From Fragilariopsis cylindrus CCMP1102 (lineage: Eukaryota; Bacillariophyta; Bacillariophyceae; Bacillariales; Bacillariaceae), in the NCBI GenBank assembly GCA_900095095.1, contig FMBT01000434.1:1-64000 (forward strand): a stretch of DNA of 64,000 bases, written 5' to 3'. Below are positions 1-64,000 of this stretch, piece after piece. The notes beneath the pieces are model-generated. The model saw only the letters and a program-made list of their open reading frames with translations. It had not been told where the DNA came from and did no database searches. Every line of letters begins with the position of its first letter. Positions within the stretch are counted from its first letter, which is position 1. The position numbers and the translations under genes were made by a program.

Positions 1-1075
1 ACCACAGTAGATATCACAACTGTGGGATATAATGAAGGAAGGATTAATGGGGGGTCGGTATCAGCAGCCATGCTAAAGATTAGGGGACAACCAGGTATGG
101 AGAGGTATAACTTACTAATAGATGAACAAGTGGAAGTAGAATGGGACAATCTACTGAGGGGAAAGTTTTCAAAACAATGGAAATTCCAACAGAAAGCATA
201 TAATATAAACAGAGGGAAATTAAGGCAACCAAAGCTGTATGCTACAGTGCAAAGGAATAAGAAACAAAAAGCTGCAACTGACAAAACCAAATCAAAGAGG
301 AAGAACCGAACAGAACAGAAACTTTCCATGCTTTCTTCCAAGCTATCATCTCCATAGTACAAGAGATATGGATGGACAGATGCATTGATAGAGACAAACC
401 AAGCAGTACTAGGGGAGAGAATAGTAGCAGAATATGATTCCTTATCAAAGAAAGTAACACACATACATGTACACACTGAGAGAAATGGTACTACCAGAGG
501 ATGAACTAAAGATATACTATGAATTGCTAGACTCAAGAATAGAAGATACAAACCAACAAATGAAAAAATGGCTAACCAGATGGAGACCGGTTGTAGATCA
601 CAGCATGAAAAGAGTGAAGGAGCTAGCAAAAGACAACAGTAAACCCATATGGAAACACTTCACAGCAAACAAACCAGCCAAGACTAAGGTATCAAGGAAA
701 ATGCTAACAAGAACACAAACAAAGAAAATGTCAGACAACCCACTGACAAATGTGTACACCAGACTACAAAAGAAAGGATCATCAGTGTGTGATTTTGTCC
801 ATATTTTAATGCTAAATAAGACAAGCTTGTAAGTAATTTTTGCAATGAGCCAAATAATCACACACAATCACGCACACACATCATATGTGTTCATTAAATA
901 TTTATTTCACTGGAAAAATGTATCATAACATGTGAAACAACGTTATATAAATGCATGCACAGAAATCTAAAGAAACAAAAAACAGGTAGTATGTTGCGCA
1001 TATTTGATTGGTGGGATGGGGCAACTGTTATTTCAATTTATGTACATGGTCAAAGTGGTGGTAGGTGGTAGGATG
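1..1075 (+). mobile_element. Decayed mobile element, copy 1 (3' coding part plus tail)
   Basis: Open fragments at about 22-357 and 467-832 encode Lys/Arg-rich sequence that is not a host family I recognise. The second half (from about 380) recurs in diverged form at 2379-2773. The AT-rich tail that follows (833-1075) recurs at 16735-16955. Repetition at three places with decay is what supports a mobile origin. The stretch contains an 'IWMDRC'-like motif of the kind I associate with the tail of diatom mobile-element polyproteins, but no reverse transcriptase, integrase or transposase core is visible, so the class stays open. It is truncated by the window edge and looks broken in several places. 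Confidence 0.5.
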
Positions 1076-2378
1076 CTATACAAGGGACATCTTCAGATAG
1101 ATACTAAATTTCTTAATCTAGAATGTGCCCAAGCAACTGAACAGGAATAAATGGTTTATATTATAATATGCCCCCCAAAAGTTTACAAACCTTCAAAAAA
1201 CAATTAGATGGCACATCACACCACATTATGTGTTGAGTGTGTTAATTTTGTGTACAGGCTTGGGGATCTGAATCTGTTGTGTATATTATTATAACAGTTA
1301 GAGCTATGCAGAATTTTATGAATATGTGAAGGTGGTATGATAACAATGAAGAAGGTTTTCAATATGTGGAAAGGGCTTGTTGGTAATGGTTATTGTTGTT
1401 GAAGTAGTATCAAACAAATGGCTTCAATGACTATTGTGCCACCAGTACAGTAGTACCACACAATCATTACACAACATGTTATAATACACAACACTCAAAC
1501 TAAAAAATGTGCATCCATACTATGTTGTATCCACGATAAGTGACCCCTATGCTATCTTAGCTTCAGTAATAGTAAATTGTACAAGGTCTTTGGAACCTGA
1601 GAAAACAATCCCCCACCCAGTAAATCCCTAGGCAAGTTCCAATCTTTCCCAGCAAGCCCAAACTCCAAACTCTGTTCAATATACACCAAGAATTGGTGCA
1701 GTATGTATATGACCCTCACTTCATCGCCAGTATAATATGACAGAGCTTCTGTTGGATTTGCATATCCTGACTAGTAGGGGGCACTTCTCTATAAGTCTGG
1801 TCTCATTATGTCTCCCCATGTCCATTTATTATCTTCACTAACTGACTCTCACCCATCTGAACTACCAGTGGACCCTCATTCCCAACACTTGTAAATACCA
1901 ACTTTAGACATACTATCTCTATATTGTGCATGGTCCTTGAGTGTTTTCCTTTTACACAGAAGAGCATGAAAAGGCAATTGCAGCATGTATGTATATAGTT
2001 GCAGGAGGAACAGAGAGGACACTCGGTATCCTACAAGATTCCTTGCACATCATTAATATTGTGTGCTTAATAATTTTATACTAAAAAGTGCAGAAAAAAG
2101 AAGTGGGTAGGTGCTGTGGTGCGGGTGGCATCATATGATGTACAATAACCTCTCTATGTGAAAACAGATGCCAACAAGCATTTGACCTACTCCAACATAA
2201 CACGCTTACACTTGTGTAGGGTAGTTGGCATGGCGGCATGGCGGCATGGTATACTCTCTTAATAGAAAAGAGTATATACATATTCAGCTCTCTCAACAAT
2301 TTGAGGTAGTATTCAAAATTCTGTACTGCACTGCAGTGGATAATAATGCTTTCACTCTGTGATTTGTATGTTTTTTTT
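1076..2378. other. Gene-free stretch between two element copies
   Basis: No open frame with a recognisable product on either strand. Weak short frames with in-frame stops suggest decayed repeat DNA. I see nothing else here. Confidence 0.5.
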
Positions 2379-2773
2379 TTGGGGTGCATTGACAGGAACA
2401 TGCCAGTAGTAGGAGACAGAATTGTTGCAGAATATGATGCACTGTCTAAAAGGGTTGCACAACTGTAAACAATGCGAGAAATGGTCTTACCGGAAGATGT
2501 AATGAAAATATTTGAAGAACCACTAGACCTGAAATTAGAAGCTACTAACCAACAGCTGAAGAAATGACTACTAAGATTAGATGGAGACCGGTCATTGACC
2601 ATAGTACGAAGAGGGTTACAAAAATGGCACAGACAAGGAGCACACCTACATTTAGACACTTCATGGCTGACAAACCAACCAAGACAAAAGTCACACGGCG
2701 AGTGACCACCAGAAAACATGACCTCCCAAAGAGAATGATGAACAACCCTCTGACAAACATATATATTCACTAG
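2379..2773 (+). repeat. Decayed mobile element, copy 2
   Basis: This is a diverged second copy of the segment at about 380-770. Shared peptides include 'REMVLPED', 'RWRPV.DHS.KRV' and 'NPLTN.Y'. The tail seen after copy 1 does not follow here. It is clearly broken and is treated as a fossil. Confidence 0.6.
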
Positions 2774-3052
2774 GACCAAATCAAGTTGGTCAACTAGTAC
2801 AGCCCTTGATGCTATGAGGAAAACGTTGCACAAAGAATGTAATCACTAGAATGTTTAAAACACTAGGTAAAAAAAGATCAACAAGTAGAGTACATCCTGT
2901 AATGGAAGTGGAGGGGAAGTGGAGGCCCAGTGCATTGCAGATACATTTGGCGACACACCTACGTAAACAACGTACTAATACAGATTAAAACCTAGGTGGT
3001 TTGACCATTGTCTCACTAGCCTTTCTAAGGAGGTAAGGAACAAAGCGGCAGT

Positions 3053-3260
3053 GTTGTTTTGTTTTGTGTACCAATTTGCTGCGACGCCGAGATAATTTGA
3101 CTTGACTTGATACAATTGGGTCCAACTTTGACCTGTTTATTATCTATCTATATTTAATTCAATCTTACCAGTAGTTGAATTGATGGTCATTAGAGCTACA
3201 GTACTATTACAAAAGAAAAACTACAACAAGAGGCAGAGAGGAGCTACAGTAGTTGCACAT
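3053..3260 (+). repeat. Dispersed ~200-bp repeat, inverted partner of 11841-12073
   Basis: Read forward, this stretch aligns over its whole length with the reverse complement of 11841-12073. Shared blocks include 'tttgtgtaccaatttg', 'tttgacttgacttgat', 'tttattatctatctat' and 'agtcattagagct' (here 'ggtcattagagct'). Both copies lie about 500 bp upstream of a gene (3757 forward; 11338 reverse) and have the same orientation relative to that gene. It could be a small non-autonomous element or a duplicated upstream region. Confidence 0.7.
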
Positions 3261-3756
3261 CTCATTTTTTTAACTTCTTTTAGTGTTCATTCACTAGTGT
3301 CTCGTGTCTCGTTCATTTCACTATTATTATTTCTTCATTATTCGCGTTTGTTAAAATTTTCACCATAGCGCGTCATAAAGTTAGCGGTGCACGGATGAAG
3401 TACTGAATCAATCCAGGACTGCTTCACATAAAAACGACACAAACCGACAACAGAAAAAAAATCCACCGTGATGAGAACAACTTGGCGATCTCTCAGCATC
3501 GTGGATGATGATACAGTAACGGCTAGTATACAATCAGGTTTGTTCATTTCGCTAGCCGCCTAAGCATGCGATGATGTGACAAGTAAAAACACAAAACCTC
3601 GTCGTGGGTACGGTAACATATACGGCATGAAAGGAAGGATTTGTGTATTCATAATTTTAATTTACGAATCAATCGAATCGAATCAATCAATCAGCCACTT
3701 TGCAATACTTCTTAAACAACCCACTGTCGACCCATCAAGGATCATTCAATTTCCCG

Positions 3757-4728
3757 ATGCAACAACATCCGCCACCTCAGAGACCGACTTTCTGCAATAG
3801 CAACAGCTTTGACCAGCAGCGCCGACAACAACAACAACAGCAACAACAGCAATCTCCATATTCCACGATGATACCCCGTGACACTACTACATCCGCAGCT
3901 CAGCACCGCTCGCCATCGCACTTCGGGACGATGACTACTTTGACTGCCCCAACACAGGACCATCCATGTATCGATTACTACGTTGAACCAAAACGACATG
4001 ATGGTTCATTTGATTATCATAGTCAGAATCATGACGCTCATCAGGGGCGGAATAATCATCGAAATGAATATCAACAAGTCAATCGTGGCCAAGAGGATCA
4101 ACGCGATCCTTCCAATACGATGCGTCGTCGTTATGGACACCATCCTGTTGCAATACCTGAGGACGAGGGAAAGTACAATGATAACACTCGAGATCAGCAA
4201 CAACAACAAAACAAAACCATTTTTGGTAGATTTCAACCTTATCTGTATTTATTCGGTGTGACGATGATAGGCATGTTCGCTTATTACGTTTGGACAGTAG
4301 TCATTCCCTACCTCTTCCAAGTAGTTTTTCCGATGATTTTCAATCTGTTATGTATTTTATTTGCATGTTCCATCGTGGCATGCATGGGGTGGCTTCTATA
4401 TTCGAGGACGGCAACGGCAAGCACCACCACCAGTGCTACTGGTTGGACTTCAGCATTGGCATCACCGGTAGCATCACCACCACCAACAAAGAAAATCAAA
4501 TCGAAACGTCGGGCGACCAAATCGAAACGCAAAGATCGGGATCGGGAAGTGGCTCGTGAAAACGCTAGGCGCAGTATTAATGCACAACGCGAAGCCCAAC
4601 AAAAGAAGTCAGAAGATTCTCGTGGAGAGCAACGACCGATTCCACCAGATATCTCCGGATTGACACAACAAGAGGAACAACGAGTCTACCAAGAATATTG
4701 GTTCGACAATATGAAATACTTAGGTTAA
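3757..4728 (+). CDS. Hypothetical membrane protein with two adjacent transmembrane helices
   Basis: The ATG at 3757 opens a 323-residue frame; an in-frame extension reaches back to 3700 but has no ATG. The N-terminal half is low-complexity, rich in Gln, His, Pro and Asn. Two closely spaced hydrophobic helices follow at about residues 160-205 (around 'YLYLFGVTMIGMFAYYVW' and 'IFNLLCILFACSIVACMGWL'). A basic, coiled segment ('KKIKSKRRATKSKRKDRDRE') comes next, and the end is acidic/aromatic. The topology suggests a hairpin anchor with both ends on the same side. I do not recognise the family. It converges on the gene at 4943-6211. No intron is needed. Confidence 0.7.
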   Translation: MQQHPPPQRPTFCNSNSFDQQRRQQQQQQQQQSPYSTMIPRDTTTSAAQHRSPSHFGTMTTLTAPTQDHPCIDYYVEPKRHDGSFDYHSQNHDAHQGRNNHRNEYQQVNRGQEDQRDPSNTMRRRYGHHPVAIPEDEGKYNDNTRDQQQQQNKTIFGRFQPYLYLFGVTMIGMFAYYVWTVVIPYLFQVVFPMIFNLLCILFACSIVACMGWLLYSRTATASTTTSATGWTSALASPVASPPPTKKIKSKRRATKSKRKDRDREVARENARRSINAQREAQQKKSEDSRGEQRPIPPDISGLTQQEEQRVYQEYWFDNMKYLG

Positions 4729-4942
4729 AAAAGCAGATAATATATATGTTACGTTGATGGATTGTAAATAATAGTAAATTAGATGTATTAATTTCTTCAT
4801 TGTAGATTTCTTCTTTGAATAAAGATGACGGGGTGCATGGAAGAAAGGAAGGCAATAGTACAGTAGCAGTAGTAGCTGTAGTAGTAGGACGCTGCGTAAA
4901 TTTTGTAATTGAAACGGAGAGGATGCAATCGAAACATTCTTA

Positions 4943-6211
4943 TTATTCATCAGTTCTATCGTTTTCTATTCCACTACCATTACCACTCCCTTTATTATTA
5001 GCAACTTTCAATACAGCACGTTTCACTTTTCTAGCACCGGATTCAAATGCATCTTCCACTGCATTTAATGCAGGATAATTTAATACGAAGAACTTGGTAC
5101 GTTCCCGTTGACTTCTTATTTTCGATACTTGTTTTTTTGTTTTACTGATATCAGCGGAGGTAAAGCCATTTAATTTTAATAAATTACGACGTTGGAAATG
5201 ATTTAAATGGAATTGTTGTCTCGTTCGTGTGGAGGGACGAAAATTTTCATAATCTTCTACTTTGATATCTGCTAATTCTTCATAATCCCAATCCAATTGG
5301 ACCGGAGTACCATAGGTACAGGATGGATTATCCCCCATTGTTTGACTATGTTCACGGATTTTAATTGTACCAAATGATATACGTCTCTTCATCGCACCTC
5401 CCACAAAACTGGAGGAAGATGAATTTTCACTTTCCTTTTCATCAGCAAATTTCGCAGTTGTTGTTGTTGCTGCAACAGGCTGTTTTTCTTCTTCTTCTTC
5501 TACTTCATTCTCAAGATAAACAGGACGGACAAAAACTGGTTCCGATGATACACGAAATAGTCCTCTACTAGTGGACTTTTTCATACCTCCTCCACCAGTA
5601 CCAGTACCATCACCTACTGCTTTTGAAAAAATATCAGGTTTTGGTAATACACGATTGTATTCTTTTCGTTCGAAATCCAGTGGTATACCGACGTCCTTCT
5701 TACCATACGCAGATCCTCTTCGTAAGGAAGATTTCTTGCCGCCGTTGTTGCTTCCAGACGATCGTCTTCTAACAGCAGCAGCGAGCGCTTCACTATTCTT
5801 ATCTTCTAATAATGCTACTTGCTCTTGTTCTCGAAGTTCTTTCTGTCTATTTTTTTCTTTTGTTTCTGCCTGTTCATAGTCGGATGATCCTTCTTGGAAT
5901 TGGACACTATCATTATTATGATGATCCTCATCTTCGTCATCGATATTAAAGAATCCAAAATCATCTGGATCTTCTTCCACAGTGTGTTCAGTGGGAGTAT
6001 TTTCCACTGCACAAGATGGATTACCTTCCTTGTTGTGATCTTCACATTCGTCAACTCCGTGTACTCCTTCTTCTTCTTCATCGTCGTGTTCGTGTTCGTG
6101 TTCATGATGTGTTTCTAAGTTACTGATTTCACTAATTTGCATCGGAAAATTTCGTGATAACGATGATTCATGAAGTCGTCGTATCTCCGGCGTGCTGGTA
6201 ACTCTTCTCAT
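4943..6211 (-). CDS. Diatom-specific protein with the 'IRE...GDNPSC..G.PVQL.W' motif
   Basis: The protein has 422 residues and begins at an ATG. The N-terminal two thirds is acidic low-complexity sequence with His/Glu/Asp runs. The C-terminal third carries a motif block that I associate with a large stramenopile family of unknown function: 'ISFGTIKIREHSQTMGDNPS', then 'PVQLDWDYEE', then a basic helical stretch ('RRNLLKLNGFTSADI...RSQRERTK'). No membrane span or signal peptide is visible. A role cannot be assigned. Similar proteins are expanded in diatoms (family knowledge). It is convergent with the 3757-4728 gene, with 214 bp between the stop codons. Confidence 0.75.
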   Translation of the reverse strand: MRRVTSTPEIRRLHESSLSRNFPMQISEISNLETHHEHEHEHDDEEEEGVHGVDECEDHNKEGNPSCAVENTPTEHTVEEDPDDFGFFNIDDEDEDHHNNDSVQFQEGSSDYEQAETKEKNRQKELREQEQVALLEDKNSEALAAAVRRRSSGSNNGGKKSSLRRGSAYGKKDVGIPLDFERKEYNRVLPKPDIFSKAVGDGTGTGGGGMKKSTSRGLFRVSSEPVFVRPVYLENEVEEEEEKQPVAATTTTAKFADEKESENSSSSSFVGGAMKRRISFGTIKIREHSQTMGDNPSCTYGTPVQLDWDYEELADIKVEDYENFRPSTRTRQQFHLNHFQRRNLLKLNGFTSADISKTKKQVSKIRSQRERTKFFVLNYPALNAVEDAFESGARKVKRAVLKVANNKGSGNGSGIENDRTDE

Positions 6212-7281
6212 CTTGTTGCTATTAGTATTAGTATTAGTATTATTATTATTACTATTATTATATCTTAGTTTATTGTATGGGTTTTACTTCGTTATGTTAG
6301 GCGTTATTGTAGGCTTGATGATGAGACGGAAAGAGATGAGTATAAATATAGATCGTATTGCAACTGCAGGTTGTACTTGTACAACGGCGTATATGATGCT
6401 AGCAGTATCAAAAAGGTTGAGCAGTGTTTGGCTATCAATGTTATTTTGTTTGAGCGGAGCGAAGATGATCTGACGAATTGTGATTTAGTATGGCCTACAA
6501 TGTACAATGGATGGAACATCCGTCACTGACTGCTACAAAGAATAACACAACTACTTTCGTGCCAACAGAATCAATCGATCGCTTCCTTTCATATACCTTG
6601 AAGATCAACGAATTCCGTATAATTAATTATTTGAAGTGCTTCCTAATTCTCAATTCGATCCGGAGCAATCACATCAGTGAACGTGAACTTATCTTAGTCC
6701 CAAAAAAAAGTGGGCCACTGACGAAAAAGAAATGACACAAACAGCAGGCGTAATTCCGAAGTTCTGGCTGCATCAACAAATTCGGAAAATTCTAAAAACA
6801 AATTCTGAAAAAATCGACGAAGTTGTAAAACCTGAAAAATAGTTATTAAGTAAAATACATAAATGATAAAATTAACAAAAACAAAATATTTATTATTGCA
6901 TAAAGAATGCATCAACAGTATGATGAAAGATAAAATTCTAAAAATGAAAGGATATCAAGTACCGGTACTTTAGTTAGTACGTGCCCTCTCATTCTTCGCT
7001 TTGATTTTGATTTTGTTTGAGTCCAACATTTTTGACTTGACTCAATCGAATCAATCAAAATCATTTTCACTCTCGATATCTTTTCTGCTCTCTTCACATC
7101 ATGATCATCTGAATGAATCAATCAATTACCGGTAATCTCTACATTTTGCCGATTGCCGATAAAACTTTTTGTTCAACACCCCCCCCCCCCCCCCGCCAAG
7201 AGCAATCACCCATACTGTAAACTTATTCACAAGGAACAATTAAATTAACGAAAGATTACCTTAACCACATAGTATTGATAC
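6212..7281. other. Intergenic region with a C16 run
   Basis: This lies between the divergently read genes at 6211 (reverse) and 7282 (forward), so it should hold both promoters. It contains trinucleotide 'att/agt' repeats near 6215-6260 and an uninterrupted run of 16 C at 7179-7194, about 90 bp before the downstream ATG. No further gene is seen. Confidence 0.6.
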
Positions 7282-9822
7282 ATGTCGTTCCGTCTCCTTG
7301 GAACGACGACGGCAAGGTTGCTACGTAGCAGCACTGCAACTGCTACTAGCACATCTGCTTCACCCAGCGCCGTTTCTTCTTCTTCCTCCTTCTCCTCCTC
7401 TTCTTCGACAACGGCAGCAGCAGCAGCATTGGCAGTTGGTAGTAGCAATAGTGTAGGATGCAACAGCAACAGCAGCGTATTAGCTGGTGATCAAGCACGC
7501 AGTAGAGGATTAGTAGGAATAGGAATAGGATCCATCGCGGCGACGTTGGTACTCCTAGTAGGTGCTGCATCTTCTTCTTCATCGTTGAATTTGTTATCCT
7601 CGTCGTCGTCTTCGGCGGGCGAGGATGAGGAAGGAAAAGATGACAATGAAGTAGAAACAAAAAGCAGCAGACATACTATTTGGGAAACAGCAACACCAAA
7701 GTTTTAATTCTGATTCGCATAACTATGTTTTCTTTCCTCGTCTATCCCTATTGAAAAATTGGATGCACATGACATCATATGTCGACACATCTACAACTAT
7801 GTGCGAAGCGCCAACTAAAAGTAATAACATCAACGACGGCAATGAACGACGTGATCAACAACAACAACGCAATAACAGTAATAATAATAATAAGATCAAT
7901 ACTATTCGAAATAAGAATCGACGACGGATGACGAATGTTGGACGGTTTTCTTTAGTTTAGTGAAACTGCACGTAATCCCTCTGTTCCTGTTTTAGTATTA
8001 GCCATGACGGGCAAACCATTAAAGTCAGAGGACTTTCGTCGTTTGTATCAACAAAAAAAAGTATCCGAAAAACATCCAAGATTTGGCAGCACGATTAGAT
8101 TCCACGAAAACACATTTCGTCTTTGATAACGGCGACGATGATGATCGCGAAACGAACGATAACAATGAGATTGTGTATTATGGTGGTAGAGCGTCAGTTG
8201 TCAAGAAGGACAATGTCCGTGAACTTTTATTTCCAGCAATACCCATTGCAGAATTGAAAGATAGGATTAACGATGCAGCATTATACGAACCCCTCGATTT
8301 GAAATATACGGCTATGGGAAGCGTGGACGGCAACAGGAGGATCTATTGGACAATCAGGTGCTATAACATCACAACAAAAAGGAGAAGGAGAAGGGAAAGC
8401 GCAGGACGAGAATGATGTTGAATCATTGTTATTATTTCGTGCTCATCATTGTATGGCGGACGGGGTATCACTTGGAGCACTATTTGGTGACCTTATGGAT
8501 GAAGGACCAGAATTTCAAGAAAAAATTAAACGACAGATCAAAATTTTCAAACAAAAGAAGAAAAAGACGCCATGGTGGAAAAGACTATTATTTGGATTGT
8601 ATTATTGGATTTGGGGTACAATCCAAGCTTTGATGTATCAAGTATATTTGTTTAGTATATCTTGGTATGAGGGATGGATGTCTCCACACGACGATCCGTG
8701 GGTGGTATTACAAACAATTTATGACGAAAAACAACAACAAAAACGATCGCAGCAACAACAACAACAACAGCAACAGCATCCACCACGAAGTTTGTCATGG
8801 GCGACAGTAGCACCCGTTGATGAAGTTAAAAAAGTAGCCGACTTTTATTCTCGACAGCAGCAGCAGGATAACGGCGGCGGCAAAAAAAAGTCCTCTCGAA
8901 TAACTATCAACGATGTATTTTGTAGTTGCGTTAGCGCCGCTATCATTAAACAACTAAAATATCATCGATCAGTAAATCCCGAGTTGGCATCATCATCGTC
9001 GAACTCGACCTCGAACTCGAACTCGAAGAAACAACTGTCGTTACCGTATATGAATTTAATCATGCCGGTACATCTTCAGGGTGGGATCTTACTCCCAGGT
9101 AAGTAGAACGAATTGTTGTAGACTCTGATAATGGAATGAAAATAAAGTAATCTGAATTTGCAATTCACAAACAACATACACCTAACACAAACAATATATA
9201 TATTACTTCTACTCCTCTAGGTCAAAGTATGGGAAATAAAATCGGTGCAATGGTATCACGAATACCAGGAGAAAATCTTGGACATGACGATGATGTCAAT
9301 GATAATGAACATAATGATCCCGCAATATTAGCACAAGAACGATTGATTCAAGTCCATCGGGTATTAAATGAACGCAAACAAACCCCTGCCGCTGTTCTTT
9401 CTTATTTGGCAGCTGGTATAATGGGACGTATATCGCCATCATCGGCATCATCAGCATCAGCATCAGCTTCTGGTAATAATAATGTTGATGATGATACAAG
9501 TAGTAGTAGTACATATTCTGTTGGTTCAACATCGTCGTCATGGACGCCCTGGTTATTCCGCAAGGCACATGCCAATGCCAGTGTCGTGGTCACGAATGTA
9601 CGTGGACCAGAATCCTGTGTGCATTTAGAGGGACGATCAATACGTGCATTTTTAGGATTTTTACCATTACCTGCCGGTGTACCAATTGGATTGGTGGTGG
9701 GTTCGTACAATAATGAAATCACATTAACGGTAACAGCGGAAGAATATGCAGTCCCCGATGCCGATAAATTTTTAGGTTGGGTCCAAGAGGAATATGAACT
9801 ATTAAAACGACGTAGTAGCTAG
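7282..9822 (+). CDS. WS/DGAT-like acyltransferase (wax ester synthase/diacylglycerol acyltransferase), frame broken in this sequence
   Basis: The catalytic motif HHxxxDG is present as 'HHCMADGVS' near 8441. Around it are family-typical blocks: 'RLWEAW' just after 8318, 'MTGKPL' at 8004, and a C-terminal half with 'NASVVVTNVRGPES' and 'GVPIGLVVGSYN'. The family moves acyl groups from acyl-CoA to alcohols or diacylglycerol for storage lipids. The N-terminus (ATG 7282) has a Ser-rich stretch and one hydrophobic helix near residues 76-95, suggesting membrane anchoring. A 122-bp intron (9099-9220, GTAAGT...CTAG) joins 'LLPG' to 'QSMGNK'. Between 7282 and 8320 coding passes through successive frames at about 7703, 7951, 8084 and 8318. 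Each step is explained by one extra base, which would give 804 residues. It is either a young pseudogene or carries consensus errors. Confidence 0.65.
9099..9220 (+). other. Intron of the WS/DGAT-like gene
   Basis: A GTAAGT donor and a CTCCTCTAG acceptor flank 122 bp with in-frame stops. Removal restores the frame across 'P-G-Q-S-M', with the split in a glycine codon. Confidence 0.8.
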
Positions 9823-9988
9823 CAGTGTCTAGAAAATATAATATACAATAGTATATAGTTTAATATGTGATCTAATAATATTATCAAGTCAAAAGTTAAT
9901 CATCTAAAATAATATACTGCAAAAAAATTCTTTCCGTTTCATTCTTCCCACCCTGATATATTTGGTATAATATCATACAGTAATTATG

Positions 9989-10030
9989 CCGTACCGTACC
10001 GTACCATACCGTACCATACCATACCGTACG
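9989..10030. repeat. Pentanucleotide microsatellite (gtacc/atacc)n
   Basis: About eight alternating units of 'gtacc' and 'atacc' lie in the 3' flank between two convergent genes. The rest of 9823-10212 holds nothing recognisable. Confidence 0.8.
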
Positions 10031-10212
10031 CACGGCATGGTATGTGGGGGATAATCTTTTTGACTGTACAGTTCTTCTTTATAGAATTGTCTACTATTAT
10101 TTTTCTTTCATCGCTCAAATCGCCTCGTTCGGTCGGTCGCTTTTTTTTTAAATTTAAATTCGTCATCGTGTTGCTTCAATTAGAAACATAACACCCATAA
10201 TTCGTAATCCAT

Positions 10213-11338
10213 TCATACTAATAATTGAAATTTCTCACGTGGAACTTTGGTCGCTAATAGACCACCCAGATGTCCACCGAGCATTAATGCTGGTAATAAA
10301 TAAAGAGAAGCCTGACAACGTTCGAAGGTGATAATCCCTTCATAGTATTGAGAAATAATTACTGGTACATTAATCACAAAAAATAATAATTGCATATTCG
10401 CACGAAATACTTCTGGATGAATTTTTGCCCATCCAGCTTCTTTGGCATAAATTAAAAATGCGGGCCCGCCGGTACCAAAGGCACCCATTAAGGCACCACC
10501 TACAAATCCAGCAACAATAGCGGTTGGATTACGTGTCATCTTAGTATTATTATTATTATTATTATTTGATGATGATAGTAGAGATAATTTCTTACTGCTT
10601 GTCGTTTTCGTTTTCGTTGCTGCAGGATGATTAGGATTAAGATTTGGTACGGCGAGACTATTATTATTATTATGTGTATTATACCGATGTGTCAATGGTG
10701 ATAATTGTGATTCTGCATGTGGAATATTAGCAGAGATCGGTGATTTATTCAAAGAATGAGAGTCATCTTTTTTTTTCTTCAATGTTGTCATCAGTAGGAA
10801 AATCGTTTTCAATATCTAATGTTGATTCTAATTCTATTTCACTTGTTTTTCGTTTAATTACTTCTTTGCGTATTATATCGCTGCTGCGATCATTATTATG
10901 GTTACTGCTTTTCAGTTTCATTTTGCCCTCATCATCGTTGTTGTCATTATCATTATCATCATTTTTACTTTTTATCATTGTATAAACAATTAAAAATATA
11001 CCTAAGACACAATCAATAGCATTGGACGACCAGGATGTGACAATCCATAATCCAAATAGTATACCAAAGGGTGCAGTCATAAGTAATGGTTGTAATTCCG
11101 AGGGTGTACATGATTTATAGATGTGACATACTATAAATAAATTTAATGCGAGATGCATGGGTTGTAAGACACCGACTGCATCTTGTATGGAGGTAAATAA
11201 GGGAAAAAAGGACATCCAGACTAAGGAACAACCAAATCCTAATATACCTTCTACAATTGAACCAATAAATACTGCAATACTAGCAATAATTAAATGATCC
11301 ATTGTTCCACTACCATCATCATCATTACCATCACTCAT
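10213..11338 (-). CDS. TauE/SafE-family membrane transporter
   Basis: The ATG at 11338 begins a multi-helix protein of the TauE/SafE (sulfite exporter-like) family, anion transporters with two repeated four-helix halves. The first half shows 'FIGSIVEGILGFGCSLVWM', the second 'VAGFVGGALMGAFGTGGPAF' and 'GGHLGGLLATKVP'; the repeated Gly-rich 'G..GTGGP' signature is characteristic. An acidic/Asn-rich hydrophilic linker joins the halves. Inside that linker (10768-10776, nine T on the + strand) the frame changes by one base, so the gene appears as two overlapping open frames. Removing one base gives 374 residues. The annotated stop follows 'KFQLLV'; a further helix-like stretch ('NGLRIMGVMFLIEA') continues immediately in another frame, so the true C-terminus may be longer. 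The substrate is not predictable. Confidence 0.8.
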
Positions 11339-11840
11339 CTTTGTGTTGTGTTGTGCTTACTGTATTTGGTCTGGTCTTGACTTTGCCCTTGCCCTCGCCC
11401 TTATCTATTCTATTTTTGATGCTTTCGTTTGGATCTCTTCTTTCTGCTTGTCGATTCTGCTTGTCGATCTTTTCTTCCCTCTTCTTTTTCTTTGTCGCTG
11501 CGGGAATGTGTACGGTAGATGTGCTGTAGTTTTGCCTTTTCCGTGTGAGAACGAGCCCTGCCGATGACCTTGCTTGCTGTTTTTTTTGGAAGAATTTATT
11601 TTGAGGAACCCGAAGGTTAAAAGGAGCCTCGTGAATTCATTTCTACTAGTAGTAATACTGTACACGCGACAGTACGCGCGACACGCCACCACAACACTAG
11701 TACCGGTAGTGAAACTCCGAAACCAGTCGGACGAACGCAAAAAAAACTTCGTTTCACGAATACAATAAGACTGAAATTACCCTTCTTACGGTAAAGCAGG
11801 CCAGGTCGTAAGAAAAATGATATTACGGTTATGTATTTGC

Positions 11841-12073
11841 AACAACAAGCTTCTTCTCTCTTGTTGTCGTAAATCTTTCTTTTGGTAGTACCGTAGTAGC
11901 ATAGCAGCAGCTCTAATGACTATTCTATCCAGTAAAAATTGGATTAAGTATAGATAGATAGATAATAAACTAAACAGTTCCAAGCTAGTTGGATTCAATT
12001 AGTTGCACATCAAGTCAAGTCAAATTAAATTCTCTTGACGGCGCAACGCAAATTGGTACACAAAACAACAACA
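11841..12073 (-). repeat. Dispersed ~200-bp repeat, inverted partner of 3053-3260
   Basis: The reverse complement of this stretch aligns with 3053-3260. It lies about 500 bp upstream of the TauE/SafE start, in the same relative orientation as the other copy has to its gene. By eye, identity is roughly three quarters with small indels. Confidence 0.7.
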
Positions 12074-12657
12074 ACAACAAATATCGAGAGGACTTCAATT
12101 TTCTTCTTTCATTATAGATTGGAATTTGCCTAGGTTTGATTCAGCATCAACTACTATAGGCTACAACTTTTATGCAGGTACTAGAATACGTAGGAACCGT
12201 TTAAATCGTACGAGTATCCAGCCGACTATCATCTTCTCCGAAAGAAGACCCGTGTGTTAATCAGTATTTTGTTCTATCCACACATAAGACAGTAAATTGG
12301 ATTGCGCAAAAATCAATTCTTCGTGAGAGAGAAGTAAAAAGTGAAACGCTTGCCGGGGACAATTTTAATTAATTCAAACGAAGACTATAAGTTATTATGC
12401 TCTCGTTGGAACGTAACTATTCAAATACTACTATAATAATTGACAACTAAATTACTTTTACTATTGTGTTACTATTGTGTATTACGTAGGATACGATCAT
12501 ACTGAGTGGTATGATATTCATTATCCTGTGTGAGTGATTAACGAGAGAAATCTGGAACAACTCACCACTTGAAAATGCATAACTCACGTACGAACATATC
12601 GTATCGTATGAATATTTTTGCAGTACGTACGGTATCGATCCCCTCTGCGACTTGTAT
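12074..12657. other. Intergenic, nothing recognised
   Basis: Non-coding by eye. It holds the 3' flank of the reverse-strand gene ending at 12658 and a short direct repeat 'actattgtgttactattgtgt' near 12460-12480. Confidence 0.5.
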
Positions 12658-13695
12658 CTATCTAGCTAGAATATCCGCAGCAATCCTCCATTCCTTCAAC
12701 TCTCGTGGTGAAGGACGTCTACCAAGAAGAAACTCGTACTGTCCGGCATTCGTCTTTGCAAACTCGTTTTTTTTGCGTTGACAGAACTTCTTGTGAAGCG
12801 ACCAGTCTTGACGTTGATGATCCTTGCAACAATAGTACACCATCTTGCAACCTGCGCATTTCAAGAGACACTGTGAGGAGCGAGTCTTGTCCTGCACAAC
12901 ATGACAATAATGACAGGATTCCACTTTCTTCGTCGTGCCACCCAATTCCGTAAAATTCCCCGTTTTCTTCCCAGACGCAAGTTCGAGTATTTCTTTTTGT
13001 GCCGAACGGTTATTGGTCAATGCTGTTGCACCAGCATTTTTGACACCGACAGGTTTGACGAGAAGAATTTTGTAATCAGCAATTCCATACAAGCGTGTAG
13101 GTTCAAGCGTTCTAGTACACTTCTTGAAAGTATCTTCAATAGAATCATCCGGCGATACTACAATGCACGCAAGACCAAATAAATCCACCGTTGAGCAATT
13201 GCGCAATGGATGCCCATCCAGGTGCCGTTCGTACAAAAAGTTGAACATTCCTTTTACGTGACCTACCATCGAACGATGGATACCTTCCATTAGCAGTTCG
13301 TGACCACGAACTTCAGTAAACCCACATGTGTAAGCGAAGTATTTCCCTTTATCCCCGCATAAAGTTATTTTAATCCCATTCATCCTAGGAAGCTGGCCTC
13401 GAATCATTCGTCCGTAAGATGCGGGATATGGACGTACTTTCACGTGAGAGTTCATTTGCTTTGCCATCTTCTTTCGAGCCGCTACCCCATTGTTTTTGAT
13501 ATCCTCTAATCTTACGAAATTTGTGACACCGAACTCCTCCAAATACAACTTAAGTTCCACGTAAAATTCGTGCATTTGTTCTAAAGAACACGCTAAAAGA
13601 GCATCTTTCAACGCATCCTGATGCCGATGAGGATTAAGACGTGCCACGTAAAATTCGTGCATTTGTTCTAAAGAACACTGATGAGGATCTACCAT
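12658..13695 (-). CDS. DUF4262 domain + MYND zinc-finger protein
   Basis: From the ATG at 13695 the protein has 345 residues (the frame extends upstream to 13806, but only through a non-ATG codon). The middle (about residues 105-190) resembles DUF4262: 'KYFAYTCGFTEVRGHELLM', a His-containing helix, then 'GHPLRN...LACIVV'. This domain is known mostly from bacteria. The C-terminus (about 262-306) is a MYND finger with Cys pairs 'CHYC' and 'CAGC', then 'YYCCKDHQRQDWSLHKKFC'; such fingers bind proline-rich partners. At the N-terminus 'CSLEQMHEFYV' occurs twice, 29 codons apart. The genomic basis is a near-identical 33-bp sequence at about 13560-13592 and 13647-13679, so this is a recent in-frame duplication. 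The enzymatic role is unknown. Confidence 0.8.
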   Translation of the reverse strand: MVDPHQCSLEQMHEFYVARLNPHRHQDALKDALLACSLEQMHEFYVELKLYLEEFGVTNFVRLEDIKNNGVAARKKMAKQMNSHVKVRPYPASYGRMIRGQLPRMNGIKITLCGDKGKYFAYTCGFTEVRGHELLMEGIHRSMVGHVKGMFNFLYERHLDGHPLRNCSTVDLFGLACIVVSPDDSIEDTFKKCTRTLEPTRLYGIADYKILLVKPVGVKNAGATALTNNRSAQKEILELASGKKTGNFTELGGTTKKVESCHYCHVVQDKTRSSQCLLKCAGCKMVYYCCKDHQRQDWSLHKKFCQRKKNEFAKTNAGQYEFLLGRRPSPRELKEWRIAADILAR

Positions 13696-13892
13696 TGTAT
13701 CCTGTATAATTAGTTGACGATGACAACCACAGCCACAACAAACAATAATTTTATGAGAAAAAGAGGAATGATACTCAAATGATGAAATAAAAATAATACC
13801 GTACAAAACTCATGTCTGATACCCACGGTTTTTCGCGGAACAATAATTAATAACAGTAATTCCTGCTCTTGGAATCTAAAAGCTCTTGCTTG

Positions 13893-14001
13893 AAGTTCTC
13901 TCCGCTATTTATTTACTTAATCATTTACTGAACTACTTGTATCAGTATGCAGTTTTTGACGTCACACTTCTTGTTCGCGAAAATCTCAACTTCAAATTGA
14001 A
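13893..14001 (+). repeat. Left inverted repeat, contains TGACGTCA
   Basis: This stretch pairs with the reverse complement of 17120-17286. Shared blocks include 'tctctccg', 'tatttattta', 'atgcagtttttgacgtcaca' and 'gcgaaaatc'. The palindrome TGACGTCA (a CRE-type bZIP site) is at 13958-13965. It could be the terminal repeat of the transposon-bearing island or a promoter segment shared by the two outward-reading genes it separates (12658-13695 and 17448-20573). Confidence 0.65.
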
Positions 14002-14064
14002 AGCTGTTATTGTTCAAAAAATGAACAAAGTTTCGTTGAAAAGGTAGGTTTTCTCGTAGCACCC

Positions 14065-14295
14065 TCCTTCCCATAATATATTAGATAATCATGCGTATTG
14101 TTGTGTTTGCATTGCTCCCCGTAATATAGATAGGATCCATTTGTTATATCACCCATTCCTTCCTGTATATATATATCAATAGGATCCATTTGTTGAATAA
14201 CTCATTCGTTGATTCACCCTTCCATTTGTTGATTCACCCATTCCTCCACATAATAGACTAGATTATCATGTATATTGTTGTGTTTGTATACTAGT
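14065..14295. repeat. Diverged ~173-bp tandem duplication
   Basis: 'cccataatatattagataat' at about 14071, followed by 'attgttgtgtttg', recurs as 'cacataatagactagattat' at about 14248, again followed by 'attgttgtgtttg'. 'aggatccatttgtt' also appears twice within it. No gene is seen. Confidence 0.5.
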
Positions 14296-14444
14296 TATTA
14301 ATCCAACTCCCAGTACCACGTCTGGAATTATTCATCTTCCTTCCAGATCTGATCAAATTTGTCATCAATTCCACCTGTAAAATATTCATAATCAGGATGA
14401 TTGACACTACCTTCTTGGACAAATAGTTCATATATTAAATCATC

Positions 14445-15360
14445 TCAGAGTAGTTTTTGTGGATTGTATTCATGTTCTGGTAGTAGTTCTCCATCCCTTT
14501 TGAATTCTGCCATCACATCCAGTGTGTCATTTCTGAGACTGTCTAATCCTCCTACCTCATTCAAACTTTCTATCACTTCAACACCACATGGTTCTGTAGA
14601 TTCCTCCCCATCTCTATATAACTGTGAACAACTACCTTTCGTACACCACAATGAAGAGATGCAGCTGCAAACCCATCCCCACCCTTCCATTCAATCACTG
14701 CATTCACCATTTGATGATGATGAACATGCAAACTAGCAATCTTTGCTCAATCATAAACCTCCGATCCTTTGAAGAATAACTTTGAATGATTCATGCAGCA
14801 ATTCACCACCTTTCATCCAGTTATTATCATTCGGGACAAATGCTGACATTGCAAATACCATAAACTTATCAATATGACTTTTATGATGAACTTTATGATC
14901 CACAGGGAAGCAACCAAAGGAAGGAACTAATTTCAGAAATCTCCTTCTTACAAGAAAAAAGAACCAAATTTCATCAGACTGAAGGGTGACAAACTGAACC
15001 TTATCTGCCACAACTCTTATCTCCATGCCATAGAATATCAAACATACGGGCCCATTTGTTTCGTCTCATTTGGTGCTGTGCATTAAGCATTGGTCGCATA
15101 CGGATAGTTTCATATTCAGATTCTGGCAAAGCCATGACATAAGTATGAATAGTATTTGGAGCAGCAATAGATACCTCAACCCTGGCAAGTTGACTTGAGA
15201 TCTCTCTCCATGTGACAGCCCCATTTGTCTTGAGAAGTACAGGTTTGCTATCCTCAGATGCAGTGGCAACCCAATTTTGAAGAGATTCAGGGCCTTGTCG
15301 ATATGGAATCTGATCCTGTACTGATAGCTCTACTACTAGGTATTTGTCTTGAAGATCTGC
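14445..15360 (-). mobile_element. Decayed Tc1/mariner (IS630-like) DNA transposase remnant
   Basis: Read in reverse, the fragments follow the order of a mariner-type transposase. First comes a helix-turn-helix-like part with 'VTWREISSQLARVEVSIAAP' and 'IHTYVMALPE'. Then 'RMRPMLNAQHQMRRNKWARM' matches the family's '..L....K..R..F' spacer. Then 'SDEIWFFFLVRRRF' matches the first catalytic Asp block (usually 'DEKWF'), and 'HKSHIDKFMVFAMSAF' matches the block after it. The coding is spread over several frames with stops, so it is inactive. A later fragment at 14445-14690 may be its C-terminus but is not diagnostic; the second catalytic Asp was not found. Confidence 0.6.
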
Positions 15361-15666
15361 CTCATTAAATGGTTCCGGAGGATGCAGCCTTCTCCATCAC
15401 TTGTAGTAGTCAGTAGCAGTATATACTTGCTTTCTTTTTGTTTCACAAGTGAAAACAGATTTACCAACATCAGTCCGTTCCTTTCTAGAGGCAGTCAATG
15501 TAGCATCAGCTAAAGTTTGTATATCAATATTGTTAAAATTGTAGACATAGATTTACCCCATGCATGTGCATGATCTGATAGCAAATTGGAATCCTTTTGT
15601 CTTGCTTGAAGTAAGGGCAGAACTGGTTATTTTAATTGTAGAAAAAAGTTGCTTTTTAGGTGATTT

Positions 15667-16118
15667 TTACTGACTGGTTGGTGTGGATGGAAGTTTCAAT
15701 GCTTTCTTCGCCTCCTGCCGCATCCATCCTGCTTCCTTTTTATCCTTCCCTTCTTTTAGATGCTTTAGTACTGGATGGGGACCTCCTATCGATGGTAGAT
15801 ATTCCTTGGTCACTATCTTTTGTGGTGGTAGTGATAATACTGCTGCTGTCAATACTCCTCTACTCCAAATTCAAAACAACGACAACAACCACTTCGAGTA
15901 GTAAAACCATCACCACCACCTTCTAATAGATCAAATGATTGAGCATGTAATCTTCCCTCATCAATGAAAGGAGAGAAATTGACAATACCAATAGAATTTT
16001 CAATTGACATCAACTTTTCTTCTGTATAAACTGCTGTAACAAAACCAACACAACCCTGACTTGATGGAGATGGATCAACGCTGATGTATGCTCCTGTAGA
16101 GTATATCTCCTGACTCAT
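15667..16118 (-). other. Open fragments upstream of the transposase remnant
   Basis: Two consecutive reverse frames (15849-16118 and 15667-15852) have no recognised domain. Their position just 5' of the transposase remnant, between the inverted repeats, suggests they belong to the same decayed island. 16119-16734 shows nothing recognisable. Confidence 0.3.
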
Positions 16119-16734
16119 ATGAGGAGGAGGCTTGATGTTGGGGCGTCAAAGCATGGTGTTGTTGTTGTTTCAGTCTTGAAAAGAAGCAAAAATATCTTCA
16201 CCTTCTGGGTTTTTTTCTTGGTCAAAAAATGGAGTTAGGAGCTCCCGCTTCGGGTCATATCTTGTGCTATTAATATCAAAGAGAGTACACCAAGTTCAAC
16301 CTTGATTAGAGCAATATTTGACCAGTTGGCTTCCAACAGTCCCAGCTTTGTAAAGAATTGATATGTTGGCTCTAAAGAAGAGGACTCTGAACCAGAAAAG
16401 GAGAGCAGCAGTAATATTTGAGGTGCTTGTTTGAATAAGTATGGTTCTGTTTCTATTGATTCAGTGAAAGTGGTCTAAAACGGAGCCACCATTGTCAAAT
16501 CTATTGTACGACGGAATAAAAAATGATGATAAAATAATAATAAAGCTTACAATGGAAGAAAAAAGAAAAAGCTTCCCTTGAACATTAAGCGGAAAATTTA
16601 CACCCAGTATTGCGTGCCGTGCAGATTAAATGTTGCCCAGAGGAAGTACTTGTATGCAGTAAATAATGATAAAAGAAAGTTGGAGTTCTCTTTGCTCCTG
16701 TAGAATTTTGACTGATCATATTAAGACTTTTAAG

Positions 16735-16955
16735 CTTGTAAGTAATTATTTGTACTCAAATGAAAAAATCACACACACATAATATCATTATTTATTTTAC
16801 AGGAAAACTATGTCACACACAACATGTGGAACAACATACTGTATGCACAAAAATCAAAGCAGAAAAATAGGTAGTGCGTTGCACATTGTTGATTGATGGG
16901 ATGGAGTGGCTGTATTTTCAATTTATGTAAAAGGGCAGAGTACAAGTGTTGTTGG
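16735..16955 (+). repeat. Copy of the mobile-element tail seen at 833-1075
   Basis: The shared path is 'aagcttgtaagtaatt', 'aatcacacaca', 'tatttattt.ac', 'acatgtg.aacaac', 'aggtagt.tgtt..cac/gcat', 'ttgattg.tgggatgg' and 'caatttatgta'. Orientation is the same as at 833-1075. It ties this island to the element at the left edge of the window. Confidence 0.65.
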
Positions 16956-17119
16956 TGACAGGGGAAAAATAACTATAAAAGAGGCGCCGCATGCAAAAAC
17001 ATTATAACAGCACCAAAGCAGTAAAAGCTCTAACTATAGGAATGGGTATTTCGTTGTTTACATACTGTTGTTATTCTTTTCTGAAAAGTTAAAAACACAC
17101 AAAACTAAATGTGTAATCA

Positions 17120-17286
17120 AGTTCAATTTAAAGTGTGATTGAGTTGATTTTCGCATAAATGTTTCTCTTTCTTTTTTTATTATTTACTGCATAAGTAGTT
17201 TTCAATAAATAAAATCAAATGAGGTGTGACGTCAAAAACTGCATACAAGTTGTTCAATAAATAAATAAATATCGGAGAGAAGTTCA
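17120..17286 (-). repeat. Right inverted repeat, contains TGACGTCA
   Basis: The reverse complement matches 13893-14001, with about 60 bp extra that look like a partial internal duplication ('tttattgaaaactacttatg' beside 'tttattgaacaacttgtatg'). TGACGTCA is at 17227-17234, about 215 bp before the ATG at 17448. I could not identify a target-site duplication. Confidence 0.65.
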
Positions 17287-17447
17287 ACATGAGAGTCATA
17301 ACTTCACCATTATTTCTCGCATACTGTACTTCGCTTTATTTGACTTCCATTATCATCAGCGACAAAAATATATCAGTGCAGCAACAGCAATACAGCAATA
17401 GCAATATAACAATAGCACACTAGAACAACCGTCAACGCTAAGTCTGT

Positions 17448-20400
17448 ATGATGACGACGTCGATGTCATCACCGTTACGAGCTACTGCTACTCCTGCCAA
17501 AAATGTCAACAGTCGTATTCTGCCTTCTTCGTCATCGTCAGTGCCATCTTCGCCACCATCGTCATCTTCGCCACAATCGTCGATATTGAGTACGTCACAG
17601 GTTCATTCAAAGAAGTATACTTTCCCATACAAATTATATGATCTCTTGGTGGACAACACGTCGTCGACTGGAGATGCTTCGTCTCAAGATGTTGTTTCGT
17701 GGTCATCCGATGGGAAAGTTTTCGTTATTAATAACCACAAACGATTTGCTTCTGAGTTATTACCAAAGTACTTCGGTCACAATACTATCAGAAGTTTCGA
17801 ACGTCAAATTCAGTACTGGTCATTCGAAATGGTGTATTCCCCGAATATTAACAACAAATCTTTTGGAGGAAGATCATGGAAACATCCTTTCTTTGAAATG
17901 GGTCGACGAGATTTACTCAAGCACATTGTCTGCACAGAACTGAAAAGTGAAGCTTCCAAGGCAATTCGAGATCTTAAAAAAGGAACAATGGACTGCGACA
18001 ACAATAATGACGGGTGTAACATTAGTAGTAGTAGCGTCTCCGCTGTGAATGTGAATGTGAATGCGAATGCGAATGCGCATGCGAATGGATATTGCATCAA
18101 TAACAATAATGCTATGAATAATGATAATAGTTGTTTATGCTATGGTGAAGAAAAAGAATGTAAATATCTTCATGCCGTAGAAGAACTTAGAAGAAAAGCA
18201 ACAGCCGAAGAAGTAGAGGAAAAGGCAGCAGCGAGAACTTTTAATATTCAAATCCCGACAGTATTGGCTTCATCGCCTTCGATGATCAATCAAGGAATAT
18301 TCTCGCAACTGCATTCCTCGTCATCATTATCAGTCCACACGAAAATAGCTCGAGAACTACAAACAAAATTAGCCATCATCAATGAACAACTGGATATTGT
18401 CTCAAAAAAAGCTCGGGATGCAACGACGGTGACTCTGCAGCAAAAATACAAGGGACTACGCGCATCGTTTGATTTTTCCTTTCTCGACGCTACGAAACAG
18501 AAACTGCAGCAGCAGCAGCAGCAGGAGAAGGAGGAGATCACAGTCGTTCATCCATTATCTGTTAATACAGGTACATCAAAGTCTTCGGCGAAGGTACAAT
18601 CGTTACCACAAGAGGCGGTTGTGTTAATTAATGATGATATTGTCGTCGGATCTGCTTCCAATTGTGCATCGCAATCACAACTTCAAACGATGATATCGCA
18701 ACCCAATATTGTATCACAACTCAATACCAAAACGAATTCATCTCGAAAACAATCTTCGTTTTCGACTGCAGCATCGAGTCAAAATGGAGCAAACGATGAT
18801 ACATATAGTGCGGCTGCTAATCACCTCATCGACCCACCTGTATCATTGGAAAGGGGGTTGGCTGAGACAAGTTTTAGTCACACCACCCCATCGGTAAGTT
18901 CCCAGCAAGCGTCCTCTTTATTTTATACCTACTAATTTATTACACCGCTCACCTCATCAGCTTGCATTGATCAAAAATTATAAAAACTCTAGCAGCAGCA
19001 GCAGCAGCAGCAGCGATTTTCGTCGAAGTTAGCTTTATTATCGTCAGCAACTAAAAAACACCCACCTATATCATCGGAAAGGCGGTTCGTTAGGACAAGT
19101 TTGTCTTCGTCTCCTCCGCCTAATCTGTCTATTCGGGGGAGATTTAAATTGCATTCGCACGACGTTATACTAAACTGGGATAAATTTAATCATAGTGGAA
19201 ATGAATGGTACCGTCAATTGATTGAAAAGGAGCGATCGTCTACCGACGATAAGAAGCCGGTGACCGCAAAAGCTATTGTTCAAGCTGTTCATCAACGAGT
19301 ACCGCACGGAAGATTCCTCAAGTTATCGCTACCATCAAATTACTGGACAGTGGTTCCGAATGAGGAAGCCATTACCAAGACGTTACAAGCGTTACACGAG
19401 CCAAGTCCATATCAACAGGTGCCATCAATACGGTGTAACAAAAGAAGCGTCCGTAATGGAGATGATGGTAACAACCGCGAAGCAATAGATAAGAATATCC
19501 CTCCTATGAAAAAGAGATGTGTTCACGAAGTAACGGCATCTTCAGAACAAAGAAAACTATCGAATCCGTGTCCTCAAGAGACGACGGAAATCGTTCACCA
19601 TGGGATCGGTGTCGAGAACAAAATTTCTTACTATACATTTGAGGACCGATTGACACAGCTTGCTGATTACAAGCAAAATAATGGCGACTGCAATGTTCCT
19701 CAAAACTTTGAAGAATACGGAAACCTCGGTTGTTGGGTTTCCAACCAGAGAAGTCATTACAGGAAATACAAAGAAAGCAAAAAGAGCTCGATGACGAAAC
19801 AACGAATTCGTGCATTGGAAAAGCTTGATTTTGAATGGAAATTGTATCTTACTTTTGAGGAGCGATTGTCACAGCTTGCTGATTACAAGCAAAAGAATGG
19901 CGACTGTAATGTTCCTAGTAGTACTAAAGAATACGGAAACCTCGGTTGTTACGTTAATAGACAGAGAAAAGAATACAAGAAATATAAAGAAAGCAAAAAG
20001 AGCTCGATGACCGAAGTCCGAATTCGTGCATTAGAAAAGCTTGGTTTTAAATGGCACATTTCTCAGTCACTGGAGGAAATAAGACCCATTCCTGAGGGCC
20101 TTTCGTTGCTAAATGAAGTTGCAGTAGTTGGTGCCGACAAAGAACAGCAAACTGAACACGACGATGAAGATCAGCTGTTCAGAGAGAAGAATACCAGCAG
20201 CAGCAGCAGCAAGAACAAGAGCAACATCAACGACGACGATGACGACGATAGTGATAGTAATGTTCTTGGCGCCAACGAAGTTGCAGCTGTAGCTATCCCC
20301 CTTCCTATCCTAGAGCTTCCTCCTGTAGAAACCGTAATTTCTTTCGACGACGAACAACAAACTGAACATAAAGATGATGATCTGCTGCTCGGAAGAAACA

Positions 20401-20573
20401 AGACCAGTAGCAACAACAGCGAGTACGGTGACGGTAGCGATAATAGAGTCGGTGGTTACAGTCGTTACCGTACAGAAGAAGGCGACCGCAATGACAATGA
20501 GGATTGTGGTGGCTGGCGTGATCTTGGTGATGAATACTACGACACGGATGACGATGATTGTTTGGTCTTTTAG
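17448..20573 (+). CDS. HSF-type DNA-binding domain + DUF6824 + two helicase-associated (HA) domains
   Basis: ATG 17448. An HSF-type domain spans about residues 55-161: 'FPYKLYDLLVD', 'VVSWSSDGKVFVIN', 'FASELLPKYFGHNTIRSFER' and the closing 'GRRDLLKHI'. A coiled-coil-like stretch follows ('ELQTKLAIINEQLDIVSKKA'). A 99-bp intron (18894-18992, GTAAGT...CTCTAG, phase 0) joins this to a frame that begins with a Gln run. Next comes a DUF6824 domain (about 19140-19410: 'HDVILNWDKFNHSGNEWYR', 'VPHGRFLKLS', 'ITKTLQALHE'). Two tandem HA domains follow (about 19626-19846 and 19847-20061: 'F..RL.QLADYKQ.NGDCNVP', 'YGNLGC', 'RIRALEKL.F.W'). An acidic tail ends the protein. The total is about 1008 residues. 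It is probably a nuclear regulator. 'PPVSLERGLAETSF' before the intron and 'PPISSERRFVRTSL' after it look like a duplication spanning the intron. Confidence 0.75.
18894..18992 (+). other. Intron of the HSF/DUF6824/HA gene
   Basis: A GTAAGT donor and 'aactctag' acceptor span 99 bp. Both flanking frames are open and in phase 0. Without splicing the first frame stops at 18935. Confidence 0.65.
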
Positions 20574-21013
20574 AGACGAAGAAGAGAATCTACGAAGGAA
20601 GGAGGAGGGAAATAGATGAAACGTGCGAATCCATCGATCGACTAACGTATGAGGGGGGGGGGGGGGGGGGGACGTTTAATGCAGACGGAAAAGAAAACGA
20701 AGAATACAAAATTTACGACTGCTATTTTAAATTGTATTATAAGTAGTCTATATTATATCGAGACACAATGAAACGATTACATTGTAATTTGATTATTAGC
20801 TAATACATGATACCATTAGAGATGTCGTCGTATAGAATCGCTAAGGATAGGTTGGTTCGTTTGTTCGGTGTGCGATTGATTCGTTATCGAATGGAAGCGT
20901 GACGAACAATGTAACGAGAGTTTAGAGTCACCCATTTTCTTCTTTTTTTTCAAATTGAATTCATTCATTACTGTTGGCATTGCTATATTATATATCCTAT
21001 CTTAGATTTTTGA
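20574..21013. other. Intergenic between convergent genes, G19 run
   Basis: It contains an uninterrupted run of 19 G at 20653-20671 in the 3' flank of the HSF/HA gene. Nothing else is recognised. Confidence 0.6.
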
Positions 21014-22290
21014 TTAATTGTTATATTCCTCCCCAAGAGCGGAGGCAGCAGCCTTATCCATGACCCATGTAGCACTCTCACGTAATCCAACCGCTGGGAA
21101 AGTTTGTAGTGTTTCATCTGTGGAACTAACAGCTCTTTTCATACCAGCTGATTTTCCTTGTGGATATTTATCAGAGACACCACAGGCAGCAACCACTATT
21201 TGTCTTGCATTTTGCATGACGGGTAAACTTAATGTGATTGATGGCGGTTCTTTCATTTCTACTGGTAATACCCATGGACAGAATGATGTTGTACTACCAT
21301 CCGATGATCCGACTAATACCTCCTCACGATTCGGATATAAGGATCCAATATGTCCATCATCACCGACACCAATTAATGCTAAATCAAAAATTGGTAATCC
21401 TGTCGTCGTATCTATTGGTAATTTATCCGTACTCAATAACTTTAATTTTGTTTCATACGATGTTGCTTCCTGTATTCCATTCTTAGTTCCATCCATCACG
21501 ATGACATTCAGACCATCATCGATCTCATCATCATCATAATCTTCTACACCCCAAGAATCTAAGAAGAGTTGTTTTGCTTTGGCATGTGTTGCTAATTCAA
21601 TATCATTCATGGGAACACATTTATGATTTACATAGGCAATTATTGTCTTTGTCGTCCATTCATTTTTGTTTGGAATATCACCGGATAACATTTTTTAATA
21701 TCGAACCACCGGGAATCGCTAATGCAAAATAACCACGTTCCTCAATAGCTTTTTTGGCTGCCTCCGTCACGATATCACGAATTGCCTGACCTGGTTTATT
21801 ATAATTATTATTATGGAAATACATACATACATACATATATCATTGGAATGTTAATGAAATACAATATAGAAAATGATTAGAAAAAAGTGTTCATTATTCT
21901 TGATAATGAAAATAATACAGACGGAGACGGAGACAAAACAAAAATAAATCTACTACAGTATGATTCAATTCAATTCAAGCACACAGTTATTATACAACAG
22001 TAAATGGGCGTAGTATGTATTTGTAGCTTACCAACTGCTTCCGCATCCTCCAATACAATAACTTTGTCGACAGGAACTGCAGGAGGAGAGGAAAGTGCGG
22101 ACATCATTGTCATGCTAGTAGATCGATCATTGCGAATAATATTCTTATGATGATGGGTATGTGGTTGGTGTTGTGGTGGTTGTTGTTGTTTTAAAATAAA
22201 AGATGCAGATTCATCGACAAGGAGAGTAATAGTAACAACTGCCATACTAATGATCGCGATAACGATTTGTTTCATGATAATTATCGCCAT
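21014..22290 (-). CDS. PGL: 6-phosphogluconolactonase, probably plastid-targeted
   Basis: This enzyme hydrolyses 6-phosphogluconolactone in the oxidative pentose phosphate pathway. Diagnostic blocks are 'FALAIPGGSILK', 'YVNHKCVPMND', 'LIGVGDDGHIGSLYPN' (the substrate loop) and 'PPSITLSLPVMQNA'. The ATG at 22290 (or the next one, five codons on) starts a hydrophobic signal peptide followed by 'ESASFIL', close to the diatom plastid ASAF motif, which implies entry into the plastid. A 241-bp intron (21791-22031, GTAAGC...CCAG) joins 'EDAEAVG' to 'QAIRDIV'. Near 21696 a run of six A (coding strand) puts 'GGSILK' and 'MLSGDIP' in different frames. One base less makes 344 continuous residues, so I treat this as one gene with a probable consensus error. 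Confidence 0.8.
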
Positions 22291-23479
22291 ACTAGTAGTA
22301 CTAGTAGTAGGATTGAATTATGATATGGTTGTCTTTGATCTAACGGAGCTGTTTGACGAGATATGGGTATCGAATAATGAAGATTGACACAGTAAGTAGT
22401 CTCAGACGAAGTTTTAATAGACACGCTCTAACCTTTCGACCTTGCAAATTTGTTAATAGGTACTTCGAAGTACGTACGAAAGGGATACAATTTATGCTGT
22501 TTGGGTTGGTGATGATGGTTGTGATCGATTGTAATGTGAACGCTAGTGAAGTCGTACGTCAGCGCAATACTGTACGCAATGTCAACGACAAGCAAGAAGC
22601 AAAAAGATTCGATGATTGTTCCCTTTATTCACAAAAATAAAATCCGAAATCTTTGCTGATCGCCGCGCAAACAAAATAAATTGAGACCCCCTCCCCCCCC
22701 CCCCAATTTCAATCCAGCTAGTCGACCATTGCCGGTACTGTAGTTTATTTATTGATCAATAATGCAATAGATGTGTTCAGATAGATGATGTTGAGGAAGA
22801 AATTGAGAGGGACGAGAAGGAAGTTATTGGTAGCTTTGTCTCTACTATACTTCTATAATTCATATCGAAAGACTATATTGTTTGACTTGACTTGCACAAC
22901 TTGCACATTCCTGCTTTTAAAATCATTATCAACAACAATCACAATAAGATATAATATAATATAATATCTAATTTATAATATGCTTGTGTCGAGGAGCTGG
23001 TACTAAGACCAACAACCAAGCACCAAGCCGCAGGACCTATGAGGGCCCCACCTATCTTTATGTTTACTGGCACTATCGGATATTCCTATTCGAGTCCATT
23101 CATTGGTGATTAGAATCTGTCAATTGGTATTTGTCTTGGATTGATCGTTGTCAGTGTTTCTTCATCTTCTTTCTTTCTTCCTTCCATCTTCTAGTAAATG
23201 ATCTCTCTGTATTGCATGAACTCTGTCTAGTGCTGCATTGTTTGCTTCGTTCATACCTCAAGTCCATCCTACAAATGACCTCACTCAATGTTCTGACTGT
23301 TTTGCCCACTTTGTAACGGCTAGTTCCGTGCAGATCCAAGCACGTAATAAATACTGTGTAACAAGTGCACTTCCGCATGTAACTAGAGATTTAAAAAAAG
23401 AATAGTCATAGCACACCTCTCTATCGCGAGAAATGCAAGCTTAGCTAGTGAAGTTCCATTTTCTTTGAGGATCTGGAAC
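22291..23479. other. Intergenic / decayed DNA
   Basis: No supported gene. A small forward frame near 22353-22640 has one hydrophobic patch but opens on a non-ATG codon and shows no family signal. A C-rich run sits near 22686-22704, and 'ataatataatataat' repeats lie near 22950. Confidence 0.4.
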
Positions 23480-24880
23480 TCTGTACTGCCTACCCCACAA
23501 GAACCTGCACATTCCAACTTAAACTGTGGGCTAGGTGGTGGCGTAGTATGGTACATTCGTTACCATAGGGTTCCAGATCAGCAAAAATTTGATACGTCAT
23601 CAATATTTGCTTTTTATGGGCCCAATGTACGCTGCTATAAAGCCTTCCCTACTTGAAATTGCCCTACACACAGTTTGAATATCCAGTAGACAATCTATGG
23701 TGCAGGGGTGTGGTGATGGTCATAAAATTTAAACAGCATTGGACCTTTCAACCACCACTCGGTCCAAGACCATACCACCACCCACAAGTCCCTAAAAATG
23801 CTTTTGACTCCCCATACATATTGCTATTCCAATTTATTCTAATAGTTTGATGTCCTTATTGAGTACCTAAGGTGAAATGAGTAGTCCTGACATAATATGT
23901 ATGACTCCTACTTTGTTAAAGAAGACGAATGGTACACAAAGGCAACAACAAAGCACAATCCATATGGCCTTGATCGTAATATCAGCCTTGCTTTTATGGC
24001 AAACTCTTAGTATTTGACCTCAAAGATATATTGATATGCTAGAGCTAAAGGTAACGGCTGATAATTCTACTAATGAAGTAATTTCTTGCAGATGCAGTAT
24101 CAATGATGGTTATAACGAGGATGACCATCATATTTTTGAATGCACGTCCAAAAGAAAAGCCGCTTGCATTGACAGTGGCATTCTACCCTCCCAAGCCTGT
24201 TAGCAATAGTAATAAACCAGGAGGGTAGTGCATACTGAAGAATATCACAAGACCTATGTATGATAATACTACCTAATGCATCAAACAGAAGCAATGGAAA
24301 GGTGGAGATCAAGATACTCTACACCAGAGCATTATCAAGAAGCTATAAAATATATGTGCCTCCTCATCACACAAGTGGACCAAGCTTGTAAAGAAATTGT
24401 AGGCAAACTTAAGAAGCAAAACCTTTTATTCAATACCATGATCATATCTGGCTTGCTGGTAAGTGGTAACCGTACTGAGAATCAATCAGGGTACCCTTGA
24501 TTGTCATCTCTATGATCCTCGGATGCCTGCAGAAAAGGTTGGAATTGAAGGATTATTTGTTAAAGTTGAATGTAGATCTAGCAGAGAGCAATCCTTGGTG
24601 CAGTAGGATTGAAACCACAAGACTGCATGCAAGGAAAGAGATATTTCTGATTTATACTTTATACCAAACTTTAGGAATGGCATGACAGCTCTCGAGTAGA
24701 GAGAAAGCCTTGGAGAGATGAATTCTTCTACGAGTTCACATATGGAGATGAAAATCTCATTCCTGGGAGTAATGCTCTGTTGCGTAAGAAATGGAAGTTA
24801 ATGCACTCCATATATATTAGGGTCAAGATCTTCTTAACAATTTCAGGTCAATGGCATGCTTGTATTATAGGCAGATGAAT
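23480..24880 (+). pseudogene. Sulfatase (arylsulfatase-like) pseudogene
   Basis: The clearest part is 24276-24470: 'TEAMERWRSRYSTPEHYQEA', 'QVDQACKEIVGKLKKQNLLF', 'NTMII'. This is the late region of sulfatases, where a helix with 'VD....I...L' precedes the strand before 'DNG'. Downstream fragments in changing frames read 'YDPRMPAEKVG', 'LNVDLA', 'DCMQGKDISDLY', 'RDEFFYEFTYGDENLIPGS' and 'LRKKWKLMH', matching the usual sulfatase order (payload loop, 'VDLAPTIL', 'MQG.DL', 'EFFYEH', 'R...WKY'). Upstream, 'QPPLGPRPYHHPQVPKNA' resembles the family's 'H.P..P.PRH...F....VP' block. Many stops and frame changes mean it is dead. The N-terminal catalytic Cys/Ser motif was not found. Sulfatases are expanded in diatoms (general knowledge). 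Confidence 0.65.
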
Positions 24881-25149
24881 TACAGTCAGTGTGTTCTAAC
24901 TAAAACAAACATTCGCCGCACAAGACAGCGTCTACTCGAGAAATTGGTCCGTAGAGTAAAGTTGTTGCCGCCTTCGCCTTTCGTGGAAATAGTCATAAAT
25001 TTTTATATTATGACCCCCTTAATTAACTCCGCTAACTAATTAAAGGAGGTTCTACACGGTAATTTGATATTCTTTCAAGATTATTTTCAACTAACTTAAC
25101 GCGACGTTTTCATAGCCACGACCTAAATCTGCCGTATTTTACATACAGT

Positions 25150-25177
25150 AATATATATATATATATATATATATATT
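25150..25177. repeat. (AT)n microsatellite
   Basis: An uninterrupted AT dinucleotide run about 170 bp before the ATG at 25346. Confidence 0.85.
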
Positions 25178-25345
25178 GCTTTACACACTTTCTCCAAGTA
25201 ACGCCTATTGCTTACGGCAGAACCCGAACAAAATAAACTTAACAGCAAGACACGAAGACAGCAAAAGAAATCGTATTCAATTTCAAATTCGTACCAGTAG
25301 TACAAGAACAAATTCAAATTCGCCATCCTACTTCAAGATCATATT

Positions 25346-26581
25346 ATGATGGTGCGTCGTCGTTTTCACCTATTATTTTCTTCATCACTTATTGTCTATT
25401 GCATTATAGTATTATGCATTATTTGTATTGGTAACAACAACGTCATCGTTGTTGTTAATGCCGCCGAAAACGAGGACGCCGTCGAGGTCGATGAGAATAA
25501 TGCTGCTGGCGATACAGATGTAGTTGGAGTAGTAGTACCATTTATGAATGATGAAATTTTATCCTGTATTGATTCCACAGTCAATTTTTTTATAGATAAT
25601 CCAGATATTGAAAATGAATGTGATAAATATGCTGATACCTATTCACAAAGAGACCAAGACTTAGACTCGGATGGGAATACTATAATGGTATTGGGATATC
25701 CAGAAGAATCATTAACAGCATTAGAATCAATTTGTAGTACGAACAATGGATACTGGATAACCACCACGACTAAATTAGAATTTACCTGTATCGTTATGGA
25801 ATTTGATACCATTAAAGTGATTGTCAATAATTATGGTGAATGCTTAGCGAATACAGAAGAATGTCGTAACACAAACATAAGTATATTAATGGAAGGGATG
25901 TTTGCGGATATGGATTTTGCCTGTTATGAGGGTGATGGTCCACCACCAGATAATTTTATGGATCTGGTAGAAGAAATTGATTCCAATTATTTTAAAGATG
26001 ATGATATATTTGGTCCTGGTGATGATGAATTTGATGATGATGATGAATTTGATGATGACTATGAAGTAGATGATCTTTTTACCTTTGATGGAGATGATCT
26101 TACTGCTACTTCTAATGATGATACTAATGATGAAATTACGGAAGAATTAAGAAATGGTCTACCAGAAGATGATGGAGAAGAAAGTAAAGATGAAAATGAA
26201 AATGAAGCAACAACAACAACAACAAGACCACCCGCTACTAGTAGTAGTAATACAGTAGAAACGCCACCAGTAGAGGCACTTGATAATAAAGATACGAACG
26301 ATAGTAATGGTAGTCCTAGTACTAGTACAAGTGCAAATTCGTCTTATTCTATGACAGGTATTGTTATTATTTCGTGTATTGTGATTGGAACAGTTGGATT
26401 CATTTTTACACAATTACACCAGGCTAAAAAAAATAAACGACGTACAGGTAGTGGTGGTAAAGGAGGACGACGAGGTGGACGACATGCAAAATTATCACAA
26501 CAAATTGGTTATGAAATGACAGATATATCTTCTTCTGGTGAGAATAATCTTCAATTTGAATCATCTGGAAATTTAACTTGA
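25346..26581 (+). CDS. Hypothetical type I membrane protein with Cys-containing ectodomain
   Basis: The protein has 411 residues from the ATG at 25346. A signal peptide lies at about 1-40 ('LIVYCIIVLCIICIG'). The ectodomain contains spaced cysteines: 'LSCIDS', 'ENECDKY', 'ESICSTN', 'FTCIVM', 'GECLANTEECRN', 'DFACYEG'. This suggests a small disulfide-bonded fold. A strongly acidic Asp/Glu stretch and a Thr/Ser/Asn-rich stalk follow. One transmembrane helix sits near 338-358 ('GIVIISCIVIGTVGFIF'), then a basic Gly/Arg-rich cytoplasmic tail. This is the usual plan of diatom surface or silica-associated proteins, but no family is recognised. No intron is needed. Confidence 0.75.
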   Translation: MMVRRRFHLLFSSSLIVYCIIVLCIICIGNNNVIVVVNAAENEDAVEVDENNAAGDTDVVGVVVPFMNDEILSCIDSTVNFFIDNPDIENECDKYADTYSQRDQDLDSDGNTIMVLGYPEESLTALESICSTNNGYWITTTTKLEFTCIVMEFDTIKVIVNNYGECLANTEECRNTNISILMEGMFADMDFACYEGDGPPPDNFMDLVEEIDSNYFKDDDIFGPGDDEFDDDDEFDDDYEVDDLFTFDGDDLTATSNDDTNDEITEELRNGLPEDDGEESKDENENEATTTTTRPPATSSSNTVETPPVEALDNKDTNDSNGSPSTSTSANSSYSMTGIVIISCIVIGTVGFIFTQLHQAKKNKRRTGSGGKGGRRGGRHAKLSQQIGYEMTDISSSGENNLQFESSGNLT

Positions 26582-27003
26582 TCATGAGTACAGTAGAAGA
26601 AATATAGAAAACAAAATCAAAATCAAACAAAAAGAACATAAACATAAATTATTTGAAGAGCAATCTAGAGAGGAACGAAAGATAAATATGTCAACAACCA
26701 AATTTAAGCTTTTAAAAACACCTGAAGAAGCAGAGCAGCATGTTGAAGAGAAATAGAAACAAACAACAGAATATGATGCAGCAGCAACAACAATAATTTA
26801 AATAATAATGGCTTGATGATGAACATGAACACTACTACATAAAGTAAAATAAGATAAATTTTGTTGTTGCTATTCTATTCATACGTTGGGTCAGGAAAAA
26901 AAAGCCATCGTATTTTACTTTTTAATCCTAATTCTTATTAACTTTTCTTTCTCTAGCTAGCTATCTAGAGGTGCGGTGGCGTGATCCATACTATTTATTA
27001 TTA
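26582..27003. other. Intergenic between convergent genes
   Basis: AT-rich, nothing recognised beyond the 3' flanks of the genes ending at 26581 and 27004. Confidence 0.5.
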
Positions 27004-28188
27004 TTAAAGTTCTTCCGTACTATCTTGTTGTTGCTTCTTTTGTGCTTGTACTTCTTCTGCTGCTGCTTCTGCTTGAGCTTGTTTTGATTTTTGGACACGT
27101 TTTTTATAATTCTTATATAATGGATTACGTAATGACTCGTCATTGTATAATGGTTTATAGACATCCGGTAAATAGTCGGATTCTGATCCACTCATTGTGG
27201 TCATCACATTCACTTGTAATATACCAACCTCCACCTCATCGACACTTTCATTTTCAATTTTATTACTGTTTCCCCACTTTTCCACCATTGTTACTTTTAA
27301 TTCATGATTTGATTTCGGTATTTCAACTGTTGTTGTTGCATCGTCATCGTCATTGTCATCGTCGTTTAGGATAACATGAAGAATATGTGAACCATCTAGA
27401 TCATTTATTGAACTATCATTCTCAGCAAGACAAATTACAGCTCGTTCAATTGCTTTTGACATTATTTCAGTATCTGATATTGAAGAAGAAGATAACAGTT
27501 GTTCCCACTTTTCTTCCGCATTGCCTTCATCATCCTTTTCATTTTCATTATCATTATCATCTTCATTATTACTACTTTTTCCTTTATTCTTTTTAGATGA
27601 AACACGTAATTCATAACGATTATAATCACCCATACTATTCACAAATCCAAAATCGACCCATGTATAGGCACGTGGTACAGAACACATACCACGATTACGA
27701 TGTTGATTACCAGCATAAGTAATATCTAATGCAGGAAAAACATGTCGTATTGAACCATTACGAATATGTATTCCCAACGCTAATTTCATTTTTGGACGTA
27801 TTAAATCAATTGGTTGCCATAAACTATCAATGGATGTGGGTGTAACAAATCCATTATATTCATCGCTGTCATCCGGTATTCTTTCTAATGAACCATCTGT
27901 TTCCAGGACCCATGTTGGCCAACTATCAATAAATGATGCCGGTAAAGATTGTGCTTGAGCATTTAAACTTGTAATTTCAATAAAGTTTCGTTCTGTTTGC
28001 TCTTGTTGTAGCTGAGGTTCAATATCACCATCATCACCGATGCTATTCACACTACTACTTCTAGCACTGCTATTATTGTTATCATTATTAGTACTTCCAA
28101 CAGAAAATGCATTGACATTCACAATAGCTACCGTTCCAATAACGGAAATTATAGCCAGGAATCGACGAATAGAATAAGAAAGCATCAT
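27004..28188 (-). CDS. Plastid-targeted protein of unknown function
   Basis: 394 residues; two adjacent ATGs at 28188 and 28185. A signal peptide ('FLAIISVIGTVAIVNVNA') is followed at once by 'FSVG', giving the A-F junction used for diatom plastid import. The mature part opens with a Ser/Asn-rich linker. Then comes a conserved-looking core: 'SWPTWVLETDGSLERIPDD', 'SLWQPIDLIRPKMKLALGIH', 'RNGSIRHVFPALDITYAG', 'RAYTWVDFGFVNS'. An acidic insert and a basic, Gln-rich C-terminus complete it. I do not recognise the family. No second membrane span is visible, so it may be stromal or peripheral. Confidence 0.75.
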   Translation of the reverse strand: MMLSYSIRRFLAIISVIGTVAIVNVNAFSVGSTNNDNNNSSARSSSVNSIGDDGDIEPQLQQEQTERNFIEITSLNAQAQSLPASFIDSWPTWVLETDGSLERIPDDSDEYNGFVTPTSIDSLWQPIDLIRPKMKLALGIHIRNGSIRHVFPALDITYAGNQHRNRGMCSVPRAYTWVDFGFVNSMGDYNRYELRVSSKKNKGKSSNNEDDNDNENEKDDEGNAEEKWEQLLSSSSISDTEIMSKAIERAVICLAENDSSINDLDGSHILHVILNDDDNDDDDATTTVEIPKSNHELKVTMVEKWGNSNKIENESVDEVEVGILQVNVMTTMSGSESDYLPDVYKPLYNDESLRNPLYKNYKKRVQKSKQAQAEAAAEEVQAQKKQQQDSTEEL

Positions 28189-28998
28189 GATTATTTATTT
28201 TTACTACACGCAACAATACAGTAACTTGGTGTCGTCGACTTGATGAATATTAAAAACAGTGGTGGTGCAATGTGGAAGAATTTGTAAGTCGACGATGATG
28301 ATGATTCATCGTTTGATTCGATTGATTCGCCTTTCTGCTTGTTGTTTTGTGAAGTCGATGATATTGTAAAAAAAGAAAAAGATGATGATGTGTGATCGAT
28401 GACGATTGTTGTTTTATTCCGCTCATACGGTAGGGTGCAAGACGGCAGATTTTATTTTTGAGAATATGAATTATGAATGAAAAATAATGATGAATGAAGA
28501 AATCAATCGATCCTTTTTGTATTCTACATGCCTGCTTGGTGCTACAGCATACCTTACATACCTGCTACTGTACAACCCTCAAATGAAATCTATCTGTGAG
28601 GATGATTGCTTCCATGATTGTAGTATGATATCCTTCTGATTCGCCTACACAAGTACAGGAGCGCCAATAGAAATTGTTTTGGATTTGGATGTTTCATTCA
28701 TGTTTCCCGACGAAATGCGTACCTACAGCACACCTACTAGCTAGAAGTGGAGTACATACAAATTAGTAAAACTATAGTGATATTTAATCTAAAAGAAAAT
28801 CTACACTACATAATGATAATAATCTAATAGTAAGAAATAATACTATATATCATCATTTTAGTTACTATTTCTTTATTTGTTTTTGTTTTTCCTTATACAC
28901 TGCTATGCACCTCCTCTGACGACATGCTATGCACTCAAAAAAACTTACTTCTCAGCAGAATATATCGGTTATGAAAACGGGAGGTATGCCCATTCAAT
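28189..28998. other. Intergenic, nothing recognised
   Basis: Promoter side of the gene starting at 28188 and 3' flank of the gene ending at 28999. No open frame of note. Confidence 0.5.
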
Positions 28999-31129
28999 TC
29001 AACAAGACAATCGCCGCGCATATCTACGGTAACCGCTATCTCCTGCCGGTGCCGGTGAATGTTGTTCCACCGCTGATTTTTCGTTCTTATGTTGTATTTC
29101 GTTTGTAGTAGCATTATCACCGCCACTTTCCTCCTCCTCCTCCTCCTCCTTAAGTTGTTCTTTGATATTAATACTGTGACAACTATTATTAAGATCAATA
29201 TTCGCCGTCATCCTTTGCATTTGCATTTGCATGGTGGTGGGTATTGATTTCTTCACAAGTTTCATGGTACGTGGTGTCAGTAAATAATCATTTGCAAATT
29301 GTCGATCTTTTTCGGCACGATCTAATACCTTTTGTTGTCCATTATGTTCATTCTGACAATCTTGATATAATTTTGCAATCCTTTCATCATCATAGTATCC
29401 AAATTGTTCCTGTTCATCTTGCTCTATAAGTACAGTATCCCATGCCTTCCAAAGGATTTTTTTTTTGGTAGAAAGAGAGAGAGAAGAAAAAATGATTGGG
29501 TGAGTGACTCTTATTATTTATCTACAACGGTGACAATCAATGAAATCATTCGAAACGACACAAAACGACACACACACACACACACAAAAGACAACATGAT
29601 TGTTTTCTTTTTCCTACTTCTTCATTCATTCTTTTTAAAATATAATATCTTACCATATGTTTTTGATGCCGACCAGATCGATCCACATATTTTTCTAATC
29701 CACGAAAACTATCCGCATCACTATTCGTACCTGAAAAGGAACCAGAAAAGCTACCATTATTAATCGATGATACAAATGATGATGTTGATGTTGATGATGA
29801 TCCACGAGCAATTGGTAGATGATACGAATTCGAATCCAAATTCTGTGTATTTGTATTTGATGGCATCGGTGGTGGCGGTGGTGGTGGCGGCGGCGGGGAT
29901 TTTGATGAGGATTTCGAGGATAACAATAATTGTTTATATAATTCTTTTCTTTTGGGTGAACTGATCTTAAAATTAGTCAAAGATAATCGACGACTGGCTT
30001 TCTTATTTCCTCCATTTACAACATTCTTTTTCGGTGACATGGATCGTCGTTGTTCTTTTTTTCCTCCTCCTGTTGTTGATGATGATTGTAGTAATTTGTT
30101 GTTGTTTTTAAAAATATGTTTTCCATTAATATTAATATTTAATAATTTTTGTTTCATTTTTTGTTTTTTAATTAATTTTTGTTCTTGTAATTGAATTTTT
30201 TTATCTTCTTTTTCTTGTAATTCAATTTGTTTTTGTTGTTCTTTTTTTAATTCTTCTCGTTCTTTATATTTTTTTAATAAAGTGCGTCGACGGTCTTTCA
30301 TTTCCGCTACCTCATCGGGTTGGATCCATAAATCACGATGAGTGACACTGGTGGTATCATCTTGCACATTCAATTCAGTCATCCTTCGAACTTCTTGTAT
30401 TTTCACACATTCTTCAAATTCAATAGATCGACGACGTTGCACGGGATAGACTGATCCTCTCATCCGTACCGAATGCACGGTACCACCACGACCACCAGCT
30501 GATATTGATCCACGTCGTTTATCTATACCATCCGCACTATTATGACGTACTACATTACGTGTAGGAGAAACAGCAATTGATGATCGTCCTCTACTACCAC
30601 TACTATTAGTAGTATCATTGTAATTATTATTATTGCCTGGTGGTTGTTTTAAAGAGGACCGTCTTGGTATTCGTGTTGGATTGTAATCATATTTTTGTCC
30701 ACTTAAACTTGTTGAATTTTGACTTTTACGCCTTGTAGTAGTAGGAGGAGGAGAGGGAATGGCAGTAGGACTAGTAGTGGAAACAGGAGTGGGGGCGGCA
30801 AATGTATCATCTCCTTTCAATTCTAATTCTTCTTCTTCGTCACTACTACTACTACCATACATCTGGTTAATAAAATCCAAGTCATCTTCAATAGAACTAT
30901 CGTCATTCTCATTGTCAATTTCATTCTCATTTTCATTACCAGCGTCGTCGTCGACTACTGTTTTCGCAACATCGTTCCTGCTGTTGCTGTTGTTCTTTGC
31001 TGCGACAGGAGCTAACATAGCTACGATAGTTTCGTCGTTATCGGTAGTACACGTTGTATCGCTTAATGGGTGTGGCGATCGTGGTGGTGTCAAGCTATTC
31101 CTTACTGGTAATGAAGGGAGTTGATTCAT
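28999..31129 (-). CDS. Diatom RGLE-domain protein
   Basis: The best start is the ATG at 31129 ('MNQLPSLPVRNS'); the frame extends upstream to 31324 but through no ATG. A Ser/Asn-rich acidic N-terminus is followed by 'SIEFEECVKIQEVRRM' and 'LWIQPDEVAEMKDRR', a motif pair typical of stramenopile proteins. Then come a Lys/Gln/Glu coiled coil, a proline run and the diatom RGLE block: 'SFRGLEKYVDRSGRHQKHM'. A 208-bp intron (29446-29653, GTAAGA...GGAAG) joins that 'HQKHM' to 'AWDTVLIEQDEQEQFG' and 'IAKLYQDCQNEHNGQQKVLD'. The product has about 640 residues. RGLE proteins are numerous in diatoms and their function is poorly known. A stress or signalling role would be inference only. Confidence 0.75.
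29446..29653 (-). other. Intron of the RGLE-domain gene
   Basis: GTAAGA donor and GGAAG acceptor, phase 0, 208 bp with in-frame stops. Splicing reconstitutes the canonical RGLE domain across the junction. Confidence 0.75.
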
Positions 31130-32538
31130 TTTGATTTTTGATTCTAATAACTTTCGATCACTTCTTTCGATTCGTGCGTACAGTAGTGATAGTTGGGGGG
31201 GAGTTAGTTCTGAAATACTGAGTGAACGATGGTCGGGTGTTATTACTATTATTATTATTATTTGTTTGTATGGTGCTTCTTGTTTGTGTTGTGTTTTGTT
31301 TTTTAAATGCCGTGACTTCCACAAGTGAAGAGTAGATAGAAGTATCCGATCCTTCTTTCTGAAAGTGCTAATGAACGATAGAATAGTGACGAAGTCATAG
31401 TTATTTGCTTCGTTTGATTTTTTTAGAACATTGCTTGCGTGGGATTGATTGAGTCCATTTTTCTACAAAAATTTAGGCTATTGTATGCTCTAAAAATGAA
31501 CTGACGCGCTTGAATAAAGTTCAGTGTACCAACGAACGGCCTCTAAGTAAAAATCAATCACTATTACACGAGTTCCACACGTTCTCTTGTTTTCGAACAT
31601 GTCCGTGGGCACTTGTTTGGGGGAATAATTAAATAGCAGCCTTTTATATAAAAACGTTTTTCTCTTCCCGAAGCTTGAATTGGGGCGCTAGCTTACTTGG
31701 TTACAGTATTGCATTAATCGGGCGCTACTTGGCTATTTAATTTCATAATTGTACGAATTTTTGCTCATAAGACATCGCATACACAATTCCAGCCTGGGTT
31801 ACTTCTAATACATCGCATACAATATTAAGAATGCCGTAATTAGGCCTACGGTATTTACGAGAACGTTCATTTATTTATTTAAAATTTCAACAACATGATA
31901 CAGAAGAAATAAATTATATTACTACTATTTCAATGTGATAAACAGGCTTATATAGAAAGCCTAATAATTCTAATACATACTTTACGACTTTATAACCAAT
32001 AGCCCTACGTTTTGTATCAAAAGTCGACAAAATTAATAAATAAGGGCGCTATTTAATTATCGCAATAAAAGAGAACAAAACCTCGACCCGTTTTCTGAAA
32101 AGAGAAAACAAAGAGAGAGTCAGTCAGACCCAGTCAAATCAGGAGCGAAGTTTGAATCTAGTATTTGTCGCGACTAGAAGTAGTAGTATTTGTATCGAAT
32201 CTGCCATCTTGAAACTTTATTACCCCTGCATCTGGATACGGTGTACTGTACTTCGGATTCTGTTCAACGACAAAGTCGTCCCTTTTTCCTTGCTAGTAGT
32301 AAGGTTTGCGGAAGGAATAACGACAGCAACGACAACAACGATAACAAACGACAGCGACAGCAACCACAGTAACAATAATAATAATAATAATAATAATAGC
32401 ACCGCTACTACCGCCACCGCTTCATATATACAGGATAGTCAAGTAACGATTTCAACACAGTCCATAGATAGTAAGAAGACAACAACGGCAAACAATAATA
32501 ATTATTTAACTACAACTAACGTCGTTCGTAATATTATT
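31130..32538. other. Divergent intergenic region, nothing recognised
   Basis: Between oppositely reading genes. An open frame reaches back from 32539 to 32152 without an ATG, so a 5' exon of the downstream gene could lie here. The rest is AT-rich non-coding DNA. Confidence 0.45.
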
Positions 32539-35498
32539 ATGAATAATAATAATTATAATAGTAGAAGAAGTAGTAGTACTTGTAGTAGTAGTGGAAGTGG
32601 TAGTAGAATAATGCAATTGCCTAGGAGTAGTGGAAGAAGAGAAATAGAAAGCGGAAGCGGCGGAAGCACCATCAAAATGGAAGTATCGTTTGCTAACTTA
32701 GGTAAATATCTTTTAAACAAACGAAGGGCACTAAAAAAGAAACAAAAAAAAGAAGAAGAAGAAGATGAAAGAAATCTGCTGAAAAACACCAAAACTGACC
32801 ATGATCATGTGAATGCTGACGCTGATGATGGAGGAGGTGATAGTAGTAATGAAGAGGAAGATGAAGATGAAGGTGAAGGTGAAGGTGAAGAAGATGAAGA
32901 CGACGATGAAGACGACGATGAAGACGACGATGATGGTGAAGATGATTATGATGATGATGATGATTCTATGCAACAAATTACTTTGGAGAATATGAAAGAA
33001 GCCCCTGAAATTGATAAATCGCTCAACAATGATAGGCTGCGGATGCTGTTCAACAACAATAAACCCGATAGTATTATTAATAGGAATAATAGTGATGTTA
33101 CTACTACAAGTATTAATACTAATTATTTGAAAGAATCAAGAAAATCTTTGCTTGCCGGATCAAGAACACCATCATTTAATGTTATGTTACGTGCCAATGA
33201 TTATTATAAAGAAAATATGTGTACAATAAAAACACGGTCAGTAATGCGAATAACTTGGGATGATTTAGAAGAGCAAGATAATATTAATTTTGAAGAAGAA
33301 GAACAACAAAATAATGATGTATTGAACAAAACTAGTTGTATACGCAGTTTCAGTATCAAAAGTCTCGGCAGTAATAGCAGTAGCAGTAACAGTGGTGATG
33401 ACGATGGTGGTAACGACGATGACAATGACATCAATCAAGATAGTGTTAGATCTACTGGTATGTTTCAACTTAGACGTAAAGATAATAGTGCACGGACAAG
33501 TGCATTATGTATCAAGCCAAGTGAAAGTGAAAGAAGTATGTGGTCCTCCACAAGATCAATGGAATTTAATCCAGATTTTTCAAAATTTGTATTAAATGAA
33601 AAGATAAAAGAATGGTTAAAAGCATTTGTAACATGTGATCCACGATATAAAATATTAAAATTCTTTAATGATGTCGCCAATGAGGGAGCAACAGGCGATT
33701 CAAAATCAATTAATAATTTTAAAAGAGATCACATTAGTCCATTATTAAAATTCTTTAATCGATCATCAGTATTTACTGTATGGAGACCAACAAGTATGGA
33801 TGCAATCCGACGTATGATGGTTCGGGAGGGGGTTGGTAAAGGATTAGATATAAAAGGAAAATCAGCAAAATGTGGTATATTATCAGCATTAGTACCATTT
33901 TTACAAATCAACAAGGAAGAACATAAATCAGAAGTACGTACATTACGTAAAGATAGTAAAATACGAATTTTTTTAATACAAAAAAGGATCGTAATACAGT
34001 TGTTACAAAATTAAATGCGTTAGCATTAGAATTACAACAAACTGTGAAAGAAGCAAAAGAAATTAGTAATAGTAAAAGAGATTTAAATTTGTATGATGAA
34101 ACAACAACTGAAAATGCTATGGAAAAATTAATATTAGATATGGATGATACAACTATTGATATAATTGATACATATGCAATAACTGATAACAAATTTGGTA
34201 TTGCTGTACAGGAACGATTATTTTGGGAAGGGATGGTGACACGTCAAAACATAACAAGACAAATTGGTACTCCGAATTATACAGGACGAACATCTATGCC
34301 GAGTTTTCAAGATATGAATTTTACATCATTACGAGCAAAATCTGCTGGTATATTGGGTGATGAAAATACTCGTGCTGTTATTATGCAATATCGTCCACCA
34401 TCAGATAACAATGACGGTAATAATAATGATGATGACTATGATCCGATGTGTCCATTAAATCTTGTTATGGCATATGAAGAAAATAATCCAAACATACATC
34501 GTTTAAGGGTCATCCCTTGTGTAAGTGATTTTGATTGTTTCATGGTTGGTAGTCGTGGTGTAAAGTACAAAGAACAAGTTCCTGAAGAACAACTTGATAT
34601 ATTAAAATGGGGTGTCAACGAAACAGAAAAAATTCTTGCAAATGAAGGTACCGATTCATGGACGGAACGCTGGTTGGACGGACTAAAGGAATGTGCTAGT
34701 AAGGGATTCCAACCGAAAATACCACCGGGTGGGTACAGTGATCCAAAAACTCAATTCATATTTGATCATGCTATTGAAAGATTAAGTTCTACCGGATGTG
34801 TCCGTCATGGTGCGGAATGTTTCAATTATTATTTCCCCCAAGAACTTGATGATAAGTTATTAGTAATTTCAGATGAATTACCGGAAAAATATGAAGGTCG
34901 TAATTGGGCGTATGTCGATCAGTTTGATTTACAAGAAATTCTTTTAGAAAAAATCAAAGTTGGATATACCTTCCCATTAAATCCAAAATGGATTCTTTGT
35001 GATCCAGGTTGGAAGGACGTTTACGAACAATTAATGAAAAGCAATCGACCGAATGTACAAGATTCCTTACAGTGTTGGTACCCACGGGAATCTGGTATCC
35101 GTGAACGTATTGATGACGTATATAATAAGTATCCAAATGGATTTAAACGATTGGAGACCAATATAAATGATGATGAATTCAAAGCACTTAGTTTTGAACA
35201 ACGTCGATCTACAAGATTATCACATGTCGATGGTACTGCTGCGATGGATTTGGCCGAACTAGAATTGAAACACTATCTAATCTTTCAACGTGCTCGTCGA
35301 CGTCTCAAAGCTATTTTGATATTGAAACGTATGCTTGAAGGGATAAGGAAAGAAAAAAAACTGAAAGGAGAACGAGAAGAAGTGCAACAAGAAGAAAACG
35401 TAATAAAAGAAGATCTTCATCACGAAGACGAAGAGCACGAGAGTAGTTATGACAACAACACCGTCACTAGAGAGGTTTCTGCATCAGCGGTATCATAA
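32539..35498 (+). CDS. Stramenopile protein with class II (edema factor/ExoY-type) nucleotidyl-cyclase-like motifs
   Basis: The first ATG is at 32539. The N-terminal ~380 codons are low-complexity (Ser, Asn, Asp/Glu). From about 33550 the sequence is dense and conserved-looking. Motifs follow the order of the CyaA/edema factor/ExoY catalytic core: 'VWRPTS' (cf. 'RPVN') at 33781; 'GKGLDIKGKSAKCG' at 33835 (cf. 'KG.NVKGKSSDWG', two ATP-binding lysines); 'VPFLQI' shortly after; 'SDFDCF' at 34524 (cf. the metal-binding Asp pair 'DYD'); 'VRHGAECFNYYFPQE' at 34800 (cf. 'HGTE..NEEFPE' with catalytic His and Asn). In this sequence the coding is interrupted once, giving two consecutive open frames (to 34014 and from 34044). 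The C-terminus is a basic coiled helix with an acidic end. Assignment by motif only. cGMP, cAMP or other cyclic nucleotides are possible products, and an inactive relative is also possible. Confidence 0.6.
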
Positions 35499-35659
35499 AC
35501 GAATAAACAGACAACGTCGAATCCTGCAGCATAATTAGCACTTTTCGATGAATGAAGTGGTTACATAAATCACTTCTTTTCTCGATGTAAAATTGGATAG
35601 GATTTAACTAAACTAGCAGATACGAAGGTAGAATAAAAATTAGATAATATTTCATTTAC

Positions 35660-36060
35660 ACTACATCTGGACAACACCCATCCAGACAGCACCCGTCTGG
35701 GAATAGACAAGGTGCATACTTACAACACCCTTTCAATGGGTACACAGTAGCGGTTCTATCTTTGTTGCATCCAGGATTACCGTTTTTAATACCAAGAATT
35801 TTTTGAATCTTTTGTTCATCCAAGATTTTAGACAAAACTCCAGATGTGACTAATCCATTAATTGTTTTAACTCTTGATCAACTTGACTCGTAAATTTCTA
35901 ATAGTTTTGTGCACTTGAACTTCCCATATCTTCGCCAGCGTCTTGAGCTGCCTTTTTGTTTTGCGCGTTCTCTTGCTTCCTTTTGATCCTGTTCGTGATT
36001 CTGTTCTAATTGTGCCTGTGTCGATTTTACTGCACTAATCGCAGCGACACGAATAGATCA
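35660..36060 (-). pseudogene. Possible decayed or multi-exon small gene with Cys-rich end
   Basis: Reverse frames here read 'AISAVKSTQAQLEQNHEQDQ' and 'KEARERAKQKAAQDAGEDMG', then after stops and frame changes 'GVLSKILDEQKIQKILGIKN' and a Cys-rich terminus ('GCCKYAPCLFPDGCCLDGCC'). Composition is more protein-like than its surroundings, but no continuous frame or convincing splice sites were found. It could be a pseudogene or an intron-rich small secreted protein. Confidence 0.3.
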
Positions 36061-36495
36061 TTTTAGTCGTGTTTGACACTTTTTAAATTTCAAATGCGAA
36101 CACGAGTTCTTCACATTCATGTACTACTTCTCTCCAACGAACGCAAAATGCAGTCGCACTATCGCTTGGAATTATTATAGGATAAAATTCTCTTGAACCC
36201 TGAAATTTTCACACAAAATGCGAAATGAACGAAACAAATAAAAATAAGCGAAGATTTTATGAAGATTTTAAGGGTTCAACGTAATTTTTATCGTCTGATA
36301 GTTCCAGTCAATAGCGAGCGTGCATTTTACGTTCGCTGGAGGAAGTAACAAACATTAAACACTATGTTCATAAAATCAAACTCCTGTTGCTCGACAATAA
36401 CAACCATCCATTACGTTGGTCCCTCTCAACCGTCTCTTCCAAAATACAATTGTGATATCGTTTTCTTCGCCATTCTTCTGTATCTCTAAGACAAG

Positions 36496-39400
36496 ATGAA
36501 TTCATCCTCCGGTTCTGATGCCACTATTGACAAAGAAATCTTTACAGCTCGAGAACAGCTTGAATCCGTTCAAGAGATTTGTGATGTTTATGAAGATAAC
36601 GAGGAGGACTTCACGAATTTCAGTATGAGTGATTTTGACATCGAGGATGCTGTTTCCACGATGGATTCGGTATTCAACAATTCTTATTTTGATGGAGTAA
36701 TGAACGCATTAAATGATAAAATTCCTGATTTCTCGGTAAACGATACCTTACCCGTTTTTTGTGATAAGGTTGATCAAGCCACACAAGTGCTCAACAGTGT
36801 GAATCTCTGTCCATCTGTGGGTAATTTTATCTACAATCCTACCTATTGTGATCCCGGGTACTGGTGTGGATGCTCAGATCCGAAAAAAGGTCAACGATGT
36901 AAACCATCGAATGATACAGATAATAACTTTGGGCTGGTCGTTATACAACTGCCGAATCCGTCATCGATCCAATAACGAATCAATCTACTCCGGGCAAAGC
37001 AGTAGTCTACACTGGATGGGCTTCAAAATTTCCAGATAATTACTTTAAATGTAGTGACACACTGCACTGCCCTGGACGGGAAGGAGGGAACTATATATGT
37101 CCTAGACTATGTAACGAAGGCAATTATTGTCCGCATCCAGATAAGGAATTCACTTGTCCTGTTGGGTCTTACTGTGTGCAGGGTAGTACCGAGCCCATAG
37201 AATGTAGTGGATTACAACTTTGTAACGAGGAAGGAATGAGAAATCCATTGCCTAATTGGTATCTTCTTATAGTCCTCGTCATTGCATTTGTCGCCTTTGG
37301 ATTTGTGGTAATCACGTACCGTTTCTTGAACAAGTTGTTTCCCTTTCAGAAAAAGGAAGGAGGAGGAGGAGAAGAAGAAGAAGATGCTGAAAATCTCGTA
37401 AATAATGCACCTGGTCCTGTTTCTGGTCATGTTACTTCTACTTTCAACACGCCAACGATGTCTGAGAGGCTAGTTAGACAATCTAGAGCAGCCGAGGAGG
37501 AAGAGTTCAATCTGTTGCGACAACCATCTACGCTTACTACACCTAAACAAAGTTTTACAATCGATGTACAGTTCAACAACCTGCAACTTACTTTACCGAA
37601 TGGAATATGCATCATGCAGGGTGTTACTGGAGAATTGCAAGGAGGTCAATTTACAGCAATCATGGGACCGTCGGGGGCTGGAAAGAGGTAATTTTTTTAG
37701 ATTTAGAACATATTATTACGCTAGCAATCAACAATACGACTCCGACAACCACCGATTATCTGATTTCTCCTTTCCGTCGCTTACTTTCTCTTAATTCTTC
37801 CTCTATCTTCTTTTTCTCCTCCAACATAGTACCTTTTTGTCCCTACTTTCTGGTAAGACAGAACCTACCGGAGGTAAACTAACTGTGAATGGAGAGGAGT
37901 CCTCACTTAAGGATTTTCGTGAACTTGTTGGGTTTGTTCCACAGGAAGATATCATGCTTCGTGAGCTGACTGTAGAAGAAAATATTCGACATTCTGCGTT
38001 AATGCGTCTACCAACAGGATTGTCACATAAAGAAAAATGGATCGAGTCTATCAGGTGATGGAAAGTTTAGACCTTCTACATATCAGGAATAGCATCATCG
38101 GTGATGAAATTGTTAGAGGAATCTCTGGTGGACAACGTAAACGAGTGAATGTCGCTATGGAACTTGTTGCCGATCCTTCTCTATTGGCGCTTGACGAGCC
38201 AACATCGGGATTGGATTCTACTACATCGTCTAAGCTGTGCGAGACTCTCTGTCAGCTTGCATTGGCAGGTGGGGTTAACGTTGCCGCTGTTATCCATCAA
38301 CCAAAAATTGAAATATTAGAAAAGTTTACTAATGTACTCCTTTTGGGTGTAGGCGGCAAAACTGTTTATATGGGTCCTACCAAAAACATGACGGATTACT
38401 TTACAGGAATCGGATTTCCGTTACCGTCTCAAATGAATCCTGCTGATTACTACATGGACGTTATCGCTGGCATAATCCCCTGCGAGAATAATCCTAACTT
38501 TAAGAAGGAAGAACTATTCGATTTATGGAATAATTCACCCGAGAATCCAGGTTCGAATCTCGAAGTAGATGACGGCATTAACGAGAATAATACTGTTCCT
38601 CAAAAGATGAAGGGAAAAGCGGAGAAGGCTTTCGGTAGTCTTAAAAAGGCTTTCGGTAATCTTAAAAAGGGACGGCAGAAGAAGTATCGAACGACGCCTG
38701 GTATTGTGGGACAAACATACCTCCTCATGAAGCGCGCTATCTTACAACGATGCCGTGTACCAAGGAATACACTCATACCTTTAATTCTCAGCGCTTCTGC
38801 TGCAGTCTTGATTGGATACTATACTCAAACAATTCAAGTGTATTATTACGGTATTCCAACTGTGTCCACCGATAGATTTAACGCCGCTTTTCAATTTATG
38901 AGAAATCACCCAGTACCTCCCAACGCTGCGATTTCACAGGTGTGGCTATTCACTGCATTGACCATAATGCTTGTTTGTATCGTATCAATCAATACTTTCG
39001 GCTTAGAAAAGCGGTTTTTCTACGAGAAGCATTTAGTGGTACAAACCCTACATCTGTAAGTTTTCTCCGCCTTATGGTGTTTATTTCCTTTTTCATGTTT
39101 GCATATTTGTTGTTGTTGTTGTTGTTGTTGTTGTATAATCCTTCTCAAAATTTTGTTTCCGTTTGACTCTCTCTCCCCCTTTCATTTATTGGTATCGCAA
39201 TAGTATTGGTTTGCGAAAACGTTAGAAGCAGGTTTGTGGTTACCACTTTATTCTGCCCTGTATGTTGTCGTTGCCGATATATTCAGACCACTTCCAATTC
39301 TGATATCATCATTCTGGCTTGTGGTATGGACGTCAATGATTGGATTTTCGGGAGTTGGACATATCGTTTCACTATCAATTCCAGCAACCAATCGTGGTAT

Positions 39401-39692
39401 CGTCCATTTGATTTCCTGTTTGGTATTAATTATGGCATTTAGTGGTGCTATGATCAAATACAATGGATGGTTAAAATTATTTAGTGTATTCTTTACCTTT
39501 TGGACGGCACAAAGCTATATGAAAGATTCTCTCGTTGTATACGACCAAGCTTTCGATATAGATCTATTGAATGAAAAGACCTCGAAGTACGACTTATCTT
39601 ATTCGCCCCAGTTTAATATTGTATGTGCTTTCCTTACCGGTATATTATGGCATTTCGTGGCATTAGTTATAATAATTTACCGATCGAGATAA
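36496..39692 (+). CDS. ABCG-type half-transporter with Cys-rich N-terminal domain
   Basis: ATG 36496. The N-terminal ~220 residues are Cys-rich ('PTYCDPGYWCGC', 'CPRLCNEGNYCPHP', 'CPVGSYCVQGS'), then one helix ('LLIVLVIAFVAFGFVVI'), like the plant ABCG24/28 clade. The nucleotide-binding domain has Walker A 'GPSGAGKST' (split by an intron), signature 'ISGGQRKRVNVAMEL', Walker B 'LLALDEPTSGLD' and the switch His in 'VIHQP'. A C-terminal domain with several membrane helices follows. Introns are 37688-37829 (142 bp, GTAATT...CATAG) and 39056-39203 (148 bp, GTAAGT...CAATAG). Single-base frame changes occur near 36928, 38035 and 39005, the last two at short A runs. Allowing one missing base at each gives about 969 continuous residues. 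It likely exports lipids or other hydrophobic compounds (family knowledge). Confidence 0.8.
37688..37829 (+). other. ABCG intron 1, inside Walker A
   Basis: GTAATT donor and CAACATAG acceptor. Splicing completes 'GAGKST' followed by 'FLSLLSGKTEPTGG'. Confidence 0.75.
39056..39203 (+). other. ABCG intron 2
   Basis: GTAAGT donor and GCAATAG acceptor. Splicing joins 'SGTNPTS' to 'YWFAKTLEAGLWLP', the usual ABCG sequence between helices 2 and 3. Confidence 0.75.
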
Positions 39693-39992
39693 TAATAAAG
39701 TGTCCAGAGACTCACTTAAATAATAAAGTGAAATGGCATAAAAATAAGAAGAAAGAAATAGTGAAAATCAAAAGCATTTGGTACGGTTTAAATACATACG
39801 TAAACCGTCATACACGTATCTACTCTAATGAAAAAATACAGACAGTCTTTGTGTTAAATTTGGATAATTATTACTATTGTATATTATTTAATAATATAAT
39901 AACACACAATCACAAACATAAAGATTTCTTTCTTTCTTTCGAAAGTATTGTAACCACTTTTTGCCGGTATGGTGTGAGATCTATCTCTATCT

Positions 39993-40574
39993 TTAATCTA
40001 TCTTCCTGATGTTGTTGTTAGTATTATCACTTGGTGCCAATGATGTTGTTGTTGCTGCAGCAGCAGCAGTTGTTGGATCAAATGATGATGAGGATGGGTC
40101 GGAGGTTGCTGCTGAAAATAAAAATAAACCAAGTACGATACCCCAAATCAGTTGTATTGATTTGGATGCTAACCAAAATGTGATATATAATGTATAGGCA
40201 CGTTCATCATCAATTTGTTGTGACCCACGAAAAAAAGCATAGGCGATCAAACTGGATAGGAAGGAGATCATTGATAATATCATCCATTTGATATTCTTTC
40301 CTGAAAATAGTGTACCCTCTTTTAATATAATAATTGCTAGTGCTGATAATAGTCCGGATGGTAGATACTTTCCACTCATTAATGTCAATACCACTAACCA
40401 TAAGATATACCGTGCAATAGATCTACGACCTGAATTATAGCCTGGTGGAGTTGTTGTTGGTGTTGTTGTTGCATTATTTACTGCAACTGCAACCGCTACA
40501 CCAGGATTTTGTTGCTGCTGTTGCTGCTGCAGCTGTTGTGCGTTGGCATTCATGTATCTAGCTTCCGATGTCAT
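39993..40574 (-). CDS. Hypothetical multi-pass membrane protein
   Basis: 193 residues from the ATG at 40574. A Gln-rich, then Ala/Val/Thr-rich N-terminus precedes about four hydrophobic segments: 'YILWLVVLTLMSGKYLPSG', 'GLLSALAIIILKEG', 'WMILSMISFLSSLIAYAFF', 'LIWGIVLGLFLFSAAT'. A Ser/Thr/Ala-rich tail ends it. No family is recognised. It is divergently arranged with 41128-42204 and tail-to-tail with the ABCG gene. Confidence 0.65.
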   Translation of the reverse strand: MTSEARYMNANAQQLQQQQQQQNPGVAVAVAVNNATTTPTTTPPGYNSGRRSIARYILWLVVLTLMSGKYLPSGLLSALAIIILKEGTLFSGKNIKWMILSMISFLSSLIAYAFFRGSQQIDDERAYTLYITFWLASKSIQLIWGIVLGLFLFSAATSDPSSSSFDPTTAAAAATTTSLAPSDNTNNNIRKID

Positions 40575-41127
40575 TATAGTAATGTTTCGTCGTTTATAGT
40601 AGCTTATTTTTCTTCTCGAGGCTTTTTGTCGTCGTAAGTTAGTGTGGCGTTGATATGTTAGATAGTACCGTATTGAAAGATTTGTCGTTCTTGTTCGTTT
40701 GTTATTTTTTTATTTTATGAAAAAACAAAAGGTTTGGTTTACATTCACGCTCAGTACCGCACAAAAGATCTTTATTAGCTACCGTATTAGCTGTGCAGTC
40801 TTTCTTCAATGAGTCGTGTTGAAAGTTCACGACTAAATCTCGTTTATGCACGCAACGCCCATACAGTAAGTTACGCGTCGCCCATACAGAATTTGCAGAA
40901 ATCTCTTTTGTGAATGGAAAACATCAAACAAAGAGGCAATGGTTGATGATGAGACAGCTACATCCTGTACGTACAGTATCATGTCATTATCGTAGAACAA
41001 TATAGTGTCTCATACTGATAAAACCATACCGGTAACTATGGCACTAAGGTAGAATGCAACTGATTGAATAGATAGTCTAGGTAAATATAGTGGAGAGGAA
41101 CGAAGGAACGGAAGAAGAAAAGACAAT
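40575..41127. other. Divergent promoter region
   Basis: Lies between ATGs at 40574 (reverse) and 41128 (forward). No motif is assigned. Confidence 0.5.
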
Positions 41128-41753
41128 ATGACGCCGTCGTCGTCGTCGTCGTCATCATCGTTGCCGAGGACGTCAAAACCAAGTTACAAAGAATATTTGA
41201 AGAATGCTATTGCGATGGCAACAAAAAGTAATAAAACGATGACGACGACGACGACAACAGCATCAGCAGCAGCGATGATGAGGAATAGCAGGACGAGAGA
41301 AGAAGAAGCAGATCAAGATGGTAATTGCATACCGAAACAAAACGAAGTTAATGTTGGTAATGATAATACTATTGCTAGTCCAGAAGCTAGTATCTTATCA
41401 TCGGTTCATTCCGACTATTCGGTTCATGATACATCATCTTTATTATCTACGGTATCACAAGAATCAGAATTAGAATCACAGGAACAAGAAAAACAACAAG
41501 AAACTGATGTAGATGAAGATGAAAATGAAGATGAAGATTCATTCTTGTCTTTGACTCCATCTATGTTGGATAGTTCACTTTTTGAAGTAACAACAACAAC
41601 ACCAACAAGATCAATAGTATTATCATCATCAGAAGAAGAAGAAGAAGAAGAAGAGGAAGAGGAAGTCGAACATCAACATCAACGGAAAGCACGGCAACAT
41701 CAAGAACAACAACAGCATCAAATAATTGATAGTAAAAAAACTGATGAAACCAT

Positions 41754-41784
<31 letters not shown>

Positions 41785-42204
41785 AATAATGATAAGTCCT
41801 GCTGGTATGATCGATCAACGTTCGAGAGTATTGGAAGTCGGATGCTAACAGATGACGACGACTTTATTATTGGTGGTGGTAATACAAGTAGTTATGAAGA
41901 TATAGATGATGATAAAGGAAGAGGAAGTGGACCATCATCACCAAAATATCAACAACATCATAGAAGAGCACATACTACTATTACTACTACAGCCACAGAA
42001 TTGAAGGAAGAAGAAAAAACAAAAACTACTACTACTGATAGTACCGGGATGGGTGCTGCCTTGCTGGTGGGTACAATTATAGCGGGAATTTTTGGGATTA
42101 TTCTCATCGTAGCAACAAGTATTTTCTCTAATACTACTACTACTAGTGGTGATGATGGTACTGCTGATTCAAAACAACAAAAACAACGAAATAAAATAAA
42201 ATAA
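41128..42204 (+). CDS. Hypothetical acidic protein with a C-terminal membrane anchor
   Basis: 358 residues from the ATG at 41128. Nearly all of it is low-complexity: a Ser run, Thr/Ala stretches, several Glu and Asp runs and Gln/His patches. The only ordered feature is one hydrophobic helix near residues 309-331 ('GAALLVGTIIAGIFGIILIV') followed by a short polar tail, the plan of a tail-anchored protein. 'ASILSSVHSDYSVHDTSSLL' may be phosphorylated. No function can be given. The repetitive codon tracts make the real gene boundary less certain than the open frame suggests. Confidence 0.55.
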
Positions 42205-42500
42205 AATAAAACCACGTCCATAAAGGAGAATAAGTAAACGATAATAGTAGTAAGTAATAGTAGGTAGTAGTAGGTGGTCGTTGTTGTCGTCGTGGTAACC
42301 AAGAATGCATCTTGTGTTGTGTTTCACATAAAAGCAACCAGTTTTTCCGTAGAATCTCAAATTGTGATCGTGGGACGCGAGAGACGTGCCCGGTGCGCTC
42401 GACCCCAAAAATGAGGCATATCTGTAAAGATAAAATTCGTGCTTTCCACGCATTCAAAGTGCTCTTCGAAAGGAGAAGATTCAATTACAGTAAGATCCAG

Positions 42501-42839
42501 GCTTTCTCTTTACTGTAGTTGTTTTCCTTTTCTAGAAGAACTACTGTACACCAGACCATGATGTGTGAAAATCAGGAGACCCATCACTTGAGATCAGCAC
42601 ATGCCACATGCCATCGGAAATCGAAAAGAAGACAAATCAGTTGACAGAGTCCTAAAATATTTGATTAGATCGACTACTTTGCTGACATGAAACCTGCCAG
42701 GTGGAATCAGCTACTGTACGCACTTGTTGAACTCTGAGGTGTGTGTTCTGCTGTTTACGGATATACGATTGATTGATTCATTCATGCTTTCTCTTTGGTT
42801 GTTTTCCTTTTCTAGAAGAACAACACCAGACCATCATGA
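42501..42839 (+). repeat. Direct repeat of ~55 bp upstream of the HDR gene
   Basis: 'gctttctctt' plus 'gttgttttccttttctagaa' plus 'accagaccat' occurs at 42501-42563 and again at 42786-42839. The second copy ends about 65 bp before the HDR ATG. The copies differ by a small insertion, so this is a fairly recent duplication that may duplicate 5' regulatory or UTR sequence. Confidence 0.75.
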
Positions 42840-42904
42840 CAACCAAGAATCTTTTGTGCTAGCTAAACACAACTGAAAGACATAGTTCTCAACAGGAAAA
42901 CAGT

Positions 42905-44575
42905 ATGAGAATAAAGATCCAACAAAACATCCTTCATTTGCTTCTCGTTGCAAATGTTGCAGAAGCATTTCGTGTTGGAAGCAGTAATAATGCGCTAACA
43001 AGAGTAACGTCCTTGCACTCCTCGACAACCGACGACCAAGATGCGAAACCGATCGCCGCCGCCGCGGTAGTGCCCAAGGTGGTGAAGAAGGAAAAGCGCT
43101 TCTACATCAAAAATGAGCGAGAGAATATTGCCAAAAAGAAAGACTTTTTACGTGGGTCCGGTGTGTTCCGAAACGTCAAGGCGGAAGTGACAGAAGATAT
43201 GAGACAACAATTCGATTCCGAAATGATGAACGAAATGAAAGATACACCCAACTACATGGTCGAACGGGATGGAGTGGAATTTTTCCTCGCCAAAGATCAT
43301 GGTTTTTGTTGGGGCGTAGAACGATCGATCAATCTAGCCTACAGTGCGGTGGAAACATTCCCCGAATCCAAAGTGCACATCACGAATGAATTAATTCACA
43401 ACCCGATGGTCAACGATCGGTTGCATAGCAAGAATGTGAACTTCATACAAAAGGACGAAGATAACAACAAGGACTTTACACAGATCAAAGAAGGTGATGT
43501 TGTGATGTTGCCGGCGTTCGGAGCCACGCTGGACGAGATGAAGTAAGTTTTCTTTTTTGCTGTTTGCCACCACCGGCAAACTAACTGTATGGAATGAATG
43601 AATTCAATAATGTAAATCTAATTTCTGATATCTTTTGTCTTGATCGTTTTTTCTTTTGGTAGGTTATTGGATGAGAAAAATGTCAAGGTGGTGGACACAA
43701 CGTGCCCTTGGGTAGCTAAGGTTTGGAATACCGTCCATACGCATCAAGTTCGTGGCCTGACATCTGTCATCCACGGCAAGTACGCCCACGAGGAAACCAT
43801 GGCTACGAAGTCCATGGCCGAAACCTACATCTGCGTCAAAGATGTCGAAGAGGCCGTGTACCTCGCCGATTTCATCCTGACCGCCGAGGAGGGAGACGAC
43901 GGTCGCAAGAAAGAATTCATGGAAAAGTTTTCCAAATCTTGTAGTTCCCATTTTGATCCTCACAAACATTTGCAAAAGATTGGTCTCGCCAATCAAACGA
44001 CGATGTACAAGAAGGAGACGAGGGCGATCGGTCAGTTGTTGCAAAAGACAATCATGTCGAAATTCGGACCGGATCTGATCAACGAGCATTACTACGAGTT
44101 CGATACCATTTGTGACGCGACACAGGTCCGACAAGACGCCGTCGACGAATTGTGTAATATGCACGATGATGCACAACAGCCCTCTCTCGATTTTATACTG
44201 GTGGTGGGAGGATTTGATTCTTCCAACACGTGTCATCTTCTTGAAATTCCGCAAATGCGGGGCGTGACGTCCTATCACATCAACGCCGCCGACTGCATCC
44301 AGGCAGAGAACAAAATTCGACATCGAACCGTCGCGGGGGATGTCATCGAGGACGAGGGTCCCTTCCTGACGGAGGATATGCTGTGGTCGACTGATCAGGA
44401 AACTGGCGAAAAAACGAAAAATCTGCTTCGTGTTGGCGTGACGAGTGGTGCCTCAACGCCCGACAAGGAAGTCCAAGATGCTCTGGGAAGGATTATGATG
44501 CTCAACAAACTCAGTGAAGCGGGAATCGAACTAGGAGGAGAAAAGGAATCGGAATTATTAAAAGAAGCGCAGTAA
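42905..44575 (+). CDS. ispH/HDR: 4-hydroxy-3-methylbut-2-enyl diphosphate reductase (last MEP-pathway step), plastid
   Basis: This [4Fe-4S] enzyme makes IPP and DMAPP in the plastid. It has 516 residues. The N-terminus is a signal peptide ending 'NVAEAFRV', with the A-F plastid motif. Cluster cysteines are seen in 'DHGFCWGVERSINLA', 'DTTCPWVAKVWN' and 'TICDATQVRQDAVDEL'. Substrate-binding histidines lie in 'ELIHNP' and 'GKYAHEETMATKS'; 'SSNTCHLLEIP' is the late Ser/Asn motif. The long form with 'TICDATQ.RQDA' is the cyanobacterial/plant type. One intron (43543-43662, 120 bp, GTAAGT...GGTAG) joins 'LDEMK' to 'LLDEKNVKVVDTTCPW'. Exons are GC-richer and less repetitive than the neighbours, as expected for a highly expressed gene. 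Confidence 0.93.
43543..43662 (+). other. Intron of HDR
   Basis: GTAAGT donor and TTTTGGTAG acceptor, 120 bp; splicing gives 1551 coding bases exactly in frame. Confidence 0.85.
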
Positions 44576-45004
44576 TCAAAAATAACTTACTCGATCATGA
44601 CCTAGCTAAACCAATACTACACACAACGTATCTACCAGACTGCAACGATGGAGTCGCTACAAACTGTTGTGTGATCCCTATTCCAAGAAGGAAAAACGCC
44701 CAACTTTACGCATTAGCTCTCTTGGAGCCGCATTAGTTAAGCCACACAAACCATAAATCATCAGTACCATAACATTTTTGATGATGCCCTTCTGGGGTGC
44801 CGTAATGCCGTGAGTGTGACCAAGAGGCCGACCGTGATCCCAGCGATTTGGAATCGATTGGAAGGAAGAAAAATAACCAGTGCATGAATGCATCATACGG
44901 TTAAAGTTAGAAAAATTAGTCAATAGTAATATTGAATAGTGTACGGTAATTAACATATATATATTGAACTAGCGATTAGATTCTATTTCTACATTATTTA
45001 TTGA
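44576..45004. other. Intergenic between convergent genes
   Basis: 3' flanks of HDR and of the reverse-strand glycosyltransferase-like gene; nothing recognised. Confidence 0.5.
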
Positions 45005-47489
45005 TTAGCTTTTCTTTTTCTTTTTTCCCATTCTCTCATGCTCCATTTCGACCTTTTTCAGTATTCCTAAAGGATCCTTTTGATTCTGTTTGAATCTTAA
45101 TAAATTTGTCATATACGGTCGTATCATCCCCTCAGTCATATCGGCAGTACCACCATCATTTCGAACATGAACCATAGGAGAAGTGGGATATGTCCTTCTT
45201 GGATGTTTTCGTAAAGCCTTTGATCTTTCTTTGATCATTTTAACTAATGGAAATTCGATATAAGGATATTGACTCATCGAAACAATCTCGCAATCGTATG
45301 GCAAGGTTGCATTTTTAGCATCCTGTTGTTCCTTCAACATCGCCATTAAGAGATATTGATCCTTCCCAATCTTCTTAGTCTTTTCGGCGTCAAATTTTGT
45401 CCGCCATAAATCCAAACAAGGAGGAGATAAGGATCGATCTAATACCATCTGCCCACCTTGGATTTGCCATTTGTTGGAATTTCCTTTAAACATAAACATT
45501 CTACCACGTGGCACAGCTACAGGCAAGCTATTTACGACGATAGTGTCATTTTTCGCGTACTGAGGGCCGATTCTATATGTTTCTTCTAGACCATGAAAAG
45601 CTGGCCACATCGAACTACCAAAGACGATGTCAACATCGAGATAATAGACGAGTTCCACAGCGTCTAAACGAGAATCTTTCCCTACATATTCTATCACTAG
45701 AGTTTTGAATCGTTTATATATCATGTTGGAAGTTTTGTAGTGAGTTTTAATATGCTCCCTTTCCGGTTCCATAATAATAACGTTGTCCGCCCAATTGGAA
45801 ATATCAGAATAACGATCGGGAGGAGCATCGGTAATTACAACGATCCAACCAGGATATTTTCCTGCGTTTCGTGCGGAATAGACAAACCTTTCGACGGTTT
45901 TAGTTTCAGCGGCTATTTCTCCCATACTAATAACAACGAAAGCTCTTCCGATATCGTCTACGTAGTCTAACTCTTTCATCTTCGCTCCCACCTCTGCCCT
46001 GCTTAGGGTTGCCATTTGGTCGACAATTACTACTTCATTGTTCGTGTCGCCATCGCCGTCGTCATCATTACCATCATTCTTGGTCACACCAACTATACCG
46101 ATAGATGAGGTGGGCGAATTCTCCTCCTGTTGATTGTCTGGTTGTAGCTCGATAATAGTGGATTGGTCTTCCTTTGAAATGGAAACTTCTTTTTCTACTA
46201 ATTTTTGCTTTTTCTTTCCTTTATCTCTTTGACCTTCATCGAGGTACGTCTTTGTTGTGATTCCTAACACATCTTCTTGACCGCGTTCGAATCGCATTAC
46301 AAATCGAAGATATGCCTCTAAATCCTCCGGCGATAACTTTTTAAGATCCCCGCCTGTATTCTTGATGTGGTTTAAGACGGGAATTGAGTCATATGACTTG
46401 TTATCGTTATTAGTCGTATGATCCTCGTTCTTTATAGGCCGATCAGCAATTTCTTTCATATACGTTCGAGAAGGGAAGATAATATGCCGTTCTTCTTGTG
46501 GCATGATAACGATTTCACACTTCAACAAAGAATTGTCCTTTGTTTTGGCGGCTTTTTTCTGATCATCGAGCATTTGCATCAAAAGTACCTGGTCAATCGT
46601 CGTTGTCTCAGGATCCATCAAGGAACGGAATCGTTCCAAACACGGTTGGGACGTCGTTCGGTCTAAGATCATTTGTCCACCCTGGATCTTTGTTTGTTTG
46701 TAATTTCCTTCAAACATCCACATCTTTGCTGCAACAGAAGATTGGTTGTTGTTTTCATTGCTATTATTGTTATTGTTAATCGCAGAAGAACCGATTTCAT
46801 ACCTTCGTTCCAAATCATGAAATAGTGGCCAGACTGAATTTCCAAATACGATATCTACATCAAGATAATAAACTAATTCGATGTCGTCTAACCTTGAATC
46901 TTTTGATAAATATTGCAAGACGTAAGTTTTGAATTGTTTATATACCATAGCAGGTCCCTTCGCATAATGCCGTATGTAATGTTCTTCATCCGGACGCACT
47001 GTCGTGAATTTGTTGTTACCAGTCCAATCTAATAGTTCCTTGTATCGATCGTCTGGAGCATCAGATATTAGTACAATCCAACCAGGAAATCTTCCAACAT
47101 TCCTAGCAGACCAAACAAAACGTTCAACATAATTGGAATTGATAGCACTTTCTCCCAAGCATAGGATGACCAAGGCTCGTTGTTTGTTGTCCACTTTGTC
47201 AGAATCGTTATAATTACTACTTTCACTGCTCTTAATCATGCTGTTGCTTGCCTTGACTTTGTCTGGACTACTGTTAATATTGTTGATGTTGACGAATGGC
47301 TCGTCCATTATCGTTGGGACGATTGACATCTCCCTCGTTGTCGAATTGTTCGCCAACAAGGTTTGTTTCAAGTAAGTTGACATCACCGTTAGTTGCTGAA
47401 GGACACATAACACTATTATTATCAAAAATATCCTTCGGATGGTATCTGGTGTATTTGATTTTGTTTTTGGCGTAACTATTGATGGCAAC

Positions 47490-47524
<35 letters not shown>

Positions 47525-47545
47525 CATGAAAGACCACATTTTCAT
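45005..47545 (-). CDS. Type II membrane protein with two tandem glycosyltransferase-like domains
   Basis: 846 residues from the ATG at 47545. A Ser run and one membrane anchor (about 38-60, 'IFLIIIVLCVLQQLTVM') suggest Golgi topology. Two homologous domains follow (about 125-420 and 540-835). Each has 'VERFV.SARN.G..PGWIV.I', 'DAP.DRY', 'HY....M.YK.FKT.V..Y..KDSRLD' and 'ELVYYLDVDIVFG'. The DVD is the DxD metal/nucleotide-sugar motif of GT-A transferases. Each then has 'W.FH.LE', 'KIQGGQM.LDR' (second copy 'WQIQGGQMVLDR'), 'P.CLE/DL' and a 'H...DGG/NTGG' close. An acidic linker separates them. Both copies keep the DxD, so both may be active. The donor and acceptor sugars are unknown. Confidence 0.7.
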
Positions 47546-48239
47546 TTTACAACGATCGATGTATGTAGCCTAGTTGTTGTGCTACCAGTCCGAATTTAAA
47601 CTTGACATATGTTATGTTGTCTTCTAATTTCTGCCTAATATAGATGTCCGGTGTTGATGTCACTTCCTTCCTTCTCGTTGTTTCCTTGTCTGCTCGATGC
47701 GAGAAGTAAAGAGGCCTTTTCTTTCGAAGATTTATATAGAATTAAAATCTTTTTCCGTTGTTTTTTTGTGTGTGTGTGTGAGATACCACATGGGCAATAA
47801 TAATTTTGTCGTTATTTTTATATCGCCTGGTGCGCTGCGAGCAACAGTAGCCTCATTATTTATTTATTTAGTGAAGCAAGCGTGCAAAACGTTACTATGA
47901 TGATACTCTGTATACGTACTATCTATATCTATGTTCCAGTCTGGCCAGATATACGATTTACTTCGAGGCGCCATCAATCAAAAAGTAATATTTCTTTTTC
48001 ATCGATCGATCCATCCATCACAAACCATAAACATAGCGTACTACCGCACTGGCATCGATAGTAGCAAATCTTGACAGCTCATCCTACAGTACCTTAACTT
48101 TACGACAGGAGTACTGCATTGTCGAACATAATTTATCCTCAGACCTAATTAACTTACTTGGTGCGCCGCTGATCTTCGATTCTAATCCCATTCACATTCA
48201 CACCCACTTCATACATCGTACAGTACTAGTACCATTATT
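47546..48239. other. Divergent promoter region
   Basis: Between ATGs at 47545 (reverse) and 48240 (forward). A short forward frame at 47697-47900 shows no family signal. (GT)n at about 47769-47781. Confidence 0.5.
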
Positions 48240-49298
48240 ATGTTGAGACAACGAGCATCGTATTATGGTTCCTATCTGGTAGCGTTGGCCTGCTATTCTA
48301 CTAGCGCATACGCATTTAATTTATGTCACAACAATCATGAAAGAACGCAGCAGCAGCAGAGCAATTTCTTTTTCCGAAACGACAACAATGATAACAAGTA
48401 CTATAAATCGCGACTCTTCGCCTCCGCCGCCGATAGTAGTAGTAGTAGTAATAGTGATAACAACGATGATATCAATAATACTGATGAAGAGAAATCAGCA
48501 TCAACAACAATAAGAAATTCTGCATTTATACGAAATGAATTTTCACGTATTATAAATATTGATCGAATATTTTCAAACCGTAGAAGAGCATTGAATCAAT
48601 CCCAACGTGATCATGTTGTTACTGTAAAAGCGGATGAAAAGGAAAGGACAGCATTAGCAGAACGATTTGATTTAAAGGGAATAACTAAATTAACTGCCGA
48701 ATTAAATTTCCGTCCAGCACAAGATGGATTAGCAGAATTAGGGTATGGTGGTAGTTTCCCGGTTGAGGCTGAGGGGATGATTGAGGCACAGTTAACACAA
48801 ACATGTGTCCGTACAAATGAAGAATTTGAAGTGGATGTAGAAATTCCTGTGTATGCTATTATACGACCAGTTGAAAGTAATTATGAGAAATTGAATGGTG
48901 GTATTAGTACACAAACAGAACAAAAACAAGTAGAGGAGGAGGAGGTAGCAGAAAGTAACACTAAAGGTAAAAAGAAGAACAAGAAAAATAAAAAGAAGAA
49001 AGATAACTCGTTTCATGAAAATAAAAAGGTATACAATTTGGATGATATATTTGATTTACAAACGGCATTACAAGAAGCAGATTCATTCAGTAGTGGTGGT
49101 GGTAGTGGTAATAGTGGCAGTGGTGGTAGTGACGACGAAGATGGTGCCGCAGATGTTGTTGAAGATGAAGGTATTTATTCCTTATCATCAGATCAATTAG
49201 ATGTTGGAGAATTAATCGCACAAACATTTTGGTTAGAACTAGACTGGTACCCAAAAAAGCCAGGAACTGATCCAATGGAATTTGAAATATCAGGTTGA
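48240..49298 (+). CDS. DUF177/YceD-family protein, plastid-targeted
   Basis: 352 residues from the ATG at 48240. The signal peptide ends 'STSAYAFNL', with the A-F plastid junction. The core matches DUF177: 'RFDLKGITKLTAELNF', 'VEAEGMIEAQLTQTCVRTNE', 'FEVDVEIPVYAIIRP' and the closing 'LDVGELIAQTFWLELDWYPK' with 'PGTDP'. In bacteria (YceD) and chloroplasts (DUF177A) the family is linked to 23S rRNA accumulation, so a plastid ribosome biogenesis role is likely. An insert of about 100 residues, Lys-rich then Gly/Ser/Asp-rich, splits the core. The family's usual CxxC-like Cys pair is reduced to one visible Cys ('TCVRT'). Confidence 0.82.
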   Translation: MLRQRASYYGSYLVALACYSTSAYAFNLCHNNHERTQQQQSNFFFRNDNNDNKYYKSRLFASAADSSSSSNSDNNDDINNTDEEKSASTTIRNSAFIRNEFSRIINIDRIFSNRRRALNQSQRDHVVTVKADEKERTALAERFDLKGITKLTAELNFRPAQDGLAELGYGGSFPVEAEGMIEAQLTQTCVRTNEEFEVDVEIPVYAIIRPVESNYEKLNGGISTQTEQKQVEEEEVAESNTKGKKKNKKNKKKKDNSFHENKKVYNLDDIFDLQTALQEADSFSSGGGSGNSGSGGSDDEDGAADVVEDEGIYSLSSDQLDVGELIAQTFWLELDWYPKKPGTDPMEFEISG

Positions 49299-50934
49299 AA
49301 AGATGAAGTTCATGAAATGTGTCTCTCACAAGAGCATATAATATAAAGACGACAAATAGTAAGAACATAAATAAGAAATAATAGCGAACTGGACTAAATA
49401 GGTATGTTGTAGCGCAGCGGCATACACAGAGAAAGATGGTGTGTATAGTTTTTATTGTTTTTTTGAAAATGGAACTACTTCTCGAAGAAAGTATACATAA
49501 TATCATAATATTATACAGGCTCTGCGATAATTGCAGAACAACAATGTTAGTCCCAAAAAACCCTTCTTTTCTGGCTCTAATAGTTAGTCTACTCTATGTA
49601 ATATTGCAGTGTAGATCCATACAGTATCGCATAGAATAAGAATCTGACAGTGGTACATTTGTGCTGCTGAATCAAACTGTATCATAATCAAAAATCAATC
49701 AATACGTATACACCACATCTGATCTGGTACCCACACCATACCATACTGCTTCTCTTCATTGTCTCTATCCTCTTATCATATTTTTAAAGTCGTTCACATA
49801 TTATTCTTGGTATCTTCATATACTTACTTCAAGTAGCATGTATAAAGTCCCAATCAGATAGTATAATTGGAGCTTAATATGCATAGGGTGGATACCTGGA
49901 CAGGACTTTGGGGTGCTAGGCATGTGTTCTTCACACTGGAAGGTGGTAAAGGGTGTGGTGCAGCCTAGGACATGGGGAAATGACCTAGTATACACAAAAG
50001 AGATGAATTGTCCCAAAGTAAGCACATAGGATTGACCATATACACCAAAGGGAATATAAGCTTGGTGAGCTATGGGCAGGACCATGCTGATGTGGGCGCT
50101 AAAGGAGAAAAACCTGTTTGGAGGCCTGAATGATCCCTTTGGGGGCTTAGTACACCCTGACACCTTCCTAACCTCCCTACAGCCCTAAGCAATGGTTGGA
50201 CCTTGTACCCATAGGTATCATGCTGAGCTCCATATAATCTTTCAAGGTTATTTGGTCTGTATTGATGGTGCATCATGGCCTTGATTAAACGCGCACTTGG
50301 CACTTAGAGAAGTTGAATATATGTATGGTTACCTAAAGCAATGATAGAATCCAAAACTTTTATGAGTCAGTTTAATGCCTAGCTATTTTATTTGGGACTC
50401 AGCATACCTGGTATGGGCGCTGTAGCATCTCAAATATCTTTGCAACGTGTGCATTTTGGGTTGTTTTATGTCTATTTTATTGTTCTCCACCCCACCACAC
50501 CACCAATATGGCAATGTTTCAAGTATTGTTGGTGTATTTTGACCTTTTGTATGTAATATGGAAGGTATCTGGGTGTTCAAAGCATGGTCCAATTCCTTTT
50601 TTTGATGTTGTGGCAGCCTATTTCTGAATGATACTTTTGGGCATGGGAATATGACATGTTGGCCAAAATGCAATGTTTGTGTTCTGGAGGCAAGAATAAC
50701 AAGGTAAGTTTGAGGGATCACAACCCTTGGTTCATCCCCTATGGGTGTGAGATGGATGACTGGGTTGGATTTTGGTGCACCATGCTGGTTCTAGAACCTA
50801 AGTAGAACTTATTCATAATCCTATTATTCACAGTTGTTTAATATTCCAATAACCAAACTCCAATGGAGAATTTGTGAGATAGAAATGGTACCAATCAGAA
50901 TTACTTTAGTCAGGTGATGAGGAACCACCAGGGA
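49299..50934. other. Gene-free, decayed repeat-like DNA
   Basis: Several medium reverse frames (for example 49816-50163 and 50383-50721) lack recognisable domains and start codons in context. Base composition differs from genic DNA (fewer low-complexity codon tracts). It is probably old mobile DNA of unknown class. Confidence 0.4.
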
Positions 50935-52930
50935 TGGTAGAAGGGAAACACAATGTTCTAGTACACTATATTATAGATGTTAGTGCACCCTACCATCTGG
51001 TGTTGTCCTCTGCAACTGTTTCAAATGAGATAGTTTGTTGTCCATTATTTCTTATCGAAAATCATGTTGTTTGTGTGCCTGCCATAACAGTGGAACAAAT
51101 TCAATTCCGCAACCATAGGGAGGTAAAAGTTGTAGGAGGCACATATAATGATCTAGTACACTATGTGGATGCTTGTTCACCTGACCCATCTGGTGTTGTT
51201 GACTGCAACCCTTTCAAATGAGATATTTTTTCTGATCAAAAATCATGCTGTTGTTTTTGTGCCTGCCACAACATTTATTCCGCAACCACAGCAACAGAAA
51301 AGTTGTAGGAGGCACACAAAATGTTCTAGTACACTTTTTGGATATTAGTGCACCCAACCTATTTGGTGTTATCCTCTGCAACCCTTTCAAATGAAACATT
51401 TTGTGGCTCATTTCTGATCAAAAATTATGTTTTGGGTGCAAGCAACAACAGTGAAACAAAATTTTTATTCCTTAGCCACAGTCCTAACACAGAAGTGGTA
51501 GGCGGTAGACACAATGTTCTAGTACACTATGCTATGCGAATATTTGTGCATCTGACCTGTCTGGTGTTGTCCTACCGAACCCTTTTATATGAGATATTTT
51601 GTGGATCATTTTGATCAAAAATCTTGTTATTATTATTATTATTTGTGTGCCTGCCATAGAAGCGAAATGAATTTTATTCCTCATCCACATGAACAGAAAA
51701 GTTTTAGGAGACACACACAATGTTCTAGTACACAATGTAGATGTTAGTGCACCCAACCTATTTAGTGTTGTCCTCTGCAATACTTTCAAATGAGATATTC
51801 TGAGGTTCATTTCTGATGAAAAATCTTGTTATTTTTGTGTGCCTGTCATAAAAGCGAAATGAATTTAATTCCTTAACCACAGAAGCAGAAAAGTTGTAGG
51901 AGGCACACACAATGTTCTGGTACACTATGTGGATGTTAGTGCACCCAACCTATCAGGTCTTGTCCCCTGCAATACTTTCAAATGAGACATTTTGTGTTCA
52001 TTTCTGATCAAAAATCTTGCTATTTGTGTGCCTGTCATAAAAGCGAAATGAATTTAATTCCTCAACCACAGAAGCAGAAAAGTTGTAGGAGGCACACACA
52101 ATGTTCTGGTACACTATGTGGATGTTAGTGCACCCAACCTATCAGGTCTTGTCCCCTGCAATACTTTCAAATAAGACATTTTGTGTTCATTTCTGATCAA
52201 AAATCTTGCTATTTGTGTGCCTGTCATAAAAGCGAAATGAATTTAATTCCTCAACCACAGAAGCAGAAAAGTTGTAGGAGGCACACACAATGTTCTGGTA
52301 CACTATGTGGATGTTAGTGCACCCAACCTATCAGGTCTTGTCCCCTGCAATACTTTCAAATGAGACATTTTGTGTTCATTTCTGATCAAAAATCTTGCTA
52401 TTTGTGTGCCTGTCATAAAAGCGAAATGAATTTAATTCCTCAACCACAGAAGCAGAAAAGTTGTAGGAGGCACACACAATGTTCTGGTACACTATGTGGA
52501 TGTTAGTGCACCCAACCTATCAGGTCTTGTCCCCTGCAATACTTTCAAATGAGACATTTTGTGTTCATTTCTGATCAAAAATCTTGCTATTTGTGTGCCT
52601 GTCATAAAAGCGAAATGAATTTAATTCCTCAACCACAGAAGCAGAAAAGTTGTAGGAGGCACACACAATGTTCTGGTACACTATGTGGATGTTAGTGCAC
52701 CCAACCTATCAGGTCTTATCCCCTGCAATACTTTCAAATGAGACATTTTGTGTTCATTTCTGATCAAAAATCTTGCTATTTGTGTGCCTGCCACAAAAGT
52801 GAGATGCATTTAATGCCTCAACCACAATAATAGAAAAGTTGTAGGAGGCAAACACAATATTCTAGTACACTCTGTAGATGTTAGCGCACCCGGCCTATTT
52901 GGTGCTGTTCTCTGCAACTCTTTCAAATAG
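50935..52930 (+). repeat. Tandem satellite, ~189-bp unit, about 11 copies
   Basis: The anchor 'cacaatgttct.gtacacta' recurs near 50945, 51145, 51318, 51508, 51718, 51908, 52097, 52286, 52475, 52664 and 52853. The five units from about 51881 to 52825 are almost identical with an exact 189-bp period ('agaagcagaa' at 51881, 52070, 52259, 52448, 52637). Units toward both edges are progressively diverged, which fits homogenisation in the middle by unequal exchange. There is no open frame through the array. Confidence 0.92.
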
Positions 52931-54114
52931 TACTTGTGTACTGTAGTACATAATCAATATTTTTGTAAGAAATATTTTGTCCAAATACATTTTTCTGTCC
53001 CCAAATACATTTTATTTTTTGGTTACACTTTTACCAGTACAGTACTGTAGGGATTAAAAAAATAGTTAATTAAAAACACTAGTTCTCACGAAATCCCCCA
53101 AATAGAAAAGTTAATGTGTGTTGCCTGTAAAAGTTAGTGCAATAGGTTCGCGTATCGAAGAATGTTACTTAATGTCATTGTACAAGAAGTTCGGCGTTTT
53201 TATATTCAATTATGGCAATTCAGAAAAAAAAATCGCGTTACTATAAGTAAAGACAATTATACTTTTTATTTTTATGGTTTAATCAATTGTTTTTTGTACC
53301 GGCATATTATGAAAGACTTAAATTTTTATATGTTGTACCACGTCAACATTGCTTCATCGCGTGTATTGAAGCAAGAAAAAATATTGTCATTCCCGTTAGT
53401 GTCGTTTGTACGGCACACTCAATAAGCGAACTCCTATTGATTTATAATTGCAATACTGTACCTGGTAGCGTCAACACGCTACCAAAGTACTCTTTTTTTA
53501 AAGAATTATTAATTAAATACGCAGAAAAAGTTAGTCGCACACATGGCGATCATCATTGTACTACTAACACACTACAGTACACTACCTGTGGTGTAGTCGA
53601 CTTACTTCGCTCTAATGTACAGTACTGTATTTCCTGCATTACTTAAATTTATCATTCGTCTACAGTACTTCAAGTAGTAGTATCAATAAAAGAGACCAGG
53701 CCAAGTAACGTACGTACTGTACTGTAATCTACGACTACTAGAAGAGCAAAGAGCGAATAAGAAGGTTTCAATAAAAAATCAAATACATTTTTAGTACTGT
53801 AGTTTTGAGAACCCTCTCACGAGTTCTCACGAGTAGTGACTCACGATTAGAAGCAAGAGCAAGGTTACGTGCAGTACAGTAGTTCGCTTAGCTTTTTGTC
53901 ATCTTCGTTGGTACCGTACTACTAGTAGTTAAAGCCAAGAAAGTAAGAAAGAAAGAAAGAAAGCAATCAGGAGTAGACAAACGTATCACCCGTCCTCAGT
54001 TCAAAGAACAGTAAAAAGGCAGCGTACAAGTAGTAACAAACAAAGAAAGCAAGTTAGTATTAGAAATCTCGACAAAAATCGAAAAAGAAGAAGAAAGAAA
54101 ATAAATAAATAATC
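52931..54114. other. Gene-free flank of the satellite
   Basis: AT-rich with many 'tactgta/tacagta' words. Short frames near 53162-53646 show no family signal. 'tctcacga' words lie near 53087 and 53817-53843. The last 250 bp is the purine-rich 5' flank of the gene at 54115. Confidence 0.4.
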
Positions 54115-57100
54115 ATGGCATCAGGGATAGGAATAGGTGAACTTGTTTGGGTAACACAAGGTAAAACAGATCATATGGCAATGTATATCGGTGATATACG
54201 TAAACCTGATTCAGATGATGATGACGATTCTGATTCAGATAGTGATGAAGAGGAGGATGAAGAATATGTCTCCATTAAATGGACCACTACCAATATGATT
54301 GAGTATGTACCCTATTCCAGTGTACGATTAGCAATGAATGGTCAACGTCGACGTCGAATTGTTCCGAATCATTATATGGCGGTTCCTGCTCCACCAGCAA
54401 GAGCACCACAGCCACCACCACCACCTACTACAAATAATAATAATAATTCAAATTCAAAGTCAAATACAACTGAGGCATCAGCAGCAGCAGCAGCAACAGC
54501 AACATCTGCAGGTGGCAAAAAAGTGTTTTTAACAGATAAAAGTAGTAGCAGTATTGATAAACAAACTGTGAGTGACAAGAACGGCAATAACGGCACTCTA
54601 AAAAAATCAGCAGCAACAGCAATTCCCGATATGGGAAAATGTCGGTTCTGTAATGAAATGTTCAGTAAATATGGTATTAAAAGACACGAAACGACCTGTA
54701 TGCGTCGTGTCCAAGCAGCAGCAGCAGCAGCAGCAGCAACCGCCACAACGACAAATAAAAATAAAAATACTAATACTAATAAACTAAAAGTAAAAGGAAA
54801 AAAGAGAAGTAATACTTTTGCTTCTTCTACTACTTCTGCTTCTTCCGATGACGACGACGACGAATTAGATAATAATGATAATGATGAGGATAATCCTTTT
54901 GAAGGATACAATGATCCGACTATAAAAATTGGTCGACATTATTTATGGGAATGGGAGAATAGTTCGGATTCGCATACCTACCGACAAAAACTGGCATCGC
55001 AAAAACATGCGTCAGCAGCAGCAGCAACAACAACAAGTACTACTAATACTAAAACTGATAAGAAAAAATTAGTACCCAGGAATTATTTGGTCTATAATAA
55101 AAATAATCATAAATCCACTAATAATGTTCTAGCATCTATTCATACTGATGTTCGTACACCACGATCATGGGAGGAAGGATATGGGATGATGATACAATTT
55201 TATAACAATTGTGGTCATTGTAATATCTCTACTAATCATCCGATACTAGGAAAATTTATTCGAGATATACGATCAGAACATAAAAAATATTGTAAATTCC
55301 GTTCCAAGAAAAAAAAAATCCTAAACAATACAAAAATCAAGTTTATCGTTTATGTACCGCCATTAATCGGAATTGTCGAAGATTAGAATCGGGATATAAT
55401 GATATGACACGTGTGGATTGGAGAAAAGTATCTAAATTAAATAGTCTTGGTTTTATTTTTAGACCAACCACCACAACAAAAACAAAAGTCGATAGTGAGA
55501 ATAATGAGAATGAGAATGAGAATAAAGATAGTTATGAAGTTGAAAATGAAGATGATTCTATCCATTCCGAGTTATTGGACGATGACGACGATGAGGAGGA
55601 GGAGGAGGAGGATAATCACGATATGTTAAAGTTAGATTCGGATGAATCAGTTGATTATAAAAGTGGTGATGATTCGGATTCGGATTCGGAGGATACCGAC
55701 GACGACGACGACGATGATGATGATGATGGTAGCAATAACTCCATCAATAAGAACAACAATAACCAAGGTGGTTTGAGTGCATACGAAAAGTTACGTTTGA
55801 ATAAAATCAAACGCAATGAGGATAAATTGAAAGAACTCGGTTTGTACAAGTTTGCAGCCGACACAAAGAATGATGCCAAAGGGAAGAAGAAGAAGAACAA
55901 CAAAGCACAGCAGGTACTGCTGACAAAGAAGAAAGAGCTTGGCAATGATGATAATGGGAATGAGGAGTCAAAAATGGGGGAAAATGAGAATGATTTGAAA
56001 TATAAGTCAAAAATGGGGGAAAAAAAAGAGCATGATTTGAAATATAGAAAAGGGTCGAGGTTCTTTAATAATAAGATGATACGTCGAGACTTAAATTTAA
56101 TATTACAACCACCACCAATAACAACAAACAACGATGATGATGATAATGATAATGAATTTGTTTATGATGAATACTTAACGGTATCATCATTAGATGAAAT
56201 TGATTTAACCGATAGTTGTAATTCGAACAAAAAAAGGAATGATAATGGTGAATTGACATTCCCTATACAACTATGCCGATTATTAAATTCATCAAAACAA
56301 TTAGGTATTGATAAAATTGTTTCATGGAGTTCCGATGGGAATAGTTTTCATGTATATAGTGAATCAGATTTTGTGACACAGATATTAAAGAAAACAACTC
56401 TTATGACTAAAATGGTATCAATATTGAATGCATTTGGACAATTTAATATCATATCACCAATTCTTGGTAAAAATTGTCGTACTTTTCAACATAGATCTAT
56501 TGAGGAAGCAAAATCTTCAGATGATCCCACCAAACGATTATTTTATCGTGGTGTTTCAGTTGACGTACTAAGAAAAATTAAAAGTAGACGAGAAGAACGT
56601 GGAGTTGATAATGGTAGTATTGGTAGTGGTGGTGGTGGTGGTGGTGGTATTGATAGTGGTCGTTCGCAATTCAACAGGCAACCCATTAAGAAACGTAAAT
56701 ATGCAGACCACCACCTTGTAGCTTCTCCTGTCGTTTGGAAAGATGACGAGTGTGATTCTACTTCTCTAAAGGATGGTTCTCCTGCTAATGCTGGTGATCG
56801 GAAAAGAAGTAGTTCGGGACGACGAATTCTTACCATTGATCGATTGAGCTTAGGCGATGGTAGTAGTATTGATCGTGGTGGGGACGATAAGAAGAACAAC
56901 ATCAAAAATAATAAGAATATAATGGCATCTAACAGCTACCAATACCATCCTGAACAAGGTAATGGGATGTCCCGAAGTACGGAAAGAAGACTACGTCAAA
57001 CCAGCGATGGTTGCCTTCATCCGAAGGGTGGTAAGGAACAGTATTTAATGAATAATGGAACCTATGATATACCGGCTGGAAAAAGGTAAATATATCTCAA

Positions 57101-58652
57101 AAAAAGCAGCGGTATATTTACTACTGCCTGTATACTGTACATAACTTGCATATTTATCTATGTTTCCTTTCTCACTTTTTTTTCAATACGATGAATCTAA
57201 TTGAATCCAAAATCGCATCACATAATACACATACAGACCCGCAAATTTGTCTTGGGACCCAATTCGAGGCTTGTGGGTACCACCTGACCGATTGAATAAT
57301 AAAAATGGAGACGATGATAGTGGTGATGATGGTGATGGTGATGGTGGTACTCCTTCTAGTAGAGGGTCGAAGGACCGTGGAATAGATCGAGCAAAACGTC
57401 GAACCAAAGATGGTTGTCTTCTTCCAAAGGATGGAAAGGAAAGATATTTGAAGGTTGATGGAACATATAGGCGCCCGGATGGAGCAAGGTAAGTGCTCCA
57501 AAACTACTGTATACATGACTTCTATATTTCTTTATCTGTGTGTAAAAAAATCACTCATCCTTTCTTAACTTTCTAAACTTTGAATTAAATCAAACCACCG
57601 TCACATCATACACACATAGACCTTTTGGATTATCTTGGCACAAAATTCGAGGTCTTTGGGTACCATCTGAAAGTCTGAGAAACGGCATAGGTGGCGATGG
57701 TGATGATTATGACGATGATGATACTCATTACAAAGTGTTTAATCGCGAAACAGAACGAGCACTACGTCTAACCAGTGATGGTTGTCTTATTCCAAAGGGC
57801 GGAAAGGAAAAGTATTTGCGGGCAGATGGATACTATAAGATGCCGGATGGAGCAAGACCTTCTGGATTGTCTTGGAATAAAATTCGAGGTTTGTGGGCAC
57901 CACCTGAACGTCTAAATGAAGGTGCAGGTAGTGATGGTGACGATGAGGATGAGGATGAAACTTTTTCTGGTCGTACAACTGATGGTTCTTTACGATCTGC
58001 GTCCCTTAAAAAAAGGAAGCGATCTGACGACTTCGTTGGGGGTGACCAAGATGACGTCGACGGGTATTCTGCAGGACACGATATTGATGAGATCAACTAC
58101 GATCCTGATCAGACAGGACATTTTAGAAGTCGAAATTTCAAAAATCGATTTGTGGAAAGACAAGCACGTCGTACACGCGACGGATGTCTCTTGCCAAAAA
58201 GGCAGCCGCGAAAAAAGGATGACGGAACATACGAGAAGCCTAAGGGTCACGAACCGAAAAACTTACATTGGGATACTATTAGGGGACTATGGGCTCCCGA
58301 TGACTGCTTAAGGAAGAAAACGGATGGTAGCTCATCGTTATCTGTTTCGTCTTCATCTTCTGACGACGAACAAATAATTAGAGCATCGGATGCGAATCTT
58401 TTTCATCATTCGTCTCCCATGTGGCGAGATTTTTTTCAATTTAAGAAACACAATCGTGAACGACGATTTCAAGCAAGGACGAAGGGCAATCCCACTGGTA
58501 TTATTGGTGACCCAGAAGGTATCATCGGTGGACCACAACTCAACAAAAGCAACTGGGGGAAAATCGAAAAATTGATGCAACGCCATCATCACACAATAAA
58601 CACCAACACTAGTACCATCTACAGCGATGACGGAGATACGCATTTCGTATAA
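54115..58652 (+). CDS. Tudor-like + C2HC zinc finger + HA + HSF-type domain + C-terminal repeats
   Basis: ATG 54115. The N-terminus (about 1-75) resembles a Tudor/chromo-barrel: 'GELVWVTQGKTDHMAMYIG', an acidic loop, 'VSIKWTTTNMIEYVPYSSV'. A C2HC finger follows ('CRFCNEMFSKYGIKRHETTC', about 176-195). An HA-like domain spans about 55160-55450 ('RSWEEGYGMMIQFYNNCGHC', 'ILGKFIRDIRSEHKKY', '...VSKLNSLGF'). After acidic linkers comes an HSF-type domain (about 56256-56590: 'FPIQLCRLLNSSK', 'IVSWSSDGNSFHVYSESDF', 'SVDVLRKIKSR'). The C-terminus has at least four ~55-residue repeats ('SDGCL.PKGGKE.YL', 'DG.Y..P.GAR', 'LSW..IRGLW.PPERL'). Introns are 57086-57236 and 57489-57619. A run of ten A at 55309-55318 shifts the frame; one more A gives 1418 continuous residues. 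It is probably a chromatin or transcription factor. Confidence 0.72.
57086..57236 (+). other. Intron A of the HA-HSF repeat gene
   Basis: GTAAAT donor and ACATACAG acceptor, 151 bp. The codon split is AG|A (Arg) in 'GKR-PANLSW'. Confidence 0.8.
57489..57619 (+). other. Intron B of the HA-HSF repeat gene
   Basis: GTAAGT donor and ACACATAG acceptor, 131 bp. The codon split is again AG|A in 'GAR-PFGLSW', the same place in the repeat as intron A. Confidence 0.8.
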
Positions 58653-59472
58653 GCAAGCGGATCAACGGAGGTCTAGCTTCGTAGCACCATATATAGTGCC
58701 ACAACCAAAAGATTAGTAAGTTTAGATCACAAATGAGGTGTTGTCTACTAGTCGTAGAGAAAACATTATACAGATACAGATTCTGGAATCGTATCGTAAG
58801 TCCGGTACAGTAGCTCGTCGAATTTGGTGATGAGCGCTATTAGAGATTAACAAGATTACAATATTATTTAGCGAATTAGACTATCTACTTACAATTAAGA
58901 AACATTTAGTGAATTTAATTGGCTACAGTGTACTACTACTTATTAATGCGCGGTTTTTCACTGTTTTCCTGTTACGGACGGTTTTTTTCTTTTAATTCTT
59001 CGGCCTTCCTATTAATCATACATCATCTGCTGCTGAGGGGAGTGGGGTTTTCGCCAATTGTTTTGAGTTTCCACCCTGCTTCTCAAATCACATCGGTTCA
59101 TATCCAATACATACCGGTAAAAAGGGTAAGCGAATTTGATAATACTATTCATGGTGTCAGGAGTGAGACACGAATAGCTAGTGAATGACTGATCAAGGAC
59201 TGACCACACGAGTCCATTCACGAGTGTGACGTTTCAGTTTTGGCGATACCAATCACTTCAATTTAAAATTCTTTATTTTCGAATTTATTTTTCAAAGAAT
59301 ATTGTTAAGATAGACGATAGAGAGAGATACATAATAATATATTTGAGTCTGACCACTTTGGCGAGTGGCAATCTCAATCGAATTGAATAATCCAGTACAG
59401 TAGAGAGACAAAGAATCTAGTACGTAGTACAGTTTATGTAAGGTACCTTGTGGTAGGCAAAAAATTATCACG
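58653..59472. other. Intergenic, nothing recognised
   Basis: 3' flank of the HA-HSF gene and promoter of the PAP2 gene; no supported gene. Confidence 0.5.
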
Positions 59473-60801
59473 ATGAATCACAGAAATGGTAGCGCAACAA
59501 CGACAATTTATGGTAGCGGTAATTTTGTTGCCGAAACGGTAGAACTCGAGCGTATTCCTCTGACCAGCAGTAATGCGGAAGATATGCATATATATCACGA
59601 CGCGATGATTGACGATGATGGTGATGGGGATGATTATGATCATGATTATGAAGGTGACGATCATGATCATGATCACGAGTATGATGATGATGATGATGAC
59701 GACGGTACGATGTATTGTTCGTGGAAGGTATATCTTACATCATACAGATTCATTGAATTGAATATTTGTTTCTGGCCTTGTCTATTGATCGTTTTGTATC
59801 TAGATTATATCTACTATCAACCAAGAGAACGACCTATACCATATGAACATTTGGGAATGTCAGGAGGAATAGGAACAAATACTGCAAGTAGTAGTGGTAC
59901 AAGTACCGTTAGAAACAACGCCGGCGGTAACGACGACAACGACGAAGATACCAGAGAAAAATCATTATACTCATATCCAAATACTGTTTGGAATCTTGTT
60001 AACAGTGAAAAATTTCTAGGTGATACAATTTCAAGTACTGAATGTAAATTATATGCTCTAATTTTACCATTAATGTTACAATTATTTATGGTATGGTTTC
60101 TATGGATCCTTCCTCCTGGTAGTAATCCTGTTGCGACTGCGACTGCTGTCAACAATAGCAATAACAAGAACAACAACAATAATAATAGATCAGGTAATAA
60201 TAGTAACAGCACTGATATAGGTCTATTCCATCGATGGGATGCCATCCATAAAACAATTTGTGTCTACTCTGTTGGATTTGGAGTAACGGAAGTTATAACT
60301 TGCTCTGTCAAATACTATGTGGGATATCTGCGACCAATATTTCTAGATATCTGTCAACCCTATTACGATGCTAGTAGTAGTGACGGTGAAGGTGGTGGTG
60401 GTGAGTTCCGTTGTACGGACGAGTATGAAGCAAAAGGTGCAAGAATAAGTTTTCCATCGAATCATGCTAGTGGGAGCTTTTGTGGGATGCTTTTATTATC
60501 ATTATATTTAGAACAGTGTTTCCGTACAATTCTTACACATCCAACAATAGCAACCAAAAAAAACTTATTACGGAGGAATAAATTGCGACGACGCCAACAA
60601 CAAATACAGGATCATGCCAAAAAAGGCCTTCAAAGACTTGTATCACTTTTTTGTTACACACCAATGTTATTTGCAGTTTTTATAGCAGCAAGCCGTGTTG
60701 TTGACAATAGACATTTCCCCGCAGATGTGGTTGGTGGTGCCGTTTTAGGCGCATCTATTGCATCATTAGTTTTCAATATTTGGTACGTTATTCCATTATA
60801 A
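59473..60801 (+). CDS. PAP2-family lipid phosphate phosphatase
   Basis: 442 residues from the ATG at 59473, no intron. The three PAP2 motifs are complete: 'KYYVGYLRP' (KxxxxxxRP), 'SFPSNHASGSF' (PSxH with Asn in place of the usual Gly) and 'SRVVDNRHFPADVVGGAVLG' (SRxxxxxHxxxD). The nucleophile His and its partner are in the last two. About six membrane helices are visible, with a Ser/Asn-rich loop between the first two. An acidic Asp/His-rich N-terminal tail precedes them. The family removes phosphate from phosphatidic acid and related lipids, so it could supply diacylglycerol. A basic insertion of about 35 residues sits between motifs 2 and 3. Confidence 0.88.
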   Translation: MNHRNGSATTTIYGSGNFVAETVELERIPLTSSNAEDMHIYHDAMIDDDGDGDDYDHDYEGDDHDHDHEYDDDDDDDGTMYCSWKVYLTSYRFIELNICFWPCLLIVLYLDYIYYQPRERPIPYEHLGMSGGIGTNTASSSGTSTVRNNAGGNDDNDEDTREKSLYSYPNTVWNLVNSEKFLGDTISSTECKLYALILPLMLQLFMVWFLWILPPGSNPVATATAVNNSNNKNNNNNNRSGNNSNSTDIGLFHRWDAIHKTICVYSVGFGVTEVITCSVKYYVGYLRPIFLDICQPYYDASSSDGEGGGGEFRCTDEYEAKGARISFPSNHASGSFCGMLLLSLYLEQCFRTILTHPTIATKKNLLRRNKLRRRQQQIQDHAKKGLQRLVSLFCYTPMLFAVFIAASRVVDNRHFPADVVGGAVLGASIASLVFNIWYVIPL

Positions 60802-60982
60802 AATCATTTCATTTACTGGGCAAAAAATTAAATTGTCATTTTCTTACCCCATTGCATACTTTATTTTTCGCAATTATTGCGTTGTTTTTTATTCTATTTA
60901 TGTACAGGTTTCCATCACGATAAGGAACTATTTGCTGAAGATGCGTACATATAAATATTATATAACAAAAAAGACCAAAGAC

Positions 60983-61296
60983 TGCATTTTCTACATAGAT
61001 ATTAAGCTAATAGCTAGAGTTCTTCAATAAAAAACATTACGCAGTCATGATCGCGGAGTTTCAGTATTTTTTCGACATCACGGCCCTGTCAGATTACCAG
61101 TGAGTGATTCAAATCAGCGAATGAGTAGTCAGTCTGACATGCATTTTCTACATAGATATTAAGCTAATAGCTAGAGTTCTTCAATAAAAAACATTACGCA
61201 GTCATGATCGCGGAGTTTCAGTATTTTTTCGACATCACGACGCTGTCAGATTACCAGTGAGTGATTCAAATCAGCGAATGAGTAGTCAGTCTGACA
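60983..61296 (+). repeat. Tandem duplication of a 157-bp unit
   Basis: 60983-61139 and 61140-61296 are nearly identical, differing at about two positions ('cggccctg' versus 'cgacgctg'). It begins about 180 bp after the PAP2 stop. A recent duplication with no coding content. Confidence 0.93.
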
Positions 61297-61592
61297 TGCA
61301 TCAGTTTCTGCGGTTCGTTTTCATCGAAAAGAAAACTAGCTACAATTGAAATCAAGAAAAGTAGTACACGTAGTCAAGACATGACGAGAGTGTTGATTTT
61401 CTCTTTTTATGTTTAAATTGCAGCTATAAAATTAACCATCATCATCGATCTAAAATATAGTTAGATATCTTTGTAGGCTGTAAAGCGGGATTATTCTCTC
61501 CTCTACCTTCCTATTTTTAGATAATAAACTGAACACCTCATAATTGTATGAGAGAATAGAAGTAGTCCATCCGATCAACCAACTTGATCATT

Positions 61593-63600
61593 CTATAAGC
61601 AACCAAATTTAGAGAGGTCAAAACATCCTCCTCTTACATCGCCACCACCGCTACCGACACCACCTAATGTCAGTTTCTGTTGATAATTATTTCCAACCTT
61701 TCTCTTCTTATTTTTGGTATCTTGTAGTTGAAACACGGAGGTGCTGCTATGATTTACTTGGTGATTACTTCGTGCTTTTATTCGACGTTTATGATCCTTC
61801 ATCGCACCCGCCACCTTTGTTCGGATTTGCGACCTATCTTTCAATTCTTTCCAACAACCATTTATGTCCCAAACAAGGAATCGTCCATTCCTCCTATCTA
61901 CCTCCTTAATAATCGACCATGTTACCGCTACCTTCTCATCCGTTGTTTTTGCATTGAAGTGTTCATGGAATCTAGATTCAATTAATCCTCGAAAGGTAGC
62001 ATTACCAGGATGACACAAATACGCGTGTTTCGTACGAAATATAACATCGTTCATGTTTGGACAGTCGATATATTCTGACATACTGTCGGTGGGTTTAAAA
62101 CTACCTTCCGAGTCGGAACTCAGCCCTGCATGATATGGATCATTCCTAGAAGATTCAAGGTATTTTCGTACTCTGATCCATTGATGAAGATTTTTTGTTT
62201 TAATATTTCCGGTGTCTGTTATGGGAATTTGATCCACAGGGATACCATATCCCTGGAGATGATATTGTATTTCCATGCTATCTCCTGCAAGAGCCGAGTC
62301 CATAAACAAAAAGGAAATTATTATGATACAGAAAATAATGAGAAAGGTATTTTACTGTTATTTTTCCAAAGATTTTTTACAAAAAGGTATATTTAAAAAC
62401 AACAACAACAACAATCCCAATGGAAAAAAAAACGTACCGCAATGAAATTTTAATCTTGATCGTGAGTCACCCATACTCAATGCTAGTCCAGATCGTATCA
62501 TATGATAAATTGGTTTATCGGGGGAACACATATGTATACCAGCAATCCGTATTGGTGAACAATCAAACATTCGTTTACTCAGATGGATATGCCTTGGCAC
62601 ATCTCGGGGAGAATACACGATAGCGAATTTATCAGGTGATAATGCCTCTGACGCGGATGGCCAGCAAACAATCCCAATCAGACCCTTCTTTTGAGATTCT
62701 TCATCTTCACCCAGAGCCCAATACATATATAAAGTAACCCTGATCTGTGTGTTTTTAGATAGAAGAAGAAGAAGAAGAAGAAGGAAGAAGAATCGTCATA
62801 AGAATATGGACTAAAGAATTTTTTAAATATCCGGGGAAGCAACGAAACGAAACGAATAGAATAGAATATGTAACAGTAACACGTATACGTACCCGAACCT
62901 CTAAGGGATATTGAAGACCAAAATTATTCATAGCCACCATCAGTCTACGACCACTTCTATCTCGAAATGATATTGGTTGTGCATCACCAAGTCTTAACAT
63001 TTCCATTTCTAACTTTCCTAAGTCAGATAATTGAATTGGTCGTTTCAGTACAACTTTACCAAACAATTCACGTGTTAAATCTAAATATGTTAACATCCGT
63101 ACTGCTGCCTTGGATACATTAAATAATTCACATCGTAAAAATCGTAATCGTATATCAATATCTTGTACGTATAATGGTGTTGTTCCTCCTGCTATTGTTG
63201 TTGTATCTGTCGTTCCTCTTTCTTCTTCTTCTGACGACGATGATGATGATATCTTCATTGGTGTTGTTGTTGTTGTTGGTGTTGTTGTTGTTGTTGCCTC
63301 TACGTATGCTGTATATTTATGTTTAATACGATCAATTTCATTTGACATATCTATTAATGATCGTTCAATCAATTCAGGTGTTTCTTCTGGAGCTAAACTA
63401 CCAACACCATGAATTTCTTCATATATTGCATTCCGTGCCTGGAATGATAATTTTCCCATTTCTTCTGTTAATAATTCATCCACTGAATGTGGATCCATCT
63501 GTAATGGTGTATACGTTTTCAGTTTCGAATTCATAACACTACTGCTACTACTACTACTACTTACACTCATATTCGATACAGTATTCATATTCGAATTCAT
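61593..63600 (-). CDS. CRAL-TRIO-like (Sec14-like) domain + DUF6824 fusion protein
   Basis: ATG 63600; about 568 residues over three exons. After a Ser-rich start comes the diatom CRAL-TRIO-like region: 'LSFQARNAIYEEIHGVGSLA', 'EETPELIERSL', 'IDIRLRFLRCELFNVSKAAV', 'PISFRDRSGRRLMVAM', 'YWALGEDEESQKKGLIGIV', 'SPIRIAGIHMC', 'HCGDSMEIQYHLQGYGIPVD'. The C-terminus holds DUF6824: 'DVIFRTKHAYLCHPGN..FR', 'KVAVTWSIIKEVDRRNGRFL', 'CWKELKD..QIRTKVAGAMKD'. Introns are 62745-62892 (148 bp, phase 0) and 62285-62437 (153 bp). Total coding length is exactly in frame. It probably binds or transfers lipids; the DUF6824 part has no known activity that I can cite. Confidence 0.8.
62285..62437 (-). other. Intron 2 of the CRAL-TRIO/DUF6824 gene
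   Basis: GTACGT donor and CTCTTGCAG acceptor, 153 bp; joins 'FHC' to 'GDSMEIQYH'. Confidence 0.75.
62745..62892 (-). other. Intron 1 of the CRAL-TRIO/DUF6824 gene
   Basis: GTACGT donor and ACACACAG acceptor, 148 bp; joins 'PLEVR' to 'IRVTLYMYWALGED'. Confidence 0.75.
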
Positions 63601-64000
63601 ACTAGCTGGAGCTGACTCAAGTATGTGTTGGACCTGCCTGCCTACCTACTGTACCCGCCTAAACAGACCTTCGTAACACCTTCCTTCGCTCCTTTTTTAC
63701 AGATTTTACTCCTCCTTATTGTTTGCTTTTAACAGTAACGGACGGTTCCTGAGCGACAAACAAGATAAATATTATGGTGATCTACGATTAAGTTAAGTTC
63801 CCATGTACAGTGCCGGTATGCACGAAAGCACTTCGTCGTACAACGTCGTCGTTCTTACTGCATGAGTTTTATGTATTATGTATTATTGATATACTTTTGT
63901 ACTGTAAGTATGTGTTGTGCAAAGTGCGACTTTCAGCACTGAACTAGGTCGTCACAGTGACACACTTTGCACTTTGTGGGTCAATTTTGAAATTGACTGG
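63601..64000. other. Upstream flank with a possible hairpin
   Basis: Promoter side of the gene starting at 63600. Inverted arms 'gtgcaaagtg' (about 63918) and 'cactttgcac' (about 63963) could pair around a ~35-base loop. No gene is seen. Confidence 0.4.

Follow-up and report, generated by a model that had tools for sequence, protein, structure and literature searches.

Class II nucleotidyl cyclases, the group of edema factor, CyaA and ExoY, are treated in the accessible portions of two papers as bacterial toxins that await a eukaryotic cofactor (PMC9223806, PMC10553838), and the abstract of an older survey restricts four of six cyclase classes to prokaryotes (PMC2447327). The portion of PMC10553838 drawn on here states that a pair of aspartates and a switch-B histidine, all three invariant, bind the metals in class II enzymes, reports that replacement of the lysines equivalent to edema factor K346 and K353 abolishes or lowers activity, and presents the lysine pair, the aspartate pair and the histidine as essential or important in the ExoY-type cyclases. 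A likeness to edema factor has also been described among algae. In the part of a 2023 Nature paper that surrounds its Fig. 5b (PMC10584675), an "Anthrax_toxA-like" cluster is unannotated, enriched in eukaryotes and contains several algal proteins, the predicted structures of which partially match edema-factor-type domains and for which similar toxin systems are suggested as a possibility. Thus, as far as that part of the paper goes, the resemblance itself is already in print. The genes described below share with this partially described cluster a eukaryotic, algal origin and a likeness to edema factor; the two are likened here by description, which does not imply that our gene is a member. Among the matches listed by our searches of the open-access literature, we recognised none on the catalytic residues of such diatom proteins, their fusion to DEP domains or their activity.

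The gene that drew our attention, gene A, lies in a 64,000-nucleotide stretch of the genome of the diatom Fragilariopsis cylindrus CCMP1102 (contig FMBT01000434.1, positions 1 to 64,000), the whole of which is called the window here. Comparison of its product with edema factor (PF03497; PDB 1pk0, 1k8t, 1xfv) reveals the same motif order, R-P, K-x4-[HK]-x-K-S, P-F-x-Q, D-x-D and H-G-x-E-x2-N, with the same spacing within each motif as in the edema factor catalytic domain. However, there are differences between the two systems. The diatom genes are eukaryotic and chromosomal, a lysine occupies the position of edema factor H351, insertions separate the conserved blocks, and the diatom proteins carry either a DEP array or a low-complexity N terminus. 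They likewise differ from the ExoY-type cyclases, which are actin-activated bacterial effectors.

The original prediction had placed five motifs of this type, in order, in a gene spanning 33550..34900. All five are indeed present on the plus strand in the order given, but they are split over two reading frames, and the conserved domain is longer than proposed, extending over about 33601-35156 as judged by its match to a paralog (Table 1). The RPTS, GKGLDIKGKS and VPFLQI motifs share one frame, which ends at a stop at 34012-34014, while SDFD and RHGAECFN lie in another, which we traced from 34002 to 35498 and translated as P0001. Motif coordinates were counted by hand from the sequence, and the ATG at 32539 was assumed to be the start from the alignment with a second copy of the gene, L002.

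Table 1. Features of gene A in the window and their relation to edema factor and to the other copies of the family
Feature	Position	Strand	Remarks
Gene A, window copy	32539..35498	+	Low-complexity N terminus, class II-cyclase-like domain, basic C-terminal tail; frame broken near 33968
N-terminal region	32539..33549	+	Low-complexity; acid-, serine- and asparagine-rich
Cyclase-like domain, N-terminal part	33601..33978	+	As matched by paralog B, 54% identity
RPTS motif (Arg of R-P)	33784..33795	+	Arg, Pro and Ser invariant in three paralogs
GKGLDIKGKS	33835..33864	+	Corresponds to K346, H351 (replaced by Lys) and K353 of edema factor and the Ser that follows
VPFLQI (P-F-x-Q motif)	33892..33909	+	P, F and Q invariant in three paralogs; aligns with edema factor P-F-x-Q
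T run	33968..33974	+	Frame lost relative to L002; alignment of copy against copy
Second frame, rest of cyclase-like domain	34002..35156	+	97% identical to L002; 44-45% to paralogs (matched parts)
SDFD	34524..34535	+	D-F-D at 34527..34535 is the proposed metal site
RHGAECFN	34803..34826	+	Its His and Asn correspond to H577 and N583 of edema factor
C-terminal tail	35157..35498	+	Contains a basic amphipathic stretch (L002 protein, residues 916-933)

The second copy of gene A clarifies the broken frame. L002, on contig C303, shares 97% identity with the window copy over P0001 and has an open frame of 990 codons, and direct alignment of the two copies reveals a one-base difference at the T run that starts at 33968. 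The break in the window copy may be an allele or an assembly error. An intron with GT..AG ends nearby would restore the frame as well; this reading was set aside because the frame runs uninterrupted across the equivalent stretch in both L002 and paralog B. In the cyclase-like domain the gene A copies differ by 16 synonymous and 20 non-synonymous bases over 515 codons (132 + 383), compared with 22 synonymous and 69 non-synonymous over 314 aligned codons of the N-terminal region. Although these are raw counts rather than per-site rates, and the evidence they provide is weak, the smaller number of non-synonymous differences in the domain suggests that it is under constraint between the copies. 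The N-terminal region also contains a long run of acidic codons at window 32860-32970, near which the copies show several length differences.

Whole-genome searches (67.9 Mb in 818 contigs), in which P0001 and two paralogous domains served as queries, revealed a family of at least three loci and two decayed pieces, a count that is a lower bound because scoring covered the best candidates only. Locus A is found on C517, the contig of the window, and C303, locus B on C79, and locus C on C312 and, in broken frames, on C699. The three paralog domains are 41-46% identical to one another. In paralog C (L004:256-3348) a long acidic, alanine-rich insertion separates the K-G..G-K-S and D-x-D blocks, and it is at this insertion region that the C699 copy is split into several frames. 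The decayed pieces, L006 (C505:11089-11292) and L007 (C442:72668-72943), have in-frame stops but retain S-D-F-D. Downstream of each come flavodoxin-like frames that are near-identical by eye, which suggests that the pieces are two copies of a single remnant. The paired copies of gene A, and likewise those of gene C, look like haplotypes that the assembly left separate.

That gene A belongs to the diatom host, as originally proposed, is supported by the silicon transporters found in the same genome, with E-values down to 1.1e-226; only 1 of 14 control genomes, a bacterium, gave a match to these, below the cut-off. Bacterial contamination was rejected because of these transporters, the paired copies and the DEP array described below. 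The window around gene A holds further recognisable genes. Downstream, at 38037-39059, is a frame for an ABC transporter that includes an ABC-2 membrane part (PF00005, PF19055), to which the open frames at 36496 and 37176 that precede it may belong, and Pfam matches identified a MYND-finger gene (12658-13806), a heat-shock-factor-type DNA-binding gene (17448-18935), a LytB (IspH) gene (43640-44575) and a PAP2 gene (59473-60801). Relatives of the family were absent from viral_contigs when searched by protein, by profile and by two back-translated DNA patterns, from genome_contigs when searched by profile and by back-translated DNA pattern, from phages at E-values up to 0.01 and from plasmids at E-values up to 1. 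As the back-translated patterns are narrow, this absence of outside relatives is weak evidence. The single pattern match in viral_contigs, L008, was judged a chance hit; by eye, the open frames that flank it appear unrelated.

Profile searches against the PDB, with significance given by HMMER E-values, connect the family to edema factor. A profile of the three paralogs matched edema factor at E-values of 8.9e-5 and 9.1e-5, with everything else at 0.8 or above, and a five-row profile, two of whose rows come from the window copy and hardly differ from L002, matched it at 8.2e-5, 9.3e-5 and 3.2e-4, with the next match at 0.26. Edema factor was thus the sole PDB match below 0.001 for both profiles. 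In both cases co-linear stretches superpose the R-P, K-G..G-K-S, P-F-x-Q and D-x-D motifs on those of edema factor, and the second stretch of the five-row profile places D-F-D on edema factor D-Y-D and H-G-x-E-x2-N on its counterpart. A profile of the N-terminal block alone matched edema factor at 0.0012-0.0018, among 19 PDB matches that included a "Putative Adenylate cyclase" in two entries, 8bjj (0.77) and 8bji (1.1), which we take to be Vibrio ExoY. HMG-box proteins (0.17-0.53) ranked between edema factor and 8bjj, and the match to this ExoY-type cyclase is not significant alone. CyaA and Pseudomonas ExoY were absent from the PDB profile searches at E-values up to 10. As a single sequence, the window piece 33550-33957 gave no more than a hint: it found five distinct edema factor chains (0.076-0.11), which were all of its PDB matches at E-values up to 10.

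Matches to the Pfam family of these enzymes are weaker. All three paralog domains matched PF03497 at E-values up to 10, the best at 0.0025, and full-length paralogs B and C scored 17.9 and 17.8 bits. No match to PF03497 reached its curated threshold (25 bits). The L002 domain matched PF03497 at 0.14, outranked by the unrelated DUF603 at 0.023, and window 33100-34011 reached 13.6 bits against the cut-off of 25, with an ENT domain at equal score. No Pfam match was obtained for the full L002 protein at E-values up to 1, and no PF03497 match for P0001 at values up to 10. A six-frame search of the genome with PF03497 gave no match, but as the control for that search also gave none anywhere, this negative is uninformative. 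Searches of NCBIfam and PHROGs gave weak matches, none of them to a cyclase. The assignment to class II is supported at the level of sequence homology, with a profile E-value of about 8e-5 and co-linear blocks, but not by the curated Pfam threshold. Because significance, motif order and exact residues agree, we consider it very probable, on the sequences at hand, that the diatom family is homologous to the catalytic domains of class II cyclases.

The residues that class II enzymes use in catalysis are retained throughout the family. All three paralog domains contain R-P, K-x4-K-x-K-S, P-F-x-Q, D-x-D and H-G-x-E-x2-N, and, in the numbering of L002:1093-2685, the aspartate pair corresponds to D317 and D319 and the switch-B histidine to H410. 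Diatom K82 and K89 correspond to K346 and K353 of edema factor, K87 stands at the H351 position, and the K-x4-[H/K]-x-K spacing is identical in the two proteins. We take edema factor D491 and D493 to be the counterparts of the D-x-D pair, and R329, S354 and N583 those of diatom R64, S90 and N416; at what is presumably the E588 position, the diatom domain has a glutamine at +11 from the histidine and a glutamate at +12. The lysine, aspartate and histidine/asparagine positions, whose loss among orthologues had been named as one of two refuting observations, are invariant in all three paralogs within this genome, and the lysine pair, aspartate pair and histidine are the same residues as in the ExoY-type cyclases. 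Among the three paralogs all nine predicted active-site columns are invariant, compared with 147 of 466 ungapped columns overall. This would have a probability of 2.6e-5 if columns were independent, a guide figure only; as the paralogs are mutually related, their agreement does not count as independent evidence.

Taken together, these data indicate that gene A and its paralogs probably encode native, intracellular class II-type nucleotidyl cyclases that would make a cyclic nucleotide. The core of these proteins would be a distant homologue of the edema factor/CyaA/ExoY catalytic domain and is predicted to convert an NTP to a cyclic nucleotide with the two-metal chemistry of those enzymes. Metal binding would fall to the D-x-D pair and the switch-B-type histidine, and triphosphate binding to the lysines of K-x4-K-x-K-S. 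In class II cyclases the asparagine that follows H-G-x-E positions the ribose, and the diatom asparagine would do likewise. An alternative, which we regard as unlikely, is that the family shares the fold but does another job: it may have become a pseudo-enzyme, sense NTPs or catalyse some other nucleotidyl transfer. The lysine at the H351 position, the large low-complexity insertions in paralog C and the similarity beyond the N-terminal block, which is too weak for detection alone, would fit such a role. Pseudo-enzymes, however, usually lose some catalytic residues, and here nine of nine such positions are invariant in paralogs that are only 41-46% identical.

It might also be argued that an unrelated diatom family has acquired similar short motifs by convergence or chance. 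Predicted structures speak neither for nor against the class II fold, with its active site between the CA and CB lobes: AlphaFold models of the L002 domain, built with three sequences, and of the L003 domain, built with five, had mean pLDDT values of only 38.8 and 41.7, and a Foldseek search of the PDB with the low-confidence L003 model (pLDDT 41.7) returned nothing at an E-value of 0.001 or better. Moreover, no single HMMER stretch fell below an i-Evalue of 0.001, the best being 0.025 and 0.046 for the long profiles and 0.0048 for the short one, and the C-terminal half alone, which contains D-x-D and H-G..N, found no cyclase in the PDB profile search. Against these points stand the full-profile E-value of about 8e-5 with co-linear blocks and the rarity of the motifs. 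When each of the three paralog proteins was shuffled 20,000 times, the complete ordered pattern never appeared; K-G..G-K-S alone turned up in 0.01-0.045% of the shuffled sequences, and D-x-D with a later H-G-x-[DE]-x2-N in 0.1-0.4%. Among the 328 stop-to-stop stretches of at least 60 residues in the window, K-G..G-K-S and D-x-D/H-G-x-[DE]-x2-N occur once each, both in gene A. A structural match for algal proteins, not shown to be these ones, is also in print in the available part of PMC10584675. Convergence or a chance origin of the motifs thus appears very improbable.

The regions outside the conserved domain differ between the paralogs and bear on how native cyclases of this kind might be controlled. 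DEP domains are intracellular eukaryotic signalling modules that elsewhere serve in recruitment to membranes or receptors. Paralog B has five of them (PF00610), above the cut-off with an E-value of 1.7e-93, ahead of its cyclase-like domain, and a sixth, recognised by eye, is split in the present assembly by an in-frame stop at L012:4260-4262 (C79), which may be an allele, an assembly error or a real truncation. The cyclase-like domain begins about 120 residues past this sixth DEP domain, on the same strand and in a shared frame that is open except for the one stop. Gene A has instead an N terminus, originally proposed to be disordered, of about 340 low-complexity residues and, in its C-terminal tail, a basic amphipathic stretch; other stretches of the L002 protein exceed residues 916-933 in helical moment, and a calmodulin-type role for the tail is speculation. 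The host enzymes would be switched on by signals of the cell itself, in paralog B putatively through the DEP array and in gene A perhaps through the low-complexity N terminus or the basic C-terminal stretch. The domain could instead be an algal toxin or defence weapon delivered into other cells. The available part of PMC10584675 raises similar toxin systems in algae as a possibility, and edema factor, the best-matching relative, is a toxin, yet for this family we find that reading very improbable: gene A and paralog B have no signal peptide evident by eye, their starts being polar and Ser- or Asn-rich, and the DEP domains joined to paralog B are easier to reconcile with native signalling than with secretion as a toxin.

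A native class II-type cyclase would not be the only cyclase in this diatom. The genome contains ordinary class III cyclases, with 34 pieces matching PF00211, a count in which exons and copies are separate entries (best E-value, 4.8e-47), and PF00211 was not among the Pfam matches of the family proteins at E-values up to 10, or up to 1 for full-length proteins. Class III adenylyl and guanylyl cyclases differ in fold from class II, and the presumed product of the diatom family would be the same. The fold, intracellular location, catalysis, product and regulation of the gene A family are deduced from these comparisons. With that footing, we suggest tentatively that diatoms own a native class II cyclase family for cell signalling, with one gene under DEP control, and that it shares an ancestor with the bacterial toxins.

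If so, class II cyclases would have a branch encoded by the host, linked to DEP domains and complete in its catalytic residues. The enzyme class would then belong to the normal signalling of eukaryotes, which would speak against the toxin systems that the available part of PMC10584675 offers as a reading of algal structures. Such a branch would also offer a testable reason for the toxins being tuned to eukaryotic cofactors and would raise the question of which way the descent ran, from eukaryotic enzyme to toxin or from toxin to eukaryotic enzyme. For diatoms themselves, the family may represent a second source of cyclic nucleotides beside the class III cyclases.
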